This document shows positions 1 to 64,000 of a DNA stretch of 64,000 bases, one piece after another (position 1 is the first letter of the stretch; every line of letters begins with the position of its first letter). The stretch comes from Gemmatimonadaceae bacterium (GTDB lineage: Bacteria > Gemmatimonadota > Gemmatimonadetes > Gemmatimonadales > Gemmatimonadaceae). The notes below the pieces were generated by a model. The model was not told where the DNA came from. It ran no database searches and was given only the letters and a program-made list of their open reading frames with translations. Made by a program: the position numbers and the translations under genes. Location: assembly GCA_020852815.1 (NCBI GenBank), contig JADZAN010000024.1, positions 186,001 to 250,000 on the forward strand, written 5' to 3'.

Positions 1-140
1 AGGAACCCAGTCGCCGGGTCGACCGCGCCCTGCCCGGAGACGAAGATCAAGCGCTCGAAGCCGACGGCGGGGGAATACGGGCCAACCGGCGTCGGGAGAT
101 TGGGGGCGTGGACGAAGGTGTGCGTCAGGGAGCTCGGCAT
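1..140 (-). CDS. RidA/YjgF-family protein, N-terminal part (runs off window)
   Basis: Read on the minus strand from the ATG at 138-140, the first 46 codons give an N-terminus containing PVGPYSPAV, then LIFVSGQ and DPATG. This is the usual start of RidA-family proteins, whose well-studied members hydrolyse reactive enamine/imine intermediates released by PLP enzymes. The rest, including the conserved arginine and the C-terminal half, lies outside the window, so the subfamily cannot be decided. No Shine-Dalgarno sequence is visible before the ATG. The gene is divergent from the GIY-YIG-like gene that follows. Confidence 0.72.
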   Translation of the reverse strand, partial: MPSSLTHTFVHAPNLPTPVGPYSPAVGFERLIFVSGQGAVDPATGF

Positions 141-203
141 GGGGGAGGAGTTGGGGTGGGGGGAAAGATACTGGGCTCGGCATGGGCGCCGCATCCTTGG
201 AGA

Positions 204-258
204 CTTCGTGGCTTCGTGTGACAAGCAGTTCAGCGGCGTTTCACACGAAGCCACGAAG
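204..258. repeat. Perfect 18-bp inverted repeat (CTTCGTGG type)
   Basis: The arm at 204-221 (CTTCGTGGCTTCGTGTGA) is exactly complementary to 241-258, leaving a 19-nt loop. A relative of the same sequence, including the loop word TTCARCGGCG, recurs at 770-832. It lies upstream of the GIY-YIG-like gene, with no T-tract, so it looks more like a dispersed palindromic element than a terminator. Confidence 0.8.
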
Positions 259-324
259 GCACGAAGAGTGGCCACGAGGAGGGTGTCGACGTCGTGCTTC
301 GCGGCGGGTAGCTTCGCGCGACGT

Positions 325-690
325 ATGCCCATCGACCGGAAGGCGCTGACGCGCGAGTACAAGGAGACGCCGCGGACCGCGGGAGTGGCGGTGGTGCGCT
401 GTCGCGAGAACGGGAAGGTGCTGCTCATTGCCGGCGTCGACATTCCTGCCCCGGTGAATCGCCACCGCGCCCAGCTCAGGCTTGGCGCGCACCCCAACCG
501 TGCATTGCAGGACGATTGGAAGGCGTTAGGCGCCGACGCGTTCGACTTCGAGATCGTCGACACGCTCCCGCTCCCCGACACCGCCGACGTGGACCAGCGC
601 GACGACGTGCAGGCCCTGGACGCGATGTGGTTGGAGAAACTCGCACCCTATGCGCCCGCCGGCTACAACCGGGCGCCCACGGCGAAGTAG
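325..690 (+). CDS. GIY-YIG nuclease-like protein, degenerate motif
   Basis: A 121-residue protein. The opening (basic N-terminus, then TPRTAGV), the segment NRHRAQLRLGAHPNRALQ and the following DWKALGADAFDFEIVDTL match the compact GIY-YIG-like family found as lone small genes in many bacteria. The two tripeptides that name the superfamily are altered here: GVA replaces GIY and LIAG stands near YIG. Nuclease activity is therefore uncertain. The open frame extends upstream to 100, but that part crosses the 204-258 palindrome and looks non-coding, so I chose the ATG at 325. A single gene, convergent with the LVIVD lipoprotein gene. Confidence 0.7.
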   Translation: MPIDRKALTREYKETPRTAGVAVVRCRENGKVLLIAGVDIPAPVNRHRAQLRLGAHPNRALQDDWKALGADAFDFEIVDTLPLPDTADVDQRDDVQALDAMWLEKLAPYAPAGYNRAPTAK

Positions 691-769
691 CGAAGCACGC
701 CCGATCCGAGCGACAACGGCCCGCCGGGCACTCGCCCCGCGGGCCGTCCTTGACTTCGGCGCCCGTACA

Positions 770-832
770 CTTGGTGTCTTCGTGTGAGTGGGAGTTCAAC
801 GGCGCGTCACACGAAGCCACGAAGGCACCAAG
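770..832. repeat. Imperfect inverted repeat between convergent genes
   Basis: CTTGGTGTCTTCGTGTGA at 770-787 pairs imperfectly with 807-832, which reads TCACACGAAG then CCACGAAGG and CACCAAG. It is the second copy of the element at 204-258. It sits between the convergent ends at 690 and 837 and might also help end transcription, but this is not shown. Confidence 0.7.
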
Positions 833-836
833 AGTC

Positions 837-2792
837 TCAGCTCGTCACCCCCAGCTCCTTCACTGCCTGCGACAGCGCCTGGACACGCACCCGGTCGCAC
901 GAGCCGACCGCCTCGCCCGCCAGCTGCGATGACAGCGCGGCGAGCGCCGAGTTGCGCGCGGCGCCGGTGGTCTTCTCGGCGCTCGTCAGGGCCGAACGGA
1001 CGCTCGCGATGCGCGAGCTTGAGAGGCACTTGTTGCGCTCGAGCTGGTCCACGTACGCGCGCGCCAGCGCGAAGCTCGGCGGCCACGAGAACTTGGGTTG
1101 ACCCTGCGCGTTCAAGTAGTCGAGGTGCACCGTCTTCGCGGCGTCGAGTTCGTTCTGCGAGATGTACTCGCTCGGCGTCAGCTCGGTGATGTCGAGCCCG
1201 CGGGCGATCTCGGATGAGATGATCGCGCCGTTGTACCAGTACACCGACCACGACCCGCCCATCTGCATGCGCGTCGAGTCGACCGGGCCGCGGTCGAAGA
1301 AGGCGATCTCCTTGGGGTGCTTGGCGTCGGTCCAGTCAAAGACGGAGAGCCCGCCCTGGTACCAGGCCTGCACCATCACGTCGCGCCCCGGGATCGGGAT
1401 CAGCGAGCCGTTGTGCGCCACGCAGTTCTCGGATGACGTCTGTGCTGCAGGGAGCTTGTAGTAGTTCTGGAACTCCATCTTCCCGTTGGTGACGGTGAAG
1501 ATGGCGTTGGCTCCCCACTCCTTGGGATCGGTGGCGCGGCACTTGGGGCCGCCGCCGCCCCCCCACTCGTCGGTGAAGAGGACCTTGGTCCCGTCGTTGT
1601 TGAAGGTCGCCGAGTGCCAGTAGGAGAAGTTGGAGTCGGCGACGGCGCCGATGCGGACCGGGTTGGCCGGGTCGCGGATGTCGAGCAAGAGGCCGTACCC
1701 TTCGCAGGCGCCGCCGGCGAGGCCGATGGCCGGGTAGACGGTGATGTCGTGGCACTGCGTCGGGCCGTGGCGCGGACGTCCGGGCTGTTGGTCGCTCTCC
1801 CCCATCATGCGGGCGATCATCTTCGGGATTTCGGCGCGCAACGCCGCGCTGTCGGCGGCCGTCGGCGCGCCGGTGCCGCCGCGCGCCTTCACCACCGAGT
1901 CCAGCATCGGCTTCGTGAAGTTAGGGGGAAGGACGAACGACTCGTCGCCCACCTGCGCCACGAACGCCCCCTTCGCCTTGGCCTCATCCATCGCCTTCTG
2001 GTCGTCAGGCGCCTGCCCGTGTCCCTTGGGGGCGGTGAGGTCGTTGAAGATGCGCGGCGAGGACACGATCGCGGCCCGCTCCGGGTGGGCGAGCGGGACC
2101 TTGATCACCTCGATGCGGAAGAGCGCCGAGTTGGCGTCCTTGTCCGGCGCCTCGCGCACGCACCCCGGCAGTTCGTCGGCGGGGCGGACGCTCGCCGAGC
2201 CCGAGACGTAGATGTAGATGTTCTCCCGGTCCTTCGGGTCCTCGAGCACCGTGTGCGTGTGCGACCCGCGACAGGTCTGCACGTTGGCGATGTTCTTCGG
2301 GTTCGCGATGTCGGTGATGTCGAAGATGCGGATGCCGCGCAGGCGATCCTTGCTCACCGCTTCCTTCGGACCCTGGGTGCCGCAGTCAAGGCGCCCCTCG
2401 AACCCCTCCCCCGAGACGAAGAGGAGGTTCTTGTAGACCGAGACGTCGCTCTGCGACGCGGGGCAGACGAAGCCGCGCACCAGCGTCGGCTTTGCCGGGT
2501 TGGAGATGTCCCACACCTGCCACCCGTTGAAGTTGCCCTGGATGGCGTACTTCCCGGTGAAGGCGAGGTCGGAGTTCATCTGGCCGACGAACTCCTTGGG
2601 CGGCGCGGAGCGCGACAGGACGCGCATGTTGGACGTGGCCTCGGCGGCGTCCATGAGGCCGGCGCGGAGTCCGACGCGCGGGTCGGGGCGCGTGGTCGGG
2701 GCCGGCGTCGGCGCCTGCTGCGCGCAGGCGGCCAGCGCCAGGGTGCCGGCAGCCGCAACGATGGCGCGGCGATGGTGGTGCACAAGAGCCAT
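837..2792 (-). CDS. LVIVD-repeat beta-propeller lipoprotein
   Basis: A 651-residue exported protein. The N-terminus is basic and then hydrophobic, ending in the lipobox LAAC with Cys23, so it is probably a lipoprotein. The body carries repeats of the LVIVD type: WQVWDISNPAKPTLV, IRIFDITDIANPKNI and LLDIRDPANPVRIG, each close to a propeller blade. Many His and Cys residues occur (GSHTHT, CHDITVYP). The biochemical role of this family is unknown; it may be a periplasmic or surface scaffold. The gene lies 53 bp downstream of the DUF305 gene on the same strand, so the two probably form one transcription unit. Confidence 0.85.
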   Translation of the reverse strand: MALVHHHRRAIVAAAGTLALAACAQQAPTPAPTTRPDPRVGLRAGLMDAAEATSNMRVLSRSAPPKEFVGQMNSDLAFTGKYAIQGNFNGWQVWDISNPAKPTLVRGFVCPASQSDVSVYKNLLFVSGEGFEGRLDCGTQGPKEAVSKDRLRGIRIFDITDIANPKNIANVQTCRGSHTHTVLEDPKDRENIYIYVSGSASVRPADELPGCVREAPDKDANSALFRIEVIKVPLAHPERAAIVSSPRIFNDLTAPKGHGQAPDDQKAMDEAKAKGAFVAQVGDESFVLPPNFTKPMLDSVVKARGGTGAPTAADSAALRAEIPKMIARMMGESDQQPGRPRHGPTQCHDITVYPAIGLAGGACEGYGLLLDIRDPANPVRIGAVADSNFSYWHSATFNNDGTKVLFTDEWGGGGGPKCRATDPKEWGANAIFTVTNGKMEFQNYYKLPAAQTSSENCVAHNGSLIPIPGRDVMVQAWYQGGLSVFDWTDAKHPKEIAFFDRGPVDSTRMQMGGSWSVYWYNGAIISSEIARGLDITELTPSEYISQNELDAAKTVHLDYLNAQGQPKFSWPPSFALARAYVDQLERNKCLSSSRIASVRSALTSAEKTTGAARNSALAALSSQLAGEAVGSCDRVRVQALSQAVKELGVTS

Positions 2793-2845
2793 GAGCGGTC
2801 CTCGTCGGAATCGGAGTGGTCGTGCGGAATGGGCGGGAGTACTGC

Positions 2846-3553
2846 CTAACGTTCCCCACCCTGAAGGCGCGCCAGGACGAGCATCTTCTCCATGCGCGCG
2901 ATCTCGGTGGATTGGTCCACGTTGACGTCGGAGGCGAACTTGAAGACGGTGAGGTCCTGCGCCGCGCCGTCGCGCGCGAACAGCTCCTGCACCATCGTCA
3001 CCGCTCCCTTGTGGTGCTGGATCATGTAAGCGAGAAAGTGCCGGTCGAAGTCGGCGCCGCGCGCGGCGTCCAGCTCCTGCAACTGCGCGTCGCTCAGCAT
3101 CCCCGGCATCAGCATCTCGTGCTCCACCCCGTTCATCTTCATCTTCATGGGGACGGGCCTGGCCTCGGGGACGGGGAGGGCGCGATCGCGCAGCCAGTTC
3201 TGCATCAGCGCGATCTCGTCCTGCTGCGCGTTGATGATGCGCTCACACAGCGTCTGCACCGAGCTCGACGCCCCGTGCGTCGGCGCCCACCGCGCCATGA
3301 CGATCGCCTGCGCGTGATGGCTGATCATCCCTGACATGAAATTGATGTCGGCCTCGGTGTAGGGGCGCCGCGCGCTATCGGCCCGCGCGCGCGCCCTCGC
3401 CCCCGCGTCGCCCGTGAGGCGCAGCGGGTGATCGGCCGGGATCGCCGACACCGCGCGGCCGGACGCACACCCTCCGATCGTGAGCGCCGGAACAATGCCT
3501 AACGCCACACTCGCCGCCAGCCGAAACCGCCGCGCACGCGATGTCGTCGACAT
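2846..3553 (-). CDS. DUF305 lipoprotein
   Basis: A 235-residue protein starting at the ATG at 3551-3553, with basic residues, a hydrophobic stretch and the lipobox IGGC (Cys29). The mature part shows the two DUF305 hallmarks, FMSGMISHHAQAIVMA and FLAYMIQHHKGAVTM, each with a His-His pair in a helix, joined by a Met- and Lys-rich stretch (PMKMKMNG). DUF305 proteins are small ferritin-like helical bundles, often found near metal-handling genes; their function is not settled. A longer in-frame extension to 3667 exists but lacks signal-peptide character. First gene of a likely two-gene operon with the LVIVD lipoprotein. Confidence 0.88.
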   Translation of the reverse strand: MSTTSRARRFRLAASVALGIVPALTIGGCASGRAVSAIPADHPLRLTGDAGARARARADSARRPYTEADINFMSGMISHHAQAIVMARWAPTHGASSSVQTLCERIINAQQDEIALMQNWLRDRALPVPEARPVPMKMKMNGVEHEMLMPGMLSDAQLQELDAARGADFDRHFLAYMIQHHKGAVTMVQELFARDGAAQDLTVFKFASDVNVDQSTEIARMEKMLVLARLQGGER

Positions 3554-4229
3554 GTTGTGAATTGTGGGAAGGGCGTGGGATTGGACACGTGAGGAATCCA
3601 GGAGAGAAACTACCCCGCTCCGTCCCGGATGATAGCCAGCGGAGGGTCCTGGTACGGTCCGGGTCAAGGATCCGGCGGACCGCCCCCTCGCTTCGCGCGG
3701 TCGTCAAGCCCGATCGCATGCCCGAACTGCCATCGCGCGAACTCCCGCTCCTTGGCCGGCACCGGGACCAGGGTCCGCCAGCAACGGCATCAGCGTGCGC
3801 TGCATCGGCGTCCGGATCTCGATGGCCACTTCAGGCTGCAGCCTTTGGTTACGAAGATCAAGGGCGTCTAACACGGAGGTCTCACGGAGACACGGAGGGC
3901 ACGGAGAAGACGTGTCTTTTGTTCTCCTCCGTGCCCCTCCGTTCCTCCGTGCTACCTCCGTGTCATAGGAAGTTGATCTTGCCGTTGCCGTTGCTTTGTC
4001 CATGCAGTAGCCGTTGCCTTCTGTTTCAAAGATCAAGAGCGTTTAACACGGAGGTCTCACGGAGACACGGAGGGCACGGAGAAGACGTGTCTCTTGCTCT
4101 CCTCCGTGCCCCTCCGTTCCTCCGTGCTACCTCCGTGTCATAGGAAGTTGACCTTGCCGTTGTCGTTGTCGTTGCGGGCACCCGCGCCCCGCCGCCCCGT
4201 CCTCCGAGAGAGAACGCCCTCGTGAAACC
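3554..4229. repeat. Gene-free 676 bp with two copies of the CACGGAGG hairpin element
   Basis: No gene can be supported here. Copy A spans about 3853-3990 and copy B about 4027-4160. In each, a left arm rich in CACGGAGG and ACACGGAG (from 3871 and 4045) pairs with a right arm of CTCCGTG/CCTCCGTG units (to 3963 and 4138). Both are preceded by GATCAAGRGCGTYTAACAC and followed by GAAGTTGAYCTTGCCGTTG. The part from about 3967 to 4097 recurs almost unbroken, in reverse complement, at 58370-58500. Confidence 0.85.
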
Positions 4230-4742
4230 ATGAAGTACCGCCTCGCCTCGCCCGCCGACCTGCCAGCGCTCGCGCAGATGCGCTGGGACTTCCGCGCGGA
4301 GGCTGGAGAAGCGCCGCGCGAATCGTTCGACTCCTTCCGCGCGCGATACACGCGCCTGGTGGATGAAGAGATACGCGCCGGTCGACTCGCGTACTGGATC
4401 GCCGAGCAGGACGACGAGATCGTCGCCCACATCGCGGTCTTTCGCATCCTCGGCATCCCGCGCCCCATGCGCACCAGCGACCAGTGGGGCTACGTCACGG
4501 ACTGCTACACGCGCCCGGCCGCGCGCGGAATGGGCGCCGGCTCGGCGCTGCTGCAGCGCGTGCAAGCGTGGGCCCGCGAGCTCGACTTCGAGCTGTTGCT
4601 CGTTGCGCCTGGCGACTTGGCTGAGTTCTTCTATCGTCGCGCCGGCTTCGTCGACGCGACGTCGTTCCGGCAGTGCCAGCTCCGATCGTTCGACGAGAGC
4701 GACGATCACGCCGACGAGAATGGTATTCCCGGTTTGGTCTGA
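4230..4742 (+). CDS. GNAT-family N-acetyltransferase
   Basis: A 170-residue protein with the GNAT layout: an N-terminal strand-helix (MKYRLASPADLPALAQMR), a central strand (WIAEQDDEIVAHIAVF), and the acetyl-CoA pyrophosphate loop RGMGAGSALLQRV. A C-terminal strand and aromatic pair follow (EFFYRRAGFV). The substrate is unknown; the family acetylates amines on small molecules, antibiotics or protein N-termini. The gene stands alone downstream of the hairpin repeats and has no strong Shine-Dalgarno sequence. The acidic tail (SFDESDDHADE) is not a family feature. Confidence 0.85.
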   Translation: MKYRLASPADLPALAQMRWDFRAEAGEAPRESFDSFRARYTRLVDEEIRAGRLAYWIAEQDDEIVAHIAVFRILGIPRPMRTSDQWGYVTDCYTRPAARGMGAGSALLQRVQAWARELDFELLLVAPGDLAEFFYRRAGFVDATSFRQCQLRSFDESDDHADENGIPGLV

Positions 4743-5128
4743 GTCCGCCCGAAGACCAGCCTCGGTCGCTGCTCGCCCTGGCGCGAGGATGGGAGCCCTG
4801 CCATCGCGGGCGACACGACCGCCATGTCACCGCGCCGCCTGGTCGCGTGGGATCGGTTCTACGGCACCAACTCCTCCGCGATCGTCGTCGAACCGTATCC
4901 GTATCAGCGGGCGCCGCTGGACGGAGCCCGCTTGGTGGTCCGCAACGGGGCGGCTCGTGTTGCCGTACGTGATCTCTCCCAACGACGCGGCTGAGTCGAC
5001 GACGCGAGAGTACGAGCTGGTGCCGTGGCCCCTCGTCCAGACGGCGACCGACACCGGCACCCGTGACAGCAGGCGCGCGCCGCTGCACCTTCCGCCGACC
5101 GATCTCCCCCTCTCCAGCGGAGCAGAGC
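4743..5128. other. Gene-free stretch, no supported feature
   Basis: Between the GNAT and DUF1801 genes I find no convincing gene or structured element. A short open frame from the ATG at 4824 (about 57 codons) has no recognisable family and no ribosome binding site. It could be the decayed end of an older gene. Confidence 0.5.
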
Positions 5129-5548
5129 ATGGCCGAGACAAAGACAAGGCCGACCAACGCCAGCGTGAGCGACTACATCGCCTCGCGCGCAAACGATGCG
5201 CAGCGGGCCGACTGCAAGACGCTGATCGCGATGATGCGAAAGGCCACCGGCAAGCCGCCCAGGATGTGGGGGCCGAGTATCGTCGGGTTCGGGTCGTATC
5301 ACTACGAGTATGCCAGCGGCCACTCCGGTGATTCGTGCCTCACGGGCTTCGCGATTCGCGGGCGCGAGGTGGTGCTGTATCTCGCCGCCGAGGGCGCGCG
5401 GCCGCAGGCATTGCTCAAGCAACTGGGGAAGCACCGCATGGGGAAGTCGTGCCTGTATCTCAAGTCGCTGGCCGATGTGGATCTCGAGGTCCTGCGCGAG
5501 CTCATCGACGGATCGATTGCAGAGGTGAGGCGGCGCTATCCGGGGTGA
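5129..5548 (+). CDS. DUF1801 domain protein
   Basis: A 139-residue protein with the DUF1801 (YdhG-like) signature PPRMWGPSIVGFGSYHYEY followed by FAIRGREVVLYL and the Lys/Gly-rich turn LGKHRMGKSCLYLKSLADVD. The family is small, widespread and of unknown biochemical function. I chose the ATG at 5129 because family members begin just before a segment like ASVSDYIASRANDAQRAD; the upstream in-frame extension to 5063 is proline-rich and unlike the family. A single gene. Confidence 0.85.
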   Translation: MAETKTRPTNASVSDYIASRANDAQRADCKTLIAMMRKATGKPPRMWGPSIVGFGSYHYEYASGHSGDSCLTGFAIRGREVVLYLAAEGARPQALLKQLGKHRMGKSCLYLKSLADVDLEVLRELIDGSIAEVRRRYPG

Positions 5549-5623
5549 GTGAGGCGGCGCGTTGCGGGGAGAGTAGGGCGCTGTGGTAGCGCCAGCGCGC
5601 GGGCGGCCGTACACTCCGCTTCC

Positions 5624-6304
5624 ATGTCGACACGTCGATACGGGGACGACGAAGTGCGCGAGATCATCAGCCTCGCCACGACCGGTGGCGCCGGCGACGG
5701 TCTCGTCCCCGCGCCCACCGATGGCCTGACGCTCGAGCAGCTGCAACAGGTGGCGCGCGAGTCGGGGATCGACCCGGCGCGCGTGGCACAAGCGGCAGCG
5801 AGCGTCGATGCGCGCGCGCGCGCCCCCCTCGTGCGCCGGATGCTCGGCTTCCCCATCGCGATGACGCGCGTGGTCGACCTGCCGCGCGCGCCAACCGACC
5901 GCGAGTGGGAGCAGTTGGTCGCCGTCTTCCGCACCGCGTTCGACACCCCGGGGCAGATGACGAGCACGGGCGGGCTTCGCGAGTGGTCGAGCGGGAGTCT
6001 GCATATCGGCGTCGAGCCAATGGCGCACGGCGAACAGTTACGCATCACCACGCGCAACGATGGTGCGGTGGCGCTCAACCTGCTGTCGGCATTCACCGGC
6101 GGGTTGGGTGCGCTGATGTCGGCCGTAGTTGCGGCTGCCGGCAAGCCGGAGAAGGCGCTGGCGGTGCTCACGCTGTTCGGCGGTATCTCGCTGGCGTCGT
6201 TCGCGATCAACCTGTGGCAGCTGCCGCGCTGGGGGCGTACGCGCGCGCGGCAGGTGGAGGAGCTGGCCGATCAGGCGGTCACGCTGCTGTCCGATCCGAA
6301 GTGA
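5624..6304 (+). CDS. Two-TM membrane protein with N-terminal helical domain
   Basis: A 226-residue protein. The first ~60 residues (YGDDEVREIISLATT, then LTLEQLQQVARESGID) look like a small helical domain. A soluble alpha/beta part of ~85 residues follows, then two hydrophobic segments near residues 150-175 and 183-203 separated by a short loop. The charged C-terminus has a helix ending in VEELADQAVTLL. I do not recognise a characterised family. The GTG/ATG choices upstream are poor; the ATG at 5624 begins the first compact domain. Confidence 0.65.
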   Translation: MSTRRYGDDEVREIISLATTGGAGDGLVPAPTDGLTLEQLQQVARESGIDPARVAQAAASVDARARAPLVRRMLGFPIAMTRVVDLPRAPTDREWEQLVAVFRTAFDTPGQMTSTGGLREWSSGSLHIGVEPMAHGEQLRITTRNDGAVALNLLSAFTGGLGALMSAVVAAAGKPEKALAVLTLFGGISLASFAINLWQLPRWGRTRARQVEELADQAVTLLSDPK

Positions 6305-6361
6305 CGGCGCTCGCGCCTAACGCACACTTGAGCATTGGCCCGCTACGTCGATCCATGACGA

Positions 6362-7861
6362 TCACATAGTGATTGGTGGGCCGAACCATGTGCCGAGCGC
6401 TTCCCGCAATCCATGATTGGTACCGTTGCCGGCCCACGCCACGTAACCGTCGGGGCGGATGAGGACCGCGGCGGGTGCGGTGACTTGGCCGAGTACGGGG
6501 AGCGTCCAGGGGCCGGCGTAGCGCGACACGAGGTGCCGCACACGCCCCTCCCATCCGGTGACGTCGAGTGCGTGGTCCGAGCCGAAGTCGAGGAGCACAG
6601 GACGCGCGGTATGCAGCAGGGAGAAGATGCGCTGCGGGCCGCGCTCGGTGGCGATGTCCAAATCGGGGATGCGGCGCCCGAGGACCGGATGGCCCTCGCC
6701 CAGCTCGTAGCGGATGTCGAGCCCAGACATCATCCCGGCGATGTAGCGGCGTGGTTCATCCATTCGCAGCAACTCGCCGATGATGTCGCGTGCCGCAACC
6801 GTGCGCGCATCCTCGCGATGCAGCGCCACCTGTGCCATCGTCGCCTTGAGCACGCGCGCCCCCACCGGGTGTCGCTCGGCGTTGTAGCTGTCGAGCAAGG
6901 TGTCCGGTGAGCTTCCCTTGATCACCTGCGCCAGCTTCCACCCGAGGTTCACGGCGTCCTGGACACCAAGGCTGAGTCCCTGTCCGCCGATTGGCGAGTG
7001 GATGTGCGCCGCGTCTCCGGCGAGCAGGACGCGAGCGTTGCGATAGGTGGCGGCCTGGCGCGACATGTCGGTGAATCGGGAGATCCATGTGACGTCATGC
7101 ACGCCGAAGTCGGTACCACAGGCGGCTACCAGCAACCGCTTGAGGTCGTCAAGCGTCGGTTCGGCGGTGGCATCCGCGTTAGGCTCGGTGACCATCACGC
7201 CGATCGGGCCTACGTCCTTGTAGATGATCTCGCTCCCCCTGATCTCGTATTCCGAGCGGCCAAAGGCGTGCACGCCGCCCGCCGAGCGATGCACGCCGTA
7301 GGGTGGCGTCTCCGTCATCTCCACCTCGGCCAGGATGTTGCTCGTCGTTGCGTCCCATCCGGGGAAGTCGATGCCGGCCCCCTTGCGGACAATGCTGCGC
7401 CCCCCGTCGCAGCCGATGAGATACTGCCCGTGCAACACCTCGCCGTCGGCGAGTGCGACGTCCACACCGTCCGCGTGCTGCGTGAATCCCGACACCTCGC
7501 GCCCATACCAGATCGGTACGCCCAGTTCCCTCACCCACCCGGCGAGCAGGCGTTCGATGTGTTGTTGCCGCAGCGCGAGGCCGTAGTTGTGGCGCGTGGG
7601 GAAGTCGCTGATGTCGAGGCGCGTGACGGCGAAGCCCGTGACTTGCGCTATCTGTCCCGCGGCAAGGAAGCGCTGCGCAATGCCGCGTTGGTCGAAGGCT
7701 TCGATGGTGCGCGCCGTAACGCCGAGCGCACGAGAGCCCGACAGTTGCTGGTTAGGCCAGCGTTCGATGATGACGGCGTCGACGCCGGCGAGTGCCAGCT
7801 CTCCGGCGAGCATCAACCCCGTCGGCCCCCCGCCTGCTATCACGACCGCGTGGTGGGTCAT
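6362..7861 (-). CDS. FAD-dependent aromatic monooxygenase (PheA/TfdB, Rox-like)
   Basis: A 499-residue group A flavoprotein monooxygenase. The N-terminal Rossmann motif is VIAGGGPTGLMLAGELALAG, the middle has the GCDGGRSIVRK motif, and the second FAD motif is RVLLAGDAAHIHSPIGGQG. These enzymes use NAD(P)H and O2 to hydroxylate aromatic substrates. The overall order and length also fit rifampicin monooxygenases, but substrate cannot be read from sequence. I placed the start at the ATG at 7859-7861, directly before the Rossmann strand; a longer open frame upstream is low-quality sequence. A single gene, divergent from the FRG gene. Confidence 0.9.
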   Translation of the reverse strand: MTHHAVVIAGGGPTGLMLAGELALAGVDAVIIERWPNQQLSGSRALGVTARTIEAFDQRGIAQRFLAAGQIAQVTGFAVTRLDISDFPTRHNYGLALRQQHIERLLAGWVRELGVPIWYGREVSGFTQHADGVDVALADGEVLHGQYLIGCDGGRSIVRKGAGIDFPGWDATTSNILAEVEMTETPPYGVHRSAGGVHAFGRSEYEIRGSEIIYKDVGPIGVMVTEPNADATAEPTLDDLKRLLVAACGTDFGVHDVTWISRFTDMSRQAATYRNARVLLAGDAAHIHSPIGGQGLSLGVQDAVNLGWKLAQVIKGSSPDTLLDSYNAERHPVGARVLKATMAQVALHREDARTVAARDIIGELLRMDEPRRYIAGMMSGLDIRYELGEGHPVLGRRIPDLDIATERGPQRIFSLLHTARPVLLDFGSDHALDVTGWEGRVRHLVSRYAGPWTLPVLGQVTAPAAVLIRPDGYVAWAGNGTNHGLREALGTWFGPPITM

Positions 7862-8250
7862 CGCGACTCCTGGTGAAATGAGGGGGCAAGTATCGCCCCG
7901 GGCGTGGGGCTTGCCGCAAGCCGTGGGGGTGTTGATATATGTCTGTGGGGATGGTTCTATGGACGGGCAACGGTTGCTATCGAACGGGTGGCCGCGGCCG
8001 CCGACCGAACGGTGAAATAGCGCTTCGACGAGACTCTGGCCGCAGTCTTGCTTCGCAGGGTTTGGGTGCCGCGGTCGCGCACCTGCCTGACGAGACACAG
8101 AAGTTCATTCCGGGGGGCCGGCGTTGCGCGCGGACTCCCCCTCGTGACACCGCGGTGGCCGTAGGTTGGCACCGTCCCTTCGAGCCCGCCGACTCGCGAG
8201 GCTCCGCAGCCATCGGTTTGGACGAGCCCCAGCGATTGCCGGGAGGTCGC
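7862..8250. other. Divergent intergenic region
   Basis: These 389 bp separate the start of the monooxygenase gene from the start of the FRG gene and must hold both promoters. A locally AT-richer patch (TTGATATATG near 7932) is the most promoter-like spot, but I cannot assign -35/-10 boxes with confidence. No gene or palindrome is evident. Confidence 0.4.
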
Positions 8251-9138
8251 ATGATCACGAACAAGTCAAAGCGCGCGACATCCCGTGCTCGCTCCGGCGC
8301 CCCCGCCATTCCCCTCCTCACCGTCGACATCTCCTCCTGGCAGCAGTTCCAGAACATCGTCGCCGGCCCACGCTTCCGGAACTGGGCCTTTCGCGGGCAC
8401 GGCGACGCGGAGTGGCCGCTCTACAGTTCGCTCTCGCGCTACGTGCTCGCCCATGGGATCCATCGCGACGCATGGTCGAGCCAGGAGGAACGCATCGGGC
8501 GCATCTTCCGGCGCAAGGCACACCTCCTCCTCGAGCACATCCCGGACGAAGGGGACGACTTCCAGTGGCTGGCGCTGATGCAGCACCACGGGGCGCCGAC
8601 GCGGTTGCTCGACTTCACCTGGTCGCCGTACGTCGCCGCCTTCTTCGCGTTGGAGCGCGCCACGCGCGATGCGGCGATTTGGGCGATCTTCATCCCGGCG
8701 CTCTGGCGCGAGGAGCGCACGGTCCGCTTCCCTCGGCTGCGGCGCACGATGCGCGCCGACGAGATCGGGCTCCGTCGCCCGGGCGCATACGGAGCGTACT
8801 ACCTCGGCAACGACGTTCCCTTCGTGAGTTCGGGGGAGCCGATCGTGATGAACAAGCGGCTCATCGCGCAGTCCGGCACCTTCGTCGTCCCTGGGGTGCT
8901 GGACCAGCCGATCGACGCGATCCTCGCGTCGTACGCGAAGGGAGAGGCGGCGGTCGCGAAGTTCGTGCTGAAGACGAGCGCGCTGCGCGCGGAGTCGATG
9001 CGAGAGTTGTACACCATGAACCTGACGAACGCGACGCTGTTTCCCGATCTCGACGGCCTGGCGCGCTCGCTGGCCTACGAGCTGGAGTTCCACTGGGCAT
9101 TCGATCCGCGGACGATGGCGCGCAATCCCGGCTACTGA
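8251..9138 (+). CDS. FRG-domain protein
   Basis: A 295-residue protein starting at the ATG at 8251 with GGGAGG seven bases upstream. It contains the FRG domain named for its FRG-type motif: NWAFRGHGDAEWPLYSSLSR, then the conserved WLALMQHHGAPTRLLDFTWS and YVAAFFALE. FRG domains occur alone or in larger proteins in bacteria and their viruses. Their activity is not well defined, though their distribution beside mobile and defence genes suggests a conflict-related role. Here it is a single-domain protein; the PLP decarboxylase gene follows 26 bp later and may be co-transcribed. Confidence 0.85.
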   Translation: MITNKSKRATSRARSGAPAIPLLTVDISSWQQFQNIVAGPRFRNWAFRGHGDAEWPLYSSLSRYVLAHGIHRDAWSSQEERIGRIFRRKAHLLLEHIPDEGDDFQWLALMQHHGAPTRLLDFTWSPYVAAFFALERATRDAAIWAIFIPALWREERTVRFPRLRRTMRADEIGLRRPGAYGAYYLGNDVPFVSSGEPIVMNKRLIAQSGTFVVPGVLDQPIDAILASYAKGEAAVAKFVLKTSALRAESMRELYTMNLTNATLFPDLDGLARSLAYELEFHWAFDPRTMARNPGY

Positions 9139-9164
9139 CGGGCTTCTCGAGGGCTTCCGACGAC

Positions 9165-10583
9165 ATGACGCACGACCACGACGACGCACACGGCGCCCCG
9201 GATGCGCTGCGCCGCGAGTTGCAGCTGGCCGCCAGGCGCATCGCCGGCTATCGCGACGCGCTCCACGAGGCGCACGTCGCCCCGCGTCTCACCCGCGCCG
9301 AGCTCCGCGCCACCCTCGACCGCCCCCTCCCTGACGATCCGCTCCCGCTCACCCAGGTCATCGACGAACTCATCGCCGGCGCCACTCCCGGCCTCATGGC
9401 CTCCGCCGGCCCGCGCTACTTCGGCTTCGTCGTCGGCGGATCGCTCGATGCCGCCTTGGTCGCCGACGTCCTCACCAGCGGCTGGGACCAGAACGCCTTC
9501 AACGAAGCGCTCTCCCCCGCCGCCATCGCCTTCGAGGACGTTGCCGGGCGCTGGCTCAAGGAGGCGCTCACGCTTCCAGCGTCGGCGTCGGTGGGGTTCG
9601 TGACCGGGGCGCAGGGCGCCAACACGGTGGGGCTGGCGGCGGCGCGGTGGTGGGTGTTGCAGCAGGCGGGGTGGGACGTGGGGCGCGAAGGACTCTTCGG
9701 TGCGCCGCGCATTCGCGTGCTGGTCGGCGCGGAGCGGCACGCGACGATCGATCGCGCGCTCCGCTTCCTCGGGCTCGGCGAACGGGCGATGGAGGAAGTC
9801 CCGGTGCTCGCCAACGGGGCGATGGATACGGCGGCACTCGCGCAGGCGCTGGCGCACGGCGCCGGCATCCCAACGATTGTCTGCGCCCAGGCGGGGAACG
9901 TGAACACGGGCGCCTGTGACAACCTGCAGCATGCCGCCGACGCCGCACGCTCGGCGAACGCCTGGCTGCATGTGGACGGTGCCTTCGGGCTCTGGGCGGC
10001 GGCAAGCGCACGCACTCGGGGCTTGGTCGACGGCATCGAGCGCGCCGACTCGTGGGCCTGTGACGGGCACAAGTGGCTCAACGTCCCCTACGACGCGGGA
10101 TATGCCTTCTGCGCGCACCCGGACGTGCACGCGACGTCGATGGCGTACACGGCGGCCTACCTCACGGGGCAGGTGGCGGGGCGCGAGTTCGGGGGCGGCG
10201 ACTACGTGGCGGAGTCGTCGCGGCGCGCGCGCGGCTTTGCCACGTGGGCCGCGCTGCGCGCGCTGGGGCGCACCGGCATCGCGGAGTTGGTGGACCGAAC
10301 CTGCGCGCTGGCCCGCCGCTTTGCCCAACGGCTCGGCGCACTGGACGGTGTGACCATCATGAACGAGGTGGTGCTCAACCAGGTGCTGCTGCGAGTGGGC
10401 GACGAGGCGACGACGAACGCCATCCAGCGCCGCCTGCACGACGACGGGACGCTCTGGTTAGGCGCCACGACCTGGCGCGGGCAACGCCTCCTGCGCATCT
10501 CGGTCTCCAACTGGTCCACGACGGAAGACGACGTGGATGTGTGCGTGGCGGCGATCGAGAGAGCGATGCGGGCGAGCGGCTGA
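9165..10583 (+). CDS. PLP-dependent decarboxylase (group II, aromatic-L-amino-acid type)
   Basis: A 472-residue fold-type I PLP enzyme. Family landmarks in order: a small-residue N-terminal part (ATPGLMASAGPRYFGFV), SVGFVTGAQGANTVGLAAAR (phosphate-binding region), AQAGNVNTGACDNL, WLHVDGAFGLWAA (Asp contacting the PLP ring) and CDGHKWLNVPYDAG, whose Lys should form the Schiff base. Homologues decarboxylate aromatic amino acids, glutamate or diaminobutyrate, or are annotated only as class V aminotransferases. The substrate here is unknown. The start is the ATG at 9165; the same frame is open further upstream only by chance, where it overlaps the FRG gene. Confidence 0.88.
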   Translation: MTHDHDDAHGAPDALRRELQLAARRIAGYRDALHEAHVAPRLTRAELRATLDRPLPDDPLPLTQVIDELIAGATPGLMASAGPRYFGFVVGGSLDAALVADVLTSGWDQNAFNEALSPAAIAFEDVAGRWLKEALTLPASASVGFVTGAQGANTVGLAAARWWVLQQAGWDVGREGLFGAPRIRVLVGAERHATIDRALRFLGLGERAMEEVPVLANGAMDTAALAQALAHGAGIPTIVCAQAGNVNTGACDNLQHAADAARSANAWLHVDGAFGLWAAASARTRGLVDGIERADSWACDGHKWLNVPYDAGYAFCAHPDVHATSMAYTAAYLTGQVAGREFGGGDYVAESSRRARGFATWAALRALGRTGIAELVDRTCALARRFAQRLGALDGVTIMNEVVLNQVLLRVGDEATTNAIQRRLHDDGTLWLGATTWRGQRLLRISVSNWSTTEDDVDVCVAAIERAMRASG

Positions 10584-10628
10584 GCGGGCGTTCCTGTGCG
10601 CCTGCACAGCGGCGCTCCCACGCCCGCC

Positions 10629-14468
<3,840 letters not shown>

Positions 14469-14724
14469 CCGAGAGTGTCGGCTCTATGGATGGAAAACTG
14501 GTGGGATATTGTTCGGAACCTTGCGTTGGGGCAGGAGATCCGCAATGAGTGGCGGGACTTCCTTGATGGGGATGCGTGCGTCTGGCGGCTGATGCGTTGC
14601 GCCTCTCCATTAGTCGGCTCTGATTCTCCCGACCGAAGGGTGCCGCCGCGCGCTAGGTCCGTCGAACCTCATGCGTCATTCTTGGAGCTGCATGGTGCAC
14701 CTCCTCACGAGAGTCAGGCGAAAC

Positions 14725-15387
14725 ATGCGAACGAGCATCAGGAGGTTTACCCAGTCACTGTTGATGTGCGGTTTTCTTGGCGTGATGCCGTGCGCCGGCC
14801 ATGCTCAGGGCGCACGCCGGCTGGAGATCAGTGCGGTGGGGGGAGCCGCGCATACGAGCCGCCTCGGGCGGCTCTCCGCCGAGCAGTGGCTGGAACCGTT
14901 CGCCGGCGCTCGGCTCGACGCGCGTTTGTGGCGGCTCGCGGGTGGGCGAGTGGGGGTATCGGCGTTCGCCGATTACTACTCGTTCGGGAGGAGCTGGATG
15001 GCGCCGGTAATCTGTATGGGCGTGTGCCCCGCGTCGCCGGCGCGGCCGCGACAGGAGCCGCTCATTCCCTACACCAGCACGGGTCAGGAACTGCGACTCG
15101 CGCTCGGGACCACGTGGCAGCGCCCGATCAGTCGGTGGGTGAGCGCGGAGCTCGGGGCGTTCGCGGGGAGGCGTCGTGCCCGGAGCTTCCTCGAGGCCGA
15201 AGGGGTGCGACTCAATGACCCCCCGTCGTCGTTTCGCGCCCTGATTGGCGGCGAAGTCGGCCTCAGCACACAGCGCGGGCCCCTCGTCTCCGGGATCGGC
15301 TTCCAGTTCGCCAGCAGCGTGCTCGAAGGAGGGGTGCGCCGCTCGCAGAACCGAGTCGCCATGCGGCTGGGGTGGGCGCTACCATAG
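14725..15387 (+). CDS. Exported protein, probable outer-membrane beta-barrel
   Basis: A 220-residue protein. From the ATG at 14725 it has a clear signal peptide (MRTSIRRFTQSLLMCGFLGV, cleavage after GHAQ). Alternating hydrophobic and polar segments follow (LEISAVGGAAH, VGVSAFADYYS, ELRLALGTTW, ISRWVSAELGAFAG, GEVGLSTQ, VSGIGFQF, VAMRLGWALP), typical of a small beta-barrel of outer-membrane type. I do not recognise the family. An upstream ATG at 14671 would add 18 residues in front of the signal peptide. The metallophosphoesterase gene begins 3 bp after the stop, so the two may be co-transcribed. Confidence 0.68.
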   Translation: MRTSIRRFTQSLLMCGFLGVMPCAGHAQGARRLEISAVGGAAHTSRLGRLSAEQWLEPFAGARLDARLWRLAGGRVGVSAFADYYSFGRSWMAPVICMGVCPASPARPRQEPLIPYTSTGQELRLALGTTWQRPISRWVSAELGAFAGRRRARSFLEAEGVRLNDPPSSFRALIGGEVGLSTQRGPLVSGIGFQFASSVLEGGVRRSQNRVAMRLGWALP

Positions 15388-15390
15388 CGC

Positions 15391-16143
15391 ATGCGCATCG
15401 CCGCCCTCTACGACATCCACGGCAACCTCCCCGCGCTGGAAGCGGTACTGGCCGATGTGCGAGATGCGGCGGTCGACCTGGTGGTGATGGGCGGCGACGT
15501 ACTCCCTGGACCAATGCCGCACGAGTCGCTCGCGGCGCTGGCTGCGCTCGCCGCGCTCGCCGACGACGGAGTGGCGCTCCTGGCGATACGCGGGAACGGC
15601 GATCGCACGGTGCTCGAGGCGCGACGCGGCACCATCTCCCCCGAAGTCCCCGCGCCCATTCACGACGTCATGCGCTGGAACGCGGCGCAGCTCACCCCGC
15701 ACGACGCGGCCTGGATGGAGGGCTGGCCGACGACCGCGACGGTGGAGCACGACGCGCTGGGGCGCATCCTCTTCTGCCACGCCACACCCCGCAGCGACAC
15801 CGAGATCTTCACCCAGCGCACCGCCGAGGCGCGCATCGCCCCCGCGTTCGACGGCGTGGACGCCGCACTCGTCGTCTGCGGCCACACGCACATGACCTTC
15901 GACCGGACCATCGCCGGCCGCCGCGTGGTGAACGCCGGCTCGGTAGGGATGCCGTTCGGCGAGACGGGCGCACGCTGGCTCCTCATCGACCGCGACGTCG
16001 AGTTCCGCCATACGACCTACGACCTCGACGCCGCGGCGGCGCGCATCCGGACAACGGCGTATCCGCGCGCCGAGCACTTCGCGGCCCACAACGTCCTCAC
16101 CACCCCCACCGCCGAGGCGATGCTCGCGGCGTTGGAGCGCTGA
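15391..16143 (+). CDS. Metallophosphoesterase (calcineurin-like)
   Basis: A 250-residue protein with all dinuclear-metal motifs in order: LYDIHGNLPALEAVL, VVMGGDVLPG, AIRGNGD, a central CHATPRSD and the C-terminal CGHTHM. These provide the Asp, His and Asn ligands of the phosphodiesterase fold. The family hydrolyses phosphomonoesters or phosphodiesters; close relatives are the YfcE-type and diadenosine-tetraphosphatase-like groups, and the substrate here is not known. It is cytoplasmic, with no signal. It follows the beta-barrel gene by 3 bp. Confidence 0.9.
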   Translation: MRIAALYDIHGNLPALEAVLADVRDAAVDLVVMGGDVLPGPMPHESLAALAALAALADDGVALLAIRGNGDRTVLEARRGTISPEVPAPIHDVMRWNAAQLTPHDAAWMEGWPTTATVEHDALGRILFCHATPRSDTEIFTQRTAEARIAPAFDGVDAALVVCGHTHMTFDRTIAGRRVVNAGSVGMPFGETGARWLLIDRDVEFRHTTYDLDAAAARIRTTAYPRAEHFAAHNVLTTPTAEAMLAALER

Positions 16144-16219
16144 CGAGAGGTTTGGCATTCGGGCGCTCCGATCAGTAGCGTACCGCGTCCCGCCGAACCC
16201 GCTCCCGGAGCACGCCGCA

Positions 16220-17800
16220 ATGCGCACGCCGAACGCCCGAACAACCCTTGCCGTCCTCGCCACACTCGCCGCGCTCGCCGCGGCGAGCGTGACCCTCGCG
16301 CCCGCCGCTCGCGCGCAGGGCTTCCCCACCGACGACGCGGTGATTCGCCGCATCTGGGACGAGGGGATGACCAACAAGTCGCAGGTGGCGCGCCTGGCGC
16401 AGGTCCTGATGGACTCGATAGGCCCGCGCCTGTCCGGCTCCCCCGCCTTCCTGTCGGCGACCGACTGGGTGTCGGCGCGCTACACCGAGTGGGGCGTTCC
16501 GGTGCGCAAGGAGAAGTACGGGACGTGGACCGGGTGGAAGCGGCGCTACTCGCACATCGACCTCATCGCCCCGCGCGAGCGCACGCTGGAAGGGATGATC
16601 CTCGCCTGGAGCCCGGCGACGACGAAGCCGGTGGAGGGCGACGTCGTCGTCATTCCCGAGTTGGCCGACAGCGCGGCGGTCAAGGCCTGGCTGCCTAACG
16701 TGAAGGGGAAGTTTGTCCTCCTCTCGGCGCCGGAGCCCACGTGCCGCCCCGACGAGAACTGGGAACGGCTGGCGCGGGCGCCCTCGGTGACGGCGATGAA
16801 GGCGGCGCGCGATTCGTCCAAGCGTTTCTGGAACCAGCGCGCCCAAAAGCTTGGCAGCGACCCGTTCCCGCTCCTCGATGCGAGCGGTGCGGCGGGCGTG
16901 GTGACGACGCTCTGGTCGGCGGGATGGGGGGTGAACAAGGTGTTCAGCGCGCGCACGAAGAACGTCCCGGTGATGGACCTGAGCTGCGAGGACTATGGGC
17001 TGCTGCACCGCCTGGCGGCCAACAACCAGGGGCCGAAGATGCGCCTCGATGCGCGCGCCGAGAACCTCCCGGATGCGCCGATGTTCAACGTGGTGGCCGA
17101 GCTCAAGGGGACGGAGAAGCCTGACGAGTACGTCTTGTTAGGCGCGCACCTCGACTCGTGGGACGGCGCCTCGGGGGCGACCGACAACGGGACGGGGACG
17201 GTGATGATGATGGAGGCGATGCGCCTGCTCAAGGCGGCGTATCCCAATCCCAAGCGGACCATCCTGGTGGGGCACTGGGGAGCGGAGGAGCAGGGGCTGA
17301 TTGGTTCGCGCGCCTTCGCCGAGGATCACCCCGAGGTGGTGAACGGGCTGCAGACCGCGTTCAACCAGGACAACGGGACGTGGCGCATCGAGTACATCCG
17401 GATGATGGGACTCACCGGGGCGGCGCAGCACTTCGGGCGCTGGTTCAGCGCGATTCCCTCGGAAATCGAGTCGCTGATCGATCTCGACATTCCCGGCGTT
17501 CCCGAGACCGGCGGGAGCGACCACATGTCGTTCCTGTGCGCCGGCGCGCCGTCGTTCCGGTTGCAGTCGAATTATCCTGACTATCGTCAGTACACCTGGC
17601 ACACCAACCGCGACACGTACGACAAGCTGATCCTGGACGATCTGAAGAACAACGCGACGCTGGCGGCGATGCTGGCGTACCAGGCGTCGGAGGATCCGGA
17701 GCGCGTGGGGCGCGACAAGCGCGTGAACAAGACGGCGGCAGGGAGCGACGTGCCGTGGCCGCGCTGCCCGCAGGCGCGGCGCACGCCGCCGCAGCGTTAG
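16220..17800 (+). CDS. Exported M28-family aminopeptidase/carboxypeptidase
   Basis: A 526-residue protein with a Sec signal ending in ARAQ (about residue 33). The M28 catalytic domain shows the two-zinc set: His310 and Asp322 in LLGAHLDSWDGASGATDNG, the Glu pair at 356-357 in WGAEEQGLIG, Asp384 in FNQDNGTW and a late His in YTWHTNRDTYDK. A PA-like inserted domain lies between about residues 130 and 280. Family function is removal of N-terminal residues or cleavage of dipeptides outside the cytoplasm. The flavoprotein gene begins 39 bp after the stop in the same direction and is probably in the same operon. Confidence 0.92.
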   Translation: MRTPNARTTLAVLATLAALAAASVTLAPAARAQGFPTDDAVIRRIWDEGMTNKSQVARLAQVLMDSIGPRLSGSPAFLSATDWVSARYTEWGVPVRKEKYGTWTGWKRRYSHIDLIAPRERTLEGMILAWSPATTKPVEGDVVVIPELADSAAVKAWLPNVKGKFVLLSAPEPTCRPDENWERLARAPSVTAMKAARDSSKRFWNQRAQKLGSDPFPLLDASGAAGVVTTLWSAGWGVNKVFSARTKNVPVMDLSCEDYGLLHRLAANNQGPKMRLDARAENLPDAPMFNVVAELKGTEKPDEYVLLGAHLDSWDGASGATDNGTGTVMMMEAMRLLKAAYPNPKRTILVGHWGAEEQGLIGSRAFAEDHPEVVNGLQTAFNQDNGTWRIEYIRMMGLTGAAQHFGRWFSAIPSEIESLIDLDIPGVPETGGSDHMSFLCAGAPSFRLQSNYPDYRQYTWHTNRDTYDKLILDDLKNNATLAAMLAYQASEDPERVGRDKRVNKTAAGSDVPWPRCPQARRTPPQR

Positions 17801-17838
17801 GCGGAGGGGAGGAAACCCAACACGAGGAGCGCGGCCGC

Positions 17839-19677
17839 ATGCGAGACGACGGCGTCACCAGGCGAGACTTCCTCAACGGCGTGAGCATGGCCGTCGGCGC
17901 GTCGATGCTGGCGCCGTGGGGCGACCTCATTGCGCAGGGGTGGGACTACGGCGCCGACTACTATCCGCCGGCAAAGACCGGGCTGCGCGGGACGCACGAT
18001 GGGGCGTGGGAGAACATGCACGCCCGCGTGGCGGGAAAGACGTGGAAGCGCGGCGCCCCCGAGGAGCAGTACGACCTCATCGTCGTTGGCGGGGGGATCA
18101 GCGGATTGTCGTCGGCGTTCCACTTCCGCAAGCAGCGGCCCAACGCGCGCATCCTCGTCCTCGACAACCACGACGACTTCGGCGGGCACGCCAAGCGCAA
18201 TGAGTTCTCCATCAACGGCGAGACGCGCATTGGCTATGGCGGGACCGAGTCGATCGACACGCCGTCGGCCTACACGGCGGTTGCGCGCGAGACGCTCAAG
18301 GAGATCGGGATCGTCACGCAGCGCTTCTATGACTACTTCGACCAGACGCTCTACGCCAAGCTGGGGCTGAGCAAGTCGATCCTCTTCGACCAGGAGAACT
18401 TCGGCGTCCGGAAGCTGGTGACGGGATACGGGAAGGTGTCGTGGGAGGAGTTTGCTAGGAACGCCCCGCTCAACGACCAGGCGCGCGCCGACTTCATCCG
18501 CGTGCAGACGGAAGAGAAGGACTACCTTCCCGGCCTGTCGCGCGAGGAGAAGTATGCGAAGCTGAGCAAGGTGAGCTACGAGGCGTGGTTGCGCGACACC
18601 TGCAAGGTGGACCGCCAGTTGCTCGAACTGTATCGCAAGTTCGGGATCTCGTTCTGGTGCGTGGGGATCGACCAGATTCCCTGCACGTCGGTGCACGAGT
18701 ACGACGGCGGGATGCCGGGGCTGGACCACACGCTGCCGCGCTTTGGGCACCGCGGCGACGAGCCCTACATCTTCCACTTCCCCGACGGCAACGCCTCGGT
18801 GGCGCGCTCGCTGGTGCGCGCGCTGATCCCGGCGGCGATGCCGGGGACGACGATGGAAGACCTGGTGACGACGCGCGCCGACTATGCGCAGCTGGACCGG
18901 AAGGGGGCGCAGGTGCGCATCCGCCTCAACAGCACTGCGGTGCACGTGGCGCACGCCGTCAGCCGCAAGGCGGTGGACGTCACCTACGTCACCAGCACCG
19001 GCGGGGCGCACACGGTGCGCGCGCCGCGCGTCATCCTCGCCAGCTACAACATGGGGATCCCCTACCTGTGCCCCGAGCTTCCGGCGGCGCAGAAGAAGGG
19101 GCTGAGCTACGGCGTGAAGGTCCCGCTCACCTACACCAAGGTCCTCGTCCCCAACTGGCGGGCATTCGCGCGGCTTGGGACCGACTTCGTGTACTACACC
19201 AAGGACTTCTTCAAGCAGGTGGAGCTCGACTACCCGGTGTCGATCGGGAAGTACAAGCGTTCGCAAACGCCTGACGACCCGATGGTGCTGCACATGTGCT
19301 ACGTGCACCTCGACCCGGTGAAGACGGGGCCCGAGGGGTGGCGCGAGGGGCGGCGCAAGCTGATGGAGACGTCGTTCGCGCAGTTCGAGTTCCACGTGCG
19401 CGACCAGCTCGACGCGGCGCTCAAGGGCGGTGGCTTCGACGCCGAGCGGGACATCAAGGCGATCACGGTGAACCGCTGGCCACACGGGTATGCGTACTCG
19501 CCGGGGTTGCTGTGGGAGCCGCCCTACGCGTCCGAAGCAGAGAAGCCGTGGGTGATCGGGCGGCAGCCGTTCGGGCGCATCGCGATCGCCAACTCCGATG
19601 CCGGCGCGCAGGCCGACACCAACTCGGCGATCACGCAGGCGGCGCGAGCGGTCGGGGAGGTGCTGGCGGCGGTGTAG
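17839..19677 (+). CDS. Tat-exported FAD amine oxidase-like protein (spermidine dehydrogenase-like)
   Basis: A 612-residue protein. The N-terminus has a twin-arginine motif (VTRRDFLNG) and hydrophobic core, so a folded flavoprotein is exported by Tat. The FAD Rossmann motif is LIVVGGGISGLSSAFHFRK, followed by the ribose-binding region and AKRNEFSINGETRIGYGGTE. The C-terminal ITVNRWPHGYAYSPG and the overall length resemble bacterial spermidine dehydrogenases, which oxidise polyamines to aldehydes. That assignment is by resemblance only; general NAD(P)/FAD oxidoreductase is the safer reading. I chose the ATG at 17839 because it starts the Tat signal; an earlier in-frame start overlaps the peptidase gene. 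Confidence 0.8.
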   Translation: MRDDGVTRRDFLNGVSMAVGASMLAPWGDLIAQGWDYGADYYPPAKTGLRGTHDGAWENMHARVAGKTWKRGAPEEQYDLIVVGGGISGLSSAFHFRKQRPNARILVLDNHDDFGGHAKRNEFSINGETRIGYGGTESIDTPSAYTAVARETLKEIGIVTQRFYDYFDQTLYAKLGLSKSILFDQENFGVRKLVTGYGKVSWEEFARNAPLNDQARADFIRVQTEEKDYLPGLSREEKYAKLSKVSYEAWLRDTCKVDRQLLELYRKFGISFWCVGIDQIPCTSVHEYDGGMPGLDHTLPRFGHRGDEPYIFHFPDGNASVARSLVRALIPAAMPGTTMEDLVTTRADYAQLDRKGAQVRIRLNSTAVHVAHAVSRKAVDVTYVTSTGGAHTVRAPRVILASYNMGIPYLCPELPAAQKKGLSYGVKVPLTYTKVLVPNWRAFARLGTDFVYYTKDFFKQVELDYPVSIGKYKRSQTPDDPMVLHMCYVHLDPVKTGPEGWREGRRKLMETSFAQFEFHVRDQLDAALKGGGFDAERDIKAITVNRWPHGYAYSPGLLWEPPYASEAEKPWVIGRQPFGRIAIANSDAGAQADTNSAITQAARAVGEVLAAV

Positions 19678-19805
19678 GCGCAAGGTCGCGCCCGCTTTCC
19701 GCCGGTTGTCGCGCCGGCGCCACGCGTTGACAAGGCGCGCGTGGGAGTGGATAACTGATGCCCCGCCCATCATGCTCGTCACGCCACTTACGTGGGAGTC
19801 CAGAC

Positions 19806-20057
19806 ATGCTCGAGTTCGCCCCGATACTCGCCGGCGCCGTGGCCGGGCGCGCGAGCGCGTTGCTCCTGACGGAACGCCATCGTGCCTGGTCGTGGTGCGC
19901 CGCCGCGCTCGCCGGCGTGGGGGTGAGCGTCCTGGCCGGCGAACCCGCCATCAGTGTCGTCTTTCCAGCCGTCGACGCGCTGCTGGGGTGTGCCGGCTAC
20001 CTGGCCGCACGCGTCACGGAGTCGGCGCTACGCGCCTATCGCACGTCGAACAGGTAG
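19806..20057 (+). CDS. Small membrane protein, unknown
   Basis: An 83-residue protein with up to three hydrophobic stretches (LEFAPILAGAVAGRASALL, WCAAALAGVGVSVLAG, ISVVFPAVDALLGCAGYLA) and a basic C-terminus. No family is recognised. It begins with an ATG at 19806 and its last 22 bp overlap the 3' end of the convergent CBS gene. Coding quality is moderate, so it could be spurious. Confidence 0.45.
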   Translation: MLEFAPILAGAVAGRASALLLTERHRAWSWCAAALAGVGVSVLAGEPAISVVFPAVDALLGCAGYLAARVTESALRAYRTSNR

Positions 20058-20473
20058 CTGCTCATGAACTGCAGCGTCGCTTCCGACTCGGCGACGCGGT
20101 AGGCCAGGAGGTCGCCCGTCGTCACCATCCCCACGAGTCGTCCTTCGTCGACCACGGGGAGGTGGCGAATGCGTCGCGCCGACATGAGGGCGGCGCACTC
20201 GTCGATGCCGGTGTGCAGCGGCATCGTGACGACGTCGGACGTCGCGACATCGCGCACCATCGTGTGCGCCGCATCGCGCCCCGAGGCCACCACGCGGCGC
20301 AGGATGTCGCGCTCGGTGAAGATGCCCACGATGCGTTCGTCGGCATCGAGCACGACCACCCCGCCAATCCCGCGCCGGTTCATCAACTGCGCCGCTTCGA
20401 GCACCGAGGCGTTGGGGCCAACGGCATGAACGTCGCCGCCCTTGCGGTCGATCAAGGCCTGGATCGTGGGCAT
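20036..20473 (-). CDS. Tandem CBS-domain protein
   Basis: A 145-residue protein made of two CBS domains: one with VLEAAQLMNRRGIGGVVVLD and GIFTERDILRRVV, the second with ECAALMSARRIRHLPVVDEG and GMVTTGDLLAY. Paired CBS domains bind adenosyl nucleotides and usually regulate a partner protein; stand-alone versions are common and their partners are mostly unknown. The start ATG (20471-20473) follows a heptamer-repeat region. Its 3' end overlaps the small membrane protein gene. Confidence 0.9.
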   Translation of the reverse strand: MPTIQALIDRKGGDVHAVGPNASVLEAAQLMNRRGIGGVVVLDADERIVGIFTERDILRRVVASGRDAAHTMVRDVATSDVVTMPLHTGIDECAALMSARRIRHLPVVDEGRLVGMVTTGDLLAYRVAESEATLQFMSSYLFDVR

Positions 20474-20561
20474 CGCGCAGCCTCCGTTTAGGGGTGAAAC
20501 GATGCTACAGTCGTGGTGGGGCTGGCGCCAGAGGCGCGGCGCGGCGCCGGGGCGCGCCGCC

Positions 20562-20589
20562 GACGGGGGACGGGGGACGGGAGACGGGA
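20562..20589 (-). repeat. Heptamer run (CCCGTCT/CCCCGTC family), 4 units
   Basis: Two GACGGGG units followed by two GACGGGA units, i.e. CCCGTCT-type repeats on the minus strand. It is the inverted partner of the run at 20800-20839. Together they fill much of the 362-bp divergent region 20474-20835 between the CBS and aldose-epimerase genes, where I see no other element. Confidence 0.85.
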
Positions 20590-20799
20590 GTTCGGTGGCG
20601 CCCGGGTGGGGGTGGTGTGCGGGGGGGAGGCGCCGAGTGATGTGCGCAACACGCGGGGCGCCCCGCTCCACTCAGCGACTCCCGCGTCGACGCGCAGCGT
20701 CGCGCAGCCTCGCGCGCCCGCATGGACCATCGTTCCGCCGAACAACAGATTCCACCATCGCACTCGCCCCACCACCCGGCGTCGCGCAGCGACGCCACT

Positions 20800-20839
20800 C
20801 CCGTCTCCCGTCTCCCGTCTCCCGTCCCGTCTCCCGTGT
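20800..20839 (+). repeat. Heptamer run CCCGTCT, about 6 units
   Basis: Three perfect CCCGTCT units (20800-20820), a shortened CCCGT, another CCCGTCT and a CCCGTGT whose GTG (20836-20838) is the most likely start codon of the epimerase gene. The same heptamer recurs at 20562-20589, 22101-22135, 55791-55804 and 58132-58152. Confidence 0.88.
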
Positions 20840-21999
20840 CCCCTCCCCGCCTCATCACCGGTCTCATCCTCACCCTCCTCTCCGTCCGAGCCGCCGCAGC
20901 AGCTTCCCCGCAGTCCGTCACCAGGGAGTCTTTCGGCACCACGCGCGCCGGCGACGCGGTGGATCGCTACACGCTGCGCAACGCGCACGGCGTCGAGGTG
21001 CAGGTGATCACATACGGGGCGATCATCACCTCGCTGCGCACGCCGGACCGGGCTGGACGCTTCGACGACATCGTCCTGGGCTTCGACCGCCTCGCCGACT
21101 ACGAGGAGAAGTCGCCGTACTTCGGTGCCGTCGTGGGACGCGTGGCCAATCGCGTGGCGCGCGGGCGCTTCACGCTCGACGGCAAGGAGTACACGCTCGC
21201 CGTGAACAACGGCCCCAACGCGCTGCACGGCGGGCTGAAGGGCTTCGACAAGGTCATCTGGCGCGCCGAGTCGTTCAAGAATGATACGAGCGTCGGCGTG
21301 GTGCTGACCTACACGAGCAAGGACGGCGAGGAGGGGTATCCGGGCACGCTGGCGGTGCGCGTGACGTACACACTCACGCAGCACGACGCGCTCGTCGTGG
21401 ATTATCACGCCACGACCGACAAGGCGACGCCGGTGAATCTGTCGCAGCACACGTACTGGAACCTGGCGGGGACCGGGCCGGGGCGCGCGCCAAACGCTCC
21501 GCTGCTGGACGCCGGTGCCCACGTGTTGACGATCCATGCCACGTCGTACACCCCGGTCGACTCGACGCTGATCCCGACCGGTGAGATTGCCCGCGTGGCT
21601 GGGACGCCGTTCGACTTCCGCACGCCGACGGCGATCGGCGCACGCATTGGCGACAGGCACCAGCAGTTGCGATTCGGCGGCGGTTACGACCACAACCTCG
21701 TTCTCGACCGCGCCGTGCGCGACGGCAAACGCACGGCGATCCGCGTGGAGGAACCAACGACCGGTCGCACCCTCGACATCGCCACCACCGAGCCCGGGGT
21801 GCAGTTCTACAGCGGCAACTTCCTGGACGGAACGCTCACCGGGAAAGCAGGCCGTCGCTATGCGTATCGCGGGACCGTGGTGCTCGAGACGCAGCACTAT
21901 CCCGATTCGCCCAATCATCCCGGATTTCCCAACACGATCCTGCGTCCGGGCCAAACGTTCCGAAGCCGGACCGTGTTCACATTCGGCGTGAAGTCGTAG
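20836..21999 (+). CDS. Aldose 1-epimerase (mutarotase), exported
   Basis: A 387-residue galactose-mutarotase-like protein: ITYGAIITSLRTPDR, the catalytic-face ANRVARGRF and NNGPNALHGGLKGFDKVIW, then NLSQHTYWNLAG with the conserved His, and the late Glu region EPGVQFYSGNF. It interconverts alpha and beta anomers of aldohexoses. I chose the GTG at 20836 because it produces a compact signal peptide (SPPRLITGLILTLLSV, then AAAAAS). An earlier ATG-initiated frame from 20722 would translate the heptamer repeat into a Pro/Ser/Val stretch and bury the signal peptide. Confidence 0.88.
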   Translation: MSPPRLITGLILTLLSVRAAAAASPQSVTRESFGTTRAGDAVDRYTLRNAHGVEVQVITYGAIITSLRTPDRAGRFDDIVLGFDRLADYEEKSPYFGAVVGRVANRVARGRFTLDGKEYTLAVNNGPNALHGGLKGFDKVIWRAESFKNDTSVGVVLTYTSKDGEEGYPGTLAVRVTYTLTQHDALVVDYHATTDKATPVNLSQHTYWNLAGTGPGRAPNAPLLDAGAHVLTIHATSYTPVDSTLIPTGEIARVAGTPFDFRTPTAIGARIGDRHQQLRFGGGYDHNLVLDRAVRDGKRTAIRVEEPTTGRTLDIATTEPGVQFYSGNFLDGTLTGKAGRRYAYRGTVVLETQHYPDSPNHPGFPNTILRPGQTFRSRTVFTFGVKS

Positions 22000-22100
22000 C
22001 GCCAAGCCAGCGTCCTACCTCGCAGTTGTCCGGAGTGGACGGGGGATTGAGCCGGCCGCTCCCCTTCCGCCCCCCCCCGGCCGCGCCCCGCGCGGCCACT

Positions 22101-22135
22101 CCCGTCTCCCGTCTCCCGTCTCCCGTCCCCCGTCC
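22101..22135 (+). repeat. Heptamer run CCCGTCT/CCCGTCC, 5 units
   Basis: Three CCCGTCT units followed by two CCCGTCC units, ending seven bases before the ATG of the alpha/beta hydrolase gene (22143). It occupies the place where a Shine-Dalgarno sequence would be, so the gene has no recognisable ribosome binding site. Confidence 0.88.
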
Positions 22136-22142
22136 GCCCTTG

Positions 22143-23123
22143 ATGCGCCCCCTCCGCACTCTCGCCGCACTCACCCTCCTCGCCCTCGCTGCAGCCCTCG
22201 TGTTGTATCTCAAGCACAACCCCGAGACCGCGATACTCGACGATGCGGCGCGCCGTTCGGCGCCCGGCAAGTTCGTGCAGCTGGCGGATGGCGTCACGCA
22301 CTACGATGTCACGGGCCCCGATGCCGGGCCCCCCGTCGTCCTCGTCCACGGCTTCTCCGTCCCCTCGTACATCTGGGACTCGACCGTGGTCGCGCTCAGC
22401 CGTGCAGGTTACCGCGTCATTCGCTACGACGTCTATGGGCGCGGTTGGTCCGATCGTCCCGATGTGGCGTACGACGGCGCGCTCTTCGACCGGCAGCTCG
22501 ATGGGCTCCTCGACTCATTGCACGTGACGGAACCCGTGCACCTGATGGGGCTCTCGTTCGGCGGCTTCGTCACCGGGCACTTCGTTCCCGGCCATCGCGC
22601 GCGCGTGCGCACGCTCACCCTGGTCGACCCCGTGGCGTCGTCCACGCCGGTGCCCTCGTTCATGGGATGGCCCGTCGTCGGTGACTGGATCTGGCAGGTG
22701 ACGCGCGTCCCCGGGATGGCCGACAACCAGGCATCGGACTTCCTCCACCCCGAACACTGGCCCGACTGGGCCGACCGCTACCGCCCGCAGATGCAGTACA
22801 AGGGGTTCGGGCGCGCGCTGCTGCGGTCGGGGATGACCTCCGGGCGCACCAACTACGACTCGCTGTACGCCGCCGTGGGGAGGAGCGGCGTACCGGTGTT
22901 GCTCATCTGGGGGCGACAGGACCAGACGGTGCCGATCGAGAAAGCCGACGTGCTCAAGCGCGCCATTCCGTCGCTCGAGTTCCTCGCCGTCGACTCGGCG
23001 GGGCACCTTCCGCACATGGAACAGCCATTGCTCGTGCACACGCGCATGCGCGCGTTCCTGGGGGCGCATGACCTGCCGTCCGCGTCACCCGTCGCGTTCG
23101 ACAGCGCGGCGGTGAGGCGTTAG
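22143..23123 (+). CDS. Alpha/beta hydrolase, membrane-anchored or exported
   Basis: A 326-residue protein with an N-terminal hydrophobic segment (LRTLAALTLLALAAALVLYL) and the alpha/beta-hydrolase core: oxyanion region VVLVHGFSVPSYIWD, YGRGWSDRP, nucleophile elbow GLSFGGF with Ser, the acid in LLIWGRQDQTVP and a His in SAGHLPHMEQ. The arrangement is that of lactonase/haloperoxidase/epoxide-hydrolase-like esterases; the substrate is unknown. The start is the ATG at 22143; the frame upstream runs through the heptamer repeat and is not credible. Confidence 0.9.
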   Translation: MRPLRTLAALTLLALAAALVLYLKHNPETAILDDAARRSAPGKFVQLADGVTHYDVTGPDAGPPVVLVHGFSVPSYIWDSTVVALSRAGYRVIRYDVYGRGWSDRPDVAYDGALFDRQLDGLLDSLHVTEPVHLMGLSFGGFVTGHFVPGHRARVRTLTLVDPVASSTPVPSFMGWPVVGDWIWQVTRVPGMADNQASDFLHPEHWPDWADRYRPQMQYKGFGRALLRSGMTSGRTNYDSLYAAVGRSGVPVLLIWGRQDQTVPIEKADVLKRAIPSLEFLAVDSAGHLPHMEQPLLVHTRMRAFLGAHDLPSASPVAFDSAAVRR

Positions 23124-23129
23124 GCGACC

Positions 23130-23177
23130 GTGTGCGCACGCGCCCGTGTGCGCATGCGCCCGTGTGCGCATGCGCCC
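23130..23177 (+). repeat. Three tandem 16-bp repeats, alternating purine-pyrimidine
   Basis: Unit GTGTGCGCATGCGCCC, three copies with one base change (ACG for ATG) in the first. Each holds the palindrome GCGCATGCGC and nearly alternates purine and pyrimidine. It lies between convergent genes (stop at 23123, stop at 23227). Confidence 0.9.
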
Positions 23178-23226
23178 GTCGCAGCATGCAGCTGCCGGTG
23201 GTCGCGATACGGCGACGCCCAGAGTT

Positions 23227-24033
23227 CTACCGCGCCCCCGTCCTGGGCACCAGCGCGACGATCCGCACCGGTCCGCCGGAGCCGCCTTCGATCTTCATCG
23301 GCAGGGCGATCACCGTTGCGCCCCTGACCGGAAGCGCCTCGAGGCGCGCGACGTTCTCCAGCCCGAGGACGCTCGCCGCCGAGGCGATCTGGTGGACCTT
23401 GAAGTCCTTGCTGGGGCCGTAGTCGATGGAGGCGACATCCGCGCCTAACGCGGTGACCTTGCGTTCCCGCACGAGGAGCGTCGCGGCGTCGACGCCATAG
23501 CTGGGGAAGTGAAGCTTCGAGGCGTCACCAGGCGTGTCGTCGCCCAGGTACGCCTTGGCATTCGGCCAGCGCACGCCCCACCCCGTGCGGAGCATGACGA
23601 AGGCACCACGCGGGATGCGACCGTTCTTCCGTTCCCACGCGAGCACGTCGTCGACGGTGAGGCGGTAGTCGGCATCCTTGGCCGCTTTCGCGCTGATGTC
23701 GATGACGACGGCGGGAGCGATGAGCTGCTCGACGGGGATACGGTCGGCGGTGAGTCCCCCCTTGTGGAAGTGAATGGGGGCATCGAGGTGAGTCCCCCCG
23801 TGCTCGGGGGCGGCGAAGGTGTACGACGAATAAAAGTAGCCGCCAGGCGTGTCGCCAAAGGCGACCTCTTGCAGCTGGAAGCCCGTCTTCGCCGTCGGCC
23901 AGTAGAGCGTCTTGGCATTGAGCGGGTGCGTGAGGTCGACGACACGATAGCGGGTGAGGTCGATGGCCTGCGCGTGCGTGGAGATTGGTGCGGTGACGGC
24001 GAACAGGGCGGCGAGGGCGAGGCGTTTGGGCAT
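23227..24033 (-). CDS. Exported cyclase-family hydrolase (kynurenine formamidase-like)
   Basis: A 268-residue protein with a signal peptide ending near THAQ. The family motif HGGTHLDAPIHFHKGG supplies the metal-binding His-X-X-X-His-X-Asp set, and DLTHPLN near the start and YFYSSYTFAAPEH are also typical. Members hydrolyse N-formylkynurenine, isatin or other cyclic amides, or are described only as cyclases. No kynurenine-pathway neighbours exist here, and an exported version argues against that role. A single gene, minus strand. Confidence 0.85.
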   Translation of the reverse strand: MPKRLALAALFAVTAPISTHAQAIDLTRYRVVDLTHPLNAKTLYWPTAKTGFQLQEVAFGDTPGGYFYSSYTFAAPEHGGTHLDAPIHFHKGGLTADRIPVEQLIAPAVVIDISAKAAKDADYRLTVDDVLAWERKNGRIPRGAFVMLRTGWGVRWPNAKAYLGDDTPGDASKLHFPSYGVDAATLLVRERKVTALGADVASIDYGPSKDFKVHQIASAASVLGLENVARLEALPVRGATVIALPMKIEGGSGGPVRIVALVPRTGAR

Positions 24034-24407
24034 CGGCGATCACTCGGGAAGGGAGGGCGCGTGCTTCTGCTGGAGAACGCGGAACTCCACGGGGTGGTGT
24101 GACTGTCGCGCTGAACCTTCATCGCGCGCCTCGATACTCCGTTTAACTCCGTGTTCCCTGCGGCACAAGAACCTGCGGTTCTTCGTCGATCCGGCACCAC
24201 AGCGAACCTCGGAAAGGGCGCCCGACTTGACAAGTGCCAAGCCCTTTCGCCGCAGGGAACGCTGGGTTTCGCGGAGTGCAAGCGAACCTGCGATATGTGG
24301 CGATCCTTCAGTCCAGCAAGCCCCCACCCCTCGACCGCACGATCGTGTCGCAACGATTGCCGCCGCGCGCTCGGCACCGCATCTTCGCCAAACCCCTTCC
24401 CAACGCT
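24034..24407. other. Gene-free stretch with compound palindrome at 24153-24260
   Basis: Within this 374-bp gap, GTTCCCTGCGGC (24153-24164) is perfectly complementary to 24249-24260. Inside that stem lie a 7-bp hairpin (AAGAACC at 24167-24173 with GGTTCTT at 24177-24183) and an 8-bp stem (GAAAGGGC at 24212-24219 with GCCCTTTC at 24241-24248). The result is a multibranched fold. No open frame of quality is present, so it may be a dispersed palindromic element or an RNA. Confidence 0.65.
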
Positions 24408-25622
24408 ATGGCACTCGATCCCGATCCCTCGCGCGACGCCCTCTCGCGCCGCGCCGCGATCACCCGCCTCGCCGCGGGCGTCGTCGCCGCCCCGGCCATC
24501 CTGCGCGGGCGCTACCCGCTCTTTCGCCCGCATGATGCGCGCTACGCCATCGAATACTCGGCGCGCGCCATCAAGCTGGTGCAGGAGTCGGTCGTCATCG
24601 ACCTGCTCAACCAGTTCCGCTTCGCCGACTTCGCCGAGAAGCCGCCCAAGAGCCAGCTCTGGCTCAGCAAGCCGCGCAGCATGACGCCGGCCGATTGGGA
24701 GGTGTATCGCACCAGCGGCTACACGGTCATCTGCCTTGGCCATGCCCCGCGCGACTACGCCGACGGGCTCCGCTTCTTCGCCGAGTGGAACGGCTTTGTC
24801 GCCGAGTACCCGGAGTGGTTCGCGCGCGTGGATGATGCGCGCGACTTCGAGGCGGTGAAGAAGGCGGGGAAGGTGGGGATCATGATCACCTTCCAGAACT
24901 CCGATCACTTCCGCGCGCCGGACGACGTCGACCAGTTCTACTCGTTAGGGCAGCGGCTGTCGCAGCTGACGTACAACTACCAGAACCGCATCGGGAGCGG
25001 CTTTCTGGAGGAGCGCGACGGCGGGCTCACCGTGTTCGGCAAGTCCATCGTGCAGCGCATGGAGCAGGTGGGGATGGCGGTGGATGTGTCGCACTGCGCC
25101 GACCGCACCACGCTCGACACGCTCGATATCGCCAAGCGACCGGTTGTCTTCTCGCACGCGAGCGCGCGCGGGCTCATGCCCGACCATGCGCGCTGCAAGA
25201 CCGATGAGATGATCACCAAGATGGCGAAGACCGGCGGGGTGATGGGAATCCCGTTCCTGCGGATGATGATCTCGCCCACCGAACCGACCACCATCGAGCA
25301 CGCGCTCAACCACTTCGACTATGTGCGCAAGCTCGTGGGGGTCGAGCACCTGGCGATGGGGAGCGACATGGACGTGGTGGGGAATCCCAACCCGGTGAAC
25401 GGGGCGGGGCAGGGGAACCCGGCGACGCCTAACTTCGAACGGTATCACCTGCACGTCGGCGAGAAGGGGGAGTGGCTGCTGACCGTGCCGGGGCTGGATC
25501 ATCCCAAGCGGACCTTCGACGTCGTCGAGGGGCTCATCCGCCGCGGCTACACCGACCAGCACATCGCCATGGTGCTGGGCGGGAACGCGATGCGCGTCTT
25601 CCGGAATCTGTGGGGGCAATGA
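24408..25622 (+). CDS. M19 membrane-dipeptidase-like protein with altered metal site
   Basis: A 404-residue protein with a Tat-like N-terminus (SRRAAITRLAAGVVAAP). The M19 (renal dipeptidase) fold is indicated by VDVSHCADRTTLD, PVVFSHASARGLMPDHARC, and the C-terminal MGSDMDVVG with VLGGNAMRVF. Two His and the late Asp of the zinc site are present. However, the first His-X-Asp pair is missing (VVIDLLNQFRFADF stands where DGHND would be), and the bridging Glu also seems replaced (MITFQNSDHF). It may be a non-peptidase relative. The start is the ATG at 24408, before the Tat-like signal. Confidence 0.8.
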   Translation: MALDPDPSRDALSRRAAITRLAAGVVAAPAILRGRYPLFRPHDARYAIEYSARAIKLVQESVVIDLLNQFRFADFAEKPPKSQLWLSKPRSMTPADWEVYRTSGYTVICLGHAPRDYADGLRFFAEWNGFVAEYPEWFARVDDARDFEAVKKAGKVGIMITFQNSDHFRAPDDVDQFYSLGQRLSQLTYNYQNRIGSGFLEERDGGLTVFGKSIVQRMEQVGMAVDVSHCADRTTLDTLDIAKRPVVFSHASARGLMPDHARCKTDEMITKMAKTGGVMGIPFLRMMISPTEPTTIEHALNHFDYVRKLVGVEHLAMGSDMDVVGNPNPVNGAGQGNPATPNFERYHLHVGEKGEWLLTVPGLDHPKRTFDVVEGLIRRGYTDQHIAMVLGGNAMRVFRNLWGQ

Positions 25623-25879
25623 TGCGCGCCTCGGGGACCTTCACGGTCAAGCTCACGCCGCGGGCGGGCGATGCGTATGTCGACGGGAAGTCGTTAGGGC
25701 GCCTGACGATCGACAAGGTTTTCGAGGGCGACCTGTCGGGAACGAGCGTGGGGCAGATGTTGAGCGCAATGTCCGCGGTGAATGGATCGGCCCCCGACTC
25801 GAGGACCGACGGGCTGGAGTGGTTGCACGGGCACATGCAGATCATCATCGAGGGCGGGGTGCACTCGTATGTTTTCTAG
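25622..25879 (+). pseudogene. DUF3224 gene with an internal deletion
   Basis: An 85-residue protein. Its start matches DUF3224 (ASGTFTVKLTP, then LTIDKVFEGDLSGTSVGQML), and its end matches the DUF3224 C-terminus (TDGLEWLHGHMQIIIEGGVH, then SYVF). Intact family members are about 130 residues, and the middle part between VNGSA and PDSRTDG (the strands around a segment like ERVTGTL...FVLQH) is absent. The frame is kept across the junction, so a short product may still be made, but the beta-barrel could not close. Its ATG overlaps the stop of the M19 gene (ATGATG at 25619-25624), so it is translationally coupled. Confidence 0.65.
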
Positions 25880-25952
25880 CATGAGATCGGGGCGGGTGGC
25901 GCGCCGGCGGGGTTCGCGGGCAATGGCAAGCTCCATCGACCAGTTGTCGCAA

Positions 25953-26542
25953 TCAGTCCCCGCCCAGGCATCGCTGCAGGAGGTCGGCGATACCAAGTAT
26001 CGCCGCCCAACGCGTCAGTTCCGTGCGATCAAGCTTCGATTTCTGCAGCGCGACGATGGCGAGGACGTCGCGCCATTGCCGATCCGACGTTTCTCCACCG
26101 CGCCGAAACCATTCCAACTTGCGGAGGATGGTGTGCTCCGCGGTGTCGAACCAGAGACTGAGCGGAGGGTCCTCCCGCACCAGGACGGCAATGCGCGTAC
26201 GTAGCCGCTCACCTTCAAACGCGTCCGACCCGGCCATGAAGAAGTCGATCTTCACGCCAGCCAGCATAGGAACGGCGTTGAATGACTCGTGAGTACGTAT
26301 GGCATCGCGTGCGGCCTCCTCATCCACATAGTAGTCGGGGCGCAGGGCAGGGCAGCACACACGCGATCGACCTTCTCGAGCGGGATGTCGGCGACTATGT
26401 CCACATCCATGGTCGCGCGAGGCTCACCGTGAATGGAACTCGCGAGCGACCCCCCGATGACATACGGGATTGCCGCGGACTGCAAACGTGTCGCAACGTC
26501 AGCGGCGATCGCGAGTACGTCGGGGAGCTGTTCAGGGCTCAT
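25953..26542 (-). pseudogene. Nucleotidyltransferase (AbiEii-like), frameshifted
   Basis: On the minus strand from 26542, the first frame encodes PYVIGGSLASSIHGEPRATM and DVDIVAD, the GG-S...D-X-D core of minimal nucleotidyltransferases of the AbiEii/DUF6036 type. After VCAALP the frame breaks. The continuation lies in another frame: RPDYYVDEEAARDAIR, VKIDFFMAGSDAFE, EHTILRKLEWFRRGGETSDR and a C-terminal helix ending at 25953. The break coincides with a 5-bp tandem duplication, CAGGG twice at 26343-26352; removing one copy restores a single ~195-codon reading frame. The gene overlaps the upstream 85-residue gene by 11 bp. Confidence 0.8.
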
Positions 26543-26789
26543 GGCGCGATGTCGAGTACACCCGAGCCGTCAACTCCGGTCCGAGCCGACGTTTGATGGC
26601 CGCCAGATGCAGCTCGGCGGCGGTCATCCACGGGTGCCGTCTCCGCAATCCTTCGCGCTCCAGCCAGAGCACTGCGCGCGTGAGGGAAGCGGCTTGCGCA
26701 AGCCGCGCAGCGGGTGTCATGGACCGCCAGATCGCCAACTGTGCATCGGTGGCGTCCAGTGACGTGTCAGAGGAGAGACGATGCGTCAT
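26532..26789 (-). CDS. Short helical protein encoded upstream of the nucleotidyltransferase
   Basis: An 85-residue protein, predicted mostly helical (LAIWRSMTPAARLAQAASLT, then RAVLWLEREGLRRRHPWMTA and AELHLAAIKRRLGPELTARV). Proteins of this kind commonly sit directly upstream of nucleotidyltransferases of the AbiEii type, and here the two genes overlap by 11 bp. The function is unknown; a partner or antitoxin-like role is possible. Its N-terminal half recurs as a degraded copy fused to the beta-propeller gene at 28193. Confidence 0.7.
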   Translation of the reverse strand: MTHRLSSDTSLDATDAQLAIWRSMTPAARLAQAASLTRAVLWLEREGLRRRHPWMTAAELHLAAIKRRLGPELTARVYSTSRHEP

Positions 26790-26885
26790 ACCATGACAAT
26801 CTGAGGTCGTCCGAGGGCACGCGCCACCGCTGGAGGCGCTACTTCTTCGCTGTCGCCGAAGCGGGGGTGTACGCCGTCGCCGTCA
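26790..26885 (+). pseudogene. Remnant of a duplicated upstream region plus gene fragment
   Basis: The bases 26794-26833 (CATGACAATCTGAGGTCGTC and on to GCGCCACCGCT) match 28191-28236, the region upstream of the gene at 28330. They are followed directly by a fragment that, in the frame TGG at 26831, reads RRYFFAVAEAGVYAVAVTG, similar to GRYTIAVPEGGVYAVATSG inside the protein encoded at 28330. Roughly 290 bp between these two parts are missing relative to the intact copy. It has no start codon and is not expressed as a gene. Confidence 0.65.
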
Positions 26886-28193
26886 CCGGGTCAGCCGGTA
26901 CAGCTCGACGAACTCGACATCATCCTCGTCGCGGCGGACGCCGAGGATCCAGTCGCGCCCGGCGTCAAAAAGGCGAAAGCGAACCGGCAGGCGCAACTGC
27001 GCGAGCCAGTCACCGGTCGCGGAGTAGACCTGCCAGGTGGTGGCGCTGTCCGGCGATGGGTGCAGGGTGCCGTCGACCGACTCAGCGGGATCGTAGGAGC
27101 CCACCCACAGCTCACCGGTCGTTCCCGCGACGAGACGTCCGATCTGCGGACGCACGCGCGCGAACTCCGTGCGCTCGCGAATCTCGCGACGATAGCCGGC
27201 CGCACGCGGGTCGGGGTTCGCCTTGTCGATTCCGGCGAAGAAGCGATCACGATCGCTTTGGGTGATCGCGGCGGTGCGGGCATCGGGGCGCCGGATCTCG
27301 AGCTGCGGTTTTCCGTCGGCGAGGTAGCAGCGCACGATGTAGTCGCTCGAGGACGACTCGCAGAAGCGATTGTCAAAGACCGCGAGCTGCAATCGCGCCG
27401 CATACGCCACCGCGGTGGGCTCGCCCGTGCCTCTGCGGTTCACGGTTCCGGCAGCGACGCGTCGCAGCGAGTCGGTGCGAGACGCCGACACGCGCACGAG
27501 CATCGCGTCGATGGCGCTCTCGCCTGACGGAGCCCGTTCGAGCGGATCGGGATAGAAGTAGCCGAACGTGGCGCCATCGCCAAAGTAGCCGGCGACTTCG
27601 AGGCGACGCCCAAACGCCGACGTGCGAGGGATCGTGCGTACAAACTTGCCATCCGGCCCGAACAGCTGTCCGATGCCGGCGGCATCCATACCGAGGATGG
27701 AGTCGCGCAGTGCATATGCGCGCCAGAGCACGGGGAACTCGCCCGGTCCGCGTCCCTTGCGACCGACGGACTGCAGGTGCCGACCCCTCGAATCGAAGAG
27801 CCGCAGCTCCGCCTGCCGCATCGCGGCCACGACGATGCTGCCTCTCGGCGTGCGAAAGGTCGACGCGACCATCGAGAGTTCCTGCGCGCCGGAGTCCGCT
27901 CCGCCGATGGAGACGGTGGGTTGGGCGGAGAGCACCCAACGTTGTTGCGGCTGCGCGCTCAGCGGGTAGTTGCGGGTGCGAGGCTGGGCGCTTACGCTAG
28001 TCGCGATTGCCGGCGCGAGCGGCAGAAGGACGAGAGCGAAGGCACGGCGTAGCCGCGCGCGCTCAAGCCAACGCGCGGCGCGCGTGAGGGCACCGGCTTG
28101 CGCAGGCCTCCCGGCAGAAGGCTTGGACCGCCAGGCACCTAACTGCGTGTCGCGGGGGGGGGGGACGTATCGGAGGATGAGGAGTGGGGTCAT
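26883..28193 (-). CDS. 6-bladed beta-propeller protein with chimeric N-terminus
   Basis: A 436-residue protein. The body carries the propeller-type motifs SVGRKGRGPGEFPVLWRAYA, FGPDGKFVRTIPRTS and a C-terminal blade (WQVYSATGDWLAQLRLPVRF), as in exported 6-bladed beta-propeller proteins. The signal-like segment FALVLLPLAPAIATSVSAQ lies about 52-70 residues in. It is preceded by a stretch (LGAWRSKPSAGRPAQAGALT, RAARWLERARLRRA) homologous to the 85-residue protein encoded at 26532-26789. I find no ATG, GTG or TTG between the two parts, so translation probably starts at the ATG at 28191-28193 and the signal is internal, unless a rare start is used. Confidence 0.75.
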   Translation of the reverse strand: MTPLLILRYVPPPRDTQLGAWRSKPSAGRPAQAGALTRAARWLERARLRRAFALVLLPLAPAIATSVSAQPRTRNYPLSAQPQQRWVLSAQPTVSIGGADSGAQELSMVASTFRTPRGSIVVAAMRQAELRLFDSRGRHLQSVGRKGRGPGEFPVLWRAYALRDSILGMDAAGIGQLFGPDGKFVRTIPRTSAFGRRLEVAGYFGDGATFGYFYPDPLERAPSGESAIDAMLVRVSASRTDSLRRVAAGTVNRRGTGEPTAVAYAARLQLAVFDNRFCESSSSDYIVRCYLADGKPQLEIRRPDARTAAITQSDRDRFFAGIDKANPDPRAAGYRREIRERTEFARVRPQIGRLVAGTTGELWVGSYDPAESVDGTLHPSPDSATTWQVYSATGDWLAQLRLPVRFRLFDAGRDWILGVRRDEDDVEFVELYRLTR

Positions 28194-28329
28194 GCCGTGA
28201 GAATCTGAGGTCGTCCGCGGGTGTGCGCCACCGCTCGGTGCGGCCGCGACACTGCGAACTCGACAACGGCCAGCTATGTTGTTGCGTCCGGTGAGCCACA
28301 GCTCAACTCGACGATCAGGAGGGCGATGA

Positions 28330-29127
28330 ATGTCCGACATCATCAACTGGCGCGCTCCCGCCTTCCTCTCGGCGCTCCTCCTCGCCGCCACTCCCCTCCA
28401 CGCGCAGTTCATCAAGGGGACGGTCCGCGACAGCGAGACGCGCGCCCCCGTGCGCAGCGGCTTCGTGGTGCTCCTCGACTCCACCGCGGGCGTCGTGATC
28501 GGGACCGCGGTCGACTCGCGCGGGCGCTACACCATCGCCGTCCCCGAGGGCGGGGTGTACGCCGTCGCCACCAGCGGGACCGGCTACGTCACGAACATCT
28601 CGACCTGGATCGCGATGGTGGCGACCGACTCGTTCGAGGTCGACGTCAAACTCGCGCGTGCAGTCAACACGCTCGCGCCGATGGTCATCGAGGCGCAGCG
28701 TGACTCGCTCCGCAACATCGGCATTCCCGGGTTGATGTCCAGGATCGTCGCCGGCACCATCGTCACGCCGGCCGAGGTGGCGATCGCGGCGCAGACGGCC
28801 GTGTCGCCGTACGACGTGCTCCAGACGCTCAACATCGCGACGCTGGAGCTCAAGACCATGTACCTCGACGGCGAAAGGCAGGGGGAACGCCATATTCACG
28901 GGGGGATGTATCGCTGCATCGCCTACCGCCGCACGGGCGGGTGCGTGACGGTGGTCGTGAACGGGCAGCGCTACAGTTCGCGGTCGGACCTGGTGGAACT
29001 GGATGGACTGTTCGGCGCGACCGACATCTCGTACATGGTGTTCCTGCGGCCGAGCGAGGCGGGGCTGCTCTACGGCGAGGAGACGACCAACGGGGTGCTG
29101 GTGATTGTGCGCAAGGGGCAGCACTGA
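28330..29127 (+). CDS. Exported protein with carboxypeptidase-regulatory-like domain and plug-like domain
   Basis: A 265-residue protein with AGGAGGG six bases before its ATG and a signal peptide ending in LHAQ. Residues ~27-110 form a CarboxypepD_reg-like beta-sandwich (IKGTVRDSETRAPVRSGFVV, GRYTIAVPEGGVYAVA). The second half resembles a TonB-receptor plug (VSPYDVLQTLN, YLRPSEAG-like end with YGEETTNGVLVIVRKG) without a barrel. Such lone proteins are frequent in Gemmatimonadota-like genomes; their role is unknown, probably cell-envelope related. Divergent from the propeller gene, with a 136-bp spacer that is partly duplicated at 26794-26833. Confidence 0.78.
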   Translation: MSDIINWRAPAFLSALLLAATPLHAQFIKGTVRDSETRAPVRSGFVVLLDSTAGVVIGTAVDSRGRYTIAVPEGGVYAVATSGTGYVTNISTWIAMVATDSFEVDVKLARAVNTLAPMVIEAQRDSLRNIGIPGLMSRIVAGTIVTPAEVAIAAQTAVSPYDVLQTLNIATLELKTMYLDGERQGERHIHGGMYRCIAYRRTGGCVTVVVNGQRYSSRSDLVELDGLFGATDISYMVFLRPSEAGLLYGEETTNGVLVIVRKGQH

Positions 29128-29181
29128 GGCAGCCGGGTGCGCGGCTGGCTCTGGCGCACTTGGAGGGCTACACTCCACGAC

Positions 29182-29472
29182 ATGACTGTCCGCGAGCAGG
29201 TAGGCGCAATGCGCGAGGAGATTCTCCGGGTCGCCGAAGCACACGGCGCTCGTCACGTGCGCCTGTTCGGGTCCGCCGCTCGAGGGGAGGAGTCGATCGG
29301 CAGCGACGTGGATCTGCTCGTGACCATGGCGCCGGGACGTACGTTGCTGGATCTGGCGCGGTTGGAGGAGCGATTGGAACGTCTGCTGAATCGCCGAGTC
29401 GACGTGGTGCCGGACACAGGTTTGCGGGAGCCGTTTCGTACCACCGTGCTTCGGGATGCGATGGATGTCTGA
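29182..29472 (+). CDS. mntA: MntA-type nucleotidyltransferase antitoxin
   Basis: A 96-residue minimal nucleotidyltransferase. The active-site signature is GSAARGEESIGSDVDLLV, with the Gly-Ser and both Asp residues intact. In the HEPN/MNT (type VII) toxin-antitoxin modules, MntA adds AMP to HepT and inactivates it. Here the HepT gene overlaps its 3' end by 8 bp, the usual arrangement. The start is the ATG at 29182, the last before the conserved helix (VREQVGAMREEILRVAEAHG). Confidence 0.9.
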   Translation: MTVREQVGAMREEILRVAEAHGARHVRLFGSAARGEESIGSDVDLLVTMAPGRTLLDLARLEERLERLLNRRVDVVPDTGLREPFRTTVLRDAMDV

Positions 29473-29821
29473 CGCGCGGGAGATCTCGATCGAACGGCTC
29501 GCGCACATGGTCGAGGCGGCGGACGCCATCGCGTCGTACGTCGCTCGCGGTCGCGAAGTCTTCGAGGCCGACTCGGCGGTGCGAGATGCCATCCTGTTCC
29601 GCATTGTGGTGATTGGCGAAGCGGCCAAGGCCGTGGCGCAGCGCGATCCAGAACTCGCCTCCGAAATGTCGGAGGTGGAGTGGTCCGCGTTGGCGCGGAT
29701 GCGGGACCGCATCACGCATCAGTACTGGGCCGTCGACACCCAGATCGTTTGGGACACGGCACGGGATGACCTGCCGCTCGTGCGAGACGCGATCGCTGGC
29801 GCGCTGAAGCGATTGTCCTGA
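29465..29821 (+). CDS. hepT: HepT-type HEPN toxin
   Basis: A 118-residue HEPN-domain protein with the RNase motif R-X4-H in ARMRDRITHQYWAVD near residue 80, followed by the Tyr used as AMPylation site in characterised relatives. Helical regions ISIERLAHMVEAADAIASYV and AILFRIVVIGEAAKAVAQRD match the family. HepT cleaves RNA when free of MntA. The ATG at 29465 overlaps the mntA stop, giving translational coupling; another in-frame ATG lies 9 bp upstream. Confidence 0.9.
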   Translation: MSDAREISIERLAHMVEAADAIASYVARGREVFEADSAVRDAILFRIVVIGEAAKAVAQRDPELASEMSEVEWSALARMRDRITHQYWAVDTQIVWDTARDDLPLVRDAIAGALKRLS

Positions 29822-29825
29822 CGCC

Positions 29826-30299
29826 CTACACCCCCGTCCGCGTCCACCGCGTATTGGTCGGATCGCACTCCTCCGGCCGTACCGGGCGCATGAAGGTATC
29901 GACCGTCAGGTACAACACCTTCGAGAACGGATAGAGGATGATCGGCGTGACCGCCATGCCGCCCACCGCGCCATAGGTGATGTAGTCCCAGTTGATGTCG
30001 GGCCACATGGCGACGATCGCCGTCCCCATCCCCACCGCAAACAGGAACTCGGCGGTGATGAGGTTGAAGAACATCGCCCCGGTGAAGTAGGAGTCGCTGC
30101 TGCGTTCGAAGCGGAAATGACAGTGTGCGCAGCGCTCGTGGATCTTTCCCCAGGAGATGAGGACGGGGGCCTGGCCGCAGTGCGGGCAGCGCAGGCGCAC
30201 GGCGCGACCAAGCAGCGTGAGGAACTGCGTGAGCGTGCGCTCGGAGACGGGCTGAGTCTGCGGACGCGGGGCGGATGGCGGCACGGGAGAGGGCGACAT
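29826..30299 (-). CDS. DUF983 membrane protein
   Basis: A 157-residue protein. A zinc-ribbon-like pair (RLRCPHCGQAPVLI, then HERCAHCHFRFERSSD) is followed by two transmembrane segments (FFNLITAEFLFAVGMGTAIV and ITYGAVGGMAVTPIILYPFS), which is the DUF983 layout. The function is unknown; in some proteobacteria related genes lie near cytochrome oxidase genes, but not here. Converges with hepT, the stops being 4 bp apart. Confidence 0.88.
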   Translation of the reverse strand: MSPSPVPPSAPRPQTQPVSERTLTQFLTLLGRAVRLRCPHCGQAPVLISWGKIHERCAHCHFRFERSSDSYFTGAMFFNLITAEFLFAVGMGTAIVAMWPDINWDYITYGAVGGMAVTPIILYPFSKVLYLTVDTFMRPVRPEECDPTNTRWTRTGV

Positions 30300-30315
30300 C
30301 GCGATGATTGCGGCC

Positions 30316-30534
30316 TTACGCCACGGACTCTTCTATCGGAACACGGATGTCGCGGCAGATCTGGCGCGGGAGTGACGGAGCGATATCGCAGCCACTGTGG
30401 ACGGGGACCGTCGTGACGCGACCGTCATCATGTCGGAACTGCTTGTGAGAACCCCGCTGCCGGACCTCGACGAAGCCGAGGCGCTCGAGACGAGCCATGA
30501 CCTCACGCGGCTTGAGGACGGGAATTGAACTCAC
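30316..30534 (-). CDS. hicA: HicA-family toxin
   Basis: A 72-residue protein of the HicA/YcfA double-stranded-RNA-binding-like fold: [20 protein letters not shown], then RGSHKQF with the catalytic His, and [17 protein letters not shown]. HicA degrades mRNA and is held inactive by HicB. The gene starts 10 bp downstream of hicB on the same strand, so the two form a module in the antitoxin-first order. Confidence 0.92.
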
Positions 30535-30544
30535 GTAAACCGCG

Positions 30545-30754
30545 CTACGCGACCAGGATGGTTTGCGTGCCGACGAACTCCGCCTCGAGCGGGGGCTCGC
30601 CGTCTTCGAGCAGCATGGCGATGACTTCCCGCAGGTTGGAGTGCAGTTCGTCGAGGGTGTCGCCCTGGCTGTGGGCGCCCGGAAAGCCAGGGACGTACCC
30701 GACGAAGACGTGGGTCTCAGGATCGCGCTCGATGACGGCAGTGTAGGTGCGCAT
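30545..30754 (-). CDS. hicB: HicB-family antitoxin
   Basis: A 69-residue protein with the HicB partial RNase-H-like fold: [40 protein letters not shown], and a short tail (GTQTILVA). It has no C-terminal DNA-binding helix domain, unlike longer HicB proteins, so autoregulation may work differently. It is encoded first in the hicBA pair. Confidence 0.92.
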
Positions 30755-31019
30755 GAGAACCGAACTGAAAGAGGTTTTCCCTAAACGAGCAAGCGCTCGG
30801 GGGCCACTCGGCGATCACCTCCCCAATCTATAGCAGAACCCCGTCCGGCATCCGAAGCGGCGTCTGTGGGACGACAAGGCTACAGGTGGTTTCAGAACCG
30901 GTAGCCGCAGCGCCGGCGCAGTGCGCCCGCAACGTCGCGGCCACCGGATCTGGAACCACTTCGAGGCTGGGCGCAGCGTTCTTCCGGGACGCCCGATCCG
31001 CCACTACGGCGGGCCCACC

Positions 31020-32876
31020 CTAGTTCGGCAGCACCCCCACCGCAATGTGACTCGGCGCCCTCGGCCCGGAGTGAATGGTGTGCACCTGCGACTTGAAGTC
31101 GCTCGCCCTGGCCTCGAAGATGTTGGGGACGAAGGTCTGCGGGTTGCGGTCGTACAGCGGGAACCAGGTGCTTTGCACCTGCACCATGATGCGGTGCCCC
31201 GCCTGGAAGCGATACACCTGCTGGTGCAGGTCGACGGTGAACGGCGTTACGGCGTTAGGCATGATGGCCCGCGGCACGCTGAAGCTCCGGTAGTAGCGCC
31301 CGCGCATGATGTCGCCCGCTACCATCAGTTGGTAGCCGCCGAGTTTGGGGTCGCTGCCGACCGAGTCCGGATAGACGTCGATGAGCTTCACCACCCAGTC
31401 GGCGTCGCTCCCGGTCGTGCTGGCAAAGAGGTGCGCCGTCACGTCGCCGGCAATGACGACGTCACGATCGAGCACCGCGCTCTCCCAGCTCAACACGTCG
31501 GGGCGGTTGTGCACGAAGCGCTGGTCCTCGACGAGCCACTGCCGCCAGCGCGTCCCGTCGACCGGGCGCGCGATGTAGGGGACGGGGTGACGCGGGTCGC
31601 TGGAGTACGAGTTCTTCCCCGCAACCTTGGGTGCGTCGAACGAGAGCGTGCCGTCACCGTGGAGATAGAGCTTCGATGCCTTCGCCTCACGCGGCGGCCA
31701 TGCGTCGAAGGTGCGCCACGTGTTCCCTTGCACCTCGTACAGGTACGCCTCCTTGAACGGCGCCGTCCCGTCGCCATGCAGGTAGTTGAAGAACCAAGGG
31801 CGCTCGATGTTGGCGCGATAATACAGTCCCACGTCGCTCCCGAACTTCATTGGGCCGAAGGTGTCGGTCTCGCGACCGGACCACCCGCCGTGGAACCAGG
31901 GACCAAGGACGATGTGGTTCCAGCGCCGCGTGGTGTCGGCCTTCTCGAGGGTGCGATACGCCTCCTGCGGACCGAAGACATCCTCCTGGTCCCAGTAGCC
32001 GCCGACGTTGAGCACGGCCACGTTAGGCACGGTCCACACCTTCTGCATCGCCTTGGCCTGCCAGTAGGCGTCCCACGCCGGGTGCGCCTTGAAGCCGCGC
32101 CACGAGGCGAGCGTGTCGATCCCGTTCCGCGCGCCGAGTTCCTTGAGCGTGAGGAACTGGAGATACCAGTCGTAGCGATCGTAGCGGTTGATCCTGAGCG
32201 GCGACGGAAGGTTGCGCGGCCACTCCATCGCCGTGGCGTACTCGACGCCGAACGACTGACGGAACGCCCCCTGGTGGAAGAAGTCATCCCCCATCCAGGT
32301 GTCGGTCATCGGCGCCTGCGGCGAGACGGCCTTGAGCGCGGGATGATTGGAGAGCGCCGCAACGCCGGCCAGCCACCCTGGATACGAGACCCCCATGACG
32401 CCGACGCGCCCATTGTTGCTGGCGATGTTCTTCACCAGCCAGTCGATGGTGTCGTAGGTGTCGGTCACCTCGTCGACGCCGTTAGGCTCCTTCACCGGGT
32501 CGTGCAGGGCCCCGTTCATGATGAAGCGCCCTTGGGACCTCCCCGTCCCGCGCGCATCCTGGAAGACGAAGGTGTAGCCGTCCTTCGCCAACTCGGCGTA
32601 CGCCGTGGGGATCGGGCCGGGGCGCAGGTTCTGGGAAACGCCGTACGGGGTGCGCACCAGCATGATGGGGAGTGCCTTGCTGGGCGACTTTGGGGCGACG
32701 ACCACGGCGTACAGCGCGGCGCCGTCGCGCACGGTAATGCGAACGTCGTGTCGATCGAGGTCGTCGCCGGCAGGAGACTGGGCGGCGAGTGGAGCGCCGA
32801 GCGTGGCGGCGAGGAGCGCTGCGGCGACGAGTGCGCGAAGGGAGACGAAGCGCGCGGGAGCGATGCGGGAGTTCAT
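31020..32876 (-). CDS. Exported CocE/NonD-family hydrolase (X-Pro dipeptidyl-peptidase-like)
   Basis: A 618-residue protein with a Sec signal ending in LAAQ. The alpha/beta-hydrolase part includes YTFVFQDARGTGRSQG, the nucleophile elbow MGVSYPGWLAGVAAL with Ser, and GGYWDQEDVFG. The C-terminal part is the galactose-binding-like domain typical of the family (VTAHLFASTTGSDADWVVKL, HRIMVQVQSTWFPLYDRNPQ). Relatives hydrolyse acyl esters such as cocaine or amino-ester antibiotics, or X-Pro dipeptides; substrate unknown. The 265 bp upstream, to hicB, show no gene. Confidence 0.92.
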   Translation of the reverse strand: MNSRIAPARFVSLRALVAAALLAATLGAPLAAQSPAGDDLDRHDVRITVRDGAALYAVVVAPKSPSKALPIMLVRTPYGVSQNLRPGPIPTAYAELAKDGYTFVFQDARGTGRSQGRFIMNGALHDPVKEPNGVDEVTDTYDTIDWLVKNIASNNGRVGVMGVSYPGWLAGVAALSNHPALKAVSPQAPMTDTWMGDDFFHQGAFRQSFGVEYATAMEWPRNLPSPLRINRYDRYDWYLQFLTLKELGARNGIDTLASWRGFKAHPAWDAYWQAKAMQKVWTVPNVAVLNVGGYWDQEDVFGPQEAYRTLEKADTTRRWNHIVLGPWFHGGWSGRETDTFGPMKFGSDVGLYYRANIERPWFFNYLHGDGTAPFKEAYLYEVQGNTWRTFDAWPPREAKASKLYLHGDGTLSFDAPKVAGKNSYSSDPRHPVPYIARPVDGTRWRQWLVEDQRFVHNRPDVLSWESAVLDRDVVIAGDVTAHLFASTTGSDADWVVKLIDVYPDSVGSDPKLGGYQLMVAGDIMRGRYYRSFSVPRAIMPNAVTPFTVDLHQQVYRFQAGHRIMVQVQSTWFPLYDRNPQTFVPNIFEARASDFKSQVHTIHSGPRAPSHIAVGVLPN

Positions 32877-32988
32877 GGTCGGGGCAGAAAGGTCACCCCC
32901 AAGATACGCCCCATCGCCCGCTTCGCTGCGTCGGTAGTGGGGCGCGAGCGGCGCGCCGGCCCGTGCGGGAAGTCCGCGTCGAGGCCGA

Positions 32989-33699
32989 CTACGGCCGCAT
33001 CCGCTCGTACGTCGCGATTCTCATCGCCGTCGGCTTTCCGTGCCCGTCGTCGCCTATGCAGGCCACGGCGATCGTGTTGCCATCGGGAGAGAGGATGTTG
33101 GTGAGCCGTTGCGTGACGACACCATCCTTGGAGTTGATGGTCTCGTTGATCTGCGCCTCGACGCGTTGCACTGCCGTGTGCGTCTGTCCAGCGTTGCTGC
33201 TGACGGAATCTGACCTGCCGCCGAAGTCGGTGACGAAGACGTTCGCCTACGACTGGCGCACGCACACTTGCTGCAATTTCCGCAGGAGTGAGCGTGCTGC
33301 TGGGCGCAGGACAGGGAGGTCGCGAAGGTACCGTTTCGAGACGTTCGCGGGGTCGGGGAAGCTGCTCTGGCTGAAGACGGAAGCCCGGGCCAGCAGCATC
33401 GCGCCGTCCTTGGACGGTGATACGCGAAAGCTGATGAGGTCGATCTCGATTTCCTCACCCACCTCCATCTCGCGTCGCCCTCGTACGCTGCTCCTCGTCA
33501 TGTCTCGCGGGCCGATGTAGTAGCCCTCCGACATGACCTGTCCCTGCACGCACTGGAGTACCATCTCGACGCGCTCTGCCTCAATCGGAACCCCTGCATC
33601 GCCCCGAGCGGCCGTGGCGCACCCCCCAACGATGAACGAAAGCCCCGCCACGCACCCCACGTTGCGCAATTGCACCTGGGACCTCTCCGAGAAGGACAC
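32989..33699 (-). pseudogene. Lipoprotein gene interrupted by an in-frame TAG
   Basis: Read on the minus strand, one frame runs for 236 sense and stop positions from the GTG at 33697-33699 to the stop at 32989, broken only by a TAG at 33247-33249. The first part has a lipoprotein signal (VGCVAGLSFIVGGC) and mature segments such as GYYIGPRDMTRSSVRG. After the TAG the frame continues with coding character: ANVFVTDFGGRSDSV, MQRVEAQINETINSKDGVVT, QRLTNILSPDGNTIAVACIG. A second GTG start eight codons in is as likely. No family is recognised. Either the gene is recently broken or the TAG is read through. Confidence 0.6.
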
Positions 33700-33741
33700 G
33701 TGAGATACCCCACGACACTCGTCGGTTCCCCGTCCGCCCTT

Positions 33742-35499
33742 CTACCGCCCCCCCACCGCCGCCAGCAGATACGTAAGGTTCGCCGTCCCATCCATGATCG
33801 GCTCATTCGTCGAGTAGTCGCCGTAGTCATCGTGGTAGACGATGAAGCCGGTGTTGAACGGCGCGTACTCGTCCGGCTCGAGCAGCCGGATGTACATCAG
33901 GTTCTGGAAGATGGAGCGATACACTGGGCCATCGAGGAGCCCGCCCGTCAGCCGCACCTTGAGAGCGCGCGCGATGTCGGAGTGCGGATCGCGTGCATAA
34001 CGACCGTCGTCGGGGATGCCGACGACCATGGAGACGCCCCATGGGTTGGTGCCGAAGAGCCAGTCGAGCGCCGCCTGTTCATAGGGGCGAAAGCGCGTGT
34101 CGCCGCTCATCTGGCGGAAGAGCATGGCCTGCGTGGCAAACGAGGCCATGAGGTTGTTGGAGCACCAGATGAAGGGAATCCCGACGCGGAAGCCGTTGCC
34201 GGCGCGCGCGACGACGGCTTCGAGCCCACGGCGATAGTAGTCGATCATCGCCTGGCGATCGGCGCCGCGGCTCACGCGCCACAGCTCGTGGTGCCCGCTG
34301 TTGAACCACGGGTACCATTGGTAGTGGCGCGCGGTGTCGGCTCCCATCCACGGGGTAACAGGCTCTTTCGCCGCATACGCGAGGCCGTCGCGCAGGTAGC
34401 GCGCGTCGCGCGTGAGGGCAAAGAGCTGCGACGCCCCCAGCTCCATGTCGTCGACCCAGTTGTCCTCTTCGTAGAAGTATGGCGCGCGCCCCGGCGCGGT
34501 CTGGCAGGCGCCGGGAAACTCGACGCCGAGGGCGTAGGCCGCCGCCGCCTTGCGCGCGAGCGTGTCGGCGAAGGTGGAGTCACGCTCGCGGAGCAGCTGC
34601 GCGCCTAACGCCATTGCCGCGGCAACCTTGCCGGCGGTGGAGGCGTAGCCGGTCGCCCGGTTCTTGTACTTGAAGAGCCCCTGTGGTTGTCCGGTGCACG
34701 GATACAGCGCGCGCTCCTTCCCCTTCCCCCAGCCGTAGTCCGACGAGTCGGTGGTGGGGAGATCGTTGAAGGTGTGGTCGCGGTCGTCGCCGAGCTGGTT
34801 GTACAGCTCCCGATCGTTTGGGAACATCGCCACCAGCCATTGCAGCCCGTGGCGCGCCTCGTCGAGGATGTCGCGCACGCCGTTGGCCCCGCGGTCGCCG
34901 TTGGCTGCGAAGGCATCGCCGAAGGCGCGCCGGTAGTCGCGCGCCGCCTTGAGCATGACGAAGGTGGCGTTGGCCGAGGTGGTCACGTACTGCAGGTAGT
35001 CCGAGGCGTCGGCCCACCCGCCGGAGACGGGGACGAAGTCGCCAGCGCGCGGTGAGTCGCCGACGACGATCCCGTCGCGCTGGTGCACCCTGGCCTTGAA
35101 GAACGGGTTGTAGCCGGAGCGCTGCTGCCGCATGTAGACGAGGAGCGAGTCGGCGGCGGCGCGATACGCGGCGCGCCCGATGCGCACGGTCACAGGTTCG
35201 AGCGCGCCGGCACTGAGGCGATAGGCTCCCTCGCGCGTGAGGCGCGACAAGTCGAGGTGCCAGGTCTGCGCGCAGGCGGCGAACGGCTCACTCACCCTCG
35301 CACGGCCCCGCAGCACGACGCGCGCGTTCGCATCGCGCAGCTCGAAGGCGTCGAGCGCCACGGGCTGAAGTGCGCAGACCACGGCGACCTTGGGGGCGTC
35401 GGGGGCGTAGCCGAGCTGGTTGACGCGGATGAAGGCGCTGTCGGCGATGCCACCCGCCAGCAGCAACGCCGCGCCCTGTGCGACGAAAGCCGTGATCAT
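33742..35499 (-). CDS. Glycoside hydrolase family 9 protein, with N-terminal Ig-like domain
   Basis: A 585-residue exported protein. After a short hydrophobic start comes a CelD_N-type Ig-like domain (FIRVNQLGYAPDAPKVAVV). The (alpha/alpha)6 catalytic barrel shows the family motif VSGGWADASDYLQY in place of DAGDHXKF, with both Asp residues kept. The proton-donor Glu lies near the end (DYSTNEPIMDGTANLTYLLA). GH9 includes endoglucanases and exo-beta-glucosaminidases. The start ATG at 35497-35499 overlaps the stop of the upstream PIG-L gene by 4 bp (ATGA), so the two are translationally coupled. Confidence 0.9.
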   Translation of the reverse strand: MITAFVAQGAALLLAGGIADSAFIRVNQLGYAPDAPKVAVVCALQPVALDAFELRDANARVVLRGRARVSEPFAACAQTWHLDLSRLTREGAYRLSAGALEPVTVRIGRAAYRAAADSLLVYMRQQRSGYNPFFKARVHQRDGIVVGDSPRAGDFVPVSGGWADASDYLQYVTTSANATFVMLKAARDYRRAFGDAFAANGDRGANGVRDILDEARHGLQWLVAMFPNDRELYNQLGDDRDHTFNDLPTTDSSDYGWGKGKERALYPCTGQPQGLFKYKNRATGYASTAGKVAAAMALGAQLLRERDSTFADTLARKAAAAYALGVEFPGACQTAPGRAPYFYEEDNWVDDMELGASQLFALTRDARYLRDGLAYAAKEPVTPWMGADTARHYQWYPWFNSGHHELWRVSRGADRQAMIDYYRRGLEAVVARAGNGFRVGIPFIWCSNNLMASFATQAMLFRQMSGDTRFRPYEQAALDWLFGTNPWGVSMVVGIPDDGRYARDPHSDIARALKVRLTGGLLDGPVYRSIFQNLMYIRLLEPDEYAPFNTGFIVYHDDYGDYSTNEPIMDGTANLTYLLAAVGGR

Positions 35500-36314
35500 G
35501 GCAACGAGTCCAGCACGCGCCGCTGCCCGAACGGCTCGATGGCAAAGGCGACCGCGCGCCCCTTCCCGGCCACCGCCCCGCGCACCGTGGCCAGCGCACT
35601 GTAGTACTCCAGGTAGGGGAACCCCGACGTCTTCCCGTGCACGAACTCGTAGCGCGCCACCGCATCGCGCCACCGCTCGAAGGCATCGCTCACGGCGACG
35701 TAGACAAACGGGATGAAGCCCGCCGCATCCTCCCAGTTGTCGGCGTACCACACAGCGCGCACGCCGCGCCACGCCGGATGGTCGGTGACCACGCCGGCCA
35801 GCGAGGCGAGGAGGACGGCGTCGCGCACCACCGCGCTCGCCGTGATGTGGTCCTTGTGCATCCCGTCCTTCCAGTGCGTGAAGACGTGCGTGGGACGCAC
35901 CTCGCGGATCTGATCGGCGACCCAGCGGCGCGTGGCATCATCGTTGGGAAGCTCGCCGTCGCGATAAGGGGCGAATCGCACCTCGGCGCCTAACGCCTGC
36001 GCCACCGCCAGTGCCTCGCGCCGCTTCTGTTCGCCGTACGCGGCCGGCGTGAGCGCCGGGTTCCCTCCTTCCCCCAGCGTGAGGTGGAGGAGGACGACGC
36101 GATCGCCGCGAGCGCGCGCACCGGCCAGCACGGCGCCGGTGGTGAGCTCCATGTCGCCGGCGTGCGCGCCGATGGCCAGGATGGTACGTGCAGGCGCGGC
36201 ACTCGCCGCGGCCTGCGCATGCGTTCCCCCGGGGAGTGCGATGGCTGCAAGAAGCAGTAACCGCGTGATGCGCGCGCGGCGCGCGATTCGTGCGACCACG
36301 TACGGTTCGAGCAT
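35496..36314 (-). CDS. PIG-L-family N-deacetylase, exported
   Basis: A 272-residue protein with a signal peptide ending near THAQ. The zinc motif is IGAHAGDMELTTGAVL, where most relatives have AHPDDE, and the second motif is MHKDHITAS. The zinc His, Asp and His are kept, but the residue usually acting as general base (first Asp of the DD pair) is Gly. The family removes N-acetyl groups from glucosamine conjugates or chitobiose. First gene of a coupled pair with the GH9 gene. The GC-rich leader has CACGGAGG repeats upstream. Confidence 0.86.
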   Translation of the reverse strand: MLEPYVVARIARRARITRLLLLAAIALPGGTHAQAAASAAPARTILAIGAHAGDMELTTGAVLAGARARGDRVVLLHLTLGEGGNPALTPAAYGEQKRREALAVAQALGAEVRFAPYRDGELPNDDATRRWVADQIREVRPTHVFTHWKDGMHKDHITASAVVRDAVLLASLAGVVTDHPAWRGVRAVWYADNWEDAAGFIPFVYVAVSDAFERWRDAVARYEFVHGKTSGFPYLEYYSALATVRGAVAGKGRAVAFAIEPFGQRRVLDSLP

Positions 36315-36405
36315 CGGTGGCGGAGTGAAGGGATGGTCCCCTCCAACCTAACCGCCGAACGGCGCGCGGGGCGATGGTCTCGCCGACCCAACCCCACAGA
36401 ACATA

Positions 36406-36482
36406 GCTCGACACGGAGGCTCACGGAGGTTTCACGGAGGCGCACGAAGGCAATCTGCGCTTTCGTGAACTCCTCCGTGCAC
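36406..36482. repeat. CACGGAGG-type hairpin repeat
   Basis: A left arm of CACGGAGG, CACGGAGG and CACGGAGG spaced by short words (36412-36445) faces a right arm ending CTCCTCCGTGCACGCC. It lies between the 5' end of the PIG-L gene and the 3' end of the TPR gene. It belongs to the same family as the copies at 3871, 43190 and 58314. Confidence 0.75.
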
Positions 36483-36484
36483 GC

Positions 36485-38209
36485 CTAGTACCGCGACGAC
36501 TCGACGGCGACATCCGCCAGCCGCATCGCCTTGGCCAGACGCCGCTCCACCGACTCGGCGTCGCCGCCGCGTCCCTGTGCGCGCAGCGCCAGCGCGAGCC
36601 CGCGCAACGACCAGACGTTCTCCGGAGATCGGCGCAGGTCGGCGCGATACGCCTGCTCGGCGTCACGCGCCTTCCCGGCCGTCAGCAGCGCCTTCCCTAA
36701 CGAGTGACGTATCGGGTAGTACCACGTGGGCGGTTCCATGTAGCCGAGCCGGTCCTCGAGCACTGCCGCCCGTGAGAAGGCATCGATGGCCGTCGAGGGA
36801 TCGCCGTGACGCAGCGCCATCTCGCCTTCCACGGCGAGCGCGGCAATGTCGAGCACCGTGCGCGCCTCGCCCGGCTCGAGCGACTGCGCCACGCTGCGCA
36901 CGGAATCGACCGTCGCACGCGCCTCGGCCAGGCGATGCGTGGCGGCAAAGGCCACGCCGCGCGCGTACCAGGTGAGCGCGGTGGCGATCCGCAGATCGGT
37001 GGGAGGGAGCGGTGTGCGCAGCACGTCATCCCAACGACCAAAGGTTACCAGCGTCTGCACCGGTACAGCGAGCATCGGTTGAAGCGCCGGGACGGAACGT
37101 GCCGCGTCGTGCGCGACGAGCGCCACCGTGTGCTTGCTGGCTTCGATCGCGACCTGCGACGCACCGGCCATGGACGCGGCCAGCACCAGGAAGTGGTGAT
37201 TGTGCGAGCGATACGCGGCGGTGTAGAACGCGGCGTCACTCGTGTGTGGGCCATCGAAGTAGCCATCGTCCGCATGCACGGCGCGACGGTTGGCCTCGAT
37301 GGCATCGGCCCAACGCCCTACCCTGATGTATATGTGCGCCGGCATGTGGACGATGTGGCCGGCACCGGGCATGCTCGCGGCCAGGCGCTCGGCGCAGGCG
37401 ACGGCTCGCTCGGGTTGCGCTGCCTCGAGGGCGTGGATCTGGAAGTGACAGAGCCCCGGGTGCTGTGGGGCGCTTCGGAGTCCTCGCTCCAGCCAGCGCA
37501 GAATGCGCGACGTTCCGGGACGCGGGCGGCCGTCGCGCGTCCAGTAGCTCCACGGCGCGAGCGTCATCTGCGCCTCGGCCGCGAGCGCCTGCGCGTCCGG
37601 ATCGTTAGGGGTCGCGTCGGCCAGGCGCCCCATGGCGAGCGCATACGCACTGTCGCGCGCCGCGCGACCCAACGAGGTGCTGCCGAGGTAGCGCGCCGCC
37701 AGGGCGTTGACCCACATCCGCTCCTCGGCATCCACCGGGGCGCGACGCACCATTGCCACGGCACGCTGCGTGGCGGCGATTGCCTGCTGCTCGCTCTGCG
37801 CATCCATGGGGGCGTTGATGTTTGGGCCCAGCGCCGCGGCTTCGCCCCACACGCACATCACGCAACGTGGGTCGAGCCGTTGCGCTTCGCGAAACGCCCG
37901 CAGCGCCTCCTTGTGGTTGAAGGCGTAGTACAGGCGAAGCCCCTGGTCAAAGTACCGCTGGGCGAGCGGGAGGCGCGTGTCGATACGACGACGCCAATTG
38001 CCGAGCCTCGTCATGAGGGGGACGCTCCCCGGCGCGGTCTCCACGGCAGCCGCGACGGCGCTCTCTCCAGTGGCGGAATGCGTGTGCTGTGCGCCGAGTG
38101 GTGTGTCCGATGGCCACACCGACAACATGGCGGAAGCGACCACGACCACGACCGGCGTGCGGAAGGTGCCGGCGCATGGGACGAATTTCGTGCGATGCAT
38201 GGACGTCAT
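36485..38209 (-). CDS. TPR-repeat protein, exported
   Basis: A 574-residue protein with an N-terminal hydrophobic segment (VVVVVASAMLSVWPSDTPLG). The body is made of TPR-like helical pairs: QRYFDQGLRLYYAFNHKEAL, RAFREAQRLDPRCVMCVWGE, and late repeats (AIDAFSRAAVLEDRLGYMEP, AEQAYRADLRRSPENVWSL). Family-specific motifs CHFQIHALEAAQPE and GHIVHMPAHIYIRVGRW, with many His, mark a widespread group of unknown function. A single gene, divergent from the ECF sigma factor gene. Confidence 0.85.
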   Translation of the reverse strand: MTSMHRTKFVPCAGTFRTPVVVVVASAMLSVWPSDTPLGAQHTHSATGESAVAAAVETAPGSVPLMTRLGNWRRRIDTRLPLAQRYFDQGLRLYYAFNHKEALRAFREAQRLDPRCVMCVWGEAAALGPNINAPMDAQSEQQAIAATQRAVAMVRRAPVDAEERMWVNALAARYLGSTSLGRAARDSAYALAMGRLADATPNDPDAQALAAEAQMTLAPWSYWTRDGRPRPGTSRILRWLERGLRSAPQHPGLCHFQIHALEAAQPERAVACAERLAASMPGAGHIVHMPAHIYIRVGRWADAIEANRRAVHADDGYFDGPHTSDAAFYTAAYRSHNHHFLVLAASMAGASQVAIEASKHTVALVAHDAARSVPALQPMLAVPVQTLVTFGRWDDVLRTPLPPTDLRIATALTWYARGVAFAATHRLAEARATVDSVRSVAQSLEPGEARTVLDIAALAVEGEMALRHGDPSTAIDAFSRAAVLEDRLGYMEPPTWYYPIRHSLGKALLTAGKARDAEQAYRADLRRSPENVWSLRGLALALRAQGRGGDAESVERRLAKAMRLADVAVESSRY

Positions 38210-38341
38210 GGCTCTGCCGGAGGTGGGGGTGGCATCGACGCCACAGGGTGGCTTCTCGTGTGCACCCCCGATACGTTCTGGCTTGCGCAGCGCGCGGCAT
38301 GTTCACGACAGCGCGCTCGCGCGCGATCACGAGGCAGAGGA

Positions 38342-38935
38342 ATGAGTCAGACCGACGCGACGGAGATCACGCGTCTGCTCGCCGCCCTGCGAGGTGGCGA
38401 TGCCCACGCAGGCGAGCGGATCTTTCCGTTGGTGTACGACGAGCTGCGGCGAGTGGCGGGACGCATCCTGTCGGGCGAGCGCGCCGATCACACCTTCAAT
38501 CCCACAGACCTGGTGCACGAGGCGTGGCTTCGCCTCGGGCTTGGCGCGGGCAGCGGCGTCGCGGTGCCCGCTGCAGACCGGTCGCACTTTGTGGGGATCA
38601 CGGTGCGAGCGATGCGGCAGGTGCTGATCGACCACGCGCGCCGACGCGGAGCCAACAAGCGCGGTGCAGGGGCGGTGCGCGTCACGCTCGGCGACAGCGT
38701 GGGGGCAAACCGCTCGTCGCCCGAGGAGTTGCTGGCGCTGTTTGATGCGATGGAACGACTGGGCGAGGTGGAGATGCGCCTGCGCCAGGTGGTGGAGTAT
38801 CGCTACCTGGGCGGGCTCACCGAGGAGGAGACGGCCGAGGCCCTCGGCGTCACGACACGCACCGTGCAGCGCGACTGGGTCAAGGCGCGCGCGTGGTTGT
38901 ATCGCCAGCTCTACGCCGACCAGGAAGTGCGATGA
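38342..38935 (+). CDS. ECF-type RNA polymerase sigma factor
   Basis: A 197-residue sigma-70 relative of the group common in Acidobacteria, Planctomycetes and Gemmatimonadota. Region 2 is LVYDELRRVAGRILSGERAD then FNPTDLVHEAWLRL; region 4 is VVEYRYLGGLTEEETAEALG then VTTRTVQRDWVKARAWLYRQ. It would direct polymerase to a specific promoter set. The start ATG follows GAGGCAGAGG. The stop overlaps the start of the kinase gene by 4 bp (ATGA), so the two are made together and the kinase may control the sigma factor. Confidence 0.93.
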   Translation: MSQTDATEITRLLAALRGGDAHAGERIFPLVYDELRRVAGRILSGERADHTFNPTDLVHEAWLRLGLGAGSGVAVPAADRSHFVGITVRAMRQVLIDHARRRGANKRGAGAVRVTLGDSVGANRSSPEELLALFDAMERLGEVEMRLRQVVEYRYLGGLTEEETAEALGVTTRTVQRDWVKARAWLYRQLYADQEVR

Positions 38936-41685
38936 GCGACACGCAGCGCGCGCGCCGCGCCCTGTCGCTGTTCGACGCCGCCCTCGAGGTGCCGGCCGAG
39001 GCGCGCGAGGCGTGGGTCGCGCGCGAGTGCGCGGGCGACGCGGCCTTGCTGCGCGAGGTGCTGGGCCTGCTCGATGCGGCGCACCGCTCGGACGGGATCC
39101 TCGAGACCAATCCGGTGCTGGGGATGGAGGGCGGGTTGGCGGAGTCGTTAGGTGCGGCGCTCGACGGGCGCTACACCATCGAGCGCGAGATCGGGCGCGG
39201 CGGGATGGCGACGGTCTTCCTGGCGCACGAACGCAAGCACGACCGCGACGTCGTGATCAAGGTCCTCGATCCCGCCATCGCGCACCTGTTTGGCGCCGAG
39301 CGCTTCCTGCGCGAGGTGCGCATCGCGGCAACGCTGGCGCACCCGCACATCGTCCCGCTCATCGACTCGGGGGAGGCCGATGGCTTCCTCTACTACGTGA
39401 TGCCGTGGATGGAGGGCGAGACGTTACGCGAGCGGATGCGCCACGCCCCGCTGGCGCCTGACGAGGCCCGGGCCATCCTGCGCGACGTGGCGGGCGCCCT
39501 GGCCTTCGCGCACGAGTCGGGGATCATCCATCGCGACCTCAAGCCGGAAAACGTCCTCCTCACCGCCGGTCACGCGTACCTCCTCGACTTCGGGATCGCC
39601 AAGCTGCTCGACGAGGCGCCGGGTGCGCTGTCCATCACGTCGCCGGGCTTGCCGTTAGGCACCCGCCGCTACATGGCCCCCGAGCAGGCCGTTGGTGCCG
39701 CCGACGTGGATGCACGCGCCGACGTCTTCGCGTGGGGGATCCTGGGGGTCGAGACGCTGACCGGGATCGCCGTCCCGCCGGTGGGTGCGTCGGCGGCAGC
39801 GTCGCGCCTGCTGGCGACGCGCCCCGACATCCCCGTGCCGCTGGCGGCGCTGCTGCAGTCTTGCCTCTCCGAACAGTCGGTGCGCCGTCCGGACAGCATG
39901 GCGGAAGTGGTGCAGCGCCTCGACGCCATCTGGTCCGAGCGACCGGCGCCGGGCGAGCCGACACCGGGTGCGCGCGCGGGCGCGCGCAGGAAGCTGTGGA
40001 CAGTTGGAGTGATCGGCGCGGTGATCATCGTCGCCGTAGTGGCGGCCTGGCAGCGCGATCGCACACCCGTGGATGAGGGTCCCATCGCCCAGCCGGTCGC
40101 CGTGTCCGTCCTGCAGAACGAGACTGGCGACAGCACGCTCGACGTGCTGGGCCGCTTCGCCGGCGACTGGGTCACGGAGGGGCTGCAACGCGTTGGTGCG
40201 GTGCGCGTGGTGCCGTGGAGCGACGCGCGCCATGCGTCGGAACGTGCCCGGGCCGCCGGTATGCCGCTGGTGTCGTCGCTGCAGGACGAGCTGCGTGCGG
40301 GCACCGTCGTCACCGGCTCCATCTATCGCCGGCGCGACTCGCTCCACTTCCACGCGCAGCTCATCGACTCGCGCTCGGGGCGCGTGGTGGTCTCGCTCCC
40401 GCCGGTCATCGTCCCGATCGACAGCAACGAGGCGGGGATCTCGCAACTGCGCGACCGCGTGATGGGTGCGGTGGCATCGATGCGCGATGAGCGGGTCGCG
40501 GCGCTCCCCGGCTTCGCCAGCTCGCCGCCGTCGTTCCCCGCCTATCAGGCGTTCGACGTTGGCTTCGACCACTTCCTGGGGCAGCGTTATGCAGAGGCGC
40601 TGACGTCGTTCCGTGAGGCGTTCGGGCGCGACACGACCTTCACGCTCGCCCTCCTCATGGGGGCGCGCGCCGCCTGGAACAGCGATCTCTTTGCGGTGGC
40701 CGAGTCGCTGGTGGCGCGCGCGCGTGGGCAGAAACGCGACCTCGGCGTCTACCACGAGTCGTCGCTGCGCTTCCTCGAGGCGCTGCTCGCCGGCGACGGG
40801 GCGGCCGCGCGCGTGGCGATCCAGCGCGCCGCCTCCACCACGGCCAACGCGCGGGCCAACTTCGACTACGCCGCCTCGTTGCTCAACAGCGGCCAGGCGC
40901 GCGAGGCCCGTGCATTGCTGCTGGCGATGAACCCGGACCGCGGCGAGTTGCGTGGATGGAGTTCGTATTGGACGCAGCGCGCGCATGCTGCGTATCTGTT
41001 GGGCGAGCACGGCGAGGCGCTGCAGGCGGCGCGCGAGATGGCACGACGCTATCCCGACCGTCGCGTGGCGCAGGTGCTGCAAGCGCGCGCCCTGGCTTCG
41101 GCGGCGGCGCTGCGCCAGCTCGACTCGTCGCTGACGGCGTGGGACTCGCTCCCCGCCGACGTCTACTGGTCGCAAGGGGCGGCGATGATCGTGGCCGGCG
41201 AGGAGCTGATGCGGCGCGGACGTACCGCCGATGGCGAAGCGCACGCGCGGCGCGGCGTGACATGGCTGACGAACCGGCTCGTGGCGCTCCCCACCAATCG
41301 CGGGCATCGCTACTGGATCGGCTCGGGGCTGTACGACCTTGGTCGCTACGCCGAGGCGCGCCCGTACTTCGAGGGGTTGGCGAAGGAGTTTCCGGAGCGC
41401 CTGAGCTTCCGCGGGATGGCGGCGCTCTCCGCCGCGCGCACGGGAGATCGCGCGGCGGCGGCACGTTGGCTGGCGACGCCACCTCCACGTGAGCGCGGGG
41501 CGCTCCTGCTCTACGAGGCGCGGCTGGCGGCGATCGACGGCGATGGCGAGCGCGCCATCACCTTGCTCACCGATGCGCTCGAGGCAGGGGTCGACGGCTT
41601 CCCATGGGTCCCGGGGCTCGCCTTCCGCGAGTTCGAGCCGCTCGAGCGCACGGCGCGCGGTCGCGCCATACTCGGCGCCCGTTAG
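38932..41685 (+). CDS. Transmembrane Ser/Thr protein kinase with TPR-like extracytoplasmic domain
   Basis: A 917-residue protein. Residues ~80-330 form an active-looking kinase: GRGGMATVFLAHE, Lys110 in VVIKVL, HRDLKPEN with Asp202, DFG at 219-221, and MAPEQ. A transmembrane helix spans about 355-373. The extracytoplasmic part begins with a TolB-like segment (VAVSVLQNETGDSTLDVLGR) and then TPR-like repeats to the end (LTSFREAFGRDTTFTLALLM, ARPYFEGLAKEFPE). It is encoded directly after an overlapping ECF sigma gene, the usual pair in these phyla. Its targets are unknown. Confidence 0.93.
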   Translation: MSDTQRARRALSLFDAALEVPAEAREAWVARECAGDAALLREVLGLLDAAHRSDGILETNPVLGMEGGLAESLGAALDGRYTIEREIGRGGMATVFLAHERKHDRDVVIKVLDPAIAHLFGAERFLREVRIAATLAHPHIVPLIDSGEADGFLYYVMPWMEGETLRERMRHAPLAPDEARAILRDVAGALAFAHESGIIHRDLKPENVLLTAGHAYLLDFGIAKLLDEAPGALSITSPGLPLGTRRYMAPEQAVGAADVDARADVFAWGILGVETLTGIAVPPVGASAAASRLLATRPDIPVPLAALLQSCLSEQSVRRPDSMAEVVQRLDAIWSERPAPGEPTPGARAGARRKLWTVGVIGAVIIVAVVAAWQRDRTPVDEGPIAQPVAVSVLQNETGDSTLDVLGRFAGDWVTEGLQRVGAVRVVPWSDARHASERARAAGMPLVSSLQDELRAGTVVTGSIYRRRDSLHFHAQLIDSRSGRVVVSLPPVIVPIDSNEAGISQLRDRVMGAVASMRDERVAALPGFASSPPSFPAYQAFDVGFDHFLGQRYAEALTSFREAFGRDTTFTLALLMGARAAWNSDLFAVAESLVARARGQKRDLGVYHESSLRFLEALLAGDGAAARVAIQRAASTTANARANFDYAASLLNSGQAREARALLLAMNPDRGELRGWSSYWTQRAHAAYLLGEHGEALQAAREMARRYPDRRVAQVLQARALASAAALRQLDSSLTAWDSLPADVYWSQGAAMIVAGEELMRRGRTADGEAHARRGVTWLTNRLVALPTNRGHRYWIGSGLYDLGRYAEARPYFEGLAKEFPERLSFRGMAALSAARTGDRAAAARWLATPPPRERGALLLYEARLAAIDGDGERAITLLTDALEAGVDGFPWVPGLAFREFEPLERTARGRAILGAR

Positions 41686-41719
41686 GCAGGCAGCGCGTTA
41701 GGCACGCAAGGCGTGGATG

Positions 41720-41965
41720 CTAGCGAGCGGCGCGCGCGCGACGGAAGCGCCCGTACGCCAGCCCGCCGCGTGCCACGAAGAAGACGGCGAAGGCCACGTC
41801 GAGGGCGCGCGTTCCCGTGAGCGGCGGCGAGTCGGTGAGGAGGACGCGACCGCCAACGAAGAGGCCGAGGACGCACATGAGCGCAGCGATGACGAGCCCT
41901 GCGCGCGCGGCGCTCGAGGCGCTTACTGGTGAGGAGGGGGGCGGCGGTGCGTGTGGATCGGTCAT
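41720..41965 (-). CDS. Small two-TM membrane protein
   Basis: An 81-residue protein with a Pro/Ser-rich N-terminus and two hydrophobic helices (AGLVIAALMCVLGLFVGG and ALDVAFAVFFVARGGLAYG), then a basic tail. Its start overlaps the stop of the XRE-nucleotidyltransferase gene by 4 bp (41962-41965), so the two are translationally coupled. No family is recognised. A membrane partner for an antitoxin-like fusion would be unusual. Confidence 0.7.
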   Translation of the reverse strand: MTDPHAPPPPSSPVSASSAARAGLVIAALMCVLGLFVGGRVLLTDSPPLTGTRALDVAFAVFFVARGGLAYGRFRRARAAR

Positions 41966-42798
41966 GCGTTGCTCCGGCGTTGGCGTGCGGCGAGGCGTTG
42001 CAGCCGGCGGAGCATGGGCACGGTGACGCGGTCATCGCCCCGACCGGCCGCCTCCTTGGAGCGAATTACATCGCTCAGCGAGGCGACCGTCACCGTCACG
42101 TCTCCCAGCGCGACGGACAGCGCCTTTTGCCGCAGGTCGTCGTAGCCCGCCGTTCCCGTGGGTTGAAAGAGGAGGTCGAGCCCGCCGTGGCGAGTCTCGA
42201 ATCGGTGGAGCGCGGCGCGCGCCAACCCGCTCGCCGAGAGGTCGGGCGTCCAGGCACGCGGATCATGGTGGCCGCGCGCGACCGCGCCGACTTCCGATAA
42301 CGCGAGCGCCAGCCGTCGCAGGTTGTCGCTTCCGCCTTCGGGGGCGATGTCGACGTCGGTGGTGAGCATCGGTGCCCCGTGCAGCACGGCGGCCAATCCG
42401 CCCACGAGGACGTAGCGGACGCGATGGCGCTCCAGCGCCGAGAGCAACTCGAGCGGCGCGAAGTGCTCCGGCACATCCGAGGCCCCCGTCGCGTCCGACG
42501 CCAAGTCACCCCCTTCATATGGTAGGGCGGCGAGGAGATGCTCCAGCCGCGCCAGGTAGGTGTCGGCGCTCCGGTCGGCGAGAAGCTGGTCATCGGAGTC
42601 GCGCACCGGGGTGAGCGAGACCGCCACCTCGAGCCCGCAGCACTCGACCAGCTCGCTCAGTTTTTCGAGCGACGGGAGCGATCGCCCCGACTCCCACCGC
42701 GCGACCGCCGACTGCGTCGTGCTCGCGCGTTCGGCGAGCTCGGCCTGGGTAATGCCAGCGCGCCGGCGCGCTTCGCGAATGAGGTGGTGACTGAGCAT
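41962..42798 (-). CDS. XRE-type HTH fused to nucleotidyltransferase-like domain
   Basis: A 278-residue protein. Residues 1-60 are an XRE/Cro helix-turn-helix (IREARRRAGITQAELAERAS, QSAVARWESGRSLPSLEKL). Residues ~125-270 resemble minimal nucleotidyltransferases of AbiEii/DUF6036 type: VRYVLVGGLAAVLHGAPMLT, DVDIAPEGGSDNLRRLALAL, and a late DVIRSKEAAGR. The GG-S pattern is GG-L-A-A-V-L-H-G here. Such fusions are seen as self-regulating antitoxin or AbiEi-AbiEii-like proteins; activity is inferred only. The gene is first of a coupled pair with the two-TM protein. Confidence 0.78.
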   Translation of the reverse strand: MLSHHLIREARRRAGITQAELAERASTTQSAVARWESGRSLPSLEKLSELVECCGLEVAVSLTPVRDSDDQLLADRSADTYLARLEHLLAALPYEGGDLASDATGASDVPEHFAPLELLSALERHRVRYVLVGGLAAVLHGAPMLTTDVDIAPEGGSDNLRRLALALSEVGAVARGHHDPRAWTPDLSASGLARAALHRFETRHGGLDLLFQPTGTAGYDDLRQKALSVALGDVTVTVASLSDVIRSKEAAGRGDDRVTVPMLRRLQRLAARQRRSNA

Positions 42799-43368
42799 TC
42801 CATTACATAGCGAATGCGGTATTCCCGAGCAAGCGAAGGTTTTCCGCGGGCGCTTCTGCTTCGGCGCTGTTCCTGGCGAAGGTCACGAGCCCTTACCCCG
42901 GAGTTCACGGAGGGGGAGCGCACGGCGCCGAGGTCCACCCCGAATCGGGCGTTGCTGCCTCGTCCACAGCAGCTCTCGTCCTTGAAAACAAGGAAGCTCC
43001 GTCGCGCTACCCCCCCACCCCGATTCGGGGTGGACCTCTCCGCAGCGCTTCCCCTCCGCGTTCTCCGTGTCAAAAGCTCCTCAGAGACGAGCACCGCAAC
43101 GGGTACCCGTGTCGCGCACCCGTGCAGATTCGCACCTCCGCCGACCCGAAAGCGCTCGAAGTCCCACAAAGACCATCGGCACCCCAAGGCTCTCCTCCGT
43201 GCCCCTCCGTGCGTCCTCCGTTCCCCTCCGTGTCAAAGCTTCTACAACGCGAACCTCGCCCCTCCGCCGTCACCAGCCCCCGCACGCCAGCCCACCGAAA
43301 CTTCCCCGCTCCCCTCGCGTATCGAGGAGACTCCTCGTAAGCTTCCTAGAAACCCTAGGGGAACCACG
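42799..43368. repeat. Gene-free 570 bp with long inverted repeat and CACGGAGG units
   Basis: GAGGTCCACCCCGAATCGGG at 42930-42949 is perfectly complementary to 43019-43038, with a 69-nt loop; flanking sequence (CGGAGTTCACGGAGGGGGAG against CCCCTCCGCGTTCTCCGTG) extends the pairing imperfectly. A run of CTCCGTG units follows at 43190-43240. It separates the XRE-nucleotidyltransferase gene from padR and contains no gene I can support. Confidence 0.75.
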
Positions 43369-43728
43369 GTGCAGCCCGAATCGCTCGAACTCCTGCGCGG
43401 TACCCTCGACCTCCTGATCCTCCGCGCAATCCAGGTCGACCCCACCCACGGCTACGGCGTCCTCCGCTGGATCGAGCGCGCCACCGGCGACGAGCTCAAG
43501 ATCGAGGAAGGCTCCCTCTACCCGGCCCTCTACCGCCTGCAGAAGCGTGGGTGGATCACCTCAGAATGGGGGCTCTCGGAGAACAACCGGCGCGCGCGGT
43601 TCTACGCGCTCACCCCCGTCGGGCGCGCCCAGCTCGCGGTAGAGGTCGATGAATTCACGCGCTTCGCCCGCGCGATCTTTCGCGCCCTCGACGTGACGCC
43701 GACGCTCGCGGCCGGGGGGACGGCATGA
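43369..43728 (+). CDS. PadR-family transcriptional regulator
   Basis: A 119-residue winged-helix protein: LLRGTLDLLILRAIQVDPTH, GYGVLRWIERATGDELKIEE, GSLYPALYRLQKRGWITSEW and YALTPVGRAQL are textbook PadR segments. The start is the GTG at 43369, with AGGGGA seven bases upstream; the upstream open frame is not coding-like. It normally acts as a repressor. Its TGA overlaps the ATG of the permease gene by 4 bp, the standard layout of PadR/ADOP pairs, so it probably controls that permease. Confidence 0.92.
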   Translation: MQPESLELLRGTLDLLILRAIQVDPTHGYGVLRWIERATGDELKIEEGSLYPALYRLQKRGWITSEWGLSENNRRARFYALTPVGRAQLAVEVDEFTRFARAIFRALDVTPTLAAGGTA

Positions 43729-46424
43729 AGCCCGATCGCGGTCGTCGCTACCTGCGCTTCCTCGGCGCCCGTCCGGAGGCCGATGTGGAGGACGAGATCG
43801 CCTTCCACCTGGAGATGCGCGAGCGCGAACTCGTCGAGCGCGGCATGGCGCCGGCCGAGGCGCGCCATGAGGCGCAGCGGCGCTTTGGAGACCGCGCGCG
43901 CGTGGAGGCGCAGATGCGTCACCTGGAGCGGCAGCGCACGCGCGGCGAGGCCAGGCGCGCCGGCTGGCAAACGCTGGGGAGCGACGTGGCCTTCGTGGTG
44001 CGCACGCTCGTGCGGCAACCGGTCTTTGCCCTCTCGGTGATCCTCACGCTCGGCCTCTCGATCGGCGCCAACGCCTCGATCTTCTCCGCCGTCAACACCT
44101 TCCTCCTCAAGCCGCTGGCGGTGCGCTCACCGGAGCGCCTCACAGTCGTTGCGGCTGCCGAGAAGTCGAACGGGATGATCAACAGCGTCGCCTATCCCAC
44201 GTACCGCGAGGTGCGACAGCTCCCGGTCATCGAGGATGCGGTGGCATGGATGGGGGTCGAGGCGGCGTTGCGCACGGATGGCGAGCCGCTGCGCGGCTTC
44301 ATCCTCGCCGCCAGCGACAACTACTTCACGGCGCTCGGCGTGCAGGCAGCGCTGGGGCGCGTCTTCACACCGGCCGAGGCGGCGGCACGCACGCCGGTCA
44401 TCGCCATCACCGACACCTATTGGGAGCGTGCCTTCGGTCGCGACCCCGGGGTCGTCGGCCGGACGATTCGGATCAACGAGACGCCGTTCACGATCGTCGG
44501 CGTCCTTCCCAGGAGCTTCCGCGGGACGCAGCCGCTCGTCGCCATCGACGCCGTGATCCCGGTGGAGTCGACCGTGGCGTTCGACCCGCCGATGCAGCGG
44601 AACCTCGAGTCGATGGGGTGGACCGCGTTCCGCATCCTCGCCTACACCAAGCCCGGCGTCACCATGTCCGCCGCGCGCACCGCGCTCGGGCAGCTCGGCG
44701 ACGACCTCAGGCGTCGCTTCCCCGCGGAATTCGCCGACTATCGCCTGGTGATGGAGCGTGAGATTCGAACACGCCCCGAGTATGCCGTGTCGCGCTTCAC
44801 GCCGTGGATTGCCGGCGTGTTCTATGGCATGGTGGTGCTGGCGCTCCTGGTGGCGTGCGCGAACGTCGCCAACCTCCTGCTGGTGCGCGCGACCGTGCGC
44901 CGCGGAGAGATCGCGATCCGTTCGGCGTTAGGCGCGTCGCCGGGGCGCGTGGTGCGCCTTCTGCTGACGGAGAGCGTGCTGCTGGGGGCGGCGTCGCTTG
45001 CGGTTGCCTATGTGCTGGCGCGTTTCTGCATCGGGTGGCTCACCGCGCTTCCTGTGGCGATCGACGTCCCGGTCAACTTCGGGCTCGAGCTCGACGGTCG
45101 AGTCTTTGCCTACACGGCGGCGATCTCGCTCCTGGCCGGTGTGCTCTCCGGGCTGGCGCCGGCGCTGCTCGGGGCGCGCTCGCAGGTGGCGGAGGTGCTG
45201 CGTGATGGTGGGCGTGGCGGGAGCGCCGGTCCCGGGCGCGCGCGCATGCGCTCGGCGCTCGTGGTGGCCCAGGTCGCGGTGTCGTTCATCCTCCTCGTGT
45301 GCGGAGGGCTCTTCATCCGCTCGGCGCGCAACGCCAGCAGGATCGACCTCGGTTTCACGCGGGAGCGCGTCCTCCTGGCGCAGGTCGATCTCTCGCTGCA
45401 CCGCATCGACGAGAAGGAGTCCCGCCAGTTGCAAGACCGCTTCATCGAGACCGTGGGGGCACTTCCCGGGGTGGAGCGCGTGGCGCTGGGGACCTTTCTC
45501 CCCATGTCGGGGAACTTCAACTATACGCCGCTTGCCCTCTCGCTCGACGACCAGTCGCCGCAGGCGCCTAACGGGTACTTCGGCTCGGCCATCGCGTCGG
45601 TGACGCCGGGCTACATCACCGTGCTCGGCATGAAGCTCCTCGCGGGGCGCGACTTCACCCCGCAGGACGATTCGCTCGCCCCGGGCGCGCTGATCGTGAA
45701 CCAGGCGCTGGTCGACGCCCTCTGGCCGGGAAAGGACGCGATCGGGCGCAAGCTGCGCATCGACAAGGATGGTCCGTGGGTGGAGGTAGTGGGCGTGGTG
45801 GCGACGTCCACCGTCGTACTGCTGGGAGAGTCGCCACGGGCGATGGTCTTTCGACCGCTGCGCCAGAGCCCGTCGCGCCAGACGTCCTTCCTCATCAAGT
45901 CGCGTGGCCCGGACCCGGCCGCGATCATCCCCGACGTGCGGCGCGCCATCGCCTCGGTGGACCCCCGCATCCTGCTGTACGGGACGCGGACGATGGCCAA
46001 CCATCTCGACCAGGGGATTGCCCTCTTCTTCGTGAACATGGGTGCGACGCTGGCGACGGCGATCGGCATCCTCGGCTTGCTGCAGACTATCGTTGGACTG
46101 TACGGCGTGCTGTCGTACTCCGTCGCGCAGCGCAACAAGGAGTTCGGGATCCGGATGGCGTTGGGCGCGCGCGCCGCCCTCGTGCTGCGTGACGTGCTGT
46201 GGCAGAGCGCGCGCCTGGTCGTGGTCGGGCTGGGGATCGGCGGCATCGTCGCCCTCATCGTGACGCGCATGATGGGGAACGTGCTGGTCGGCGTCTCGCC
46301 GACCGACGCGCTCGCGTACGGTGGGGCGCTGGTAGTCGTCACGGTCCTGGCGCTGGCCTCGTCGTATCTCCCCGCGTGGCGTGCGTCGCAGGTGGCGCCG
46401 GCGGTGGTAGTGCGCGGCGACTAG
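43725..46424 (+). CDS. ADOP-family ABC transporter permease (MacB/FtsX-like)
   Basis: An 899-residue protein with the N-terminal helical domain typical of acidobacterial duplicated orphan permeases (EIAFHLEMRERELVERGMAP, AEARHEAQRRFGDRARVEAQ). Two MacB/FtsX units follow, each with a periplasmic domain and four helices in total (VFALSVILTLGLSIGANASI; VVLALLVACANVANLLLVRA; GTLATAIGILGLLQTIVGLY-like end and LALASSYLPAWRASQVAP). No ATP-binding gene is adjacent, as is usual for ADOP. It may take part in mechanotransmission or efflux. It is coupled to padR. Confidence 0.93.
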   Translation: MKPDRGRRYLRFLGARPEADVEDEIAFHLEMRERELVERGMAPAEARHEAQRRFGDRARVEAQMRHLERQRTRGEARRAGWQTLGSDVAFVVRTLVRQPVFALSVILTLGLSIGANASIFSAVNTFLLKPLAVRSPERLTVVAAAEKSNGMINSVAYPTYREVRQLPVIEDAVAWMGVEAALRTDGEPLRGFILAASDNYFTALGVQAALGRVFTPAEAAARTPVIAITDTYWERAFGRDPGVVGRTIRINETPFTIVGVLPRSFRGTQPLVAIDAVIPVESTVAFDPPMQRNLESMGWTAFRILAYTKPGVTMSAARTALGQLGDDLRRRFPAEFADYRLVMEREIRTRPEYAVSRFTPWIAGVFYGMVVLALLVACANVANLLLVRATVRRGEIAIRSALGASPGRVVRLLLTESVLLGAASLAVAYVLARFCIGWLTALPVAIDVPVNFGLELDGRVFAYTAAISLLAGVLSGLAPALLGARSQVAEVLRDGGRGGSAGPGRARMRSALVVAQVAVSFILLVCGGLFIRSARNASRIDLGFTRERVLLAQVDLSLHRIDEKESRQLQDRFIETVGALPGVERVALGTFLPMSGNFNYTPLALSLDDQSPQAPNGYFGSAIASVTPGYITVLGMKLLAGRDFTPQDDSLAPGALIVNQALVDALWPGKDAIGRKLRIDKDGPWVEVVGVVATSTVVLLGESPRAMVFRPLRQSPSRQTSFLIKSRGPDPAAIIPDVRRAIASVDPRILLYGTRTMANHLDQGIALFFVNMGATLATAIGILGLLQTIVGLYGVLSYSVAQRNKEFGIRMALGARAALVLRDVLWQSARLVVVGLGIGGIVALIVTRMMGNVLVGVSPTDALAYGGALVVVTVLALASSYLPAWRASQVAPAVVVRGD

Positions 46425-46855
46425 CTAATTCATGCTGACGCGTCCAGGTGATGCGCCCTTACACCGCTGTAATGGGGGCGCAAGGCTACCTCACGTCGCG
46501 CTGATGCACCGGCGCCGGGCCGAACAGTGGTACGTCGCATCGAACTCAACGTCAACTTCATCCGACGTATGCCACTGGTGTGTCGCCCGCGCGTGGCCCG
46601 CCCACTCTTGAGCTCGGTCTGGCGGGTTCGACGGACCCTTGGAACACTTCTGTTGAGCAGTTGAAGATTATTTGAGGTGTGAAGCAATTGCGTCACGCAT
46701 CGAAGCGACTCACTAGGGTTAGCCACAGTGTACGCGCGCGCCGACGCGACCTAATCTCCAGCGAGCGACCTCAGGCGACGAGCTGCGCCAAGGACGCAGC
46801 CGCTGTGTCGCTTCACATTCACCGGAGGCGGACGTATGAGGACATGGCTCGGAAG
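46425..46855. other. AT-richer intergenic region with an early start signal
   Basis: This 431-bp stretch is less GC-rich than its surroundings, with TTGAAGATTATTTGAGG near 46659. No gene is supported except a start signal at its end: GGAGG (46824-46828) seven bases before ATG at 46836, and a second ATG at 46844, both leading straight into the pentanucleotide repeat. Confidence 0.55.
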
Positions 46856-46930
46856 GGGACGGGACGGGACGGGACGGGACGGTACGGTACGGTACGGTAC
46901 GGTACGGTACGATACGATACGGTACCGTAC
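46856..46930 (+). repeat. Pentanucleotide tandem repeat, 15 units (NNNAC)
   Basis: Five GGGAC, six GGTAC, two GATAC, one GGTAC and one CGTAC follow each other without a break, 75 bp in all. No stop codon occurs in any frame of the plus strand within it. It ends eight bases before the ATG (46939) of the lipoprotein gene and starts 20 bases after the ATG at 46836. Confidence 0.95.
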
Positions 46931-46938
46931 CGCATGGC

Positions 46939-48225
46939 ATGTGGTCACTGCTGACGCTCTTGGTGCCACTTACCCTGGCTGCATGTGCGCTCGACACTTC
47001 GATAGCGACTCCAGTCGTTGCATATCCCGCACTCATCTCTGAGGGTAAGACGCCGATACAGGCACGACAGGGCGAGCTCGCACGCCGTGTCGCCGTGGCC
47101 CTTCAAGATGACGCGCTCCGACAGCTCGGAAAACGGAGCATGCGTGATGCACCGCAAGCGGAGTACAAGCTGGATCTCGCCATGTTCCTCCGGGGCGCCG
47201 GAGCACAGCTTCGATCTGCAGCGGCCTTGCGGGGCGGTACAACCGACGCTGCACTGCTATCGGAGTTGAGTACTTTGCCGGGGCTGGAGTTCTACATGCC
47301 GGTTGCCGCTCACCGGAAGGCGTGGACTGGAGGACGTGATCTCATCGTCGCCACGCAACTTGATGACACCGACGAACCCATTGCGTGGGACCTGAACGGA
47401 GCGCGGGTCAGTCTCAGCTTGGCTGCTCCTCCGCAAACGCCGGTGCTCGTGCTCGTTCCGATAGAGACCGATTTCGCACGCGTTCTAACCCCCGAACGCG
47501 TTGCCGCGCGTGGAAACCCACAGCGAGAGACGATAGAAGATCCCGCGACTCCGTCCTCGCCAACCACGTATGCCGTGCAGTGCGATACCCCTGACTGCGG
47601 CGGAGGCGGTGGAGGAAACAGCACATTCCCCGCCGGGCTCTACATCACATTTCAACGGCTTGTGGACAAGGGCGAGCCTTGGACTCTCGGTGCACCGGAG
47701 ATCGAAGTCCACATTCACGGACCGCAGACAAGCAGCGCACCTCAGTACGGAGCCGACTTGGCCTGCTCAGGCGATCGTGTCGGCTTTCCGAGAGGCTTCA
47801 ACCAGGACGACGCGTTCTGGAATGGCGAGGCACTCCTATTCGACCAGTCGCAGATCAATGCTTACAACGCGATTCAGTCGAACGGATTCAACGTCTCCGT
47901 GTGGGAGGATGACAACACCGTCTGTCAGATCAAGAAGGAAGATTTCAACCTTGCTGGGCGCTTGAGCACGATCGCCTCGGCCGCCGGCGGCTATGTGGCG
48001 GTGAGCGCCGCGACGGGGATCGGTCCGACAGTGATTGCTGCGGCGACCTTTCTGGGATCGGTCTACTCCAGTTTGACGTTCTTGTGGACCAACGATGACT
48101 TTCTCGGCACGTATGTGAATGCGTCTGCCGTGGGTCTGTCGTACTCGGACGCTAATCACGTTCTCTACATCGACGGAGGGCAGATCAATGGACGCGCGAT
48201 GCTCATCACGCAAGGTGCCCACTAG
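46939..48225 (+). CDS. Lipoprotein, unknown family
   Basis: A 428-residue protein with a lipobox in SLLTLLVPLTLAAC (Cys16). The mature part has no family I know; it holds a Gly-rich linker (DCGGGGGGNSTF), then two Cys-containing halves and a hydrophobic central stretch (TIASAAGGYVAVSAATGIGP). The signal region lacks the usual positive charge and the ATG has no Shine-Dalgarno sequence, which fits a start that lies upstream in other phases of the repeat. Base composition is lower in GC than in the flanking genes. The following beta-barrel gene overlaps its end by 38 bp. Confidence 0.78.
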   Translation: MWSLLTLLVPLTLAACALDTSIATPVVAYPALISEGKTPIQARQGELARRVAVALQDDALRQLGKRSMRDAPQAEYKLDLAMFLRGAGAQLRSAAALRGGTTDAALLSELSTLPGLEFYMPVAAHRKAWTGGRDLIVATQLDDTDEPIAWDLNGARVSLSLAAPPQTPVLVLVPIETDFARVLTPERVAARGNPQRETIEDPATPSSPTTYAVQCDTPDCGGGGGGNSTFPAGLYITFQRLVDKGEPWTLGAPEIEVHIHGPQTSSAPQYGADLACSGDRVGFPRGFNQDDAFWNGEALLFDQSQINAYNAIQSNGFNVSVWEDDNTVCQIKKEDFNLAGRLSTIASAAGGYVAVSAATGIGPTVIAAATFLGSVYSSLTFLWTNDDFLGTYVNASAVGLSYSDANHVLYIDGGQINGRAMLITQGAH

Positions 48226-48901
48226 AGTCGTACGAAGTCGGTCGATACTTCGACAATACGTAGGCATCGCGATCGCATGCGGGATCGCGCTGCTGCTGCC
48301 CTGCCGGTCGGTCTTCGCGCAGGCGGACTCGTTACGCGGACGACTCGCCGGGTTTGCAACCGGGCCCAGCTTCTTCTACGGCGCCGAAGGCAATACTATC
48401 GGCGTGCACCTGCAGGGCAGCCTGATGCTGCGCATCAAACGCTCCCAGACGTGGATTCGCACGGACGTGTCGTCGCACCTCTTTGGCGCTCAACGCCTCT
48501 ATCCCTGTCTTCTCGTGATTCAAGGCGATTGCTACTCAACGTCGAGCCGTGCTGTCTTCGGCACCAGCCTGGGTATCGAGCGTGCGTTCGGCCGAGGAGG
48601 CGATAGCGGTGTCCACCGGTACTATGGAACGCTCGGACTCACTGCACTCGTGTCGGCTCGCGTCGCCGAACGCTACGCCGCGTGCAACCCTGGAAGCCTA
48701 TGTCCGGACGAGGCACTAACACATGATATCACCAACGTGGACGTCGGCGCAGTCGTCGGTGTTGGGCAGACGTGGAAAGCCGGTTCGAGAGTGTTCTTCA
48801 TCGAATCGCGCTTGTATCAGCCGTTCCTGCAGAAGAAGAACGACGCAGATCCGTACACGAGTTTCCGTGTAATGCCTCTCACATTCGGGGTTCGCTTCTG
48901 A
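48188..48901 (+). CDS. Probable outer-membrane beta-barrel protein
   Basis: A 237-residue protein with a signal peptide after a basic stretch (VGIAIACGIALLLPCRSV, then FAQA). Alternating beta segments follow (RLAGFATGPSFFYGAEG, GVHLQGSLMLRIKRSQTWIR, YYGTLGLTALVSARVAERY, VGAVVGVGQTWKAGSRVFF) and the protein ends in Phe (LTFGVRF), as outer-membrane proteins do. The ATG at 48188 lies inside the lipoprotein gene, so the two genes overlap by 38 bp and are probably co-expressed. No family recognised. Lower GC than the flanks. Confidence 0.72.
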   Translation: MDARCSSRKVPTRVVRSRSILRQYVGIAIACGIALLLPCRSVFAQADSLRGRLAGFATGPSFFYGAEGNTIGVHLQGSLMLRIKRSQTWIRTDVSSHLFGAQRLYPCLLVIQGDCYSTSSRAVFGTSLGIERAFGRGGDSGVHRYYGTLGLTALVSARVAERYAACNPGSLCPDEALTHDITNVDVGAVVGVGQTWKAGSRVFFIESRLYQPFLQKKNDADPYTSFRVMPLTFGVRF

Positions 48902-49118
48902 CGCAAGTCAACGGCCAGTGCGCGAGGGTGCCCACGGGATCGGTACCCGCGCGCACCGGTCGGGAAGTGGGAGGTGATGTCGGAGTGTACGGGAGTTGAT
49001 GGAGTCTGGCGTACCACGCCCTCGCGGCGCCACGATTGACGGTGGGCGTGCGTAGCACGGGCGTGAGGCCCGCGCCTCGCACGCCCCCTTCGACTTCCCC
49101 CACTCGGAGCATCCCATC

Positions 49119-51395
49119 GTGAGTGTGCTGCTGCGCGCGTCGCTCGCCGCGCTGGTCGTCCTCGCTCCCCTTCCGCACGCCGCCACGGCGCAGGGAAGGC
49201 GCGAGCCAACCGCCCCGGAATTGCGGCTGCCGGGGATGCGCCTCCGCTTCTCGGCCGCCGACGGTCACGTCGAGTCGCTCACCGACGGCGCGGGACGCAC
49301 GCTGGCCGGGAGCGCCGCCGATTCCATCGGGCTCTGGCGCGTGCAGCTGTCGCCGGGGAGCACGCCGGCATCGATCCGCGCCGCCGAGGCGGCACGCTTC
49401 CGCTGGACACGCCTCGCGCGGGGTGGTGTGCAGCTCACCTGGGAAGGTTTCGCCGGGAGTGCGTCGCGCCTGCGCGTGGTGGCCACGGTGCGGCCGCGCG
49501 CCGACACGACGACCGCTTGGCACATCGCCCTCGAGGGGATGACTGGGCTCGCGGTGGAAACGGTGCACTTCCCGCGCCTCACGGGGATCGCCTCGTTAGG
49601 CTCGGCGGAGGAGCTGGCCGTTCCCCAGTGGATGGGACAGCGCACGCGCGAGCCGCGGCGCCTGCTGGCCGGCGCCGATGGGCGCGGACGCCGGCTGGAG
49701 TGGACCTATCCGGGGCAGCTCTCCATCCAGGCGCTCTCGCTCACCGCGCCAGGGCGCGGCGGGCTCTATCTCGCCGCCGACGATACGCTCGCCTATCGCA
49801 AGCTCTTTGCCCTCTGGGGCACCGGCGATGGGTCGGCCGGCTACGAAGTGATCCACGCGCTGTCCGATCCCGGCAAGAACGCTCGTTATGCACCCGCCTA
49901 CTCGGCGATCGTCGGCGTGATCGATGGCGACTGGTTCAGCGCCGTGGAGCGCTACCGCCGATGGGGGACGCGCCAGTACTGGGCACGCACCTCCCGCTTT
50001 GCCACGCGACAATCGCCAAAGTGGGTCTACGATACCGGGATCTGGGTGTGGAACCGCGGGCGATCGAACGTCGTTCTCGAGCCGGCGGCACAGCTGCAAG
50101 CCGACGCCAGGCTCCCAGTGAGCGTCTTCTGGCACTGGTGGCACGGCGGGCCGTATGACACGTCGTTCCCCGACTACCTCCCGCCGCGCGAGGGGGCAGA
50201 GGCGTTCACGCAGGCGGTGGCCAGGGCGCACGACGCCGGGCTGCACGCCATCGTGTACATGAACCAGCGGCTCTGGTGCGTCGAGACGCCGAGCTGGACA
50301 AAGGAGAACGCCGAGCGCTTTGCCGTGCGCGAACGCGACGGGACGGTGAGGAAGGAGACGTACAACGTCTTCGACCCCATTCCTTGCGCGCCGATGGACG
50401 TCTCGACGCGGTTCTGGCGCGACAAGTACGCGGGAATCGCCGACACCGTCATCCATCAATACAAGCTCGACGGGATCTACATGGACCAGGCGGTGCTGAG
50501 CCTTGCCTGCTGGAGCCCCGATCACGGGCACCCCGTGGGGGGCGGTCACTACTGGATGGACGGCTTCCGCGCGCTGGCCAAGGACCTGCGCCGCCGCGCG
50601 GGGACGCTGCCGACGGGTTACGCGGGGGAGGGTGGGGGAGAGAGCTGGCTCCCCGACCTCGACGCCTTCCTCACGCTGCAGGTGAGCCAGGAGCGCTACA
50701 TCGACCCCGCAAGCGGGTGGGAGCCACTCCCCATCTTCCAGGCGGCCTACCATCCGTATGCCGTCACGTACGGGACGTATGGCTCGCTCACCTGGCCGCC
50801 GTACGATGACCTGTGGCCCGACTCGACGCGTCCCGCGAACGCGATGACGCTCCTCGACACAAAGTACCGGCAGCAGTACCTGCTGGAGCAGGCGCGCATG
50901 TTCGTGTGGGGAATGCAGCCGACTATTGCCAACTTCCTCCCCGAGCAGCTGACGGCGCGTCGCGCGGAGATTGACTACCTGGAGCGCCTGGCGCGGTTGC
51001 GCTACGGCTTCCGCCACTGGTTCCAGGAAGGGACGATGCTGCGCGCGCCGGCGCTGCGCGTGGACTCGGCCAACGTGCTGATGTCGCGCGTGTCGATCTA
51101 CGCGGCGCGGCGTGGCGGGGCGACGGAAGCGGTGACGCGCGCGCCGCTGGTGCTGGGCGGGGCGTGGCGGGCCAAGGACGGGCGGGTGGCGTTCGCGCTG
51201 GCGAGCATTGCCGACCAACCCACGGAGGTCGAGCTGCGTCTCGACCCGCGCGCGTACGGGCTGCGCGCCGGCGCGCGCCTGGTGCGCTATGAGGAAGGTG
51301 ACGCGCGCACGGTGATCGGGACGGTAGAGAGCGGGGCCAGCACGCTGCGGCTGACGGTCCCGGCGTTGCGGGGGATCGTGGTGCGCGTGGAGTAG
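49119..51395 (+). CDS. Exported DUF6259-type glycoside-hydrolase-like protein
   Basis: A 758-residue protein starting at a GTG (49119) with a Sec signal ending in ATAQ. An N-terminal beta-sandwich (residues ~30-280) is followed by a barrel-like part: PVSVFWHWWHGGPYDTSFP, AHDAGLHAIVYMNQRLWC, HQYKLDGIYMDQAVLSLACW with a candidate catalytic Asp, and a C-terminal beta-domain. The order fits DUF6259, which resembles retaining alpha-glycosidases of the GH36/GH97 clan but has no confirmed activity to my knowledge. A single gene upstream of the esterase cluster. Confidence 0.8.
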   Translation: MSVLLRASLAALVVLAPLPHAATAQGRREPTAPELRLPGMRLRFSAADGHVESLTDGAGRTLAGSAADSIGLWRVQLSPGSTPASIRAAEAARFRWTRLARGGVQLTWEGFAGSASRLRVVATVRPRADTTTAWHIALEGMTGLAVETVHFPRLTGIASLGSAEELAVPQWMGQRTREPRRLLAGADGRGRRLEWTYPGQLSIQALSLTAPGRGGLYLAADDTLAYRKLFALWGTGDGSAGYEVIHALSDPGKNARYAPAYSAIVGVIDGDWFSAVERYRRWGTRQYWARTSRFATRQSPKWVYDTGIWVWNRGRSNVVLEPAAQLQADARLPVSVFWHWWHGGPYDTSFPDYLPPREGAEAFTQAVARAHDAGLHAIVYMNQRLWCVETPSWTKENAERFAVRERDGTVRKETYNVFDPIPCAPMDVSTRFWRDKYAGIADTVIHQYKLDGIYMDQAVLSLACWSPDHGHPVGGGHYWMDGFRALAKDLRRRAGTLPTGYAGEGGGESWLPDLDAFLTLQVSQERYIDPASGWEPLPIFQAAYHPYAVTYGTYGSLTWPPYDDLWPDSTRPANAMTLLDTKYRQQYLLEQARMFVWGMQPTIANFLPEQLTARRAEIDYLERLARLRYGFRHWFQEGTMLRAPALRVDSANVLMSRVSIYAARRGGATEAVTRAPLVLGGAWRAKDGRVAFALASIADQPTEVELRLDPRAYGLRAGARLVRYEEGDARTVIGTVESGASTLRLTVPALRGIVVRVE

Positions 51396-51522
51396 CACCC
51401 TGGAGGTGCGAGACAGGGGGGGAATGGCGGAGCGAAGTGATCATCGGCCGCCCTTCCCCCCTTTCGCACGATGTCCCAGTTTGCGGCATCCGGACCCGCG
51501 CGGGCGTCATCTCCATGGCCGC

Positions 51523-52401
51523 ATGTACGTGAGCACCCAGTACCTCCGCAAATGGTCATCCCGACGCCGGACTCCCCCCGGCTCGCTGGAGGTCATCCCC
51601 GACGTCTATTCCCCCGAGCTGGGGAACCGGCGCGACATCCTCGTCTACCTCCCCCGCAGCTACCACCGCACCGAGCAGCCGTATCCCGTCATCTACATGC
51701 ACGACGGGCAGAACCTCTTCGACCCGGCCACGTCGTTCGCCGGTGAATGGGGGGTGGATACGGCAATGGCGCACGCGCCGCATCGCGGTCGCCGGGCCAT
51801 CGTGGTCGGGATCCCGAACATGGGGGTCGATCGTTTGCGCGAGTACTCCCCCTTTGTCGACGCGCGCGCCGGCGGGGGCGGGGGCGACGCCTACGTCGAC
51901 TTCATGCTGCGCACGGTGAAGCCGATGATCGACGCGCAGTACCGGACATTCCCCGCTCGCGAAGGGACGGGGATCGCCGGTTCGTCGATGGGGGGGCTCA
52001 TCTCGCTGTACGCCTTCTTCCGTCACCCGCACGCATTCGGTTTCGCGGGGATCATGTCGCCGGCGCTCTGGTTCGCCGAGCGCGCGGTCTTTCCCTATGT
52101 TCGCTCGGCGCCGTTCGTGGAGGGGCGACTGTACCTGGACGTTGGCATGCGCGAGGGAGAGGGGACCTTGCATAACGCGCGCGAGATGCGCGACATCCTG
52201 CAGGAGAAGGGCTACCGGATGGGAGAGACGTTGTCGTGGGTCGAGGACGAGGAGGGGATGCACAACGAGCAGGCGTGGGGGCGGCGGCTGCAACACGCGC
52301 TTCCCTTCATGCTGCACGATGCGTCCCACGCGGCGGGGCACCCGCAGCACGGGCTGGATGAGCACGACCACTGGCCGGAAGGGCACGAGGGCGCCGCATG
52401 A
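51523..52401 (+). CDS. Alpha/beta-hydrolase-fold esterase (PF00756 type), first cluster gene
   Basis: A 292-residue protein. The core shows VLVYLPRSYHRTEQPYPVIY, MHDGQNLFDPATSF, VVGIPNMGVDRLREYSPF, and the nucleophile elbow GIAGSSMGGLISLYAFF with Ser. A His-rich C-terminal tail (HAAGHPQHGLDEHDHW) is odd and may bind metal. Relatives are esterase D/Fes-like enzymes and siderophore esterases (IroE). The start is the ATG at 51523. The next esterase overlaps its stop by 4 bp, and the ATP-grasp and ligase genes follow in the same direction, so a release or tailoring step for their product is a reasonable guess. Confidence 0.87.
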   Translation: MYVSTQYLRKWSSRRRTPPGSLEVIPDVYSPELGNRRDILVYLPRSYHRTEQPYPVIYMHDGQNLFDPATSFAGEWGVDTAMAHAPHRGRRAIVVGIPNMGVDRLREYSPFVDARAGGGGGDAYVDFMLRTVKPMIDAQYRTFPAREGTGIAGSSMGGLISLYAFFRHPHAFGFAGIMSPALWFAERAVFPYVRSAPFVEGRLYLDVGMREGEGTLHNAREMRDILQEKGYRMGETLSWVEDEEGMHNEQAWGRRLQHALPFMLHDASHAAGHPQHGLDEHDHWPEGHEGAA

Positions 52402-53129
52402 GCACGCGCGTCCACGGTCACCATCATGTCTGGTACTCGCCGGCGGTAGGGCGCCACATGCACGTGCGCTGGTTTGGCCACGGCGGGGCCCGCATCCTTG
52501 CCTTTCCAACGACCATGGGGGACCATAACGAGTGGCCCAACCGCTACATGCCGGATGTGCTGTACGAACCCATCCGGCGCGGCTGGTTCCAGCTCTGGTG
52601 CCTCGACAGCAACCACAACGCGAGCTGGTACAACAAGGCGGTGCATCCGGGGGAGCGGGCCTGGCGTCACCTGGCCTACGATCGCTACCTCACCGACGAG
52701 CTGCTCCCGTTCACCGAGCACGTGAACAACCACGGCTACGTGATTGCGACTGGCGCGTCGTTCGGTGCATTTCTCGCGATGTCGTTCGGGTTGCGGCACC
52801 CCACGCGCGTGCACCGCATCCTGGGAATGAGCGGGATGTACGACATTCGCGGGATGACGCAGGATTACTCGGACGGGAACGTGTACGCCTGCAACCCGTT
52901 CGAGTTCATACCCAACGAGTGGGAGCAGTGGCGGCTGGAGGCGATGCGGCGGCAGGACATCATCATGGCGATTGGCCGCACCGACCCGCACTTTCACCAG
53001 AACCAGGCGTTCTCGGCGTCGCTGCTGCACAAGGGCATCGGCAACGCCCTGCGCGAATGGGATGGTTTCGCCCACGACTGGCCGGTGTGGGAGCAGATGA
53101 TCCAGCGGTACGTGGGGGGGCATGACTAG
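52398..53129 (+). CDS. Second esterase (PF00756 type), overlapping
   Basis: A 243-residue alpha/beta-hydrolase-fold protein: VRWFGHGGARILAFPTTMGD, QLWCLDSNHNASWYNKAVHP, and the nucleophile elbow ATGASFGAFLAMSFG with Ser, then HRILGMSGMYDIRGMTQDYS. The C-terminus holds a His in FAHDWPVWEQM. Its ATG overlaps the first esterase stop (ATGA). The two are distant paralogues, suggesting sequential or complementary roles. Confidence 0.87.
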   Translation: MSTRVHGHHHVWYSPAVGRHMHVRWFGHGGARILAFPTTMGDHNEWPNRYMPDVLYEPIRRGWFQLWCLDSNHNASWYNKAVHPGERAWRHLAYDRYLTDELLPFTEHVNNHGYVIATGASFGAFLAMSFGLRHPTRVHRILGMSGMYDIRGMTQDYSDGNVYACNPFEFIPNEWEQWRLEAMRRQDIIMAIGRTDPHFHQNQAFSASLLHKGIGNALREWDGFAHDWPVWEQMIQRYVGGHD

Positions 53130-53136
53130 GCCTTGT

Positions 53137-53271
53137 CGAGAAGACGAAAAGACGAGAAGACGAGAAGACGAGGACGGGCGCGTTGGAGCGCGGCCGGTGT
53201 CTCGTGCCCCCTTCTCATCGCGGCTGTCGTCACTCGTCTTTCCGTCCTCTGGTCCCCAGCCTTCGCTGGGG
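53137..53271. repeat. GACGAG/AAGACGAG run and CCCCAGC hairpin
   Basis: GAGAAGACGAAAAGACGAGA and further AGAAGACGAG units lie at 53138-53171. At 53254-53271 there is a perfect 7-bp hairpin (CCCCAGC, loop CTTC, GCTGGGG). The same words recur in inverted order on the other side of the ATP-grasp gene (54247-54352). The interval fills the gap between the esterase and ATP-grasp genes. Confidence 0.8.
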
Positions 53272-53309
53272 TAGGCTTCTCGTCCTCTAGCCCCAAGGAG
53301 CTACGCGCC

Positions 53310-54245
53310 ATGGCGAAGAAAGTCGGATTGGTCGTCGGTCGTGAATGGAGCTGGCCTCCCGCCTTCATCGAGGAGGTCAACAAGCGCGATGCCGGCGTGG
53401 TGGCCGAGTTCGCGACGCTTGGGGGCGACCACCATGATGGCCCGGTGCCGTACGATGTCCTCATCGACCGCATCTCGCACGAGGTGCCGATGTACCGCTC
53501 GTACCTCAAGAAGGCGGTGCTCGAGGGGCGCACGGTCATCAACAATCCGTTCATGTGGTCGGCGGACGACAAGTTCTTTGGCGCGGCGCTGGCCACCAAG
53601 GTTGGCGTTGCGTCGCCCAGGACGGTCCTCCTGCCTAACAAGGACTACGTCCCCGGGATCGTCCCCAGCGAGTCGCTGCGCAACCTCAGGTTCCCGCTCG
53701 ACTGGGAGGCGCTGGCCCGCTACATCGGGATGCCGTGCATCCTCAAGGACGCGCACGGCGGTGGGTGGAAGGAGGTCTACGTCTGCCACTCGGTGCAGGA
53801 GCTGATCCAGAACTACAACTCGTCGGGGCTCCTCACGATGATCGTGCAGGAGTTCATCGAGTGGGACCAGTTCGTGCGCTGCCTGTGCCTGGGGCAGGAC
53901 GAGGTGCTCCCGATGCACTACGACCCCAAGGCGCGCAAGTACATCGTGGAGGACAACTACCTCACGCCGGCCATGCGCGATCGCATCGTCAAGGACTCGC
54001 GCACGCTCTGCTCGGCGTTAGGCTACGACATGAACTCGCTGGAGTTTGCCGTGAAGGACGGCGTTCCGTACGCGATCGACTTCATGAACTGCGCGCCGGA
54101 CATGGACATCTATTCGCTCACGCCGACGTATTTCGACTGGGTGGTGAAGGGGATGGCCGACCTGGCGATCAAGCTGGCGATCAACCCGCGGCGCACCGCG
54201 GTGGAGGCGAAGTGGAGTGCGCTGTTCACGGCGTCACGGCCATAG
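53310..54245 (+). CDS. ATP-grasp-fold ligase
   Basis: A 311-residue protein with AAGGAG nine bases before its ATG. ATP-grasp landmarks: Lys and Gly-rich loop in MPCILKDAHGGGWKEVYVCH, the acidic hinge VQEFIEWDQFVRCLCLG, and the metal-binding end LEFAVKDGVPYAIDFMNCAP. The N-terminal part (KKVGLVVGREWSWPPAFIEE) is of RimK/preATP-grasp type. Such enzymes join a carboxylate to an amine using ATP. No sequence feature names the substrates. It is third in the co-directional cluster of esterases and amide-bond ligases. Confidence 0.85.
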   Translation: MAKKVGLVVGREWSWPPAFIEEVNKRDAGVVAEFATLGGDHHDGPVPYDVLIDRISHEVPMYRSYLKKAVLEGRTVINNPFMWSADDKFFGAALATKVGVASPRTVLLPNKDYVPGIVPSESLRNLRFPLDWEALARYIGMPCILKDAHGGGWKEVYVCHSVQELIQNYNSSGLLTMIVQEFIEWDQFVRCLCLGQDEVLPMHYDPKARKYIVEDNYLTPAMRDRIVKDSRTLCSALGYDMNSLEFAVKDGVPYAIDFMNCAPDMDIYSLTPTYFDWVVKGMADLAIKLAINPRRTAVEAKWSALFTASRP

Positions 54246-55719
54246 GGGCAGAAGACGAGAAGACGAGAGGACGAGAGGACGAGAGGACGAGAGGACGAGA
54301 GGACGAGAGGACGAGAGGCCTGCCCTAGCGAAGGCTGGGGACGAGTGGACGTCAACGGTTGAGGGGCACATTCTTTCCGACCTTATTCACCGCTACCACG
54401 AACTCCTCACCCCCGAGATCGCCGAGGAGACGCACGCGCATATCGAGGCGGCGCTGACGCGGCGCGGGTTGGTGTTCGGGGGGCGAGCGTTGTGCACGGT
54501 GTTGCGCCCGCGACTGTCCACGCCGCGCGAGGTGGCGTCGTTGCAGGCGCGCATTCGCCCGCTGATGCGCGCCTTCAAGCGCGCGTATGGGCGCGCCATG
54601 GCCGACCGTGCGTTCCGCGACCAGTTCGGGCTGCTCGACTGGGAGGAGACGCTCCTGGCCGATGCGCCGGGCTATGACTGGCCGTCGCCGACGTCGCGCC
54701 TCGACTTCTTCTATGTCGCCGGCACGGGACAGTTGGGGCTGACGGAGTACAACGCGGAGACGCCGGCCGGGGCGGCGTACGACGATGCGCTGGCCGAGGT
54801 GTTCATGGATGCGCCGGCGGTGCGCGAGTTCGCGCGTCACTACGACATCATGACAATGCCGGCGGTGCCGGGCGTGGTGGGGGCGATCCTTGCCGCGTGG
54901 CATGAGTGGGCGGGGACACGGCGCCGGCCGCGCATCGCGATCCTCGACTGGGACGACGTTCCCACGCGCACCGAGTTCGAGCTGTATCGCCAGCACTTCG
55001 CCACGTTAGGCATCGAGGCGGTGATCGAGGACCCGCGCCGCTGCGAGTATCGCGACGGGGCGTTGTGGGTGGCGGGCAAGCCGGCGGAGCTGATCTACAA
55101 GCGCGTCCTCATCAGCGAGTTGATCGAGACCTGCGGGCTCGAGCACGACGTGGTGCGCGCGGTGCGGGAGCGCGCCGTCTGCCTCGTCGATGGCTTCCGC
55201 TGCAAGATCCTCCACAAGAAGGCGTCGCTCGCCGTCCTGTCCGACGAGGCCAACGCCGAGTGGTTCTCCCCCGACGAGCTGGAGGCGATCCACGACTGCA
55301 TCCCGTGGACGCGCGTCGTGCGCGAGCGCCGCACCACCCACCGCGGCGAGTCGATCGACCTGGTGCCGTGGATGGTGGCGAACCGGGATCGCCTTGTCCT
55401 CAAGCCTAACGACGAGTATGGCGGGAAGGGGATCACGCTGGGGTGGACGGTGAACGGAACCGAATGGGAGGCGGCCATCGCCGAGGCGCTCGCGCAGCCG
55501 TTCATCGTGCAGGAAAAGGTCGCTATCCCGAGCGAGCCCTATCCCAGTTGGGTCGACGGCCGCATCCATGTCCTCGACCGCATGCTCGACACCGCGCCGT
55601 TTGTCTCGCACGGCGACCACATGGAGGGTTTGCTGACGCGCCTGTCGACCGCTGCGCTGCTCAACGTGACGGCCGGCGGCGGGAGCACCGTTCCCACGCT
55701 CGTCGTGCAACCCAAGTGA
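54217..55719 (+). CDS. Circularly permuted ATP-grasp ligase (glutathionylspermidine-synthase-like)
   Basis: About 450 residues from residue ~52 on form the recognisable body: TPEIAEETHAHIEAALTRRG, ALCTVLRPRLSTP, LGLTEYNAETPAGAAYDDAL, IYKRVLISELIETCGLEH, FRCKILHKKASLAVLSDEAN, and LKPNDEYGGKGITLGW (nucleotide site). This is the type-2 ATP-grasp family related to glutathionylspermidine synthases. The only canonical in-frame start upstream of the body is the GTG at 54217. From it, translation must cross an octamer array (54263-54318) and the product would begin with a basic repeat peptide. A rare ATT at 54370 is the alternative. The true start is unsettled. Confidence 0.78.
   Translation: MRCSRRHGHRGRRREDERTRGREDERTRGREDERPALAKAGDEWTSTVEGHILSDLIHRYHELLTPEIAEETHAHIEAALTRRGLVFGGRALCTVLRPRLSTPREVASLQARIRPLMRAFKRAYGRAMADRAFRDQFGLLDWEETLLADAPGYDWPSPTSRLDFFYVAGTGQLGLTEYNAETPAGAAYDDALAEVFMDAPAVREFARHYDIMTMPAVPGVVGAILAAWHEWAGTRRRPRIAILDWDDVPTRTEFELYRQHFATLGIEAVIEDPRRCEYRDGALWVAGKPAELIYKRVLISELIETCGLEHDVVRAVRERAVCLVDGFRCKILHKKASLAVLSDEANAEWFSPDELEAIHDCIPWTRVVRERRTTHRGESIDLVPWMVANRDRLVLKPNDEYGGKGITLGWTVNGTEWEAAIAEALAQPFIVQEKVAIPSEPYPSWVDGRIHVLDRMLDTAPFVSHGDHMEGLLTRLSTAALLNVTAGGGSTVPTLVVQPK
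54263..54318 (+). repeat. Octamer tandem repeat ACGAGAGG, 7 copies
   Basis: Seven perfect 8-bp units, preceded by degenerate AAGACGAG words from about 54250. It lies inside the open frame of the type-2 ATP-grasp gene and 18 bp after the stop of the first ATP-grasp gene. Eight is not a multiple of three, so a change in copy number shifts the frame. Confidence 0.95.
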
Positions 55720-55809
55720 TAGCGTGCAGCGCGCCGCGTCGCCCCGAGTCCTGTCCGCCCTGGCTGAGCTGGGGCACCTGAGTTCCTTTCCCCGTCTCCC
55801 GTCCCCAGG

Positions 55810-56925
55810 ATGAAGCCCCCAAGCCTCACCATCGGCGTCGAAGAGGAGTACCAGATCATCGACCCCAAGACCAGGGCGCTGCAGTCGTACATCACGCAGA
55901 TCCTGGAGTCGGATCACCTCGTCCTCGGCCAGGTGAAGCCCGAGCTGCACCAGTCGATCGTCGAGGTCGGGACGACGGTCTGCAAGACCCCGCAGGAGGT
56001 GAAGGCGCAGCTCATCCAGCTGCGTGGCGGGGTGATGGAGCTCGCCGCCAAGCGCGGGCTCAAGATTGCAGCTGCCGGCACGCACCCGTTCTCGCACTGG
56101 GCCGAGCAGGAGATCACGCAGCTCGACCGCTACATCGGGACCAAGGAAGCGATGCAGCAGCTGGCGCAGCAGCTGCTGATTTTCGGGACGCACGTGCACG
56201 TGGGGATCGAGGATCGCGACTTCCTCATCGAGGCCTGCAACGCCTCACGGTACTTCCTCCCGCACATCCTCTGCCTGTCGACGTCGTCGCCGTTCTGGAT
56301 CGGGCGCAAGACGGGGCTCAAATCGTACCGCAGCGCCGTCTTCCGCGCCTTCCCGCGTACGGGGATCCCGCGCTACCTCCCGTCGTGGGCCGACTTCCAG
56401 AGTTACCTGGAGACGCTGGTCGAGACCAACTGCATCCCGAACGGTTCGAAGATCTGGTGGGACGTGCGCCCGCATCACCAGTTCCCCACGCTCGAGTTCC
56501 GCATCTGCGATGTCTGCACGCGCGTGGACGAGGCGGTGGCAATCGCCGCGATCCTGCAGGCGCTGGTCTTCAAGCTGTACAAGATGCGGCGCGATAATAC
56601 GACGTGGCGCCTGTACTCCTCGGAGCTGATCGACGAGAACAAGTGGCGCGCCGTCCGTTACGGGCTCGAGGGGAACCTCATCGACTTCGGGAAGAAGATC
56701 GAACTTCCGGCTGCAACGCTCATCCGCGAGATGATCGAGTGGTTCCTCGATGACGTGCTCGACGAACTCGGCAGCCGCAAGGAAGTCGAGTACGCCTTCA
56801 CCATCCTCGAAGGCGGCTCCAGCGCCGACCGGCAGATACGCACCTTCGAGGAGACCGGGGGGAACCTGCAGGCGGTCGTTGATCAGTTGATCCGGGAGAC
56901 GGAAGAGGGGGTCGTGGTGCCGTGA
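55810..56925 (+). CDS. YbdK/GCS2-family carboxylate-amine ligase
   Basis: A 371-residue protein of the glutamate-cysteine-ligase type-2 superfamily: LTIGVEEEYQIIDPKTRALQ (ATP/metal Glu residues), VKPELHQSIVEVGTTVCKTP, AAAGTHPFSHW, THVHVGIEDRDFLIEA, and WWDVRPHHQFPTLEFRICDV. These enzymes ligate a carboxylate to an amine, in E. coli YbdK with weak glutamate-cysteine activity. It is one of three different amide-bond-forming enzymes in this cluster. A short heptamer run (CCCGTCT, CCCGTCC) lies just before its ATG at 55791-55804. Confidence 0.92.
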   Translation: MKPPSLTIGVEEEYQIIDPKTRALQSYITQILESDHLVLGQVKPELHQSIVEVGTTVCKTPQEVKAQLIQLRGGVMELAAKRGLKIAAAGTHPFSHWAEQEITQLDRYIGTKEAMQQLAQQLLIFGTHVHVGIEDRDFLIEACNASRYFLPHILCLSTSSPFWIGRKTGLKSYRSAVFRAFPRTGIPRYLPSWADFQSYLETLVETNCIPNGSKIWWDVRPHHQFPTLEFRICDVCTRVDEAVAIAAILQALVFKLYKMRRDNTTWRLYSSELIDENKWRAVRYGLEGNLIDFGKKIELPAATLIREMIEWFLDDVLDELGSRKEVEYAFTILEGGSSADRQIRTFEETGGNLQAVVDQLIRETEEGVVVP

Positions 56926-57362
56926 GCGGCGGCCCGCGCGACCAATCACGACCAACACGGTTCGCGCCGCTGACCGCCCAGTTCGGTGACCAACGGCAAC
57001 TCACACGAGGTCAATGCATTAGCGCGCTCTCGTGAAGATGAGCTGCGATCGGGGCCGGGGGGCGCCGACACTCCCAGGGGAGAGTGAGCTGGCGGCGCAC
57101 TGGAAACGAGAACCCCGGCCGCTAGCTTGGGCGCGTGACCTGCACGTGACGGAGTCGTGTCGTCTCCGGGGTTCGGGGCGCGACACGGGATGGCGCAGGA
57201 CATATGGGGAAACGCCCGATCATCGGCGTGACCATGCAAAGCTTGCGGAGTTCGCTGGCGTTGCCAGGGATGCAAGGAGAGCAGGACATGCAGACGTCGA
57301 AGGGAGACCGGCCGTGGTCGGTCGCGCCCTTGCGTGAACACTTTGGACCGTCGGAGAGGCAC
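56926..57362. other. Gene-free 437 bp with remnant of a duplicated gene start
   Basis: Nothing is supported in the first 270 bp. At 57204-57229 there is an ATG followed by CGCCCGATCATCGGCGT, which recurs exactly at 57372-57388 in the start of the amidotransferase gene. The first copy is in frame with the gene, so an extended protein from 57204 is possible, but the intervening residues have no homology to the family. Confidence 0.6.
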
Positions 57363-58127
57363 ATGTCGCAGCGCCCGATCATCGGCGTCACCACCCAAAC
57401 CCTCCACTCGATCGACGGGATCCCGGCCGGACTCCCGCAGTCGGTGGTCATGAACCAGCGCTACTACGTGGCGATCACGCTCATCGGCGCGGCGCCGATC
57501 CTGATCCCGCTGCTCGACGACGAGCCGGAAGCGCTGCGCGGGGCCTACGATGTCTGCGACGGGATCCTGATCCCGGGCGGCGTCGATGTCGATCCCGGAT
57601 ACTTCGGCGAGGAGCCGCACCAGAAGCTTGGGCGCATCGACCCGGCGCGCGATCGCACGGAGATGCAGCTCGCGCAGTGGTCGGTGGAGGACAAGAAGCC
57701 ACTGCTTGGCCTGTGCCGCGGGCTGCAAGTGCTCAACGTGGCACTCGGCGGGTCGCTCTACCAGGACCTCGAGGCGCAGTACCCCGACGCCATCAAGCAC
57801 GACTACTTCCCCAACTACGGCTATGAGCGCGACCACCTGGCGCACGAAGTCACGCTGGCCAAGGGGAGCCGCCTGCGCCACCTGATGGAGCTGGAGCGCA
57901 TCCAGGTGAACTCGATGCACCACCAGGGGATCAAGACGCTGGCCCCGGCGCTCGCCGTGTCAGCCGTTGCCCCTGACGGCCTCGTCGAGGCGGTCGAGGT
58001 CCCCGGCGATCACTTCTGCGTCGGCGTCCAGTGGCATCCGGAAGTCTTCGAGCTCACCGACCCGCATACGCGACACGTCTTCCGCGAGTTTGTCTCGGCG
58101 TCGGCGCGGTTTGGGGGGAAGGGGTAG
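57363..58127 (+). CDS. Class I glutamine-amidotransferase-like hydrolase (PuuD type)
   Basis: A 254-residue protein with the catalytic Cys in LLGLCRGLQVLNVALGG and the His-Glu pair in GVQWHPEVFELTD; IPGGVDVDPGYFGEEPH is typical of gamma-glutamyl-GABA hydrolase-like members. It probably hydrolyses gamma-glutamyl amide bonds. Its place after a carboxylate-amine ligase suggests that it cleaves, edits or recycles gamma-glutamyl intermediates of the pathway. I chose the ATG at 57363, the start of the family's first strand (RPIIGVTTQTLH). Last gene of the cluster, followed by a strong hairpin. Confidence 0.9.
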   Translation: MSQRPIIGVTTQTLHSIDGIPAGLPQSVVMNQRYYVAITLIGAAPILIPLLDDEPEALRGAYDVCDGILIPGGVDVDPGYFGEEPHQKLGRIDPARDRTEMQLAQWSVEDKKPLLGLCRGLQVLNVALGGSLYQDLEAQYPDAIKHDYFPNYGYERDHLAHEVTLAKGSRLRHLMELERIQVNSMHHQGIKTLAPALAVSAVAPDGLVEAVEVPGDHFCVGVQWHPEVFELTDPHTRHVFREFVSASARFGGKG

Positions 58128-58156
58128 GGCGGACGGGAGACGGGAGACGGGAGTGC

Positions 58157-58179
58157 GGGGGGCACCGCTGGTGCCCCCC
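58157..58179 (+). terminator. GC-rich hairpin after the amide-ligase cluster
   Basis: A 10-bp stem (GGGGGGCACC with GGTGCCCCCC) and loop GCT lies 29 bp after the last stop codon of the cluster. It has no U-tract, so it is terminator-like rather than a proven intrinsic terminator. Three CCCGTCT-family heptamers, on the other strand, come just before it (58132-58152). Confidence 0.5.
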
Positions 58180-58304
58180 GCGGTGCGTTCGGGCGGGCGA
58201 TGAACCACTGGTTCCACCCCACGCCCACCTTCCCGGCGAAAGCTGGGATCCATTTGTCCTCGCCTCATCCGCGACCGGCTGCCTCGGGCGCCAGGGACCG
58301 CAAT

Positions 58305-58720
58305 CACAAAGCTCGACACGGAGGCGCACGGAGGAGACACGGAGGGAACACGGAGGAGAGCAAAAGGCACGCCTTCTCCGTGCCCTCCGTGTCTCCGTGA
58401 GACCTCCGTGTTAGGCGCTCTTGATCTTTGTAACCAAAGGCAACGGCAACTGCATGGACAAAACAACGGCAACGGCAACTGCAAGGTCAACTTCGCATGA
58501 CTCGAAGGCGCACGGAGGAGACACGGAGGGAACACGGAGGAAGACGAACGAGCGCCGCGCCGCGCCCCGAACCTCAACGTGACTCTCACGACCCAGCAGC
58601 GGTTGAAGTCCGGTGCGGCCACCACCGCTCGACTCTCTCGACACAGCCACTCCGTGCTGCCTCCGTGCTACTCCGTGTCACGCTTTCCACTCCGTGTCGC
58701 GCTTTCCGCAGTTGATCTCC
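58305..58720. repeat. CACGGAGG hairpin, inverted long element, further copies
   Basis: A left arm of CACGGAGG-type units (58314-58358) faces a right arm of CTCCGTG units (58374-58413). From 58374 to about 58497 the sequence is the reverse complement of 3967-4097, including the GCCGTTGCC and GATCAAGAGCG words. More units follow at 58507-58545 and 58649-58700. The gap 58128-58739 has no supported gene. Confidence 0.85.
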
Positions 58721-58739
58721 CGCAGCCGCCCAGCCCCAG

Positions 58740-59669
58740 CTACGGCGCGTACACCCGCACATAGTCCACCAGCATCGTCGCCGGAAAGATCGCGTCGGTG
58801 GCAGGATCGCCGTCGAAGCCGCCGCCAACGGCCATGTTGAGGATGATGTAGAACGAGTGGTCGAAGGCCCAATCGCCGAGTGAGGACGTGGCGCTGCGGT
58901 TCACGGTATAGTGCATCGTCCCGTCGACATAGAAGCGCACCTGACCGGGTTCCCACTCGGCCGCGTAGCTGTGGAAGCCGTCGACAAACGACCAGCCGTC
59001 GCGGCCGTGGCGATGCACGAAGGGGGTCTTGTCGCCGCTGTAGCCGGGGCCGTGCATGGCCGAGGAGATCTCGAACGGGCGGCTCCCGCGGAACTCCATG
59101 ATGTCGATCTCGCCGGAGGCTGGCCACGGCGTGGTGGGGAAGCCTGCGCCGAGCATCCAGAAGGCGGGCCACAGCCCCTGGCCGCGCGGGAGCTGGATGC
59201 GCGCTTCGGCGCGGCCGAAGGTGGGCTCGAACTTCCCCTTGGTGGAGAGCTTGGCCGAGGTGTAGCGACAGGGGCCGTAGTAGCAGGTGATACCGCCAGG
59301 CGCAACGCGCGCCGTGATGGCGAGCATGCCGCTCCCAGTGATCGAGGCGTTGGCGGCTTCGGCGGTGTAGAGCTCCTTCTCGTTGTTCCCCCACCCGCAG
59401 TTCCCGGCGGCGCACCCGTCGCCAAGTTCATGGCGCCAGCGTGCGGAGTCAGGGCGCTCGCCGGCGGGGCCGTCGAACTCGTCGCTCCAGACAAGCCGGG
59501 CCATGCGAGCGCTCGCGCGCGCGGTGGGTGCACCGGATGCACCGGGTGCACTGGGCGCCGTTGCGCGCTCGCCGTGGTCGTCGCTGGCGAGCCGTTGCGC
59601 GACGACGGTGAAGGGGACGGAGAAGGCGAGCCCGAGCGCGGCGGCGGCGAGTACTGCGGCGCGGAGCAT
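58740..59669 (-). CDS. Exported glycoside hydrolase family 16 protein
   Basis: A 309-residue protein with a signal peptide (LRAAVLAAAALGLAFSVPFT, VVAQ) starting at the ATG at 59667-59669. The GH16 catalytic motif is GEIDIMEFRG, giving Glu nucleophile, Asp and Glu acid/base. Other family segments: WSDEFDGPAGERPDSARWRH, GLWPAFWMLGAGFPTTPW, and FYIILNMAVGGGFDGDP. These enzymes cut beta-1,3/1,4-glucans (laminarin, lichenin) or marine galactans. A single gene. The in-frame extension to 60050 has no signal-like quality and overlaps the divergent ligase gene. Confidence 0.93.
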   Translation of the reverse strand: MLRAAVLAAAALGLAFSVPFTVVAQRLASDDHGERATAPSAPGASGAPTARASARMARLVWSDEFDGPAGERPDSARWRHELGDGCAAGNCGWGNNEKELYTAEAANASITGSGMLAITARVAPGGITCYYGPCRYTSAKLSTKGKFEPTFGRAEARIQLPRGQGLWPAFWMLGAGFPTTPWPASGEIDIMEFRGSRPFEISSAMHGPGYSGDKTPFVHRHGRDGWSFVDGFHSYAAEWEPGQVRFYVDGTMHYTVNRSATSSLGDWAFDHSFYIILNMAVGGGFDGDPATDAIFPATMLVDYVRVYAP

Positions 59670-59922
59670 GGGTGATCGGCGACTGGGCACGAGCGGGAGT
59701 ATGCGGGCGAACTTGGGTGTGCTGCGGACGAGCCGGCTTGCCGGCAGGGCGACGTCGCGAATCTCCGCCGGGCGCGCCCGAGCGTCAACGGCGAGGCGGC
59801 GCGGCCGATGGTGCCCTACCCTAAACGTCGAGCGTCGGGTGACGACAAGCCGCCGTTTCCCTCGCGCGGCGTAGGGGAACTGCATCTGTTTGCGCGCGCG
59901 CCCTCGCCCGAGTGTGGTGCTC

Positions 59923-61404
59923 ATGTCGCGCGCGATCGACCGTGAGCACTTCACGGATGAGGAGTACGGGCGCTTCCAGTTGCGGCTCCGGGAGAACCTC
60001 GAGGCGCTGGAGATCGTGCTCGCGCGTCCGGGGTTCGGCCACGGCCCCACGACGCTGGGCGCCGAGCTCGAACTCTACATCGTCGATTTCGCTGGACGCG
60101 CGCGGGGGATCAATCGCGACATCCTGCGACAGCACGTCGATCCGCGACTGGCGCTCGAACTCGACACCTTCAACCTCGAGTACAACCTCACGCCGGTGGA
60201 GGGCGAGGGGCACCCGTTCACGGCGATCGAGGAAGAGCTCACGCACGCCCTCGCCTCGCTCAATGTCACCGCGGCGCCGCTCGACGCGCGCATCATTCCC
60301 ATCGGGATCCTCCCCACCCTCACGCCCGACGACGTTGCGCGCACGGCGCTCACCGACTATCCGCGCTACCGGGCCCTGTCCAACGGGTTGCGGCGCGTGC
60401 GCGCGGCCCCGTTCACCATTCGCATCGACGGTGCCGACCCGTTGCAGATGACGGGCGACGACATCACGCTCGAGGGGGCCAACACCTCGTTCCAGGTGCA
60501 CCTGCGCGTCACCCCCGAGGCATTCGCGGCGACCTACAACGCGGCGCAGCTCGCTACTCCCATTGCGCTGGCCGTCAGTGGCAACTCGCCGATCTTCTGC
60601 GGCCACCGCCTGTGGGAGGAGACGCGCGTGGCGCTGTTCAAGCAGGCGCTCGACGTGCGCGACCTGGTAGAGCAGGTCTGGCACCCGCCGGCGCGCGTGA
60701 GCTTCGGGCACGGCTGGGTGCGGCGCAGCGCCTTCGAGCTGTTCGCCGAGTCGGCCGCGCTCTTCCCGCCCATCCTCCCGTTGGTCGACGACGAGGATTC
60801 GGTCGCCGTGGCGTGCGCCGGCGCGGTGCCGCGCCTCTCCGAACTGCGCCTGCAGCAGGGGACGGTGTGGCGGTGGAACCGCGCGATCTACGACCCTGCA
60901 GCTGACGGACACCTGCGCATCGAGATGCGTGCGCTCCCGGCGGGGCCGACGCCGATCGACATGGCAGCCAGCGCCGCCTTCCTCGTGGGGCTCACGGTGG
61001 CGCTGCGCGAGGAGGTCGATGCCCTGCTCCCGGCATTTCCGTTCCCGTATGCGGAGTGGAACTTCTACCGTGCGGCGCAGCGCGGGCTGGACGCGCGCCT
61101 CCTCTGGCCGTCGCCCGTGGCCCCGTCGCCCATGGCGGTGAGTGCCCGCGCGATGGTGGCGCGCTTTCTTCCCGACGCGGCGCGCGGGCTGGAATCGTTA
61201 GGTGTGGCCGATGCGGAGATCCGTCGCATGCTGACGGTCATCAACGGGCGGCTGGAGACGGGGCAGACCGGGGCCCGCTGGCAACGCCAGGCGCTCGATC
61301 GCTGCCTGCCGCAGCTCGCGCGGCGCGAGGCGCTGGCCTGCATGATGGAGCAGTACATCATCCGCTCCCTCACGGGTGAGCCGGTGCACACCTGGACGTT
61401 CTGA
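59923..61404 (+). CDS. Glutamate-cysteine-ligase-like protein (GCS2 superfamily)
   Basis: A 493-residue protein with GCS2 features: TTLGAELELYIVDFAGRARG (ligase-site Glu), EYNLTPVEGEGHPFTAIEEE, ITLEGANTSFQVHLRVTPEA, and an acidic C-terminal half (HLRIEMRALPAGPTPIDMAA). The N-terminus carries the ATP-side Glu and the middle the substrate side. It is longer than YbdK. It may form a gamma-glutamyl or similar amide bond; the substrate is unknown. The start is the ATG at 59923. It is separated from the ligase cluster only by GH16 on the other strand, so it could belong to the same pathway. Confidence 0.82.
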   Translation: MSRAIDREHFTDEEYGRFQLRLRENLEALEIVLARPGFGHGPTTLGAELELYIVDFAGRARGINRDILRQHVDPRLALELDTFNLEYNLTPVEGEGHPFTAIEEELTHALASLNVTAAPLDARIIPIGILPTLTPDDVARTALTDYPRYRALSNGLRRVRAAPFTIRIDGADPLQMTGDDITLEGANTSFQVHLRVTPEAFAATYNAAQLATPIALAVSGNSPIFCGHRLWEETRVALFKQALDVRDLVEQVWHPPARVSFGHGWVRRSAFELFAESAALFPPILPLVDDEDSVAVACAGAVPRLSELRLQQGTVWRWNRAIYDPAADGHLRIEMRALPAGPTPIDMAASAAFLVGLTVALREEVDALLPAFPFPYAEWNFYRAAQRGLDARLLWPSPVAPSPMAVSARAMVARFLPDAARGLESLGVADAEIRRMLTVINGRLETGQTGARWQRQALDRCLPQLARREALACMMEQYIIRSLTGEPVHTWTF

Positions 61405-61476
61405 GCCGCCGGGATTCCGCGCGCCTCCGGCCCGCAATCGGTCCGCTTTCCTCCCGCCTCCCTCCCGCATCCCCGC

Positions 61477-63552
<2,076 letters not shown>

Positions 63553-63691
63553 GGAGCCGAACGGTGACAGCGACGGACCGGCTCATCGCGCTCGGGCGAG
63601 CGCCGCTACCAGGGAGTATCGGCATCGCGCCCGCGAAAGCACGCCCCGCAGGCGCAGAACTTCGGGTTAGGACAAACCAACCCGTGCTGCG

Positions 63692-64000
63692 CTACGACGC
63701 TGGCGCCAGGAGGTCAACCAGCGACAGCGCGATCACCTGTGTGGCCCGCATCAACTCGTCGATGTCGCACCACTCGTCGGGTTGGTGCGACAGCTCGAGT
63801 CGCCCCGGGCCGTAGGCCACGCACTGCTCGATCCCGCCAATGCGCGTCACGTGCTTGTGGTCGTACGTCCCGGGCGAGGCAACGATCGCGGCCTCGCGCC
63901 CCACCGCATCGGCAATCCCCCGCTGGAGCGACGCCACCAGCGGCGACCCCGCCGGGGTGCGCACCGGGTGCACCACCATCAGGTCGCGCATGCTGAAGCG
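63692..64000 (-). CDS. M20-family metallopeptidase, C-terminal part (runs off window)
   Basis: The last ~103 residues of a longer gene that enters from the right edge. They contain TYDHKHVTRIGGIEQCVAYG and PGRLELSHQPDEWCDIDELM, which match the C-terminal catalytic half of M20 peptidases (ArgE/DapE/acetylornithine deacetylase group), including the late His. The N-terminal metal motifs are outside the window. The exact substrate cannot be told. Confidence 0.82.
   Translation of the reverse strand, partial: RFSMRDLMVVHPVRTPAGSPLVASLQRGIADAVGREAAIVASPGTYDHKHVTRIGGIEQCVAYGPGRLELSHQPDEWCDIDELMRATQVIALSLVDLLAPAS

What the first reader, a model, noticed from the sequence alone, without database searches (positions are those of the whole stretch)
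26640..28330. Segmental duplication around a propeller gene that acquired a foreign N-terminus
The sequence of the 85-residue gene and its upstream region (26650-26835) is repeated at 28045-28236, with about three-quarters identity by eye. At the second copy the first ~52 codons of the 85-residue gene run in frame into the beta-propeller protein's signal segment. At the first copy the region is followed by a fragment of the gene at 28330. The simplest account is duplication, insertion of the propeller gene and loss of the rest.
Basis: partly seen in the sequence, partly recalled or inferred. Interest (0 to 1): 0.6.

Follow-up and report, generated by a model that had tools for sequence, protein, structure and literature searches.

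The report
Duplicated antitoxin start fused to propeller
In this bacterium an old local duplication put a second copy of a small antitoxin gene's control region and first 50 codons in frame in front of a secreted propeller protein that has no usable start codon of its own, a natural-looking case of a gene borrowing its neighbour's start.

Summary
Window 26650-26838 (5' half and upstream region of the 85-residue gene) recurs in the same orientation at 28054-28242 at 74-81% identity (E about 1e-22), found nowhere else in the genome. Copy A runs directly into a 56-bp remnant (codons 66-83) of the gene at 28330. Copy B's first 50 codons run in frame into the propeller's signal segment, and no ATG, GTG or TTG lies between 28193 and that segment.

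The 85-residue gene is a MenA1-like antitoxin next to a frameshifted MenT1-like nucleotidyltransferase. Both copies keep a CAGATT box 8 nt before the ATG. Similar boxes precede half of the menA genes sampled in the class, so the repeat probably carries a leaderless promoter.

One tandem duplication of an ancestral menT-menA-Carb-propeller block gives the menA::propeller junction directly (promoter and start capture). Deletion of the spare Carb copy and loss of the distal propeller would follow. The ancestor was not found.

The 3.9-kb block is missing from the same site in both sister species, and no searched genome has the junction. Translation from 28193 is inferred. Known mechanism, well-preserved natural example; modest interest.

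The parts
26532..26789 (-). intact 85-aa menA1-like antitoxin gene (copy A)
   Evidence: Pfam Rv0078B-related antitoxin E=0.01, below cut-off; homologues 38-59% identical, next to nucleotidyltransferase genes
25953..26542 (-). menT1-like nucleotidyltransferase, frameshifted near 26340 at a doubled CCCTG
   Evidence: tblastn of the intact G173 homologue matches in two frames, 63% and 70% identity; the homologue matches MenT1 structure 8an4 at E=1e-4
26650..26838 (-). duplicated segment, copy A: menA 5' part plus upstream region
26798..26803 (-). CAGATT (-10-like box) 8 nt before the menA ATG, copy A
   Evidence: NANATT 5-10 nt before the start in 8 of 15 menA loci, null mean 0.08
26835..26890 (+). 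remnant (codons 66-83) of a second copy of the Carb gene at 28330; about 280 bp missing between it and the upstream repeat; its end overlaps the propeller stop codon
   Evidence: 80% identity to 28523-28578, offset 1688 instead of 1404
26883..28043 (-). six-bladed beta-propeller coding sequence with signal peptide; native stop, no native start
   Evidence: family alignment with homologues about 35% identical; AlphaFold pLDDT about 95 over the propeller; best folds are NHL propellers
28044..28193 (-). menA-derived first 50 codons fused in frame to the propeller (copy B)
   Evidence: 61% aa identity over menA residues 15-50, E=2e-8; only ATG/GTG/TTG upstream of the signal peptide within copy B
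28054..28242 (-). duplicated segment, copy B
28202..28207 (-). CAGATT box 8 nt before the fused ATG, copy B
28154..28164 (+). 11-G run (poly-C in the coding strand) inside the fused N-terminus
   Evidence: one of about 19 G-runs of 10 or more in the genome
28330..29127 (+). intact secreted protein gene with carboxypeptidase-regulatory-like domain (Carb), the full copy
   Evidence: Pfam PF13620 E=2e-9; AGGAGG 7 nt before its ATG

Best explanation
An ancestral block ran, on the + strand, menT(-) menA(-) promoter region Carb(+) propeller(-), with Carb and propeller convergent. One tandem duplication had one break inside menA (after codon 50) and the other at the propeller's start codon. It joined the menA leaderless promoter, ATG and 50 codons in frame to the propeller, which then depends on menA's start. 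The redundant copy-A Carb gene was later deleted from both sides, leaving codons 66-83, and the deletion stops exactly at the propeller's stop codon. The distal propeller copy was lost. Shown: the direct repeats, the in-frame junction, the missing native start, the remnant and the conserved promoter-like box. Inferred: the ancestral order, the single duplication event, and translation from 28193.
For: The repeat is far beyond chance and local. The junction sits at the homologue's start codon position. No ATG/GTG/TTG lies between 28193 and 27935. The propeller keeps its family motifs, ends at the family's usual stop (YRLTR*) and folds confidently. The promoter-like box is kept in both copies, and similar boxes precede menA in other genera. 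A single tandem duplication predicts exactly the order and strands seen, and both flush ends are then explained by selection for an intact, expressed propeller. Promoter capture by tandem duplication through illegitimate recombination is documented in bacteria (PMC11111574).
Against: No genome with the unduplicated order menA-Carb-propeller was found. No remnant of the distal propeller or of copy-A Carb beyond 56 bp exists in the window. The two closest Carb relatives (G030 and the own-genome paralogue) are not next to propellers. In GC-rich DNA an open 50-codon stretch is weak evidence: about 53% stay stop-free under neutral substitution. A 50-residue extension before a signal peptide may hinder export.
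Confidence: 0.5

Rival explanations
1. One reading: the menA-Carb segment was duplicated first and the propeller coding sequence was then inserted between the copies, followed by loss of the rest.
For: The propeller coding sequence is flush at both ends with no flanking DNA; propellers are a multicopy family here, 18 matches in this genome.
Against: Needs an extra event landing exactly at the duplication join. No terminal inverted repeat or target duplication was found at its ends and no transposase among the neighbouring genes scanned; no donor copy above 36% protein identity.
Confidence: 0.2
2. The two copies were never one sequence in this genome. DNA from a related lineage, carrying its own diverged menA-Carb region joined to the propeller, integrated by a single crossover (Campbell-like), leaving two diverged flanks.
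For: A/B third codon positions are only 58% identical, against 67-70% for orthologues in sister species, yet the block is absent from both sisters' sites. It also gives a repeat-insert-repeat layout.
Against: Still needs a prior menA::propeller fusion in the donor; no donor found.
Confidence: 0.15
3. Replication template switching copied the propeller between two passes over the menA-Carb region in one event.
For: Short shared bases at the joins (GCG at the 280-bp deletion; arginine codons shared at the menA join).
Against: Would need a template copy elsewhere, now gone or diverged to about 35% protein identity.
Confidence: 0.08
4. On expression rather than origin: the in-frame fusion means nothing. 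Copy B is dead promoter debris, and the propeller is a start-less pseudogene or uses a non-standard start such as CTG 28025. (This can be true under any of the origin models.)
For: No Shine-Dalgarno before 28193; copy B has diverged at conserved menA positions; long open frames are common in GC-rich DNA.
Against: The propeller is complete with its family motifs after a divergence at least as deep as that between species; the promoter box and frame are kept despite two indels.
Confidence: 0.25

Closest known systems
Promoter capture by tandem duplication in bacteria (TDAH, PMC11111574; Li and Bock 2019 and Anderson and Roth 1978 as cited there)
   Same: Direct repeat of a promoter-bearing segment, new join to a gene lacking its own start signals, short shared bases, no mobile element.
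   Different: Here the captured piece includes a start codon and 50 codons, the copies are old (about 75% identical), and the unduplicated ancestor is unknown.
MenAT1 toxin-antitoxin (Rv0078B-Rv0078A, PDB 8an4/8an5; PMC10435456)
   Same: Small antitoxin gene directly before a nucleotidyltransferase toxin gene; relatives' toxin matches MenT1.
   Different: Matches are weak (antitoxin below the Pfam cut-off); this copy's toxin gene is frameshifted; the fused copy keeps only a diverged first 50 codons.
Six-bladed beta-propeller exported proteins (DUF5128-like; NHL-type fold)
   Same: Fold, GRxGxGPGE and C-terminal motifs, signal peptide.
   Different: No native start; 50-residue antitoxin-derived leader predicted unstructured.

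Membership tests
Promoter-capture tandem duplication | Direct repeat containing the promoter region of the neighbouring gene | tested here: met
   A/B repeat, same strand, E=1e-22; promoter-like box in both
Promoter-capture tandem duplication | New join placing that promoter before a gene without its own start signals | tested here: met
   In-frame join, no ATG/GTG/TTG 28193-27935; join at the homologue's start position
Promoter-capture tandem duplication | Unduplicated ancestral order in a relative | tested here: inconclusive
   Not found in up to 394 genomes of the class; sister species lack the whole block
Promoter-capture tandem duplication | Expression of the target from the captured promoter | not testable with these tools
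   needs transcript or proteome data
MenAT1 toxin-antitoxin | Antitoxin of the Rv0078B family | tested here: inconclusive
   E=0.01 here, 3.8e-4 for a 59% identical homologue, both below the curated cut-off
MenAT1 toxin-antitoxin | Adjacent MenT-type nucleotidyltransferase | tested here: met
   Intact G173 homologue matches 8an4 at E=1e-4; window copy 63-70% identical to it
MenAT1 toxin-antitoxin | Intact toxin gene | tested here: not met
   Frameshift at a doubled CCCTG
Mobile-element insertion of the propeller | Transposase, terminal inverted repeats or short target duplication at the propeller ends | tested here: not met
   No inverted repeats at the ends, no transposase among Pfam hits of the genes in the block

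The most novel reading that the evidence does not exclude
The captured antitoxin leader now acts as an expression switch: the 11-G run at 28154-28164, absent from copy A, lies about 10 codons after the only start and would turn the secreted propeller on or off by slippage, so that a duplicated antitoxin leader became a phase-variable leader.
Probability: 0.06. Interest if true: 0.6.

Novelty: new member of a known kind. Interest (0 to 1): 0.36.

Why it matters
In the paper read here, promoter capture by tandem duplication is described mainly from laboratory selections. A natural case in which the repeat, the join and the decaying spare copy can all still be read shows how genes acquire new starts, and suggests that antitoxin genes, which carry compact promoters and short leaders, can supply them.

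Tried and rejected
Searched for the same junction in relatives: a DNA search of 394 class genomes and two genome-contig scans found none. Most short hits are common carboxypeptidase-regulatory motifs, so that call is no evidence for relatives. Considered that the 56-bp remnant might come from any such gene; rejected because copy A's fragment matches only the 28330 gene among 60 relatives and lies exactly where the A/B repeat ends. Considered misassembly: rejected, the copies differ by about 25%. Considered a dispersed repeat: rejected, two copies only. Looked for a propeller remnant after 29127: none. Codon-position divergence of A/B (12, 13, 22 changes at positions 1-3) is too small a sample to show selection on copy B. 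NCBIfam and PADLOC gave nothing for the antitoxin.

Full report
The observation. The 85-residue gene (26532-26789, minus) shares its first 50 codons and about 45 bases of upstream sequence with 28044-28242. Identity is 75% over 26654-26748 and 81% over 26785-26838, at one constant offset of 1404. The whole genome contains only this pair (E=9.8e-23), and the alignment score is about 21 standard deviations above dinucleotide shuffles. Copy A is then followed, with about 280 bp missing, by 26835-26890. That stretch is 80% identical to 28523-28578, codons 66-83 of the gene at 28330. This protein motif is frequent in related genomes (many short hits). However, copy A's own fragment found no other match in 60 relatives, and it begins exactly where the main repeat ends.

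What the genes are. The small gene is a weak match to the Rv0078B-related antitoxins (E=0.01; a 59% identical homologue in G173 gives 3.8e-4, both below cut-off). In relatives it precedes an intact nucleotidyltransferase of about 195 residues that matches the MenT1 structure 8an4 (E=1e-4). Here the toxin gene is broken: the two halves lie in different frames around a doubled CCCTG. The propeller coding sequence ends at its family's normal stop (YRLTR*) and has the family motifs. Its model is a confident propeller with a low-confidence N-terminus (residues 1-63), closest to NHL propellers. The gene at 28330 is a secreted protein with a carboxypeptidase-regulatory-like domain, called Carb here.

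The fusion. No ATG, GTG or TTG lies between 28193 and the signal segment. The nearest homologue with a readable start (G030) begins MSIRACAPVLL, which lines up with RLRRAFALVLL at the join. The native start is therefore gone, and the menA ATG is the only common one close upstream. Relative to copy A, copy B has one +1 and one -1 indel that cancel, so the frame is kept. Open frames survive easily in such GC-rich DNA (53% in a simple simulation), so this alone is weak. No Shine-Dalgarno precedes either menA start. Instead, NANATT stands 5-10 nt before the start in 8 of 15 menA loci across the class, against 0.08 expected (the motif was chosen from the same data). In both copies it is CAGATT, 8 nt before the ATG. 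This fits a leaderless promoter that copy B has kept.

Context and age. In both sister species the dipeptidase and DUF983 genes that flank this region are adjacent (gaps of about 114 and 28 bp). The whole 3.9-kb block with menAT, propeller, Carb and an MNT-HepT pair is therefore absent there. Third codon positions of A and B are 58% identical, against 67-70% for a sister-species orthologue (only 36 codons for A/B). The duplication is thus old, or the copies entered already diverged. No genome searched has the join.

How it most likely arose and works. The order and strands are exactly what one tandem duplication gives if the ancestor read menT(-) menA(-) Carb(+) propeller(-), with breaks after menA codon 50 and at the propeller start. 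The join creates menA::propeller. Later deletion of the spare Carb could reach, but not enter, the propeller's stop codon, which explains the flush end. The far propeller copy has been lost without trace in the window. This needs no separate insertion event and follows a mechanism documented in E. coli and B. subtilis (PMC11111574). The ancestral order, the number of events and the use of ATG 28193 remain inferred. Insertion between existing copies, single-crossover integration of diverged DNA, and template switching remain possible.

Verdict. A real, non-random duplication with a plausible captured start; ordinary in mechanism, instructive in preservation.

Noticed in passing
29137-29821: MNT-HepT type toxin-antitoxin pair directly after Carb, absent from the same site in both sister species.
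   Followed up: partly
30316-30754: HicA/HicB-like pair next to DUF983, also absent from the sister species (860 bp here against about 80-130 bp there).
   Followed up: partly
25953-26542: menT-like toxin gene frameshifted at a doubled CCCTG while its antitoxin gene is intact.
   Followed up: yes
28154-28164: 11-G run inside the fused N-terminus, not present in copy A; could be slippery or a sequencing error.
   Followed up: partly
L047, L049, L116, L118, L119, L122, L123: NANATT box 5-10 nt before menA starts without Shine-Dalgarno: probable leaderless promoters of this antitoxin family across the class.
   Followed up: partly
25622-25879: DUF3224 gene matching only the first half of its profile; a shorter remnant remains at the same site in G001 (L100).
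   Followed up: no
L049:305-3249: In G165 the menAT pair lies between two propeller-like reading frames; only one weakly matches this propeller's profile.
   Followed up: no
26883-28043: The propeller family is expanded: 18 matches in this genome, 26 in G056, none in many relatives.
   Followed up: no
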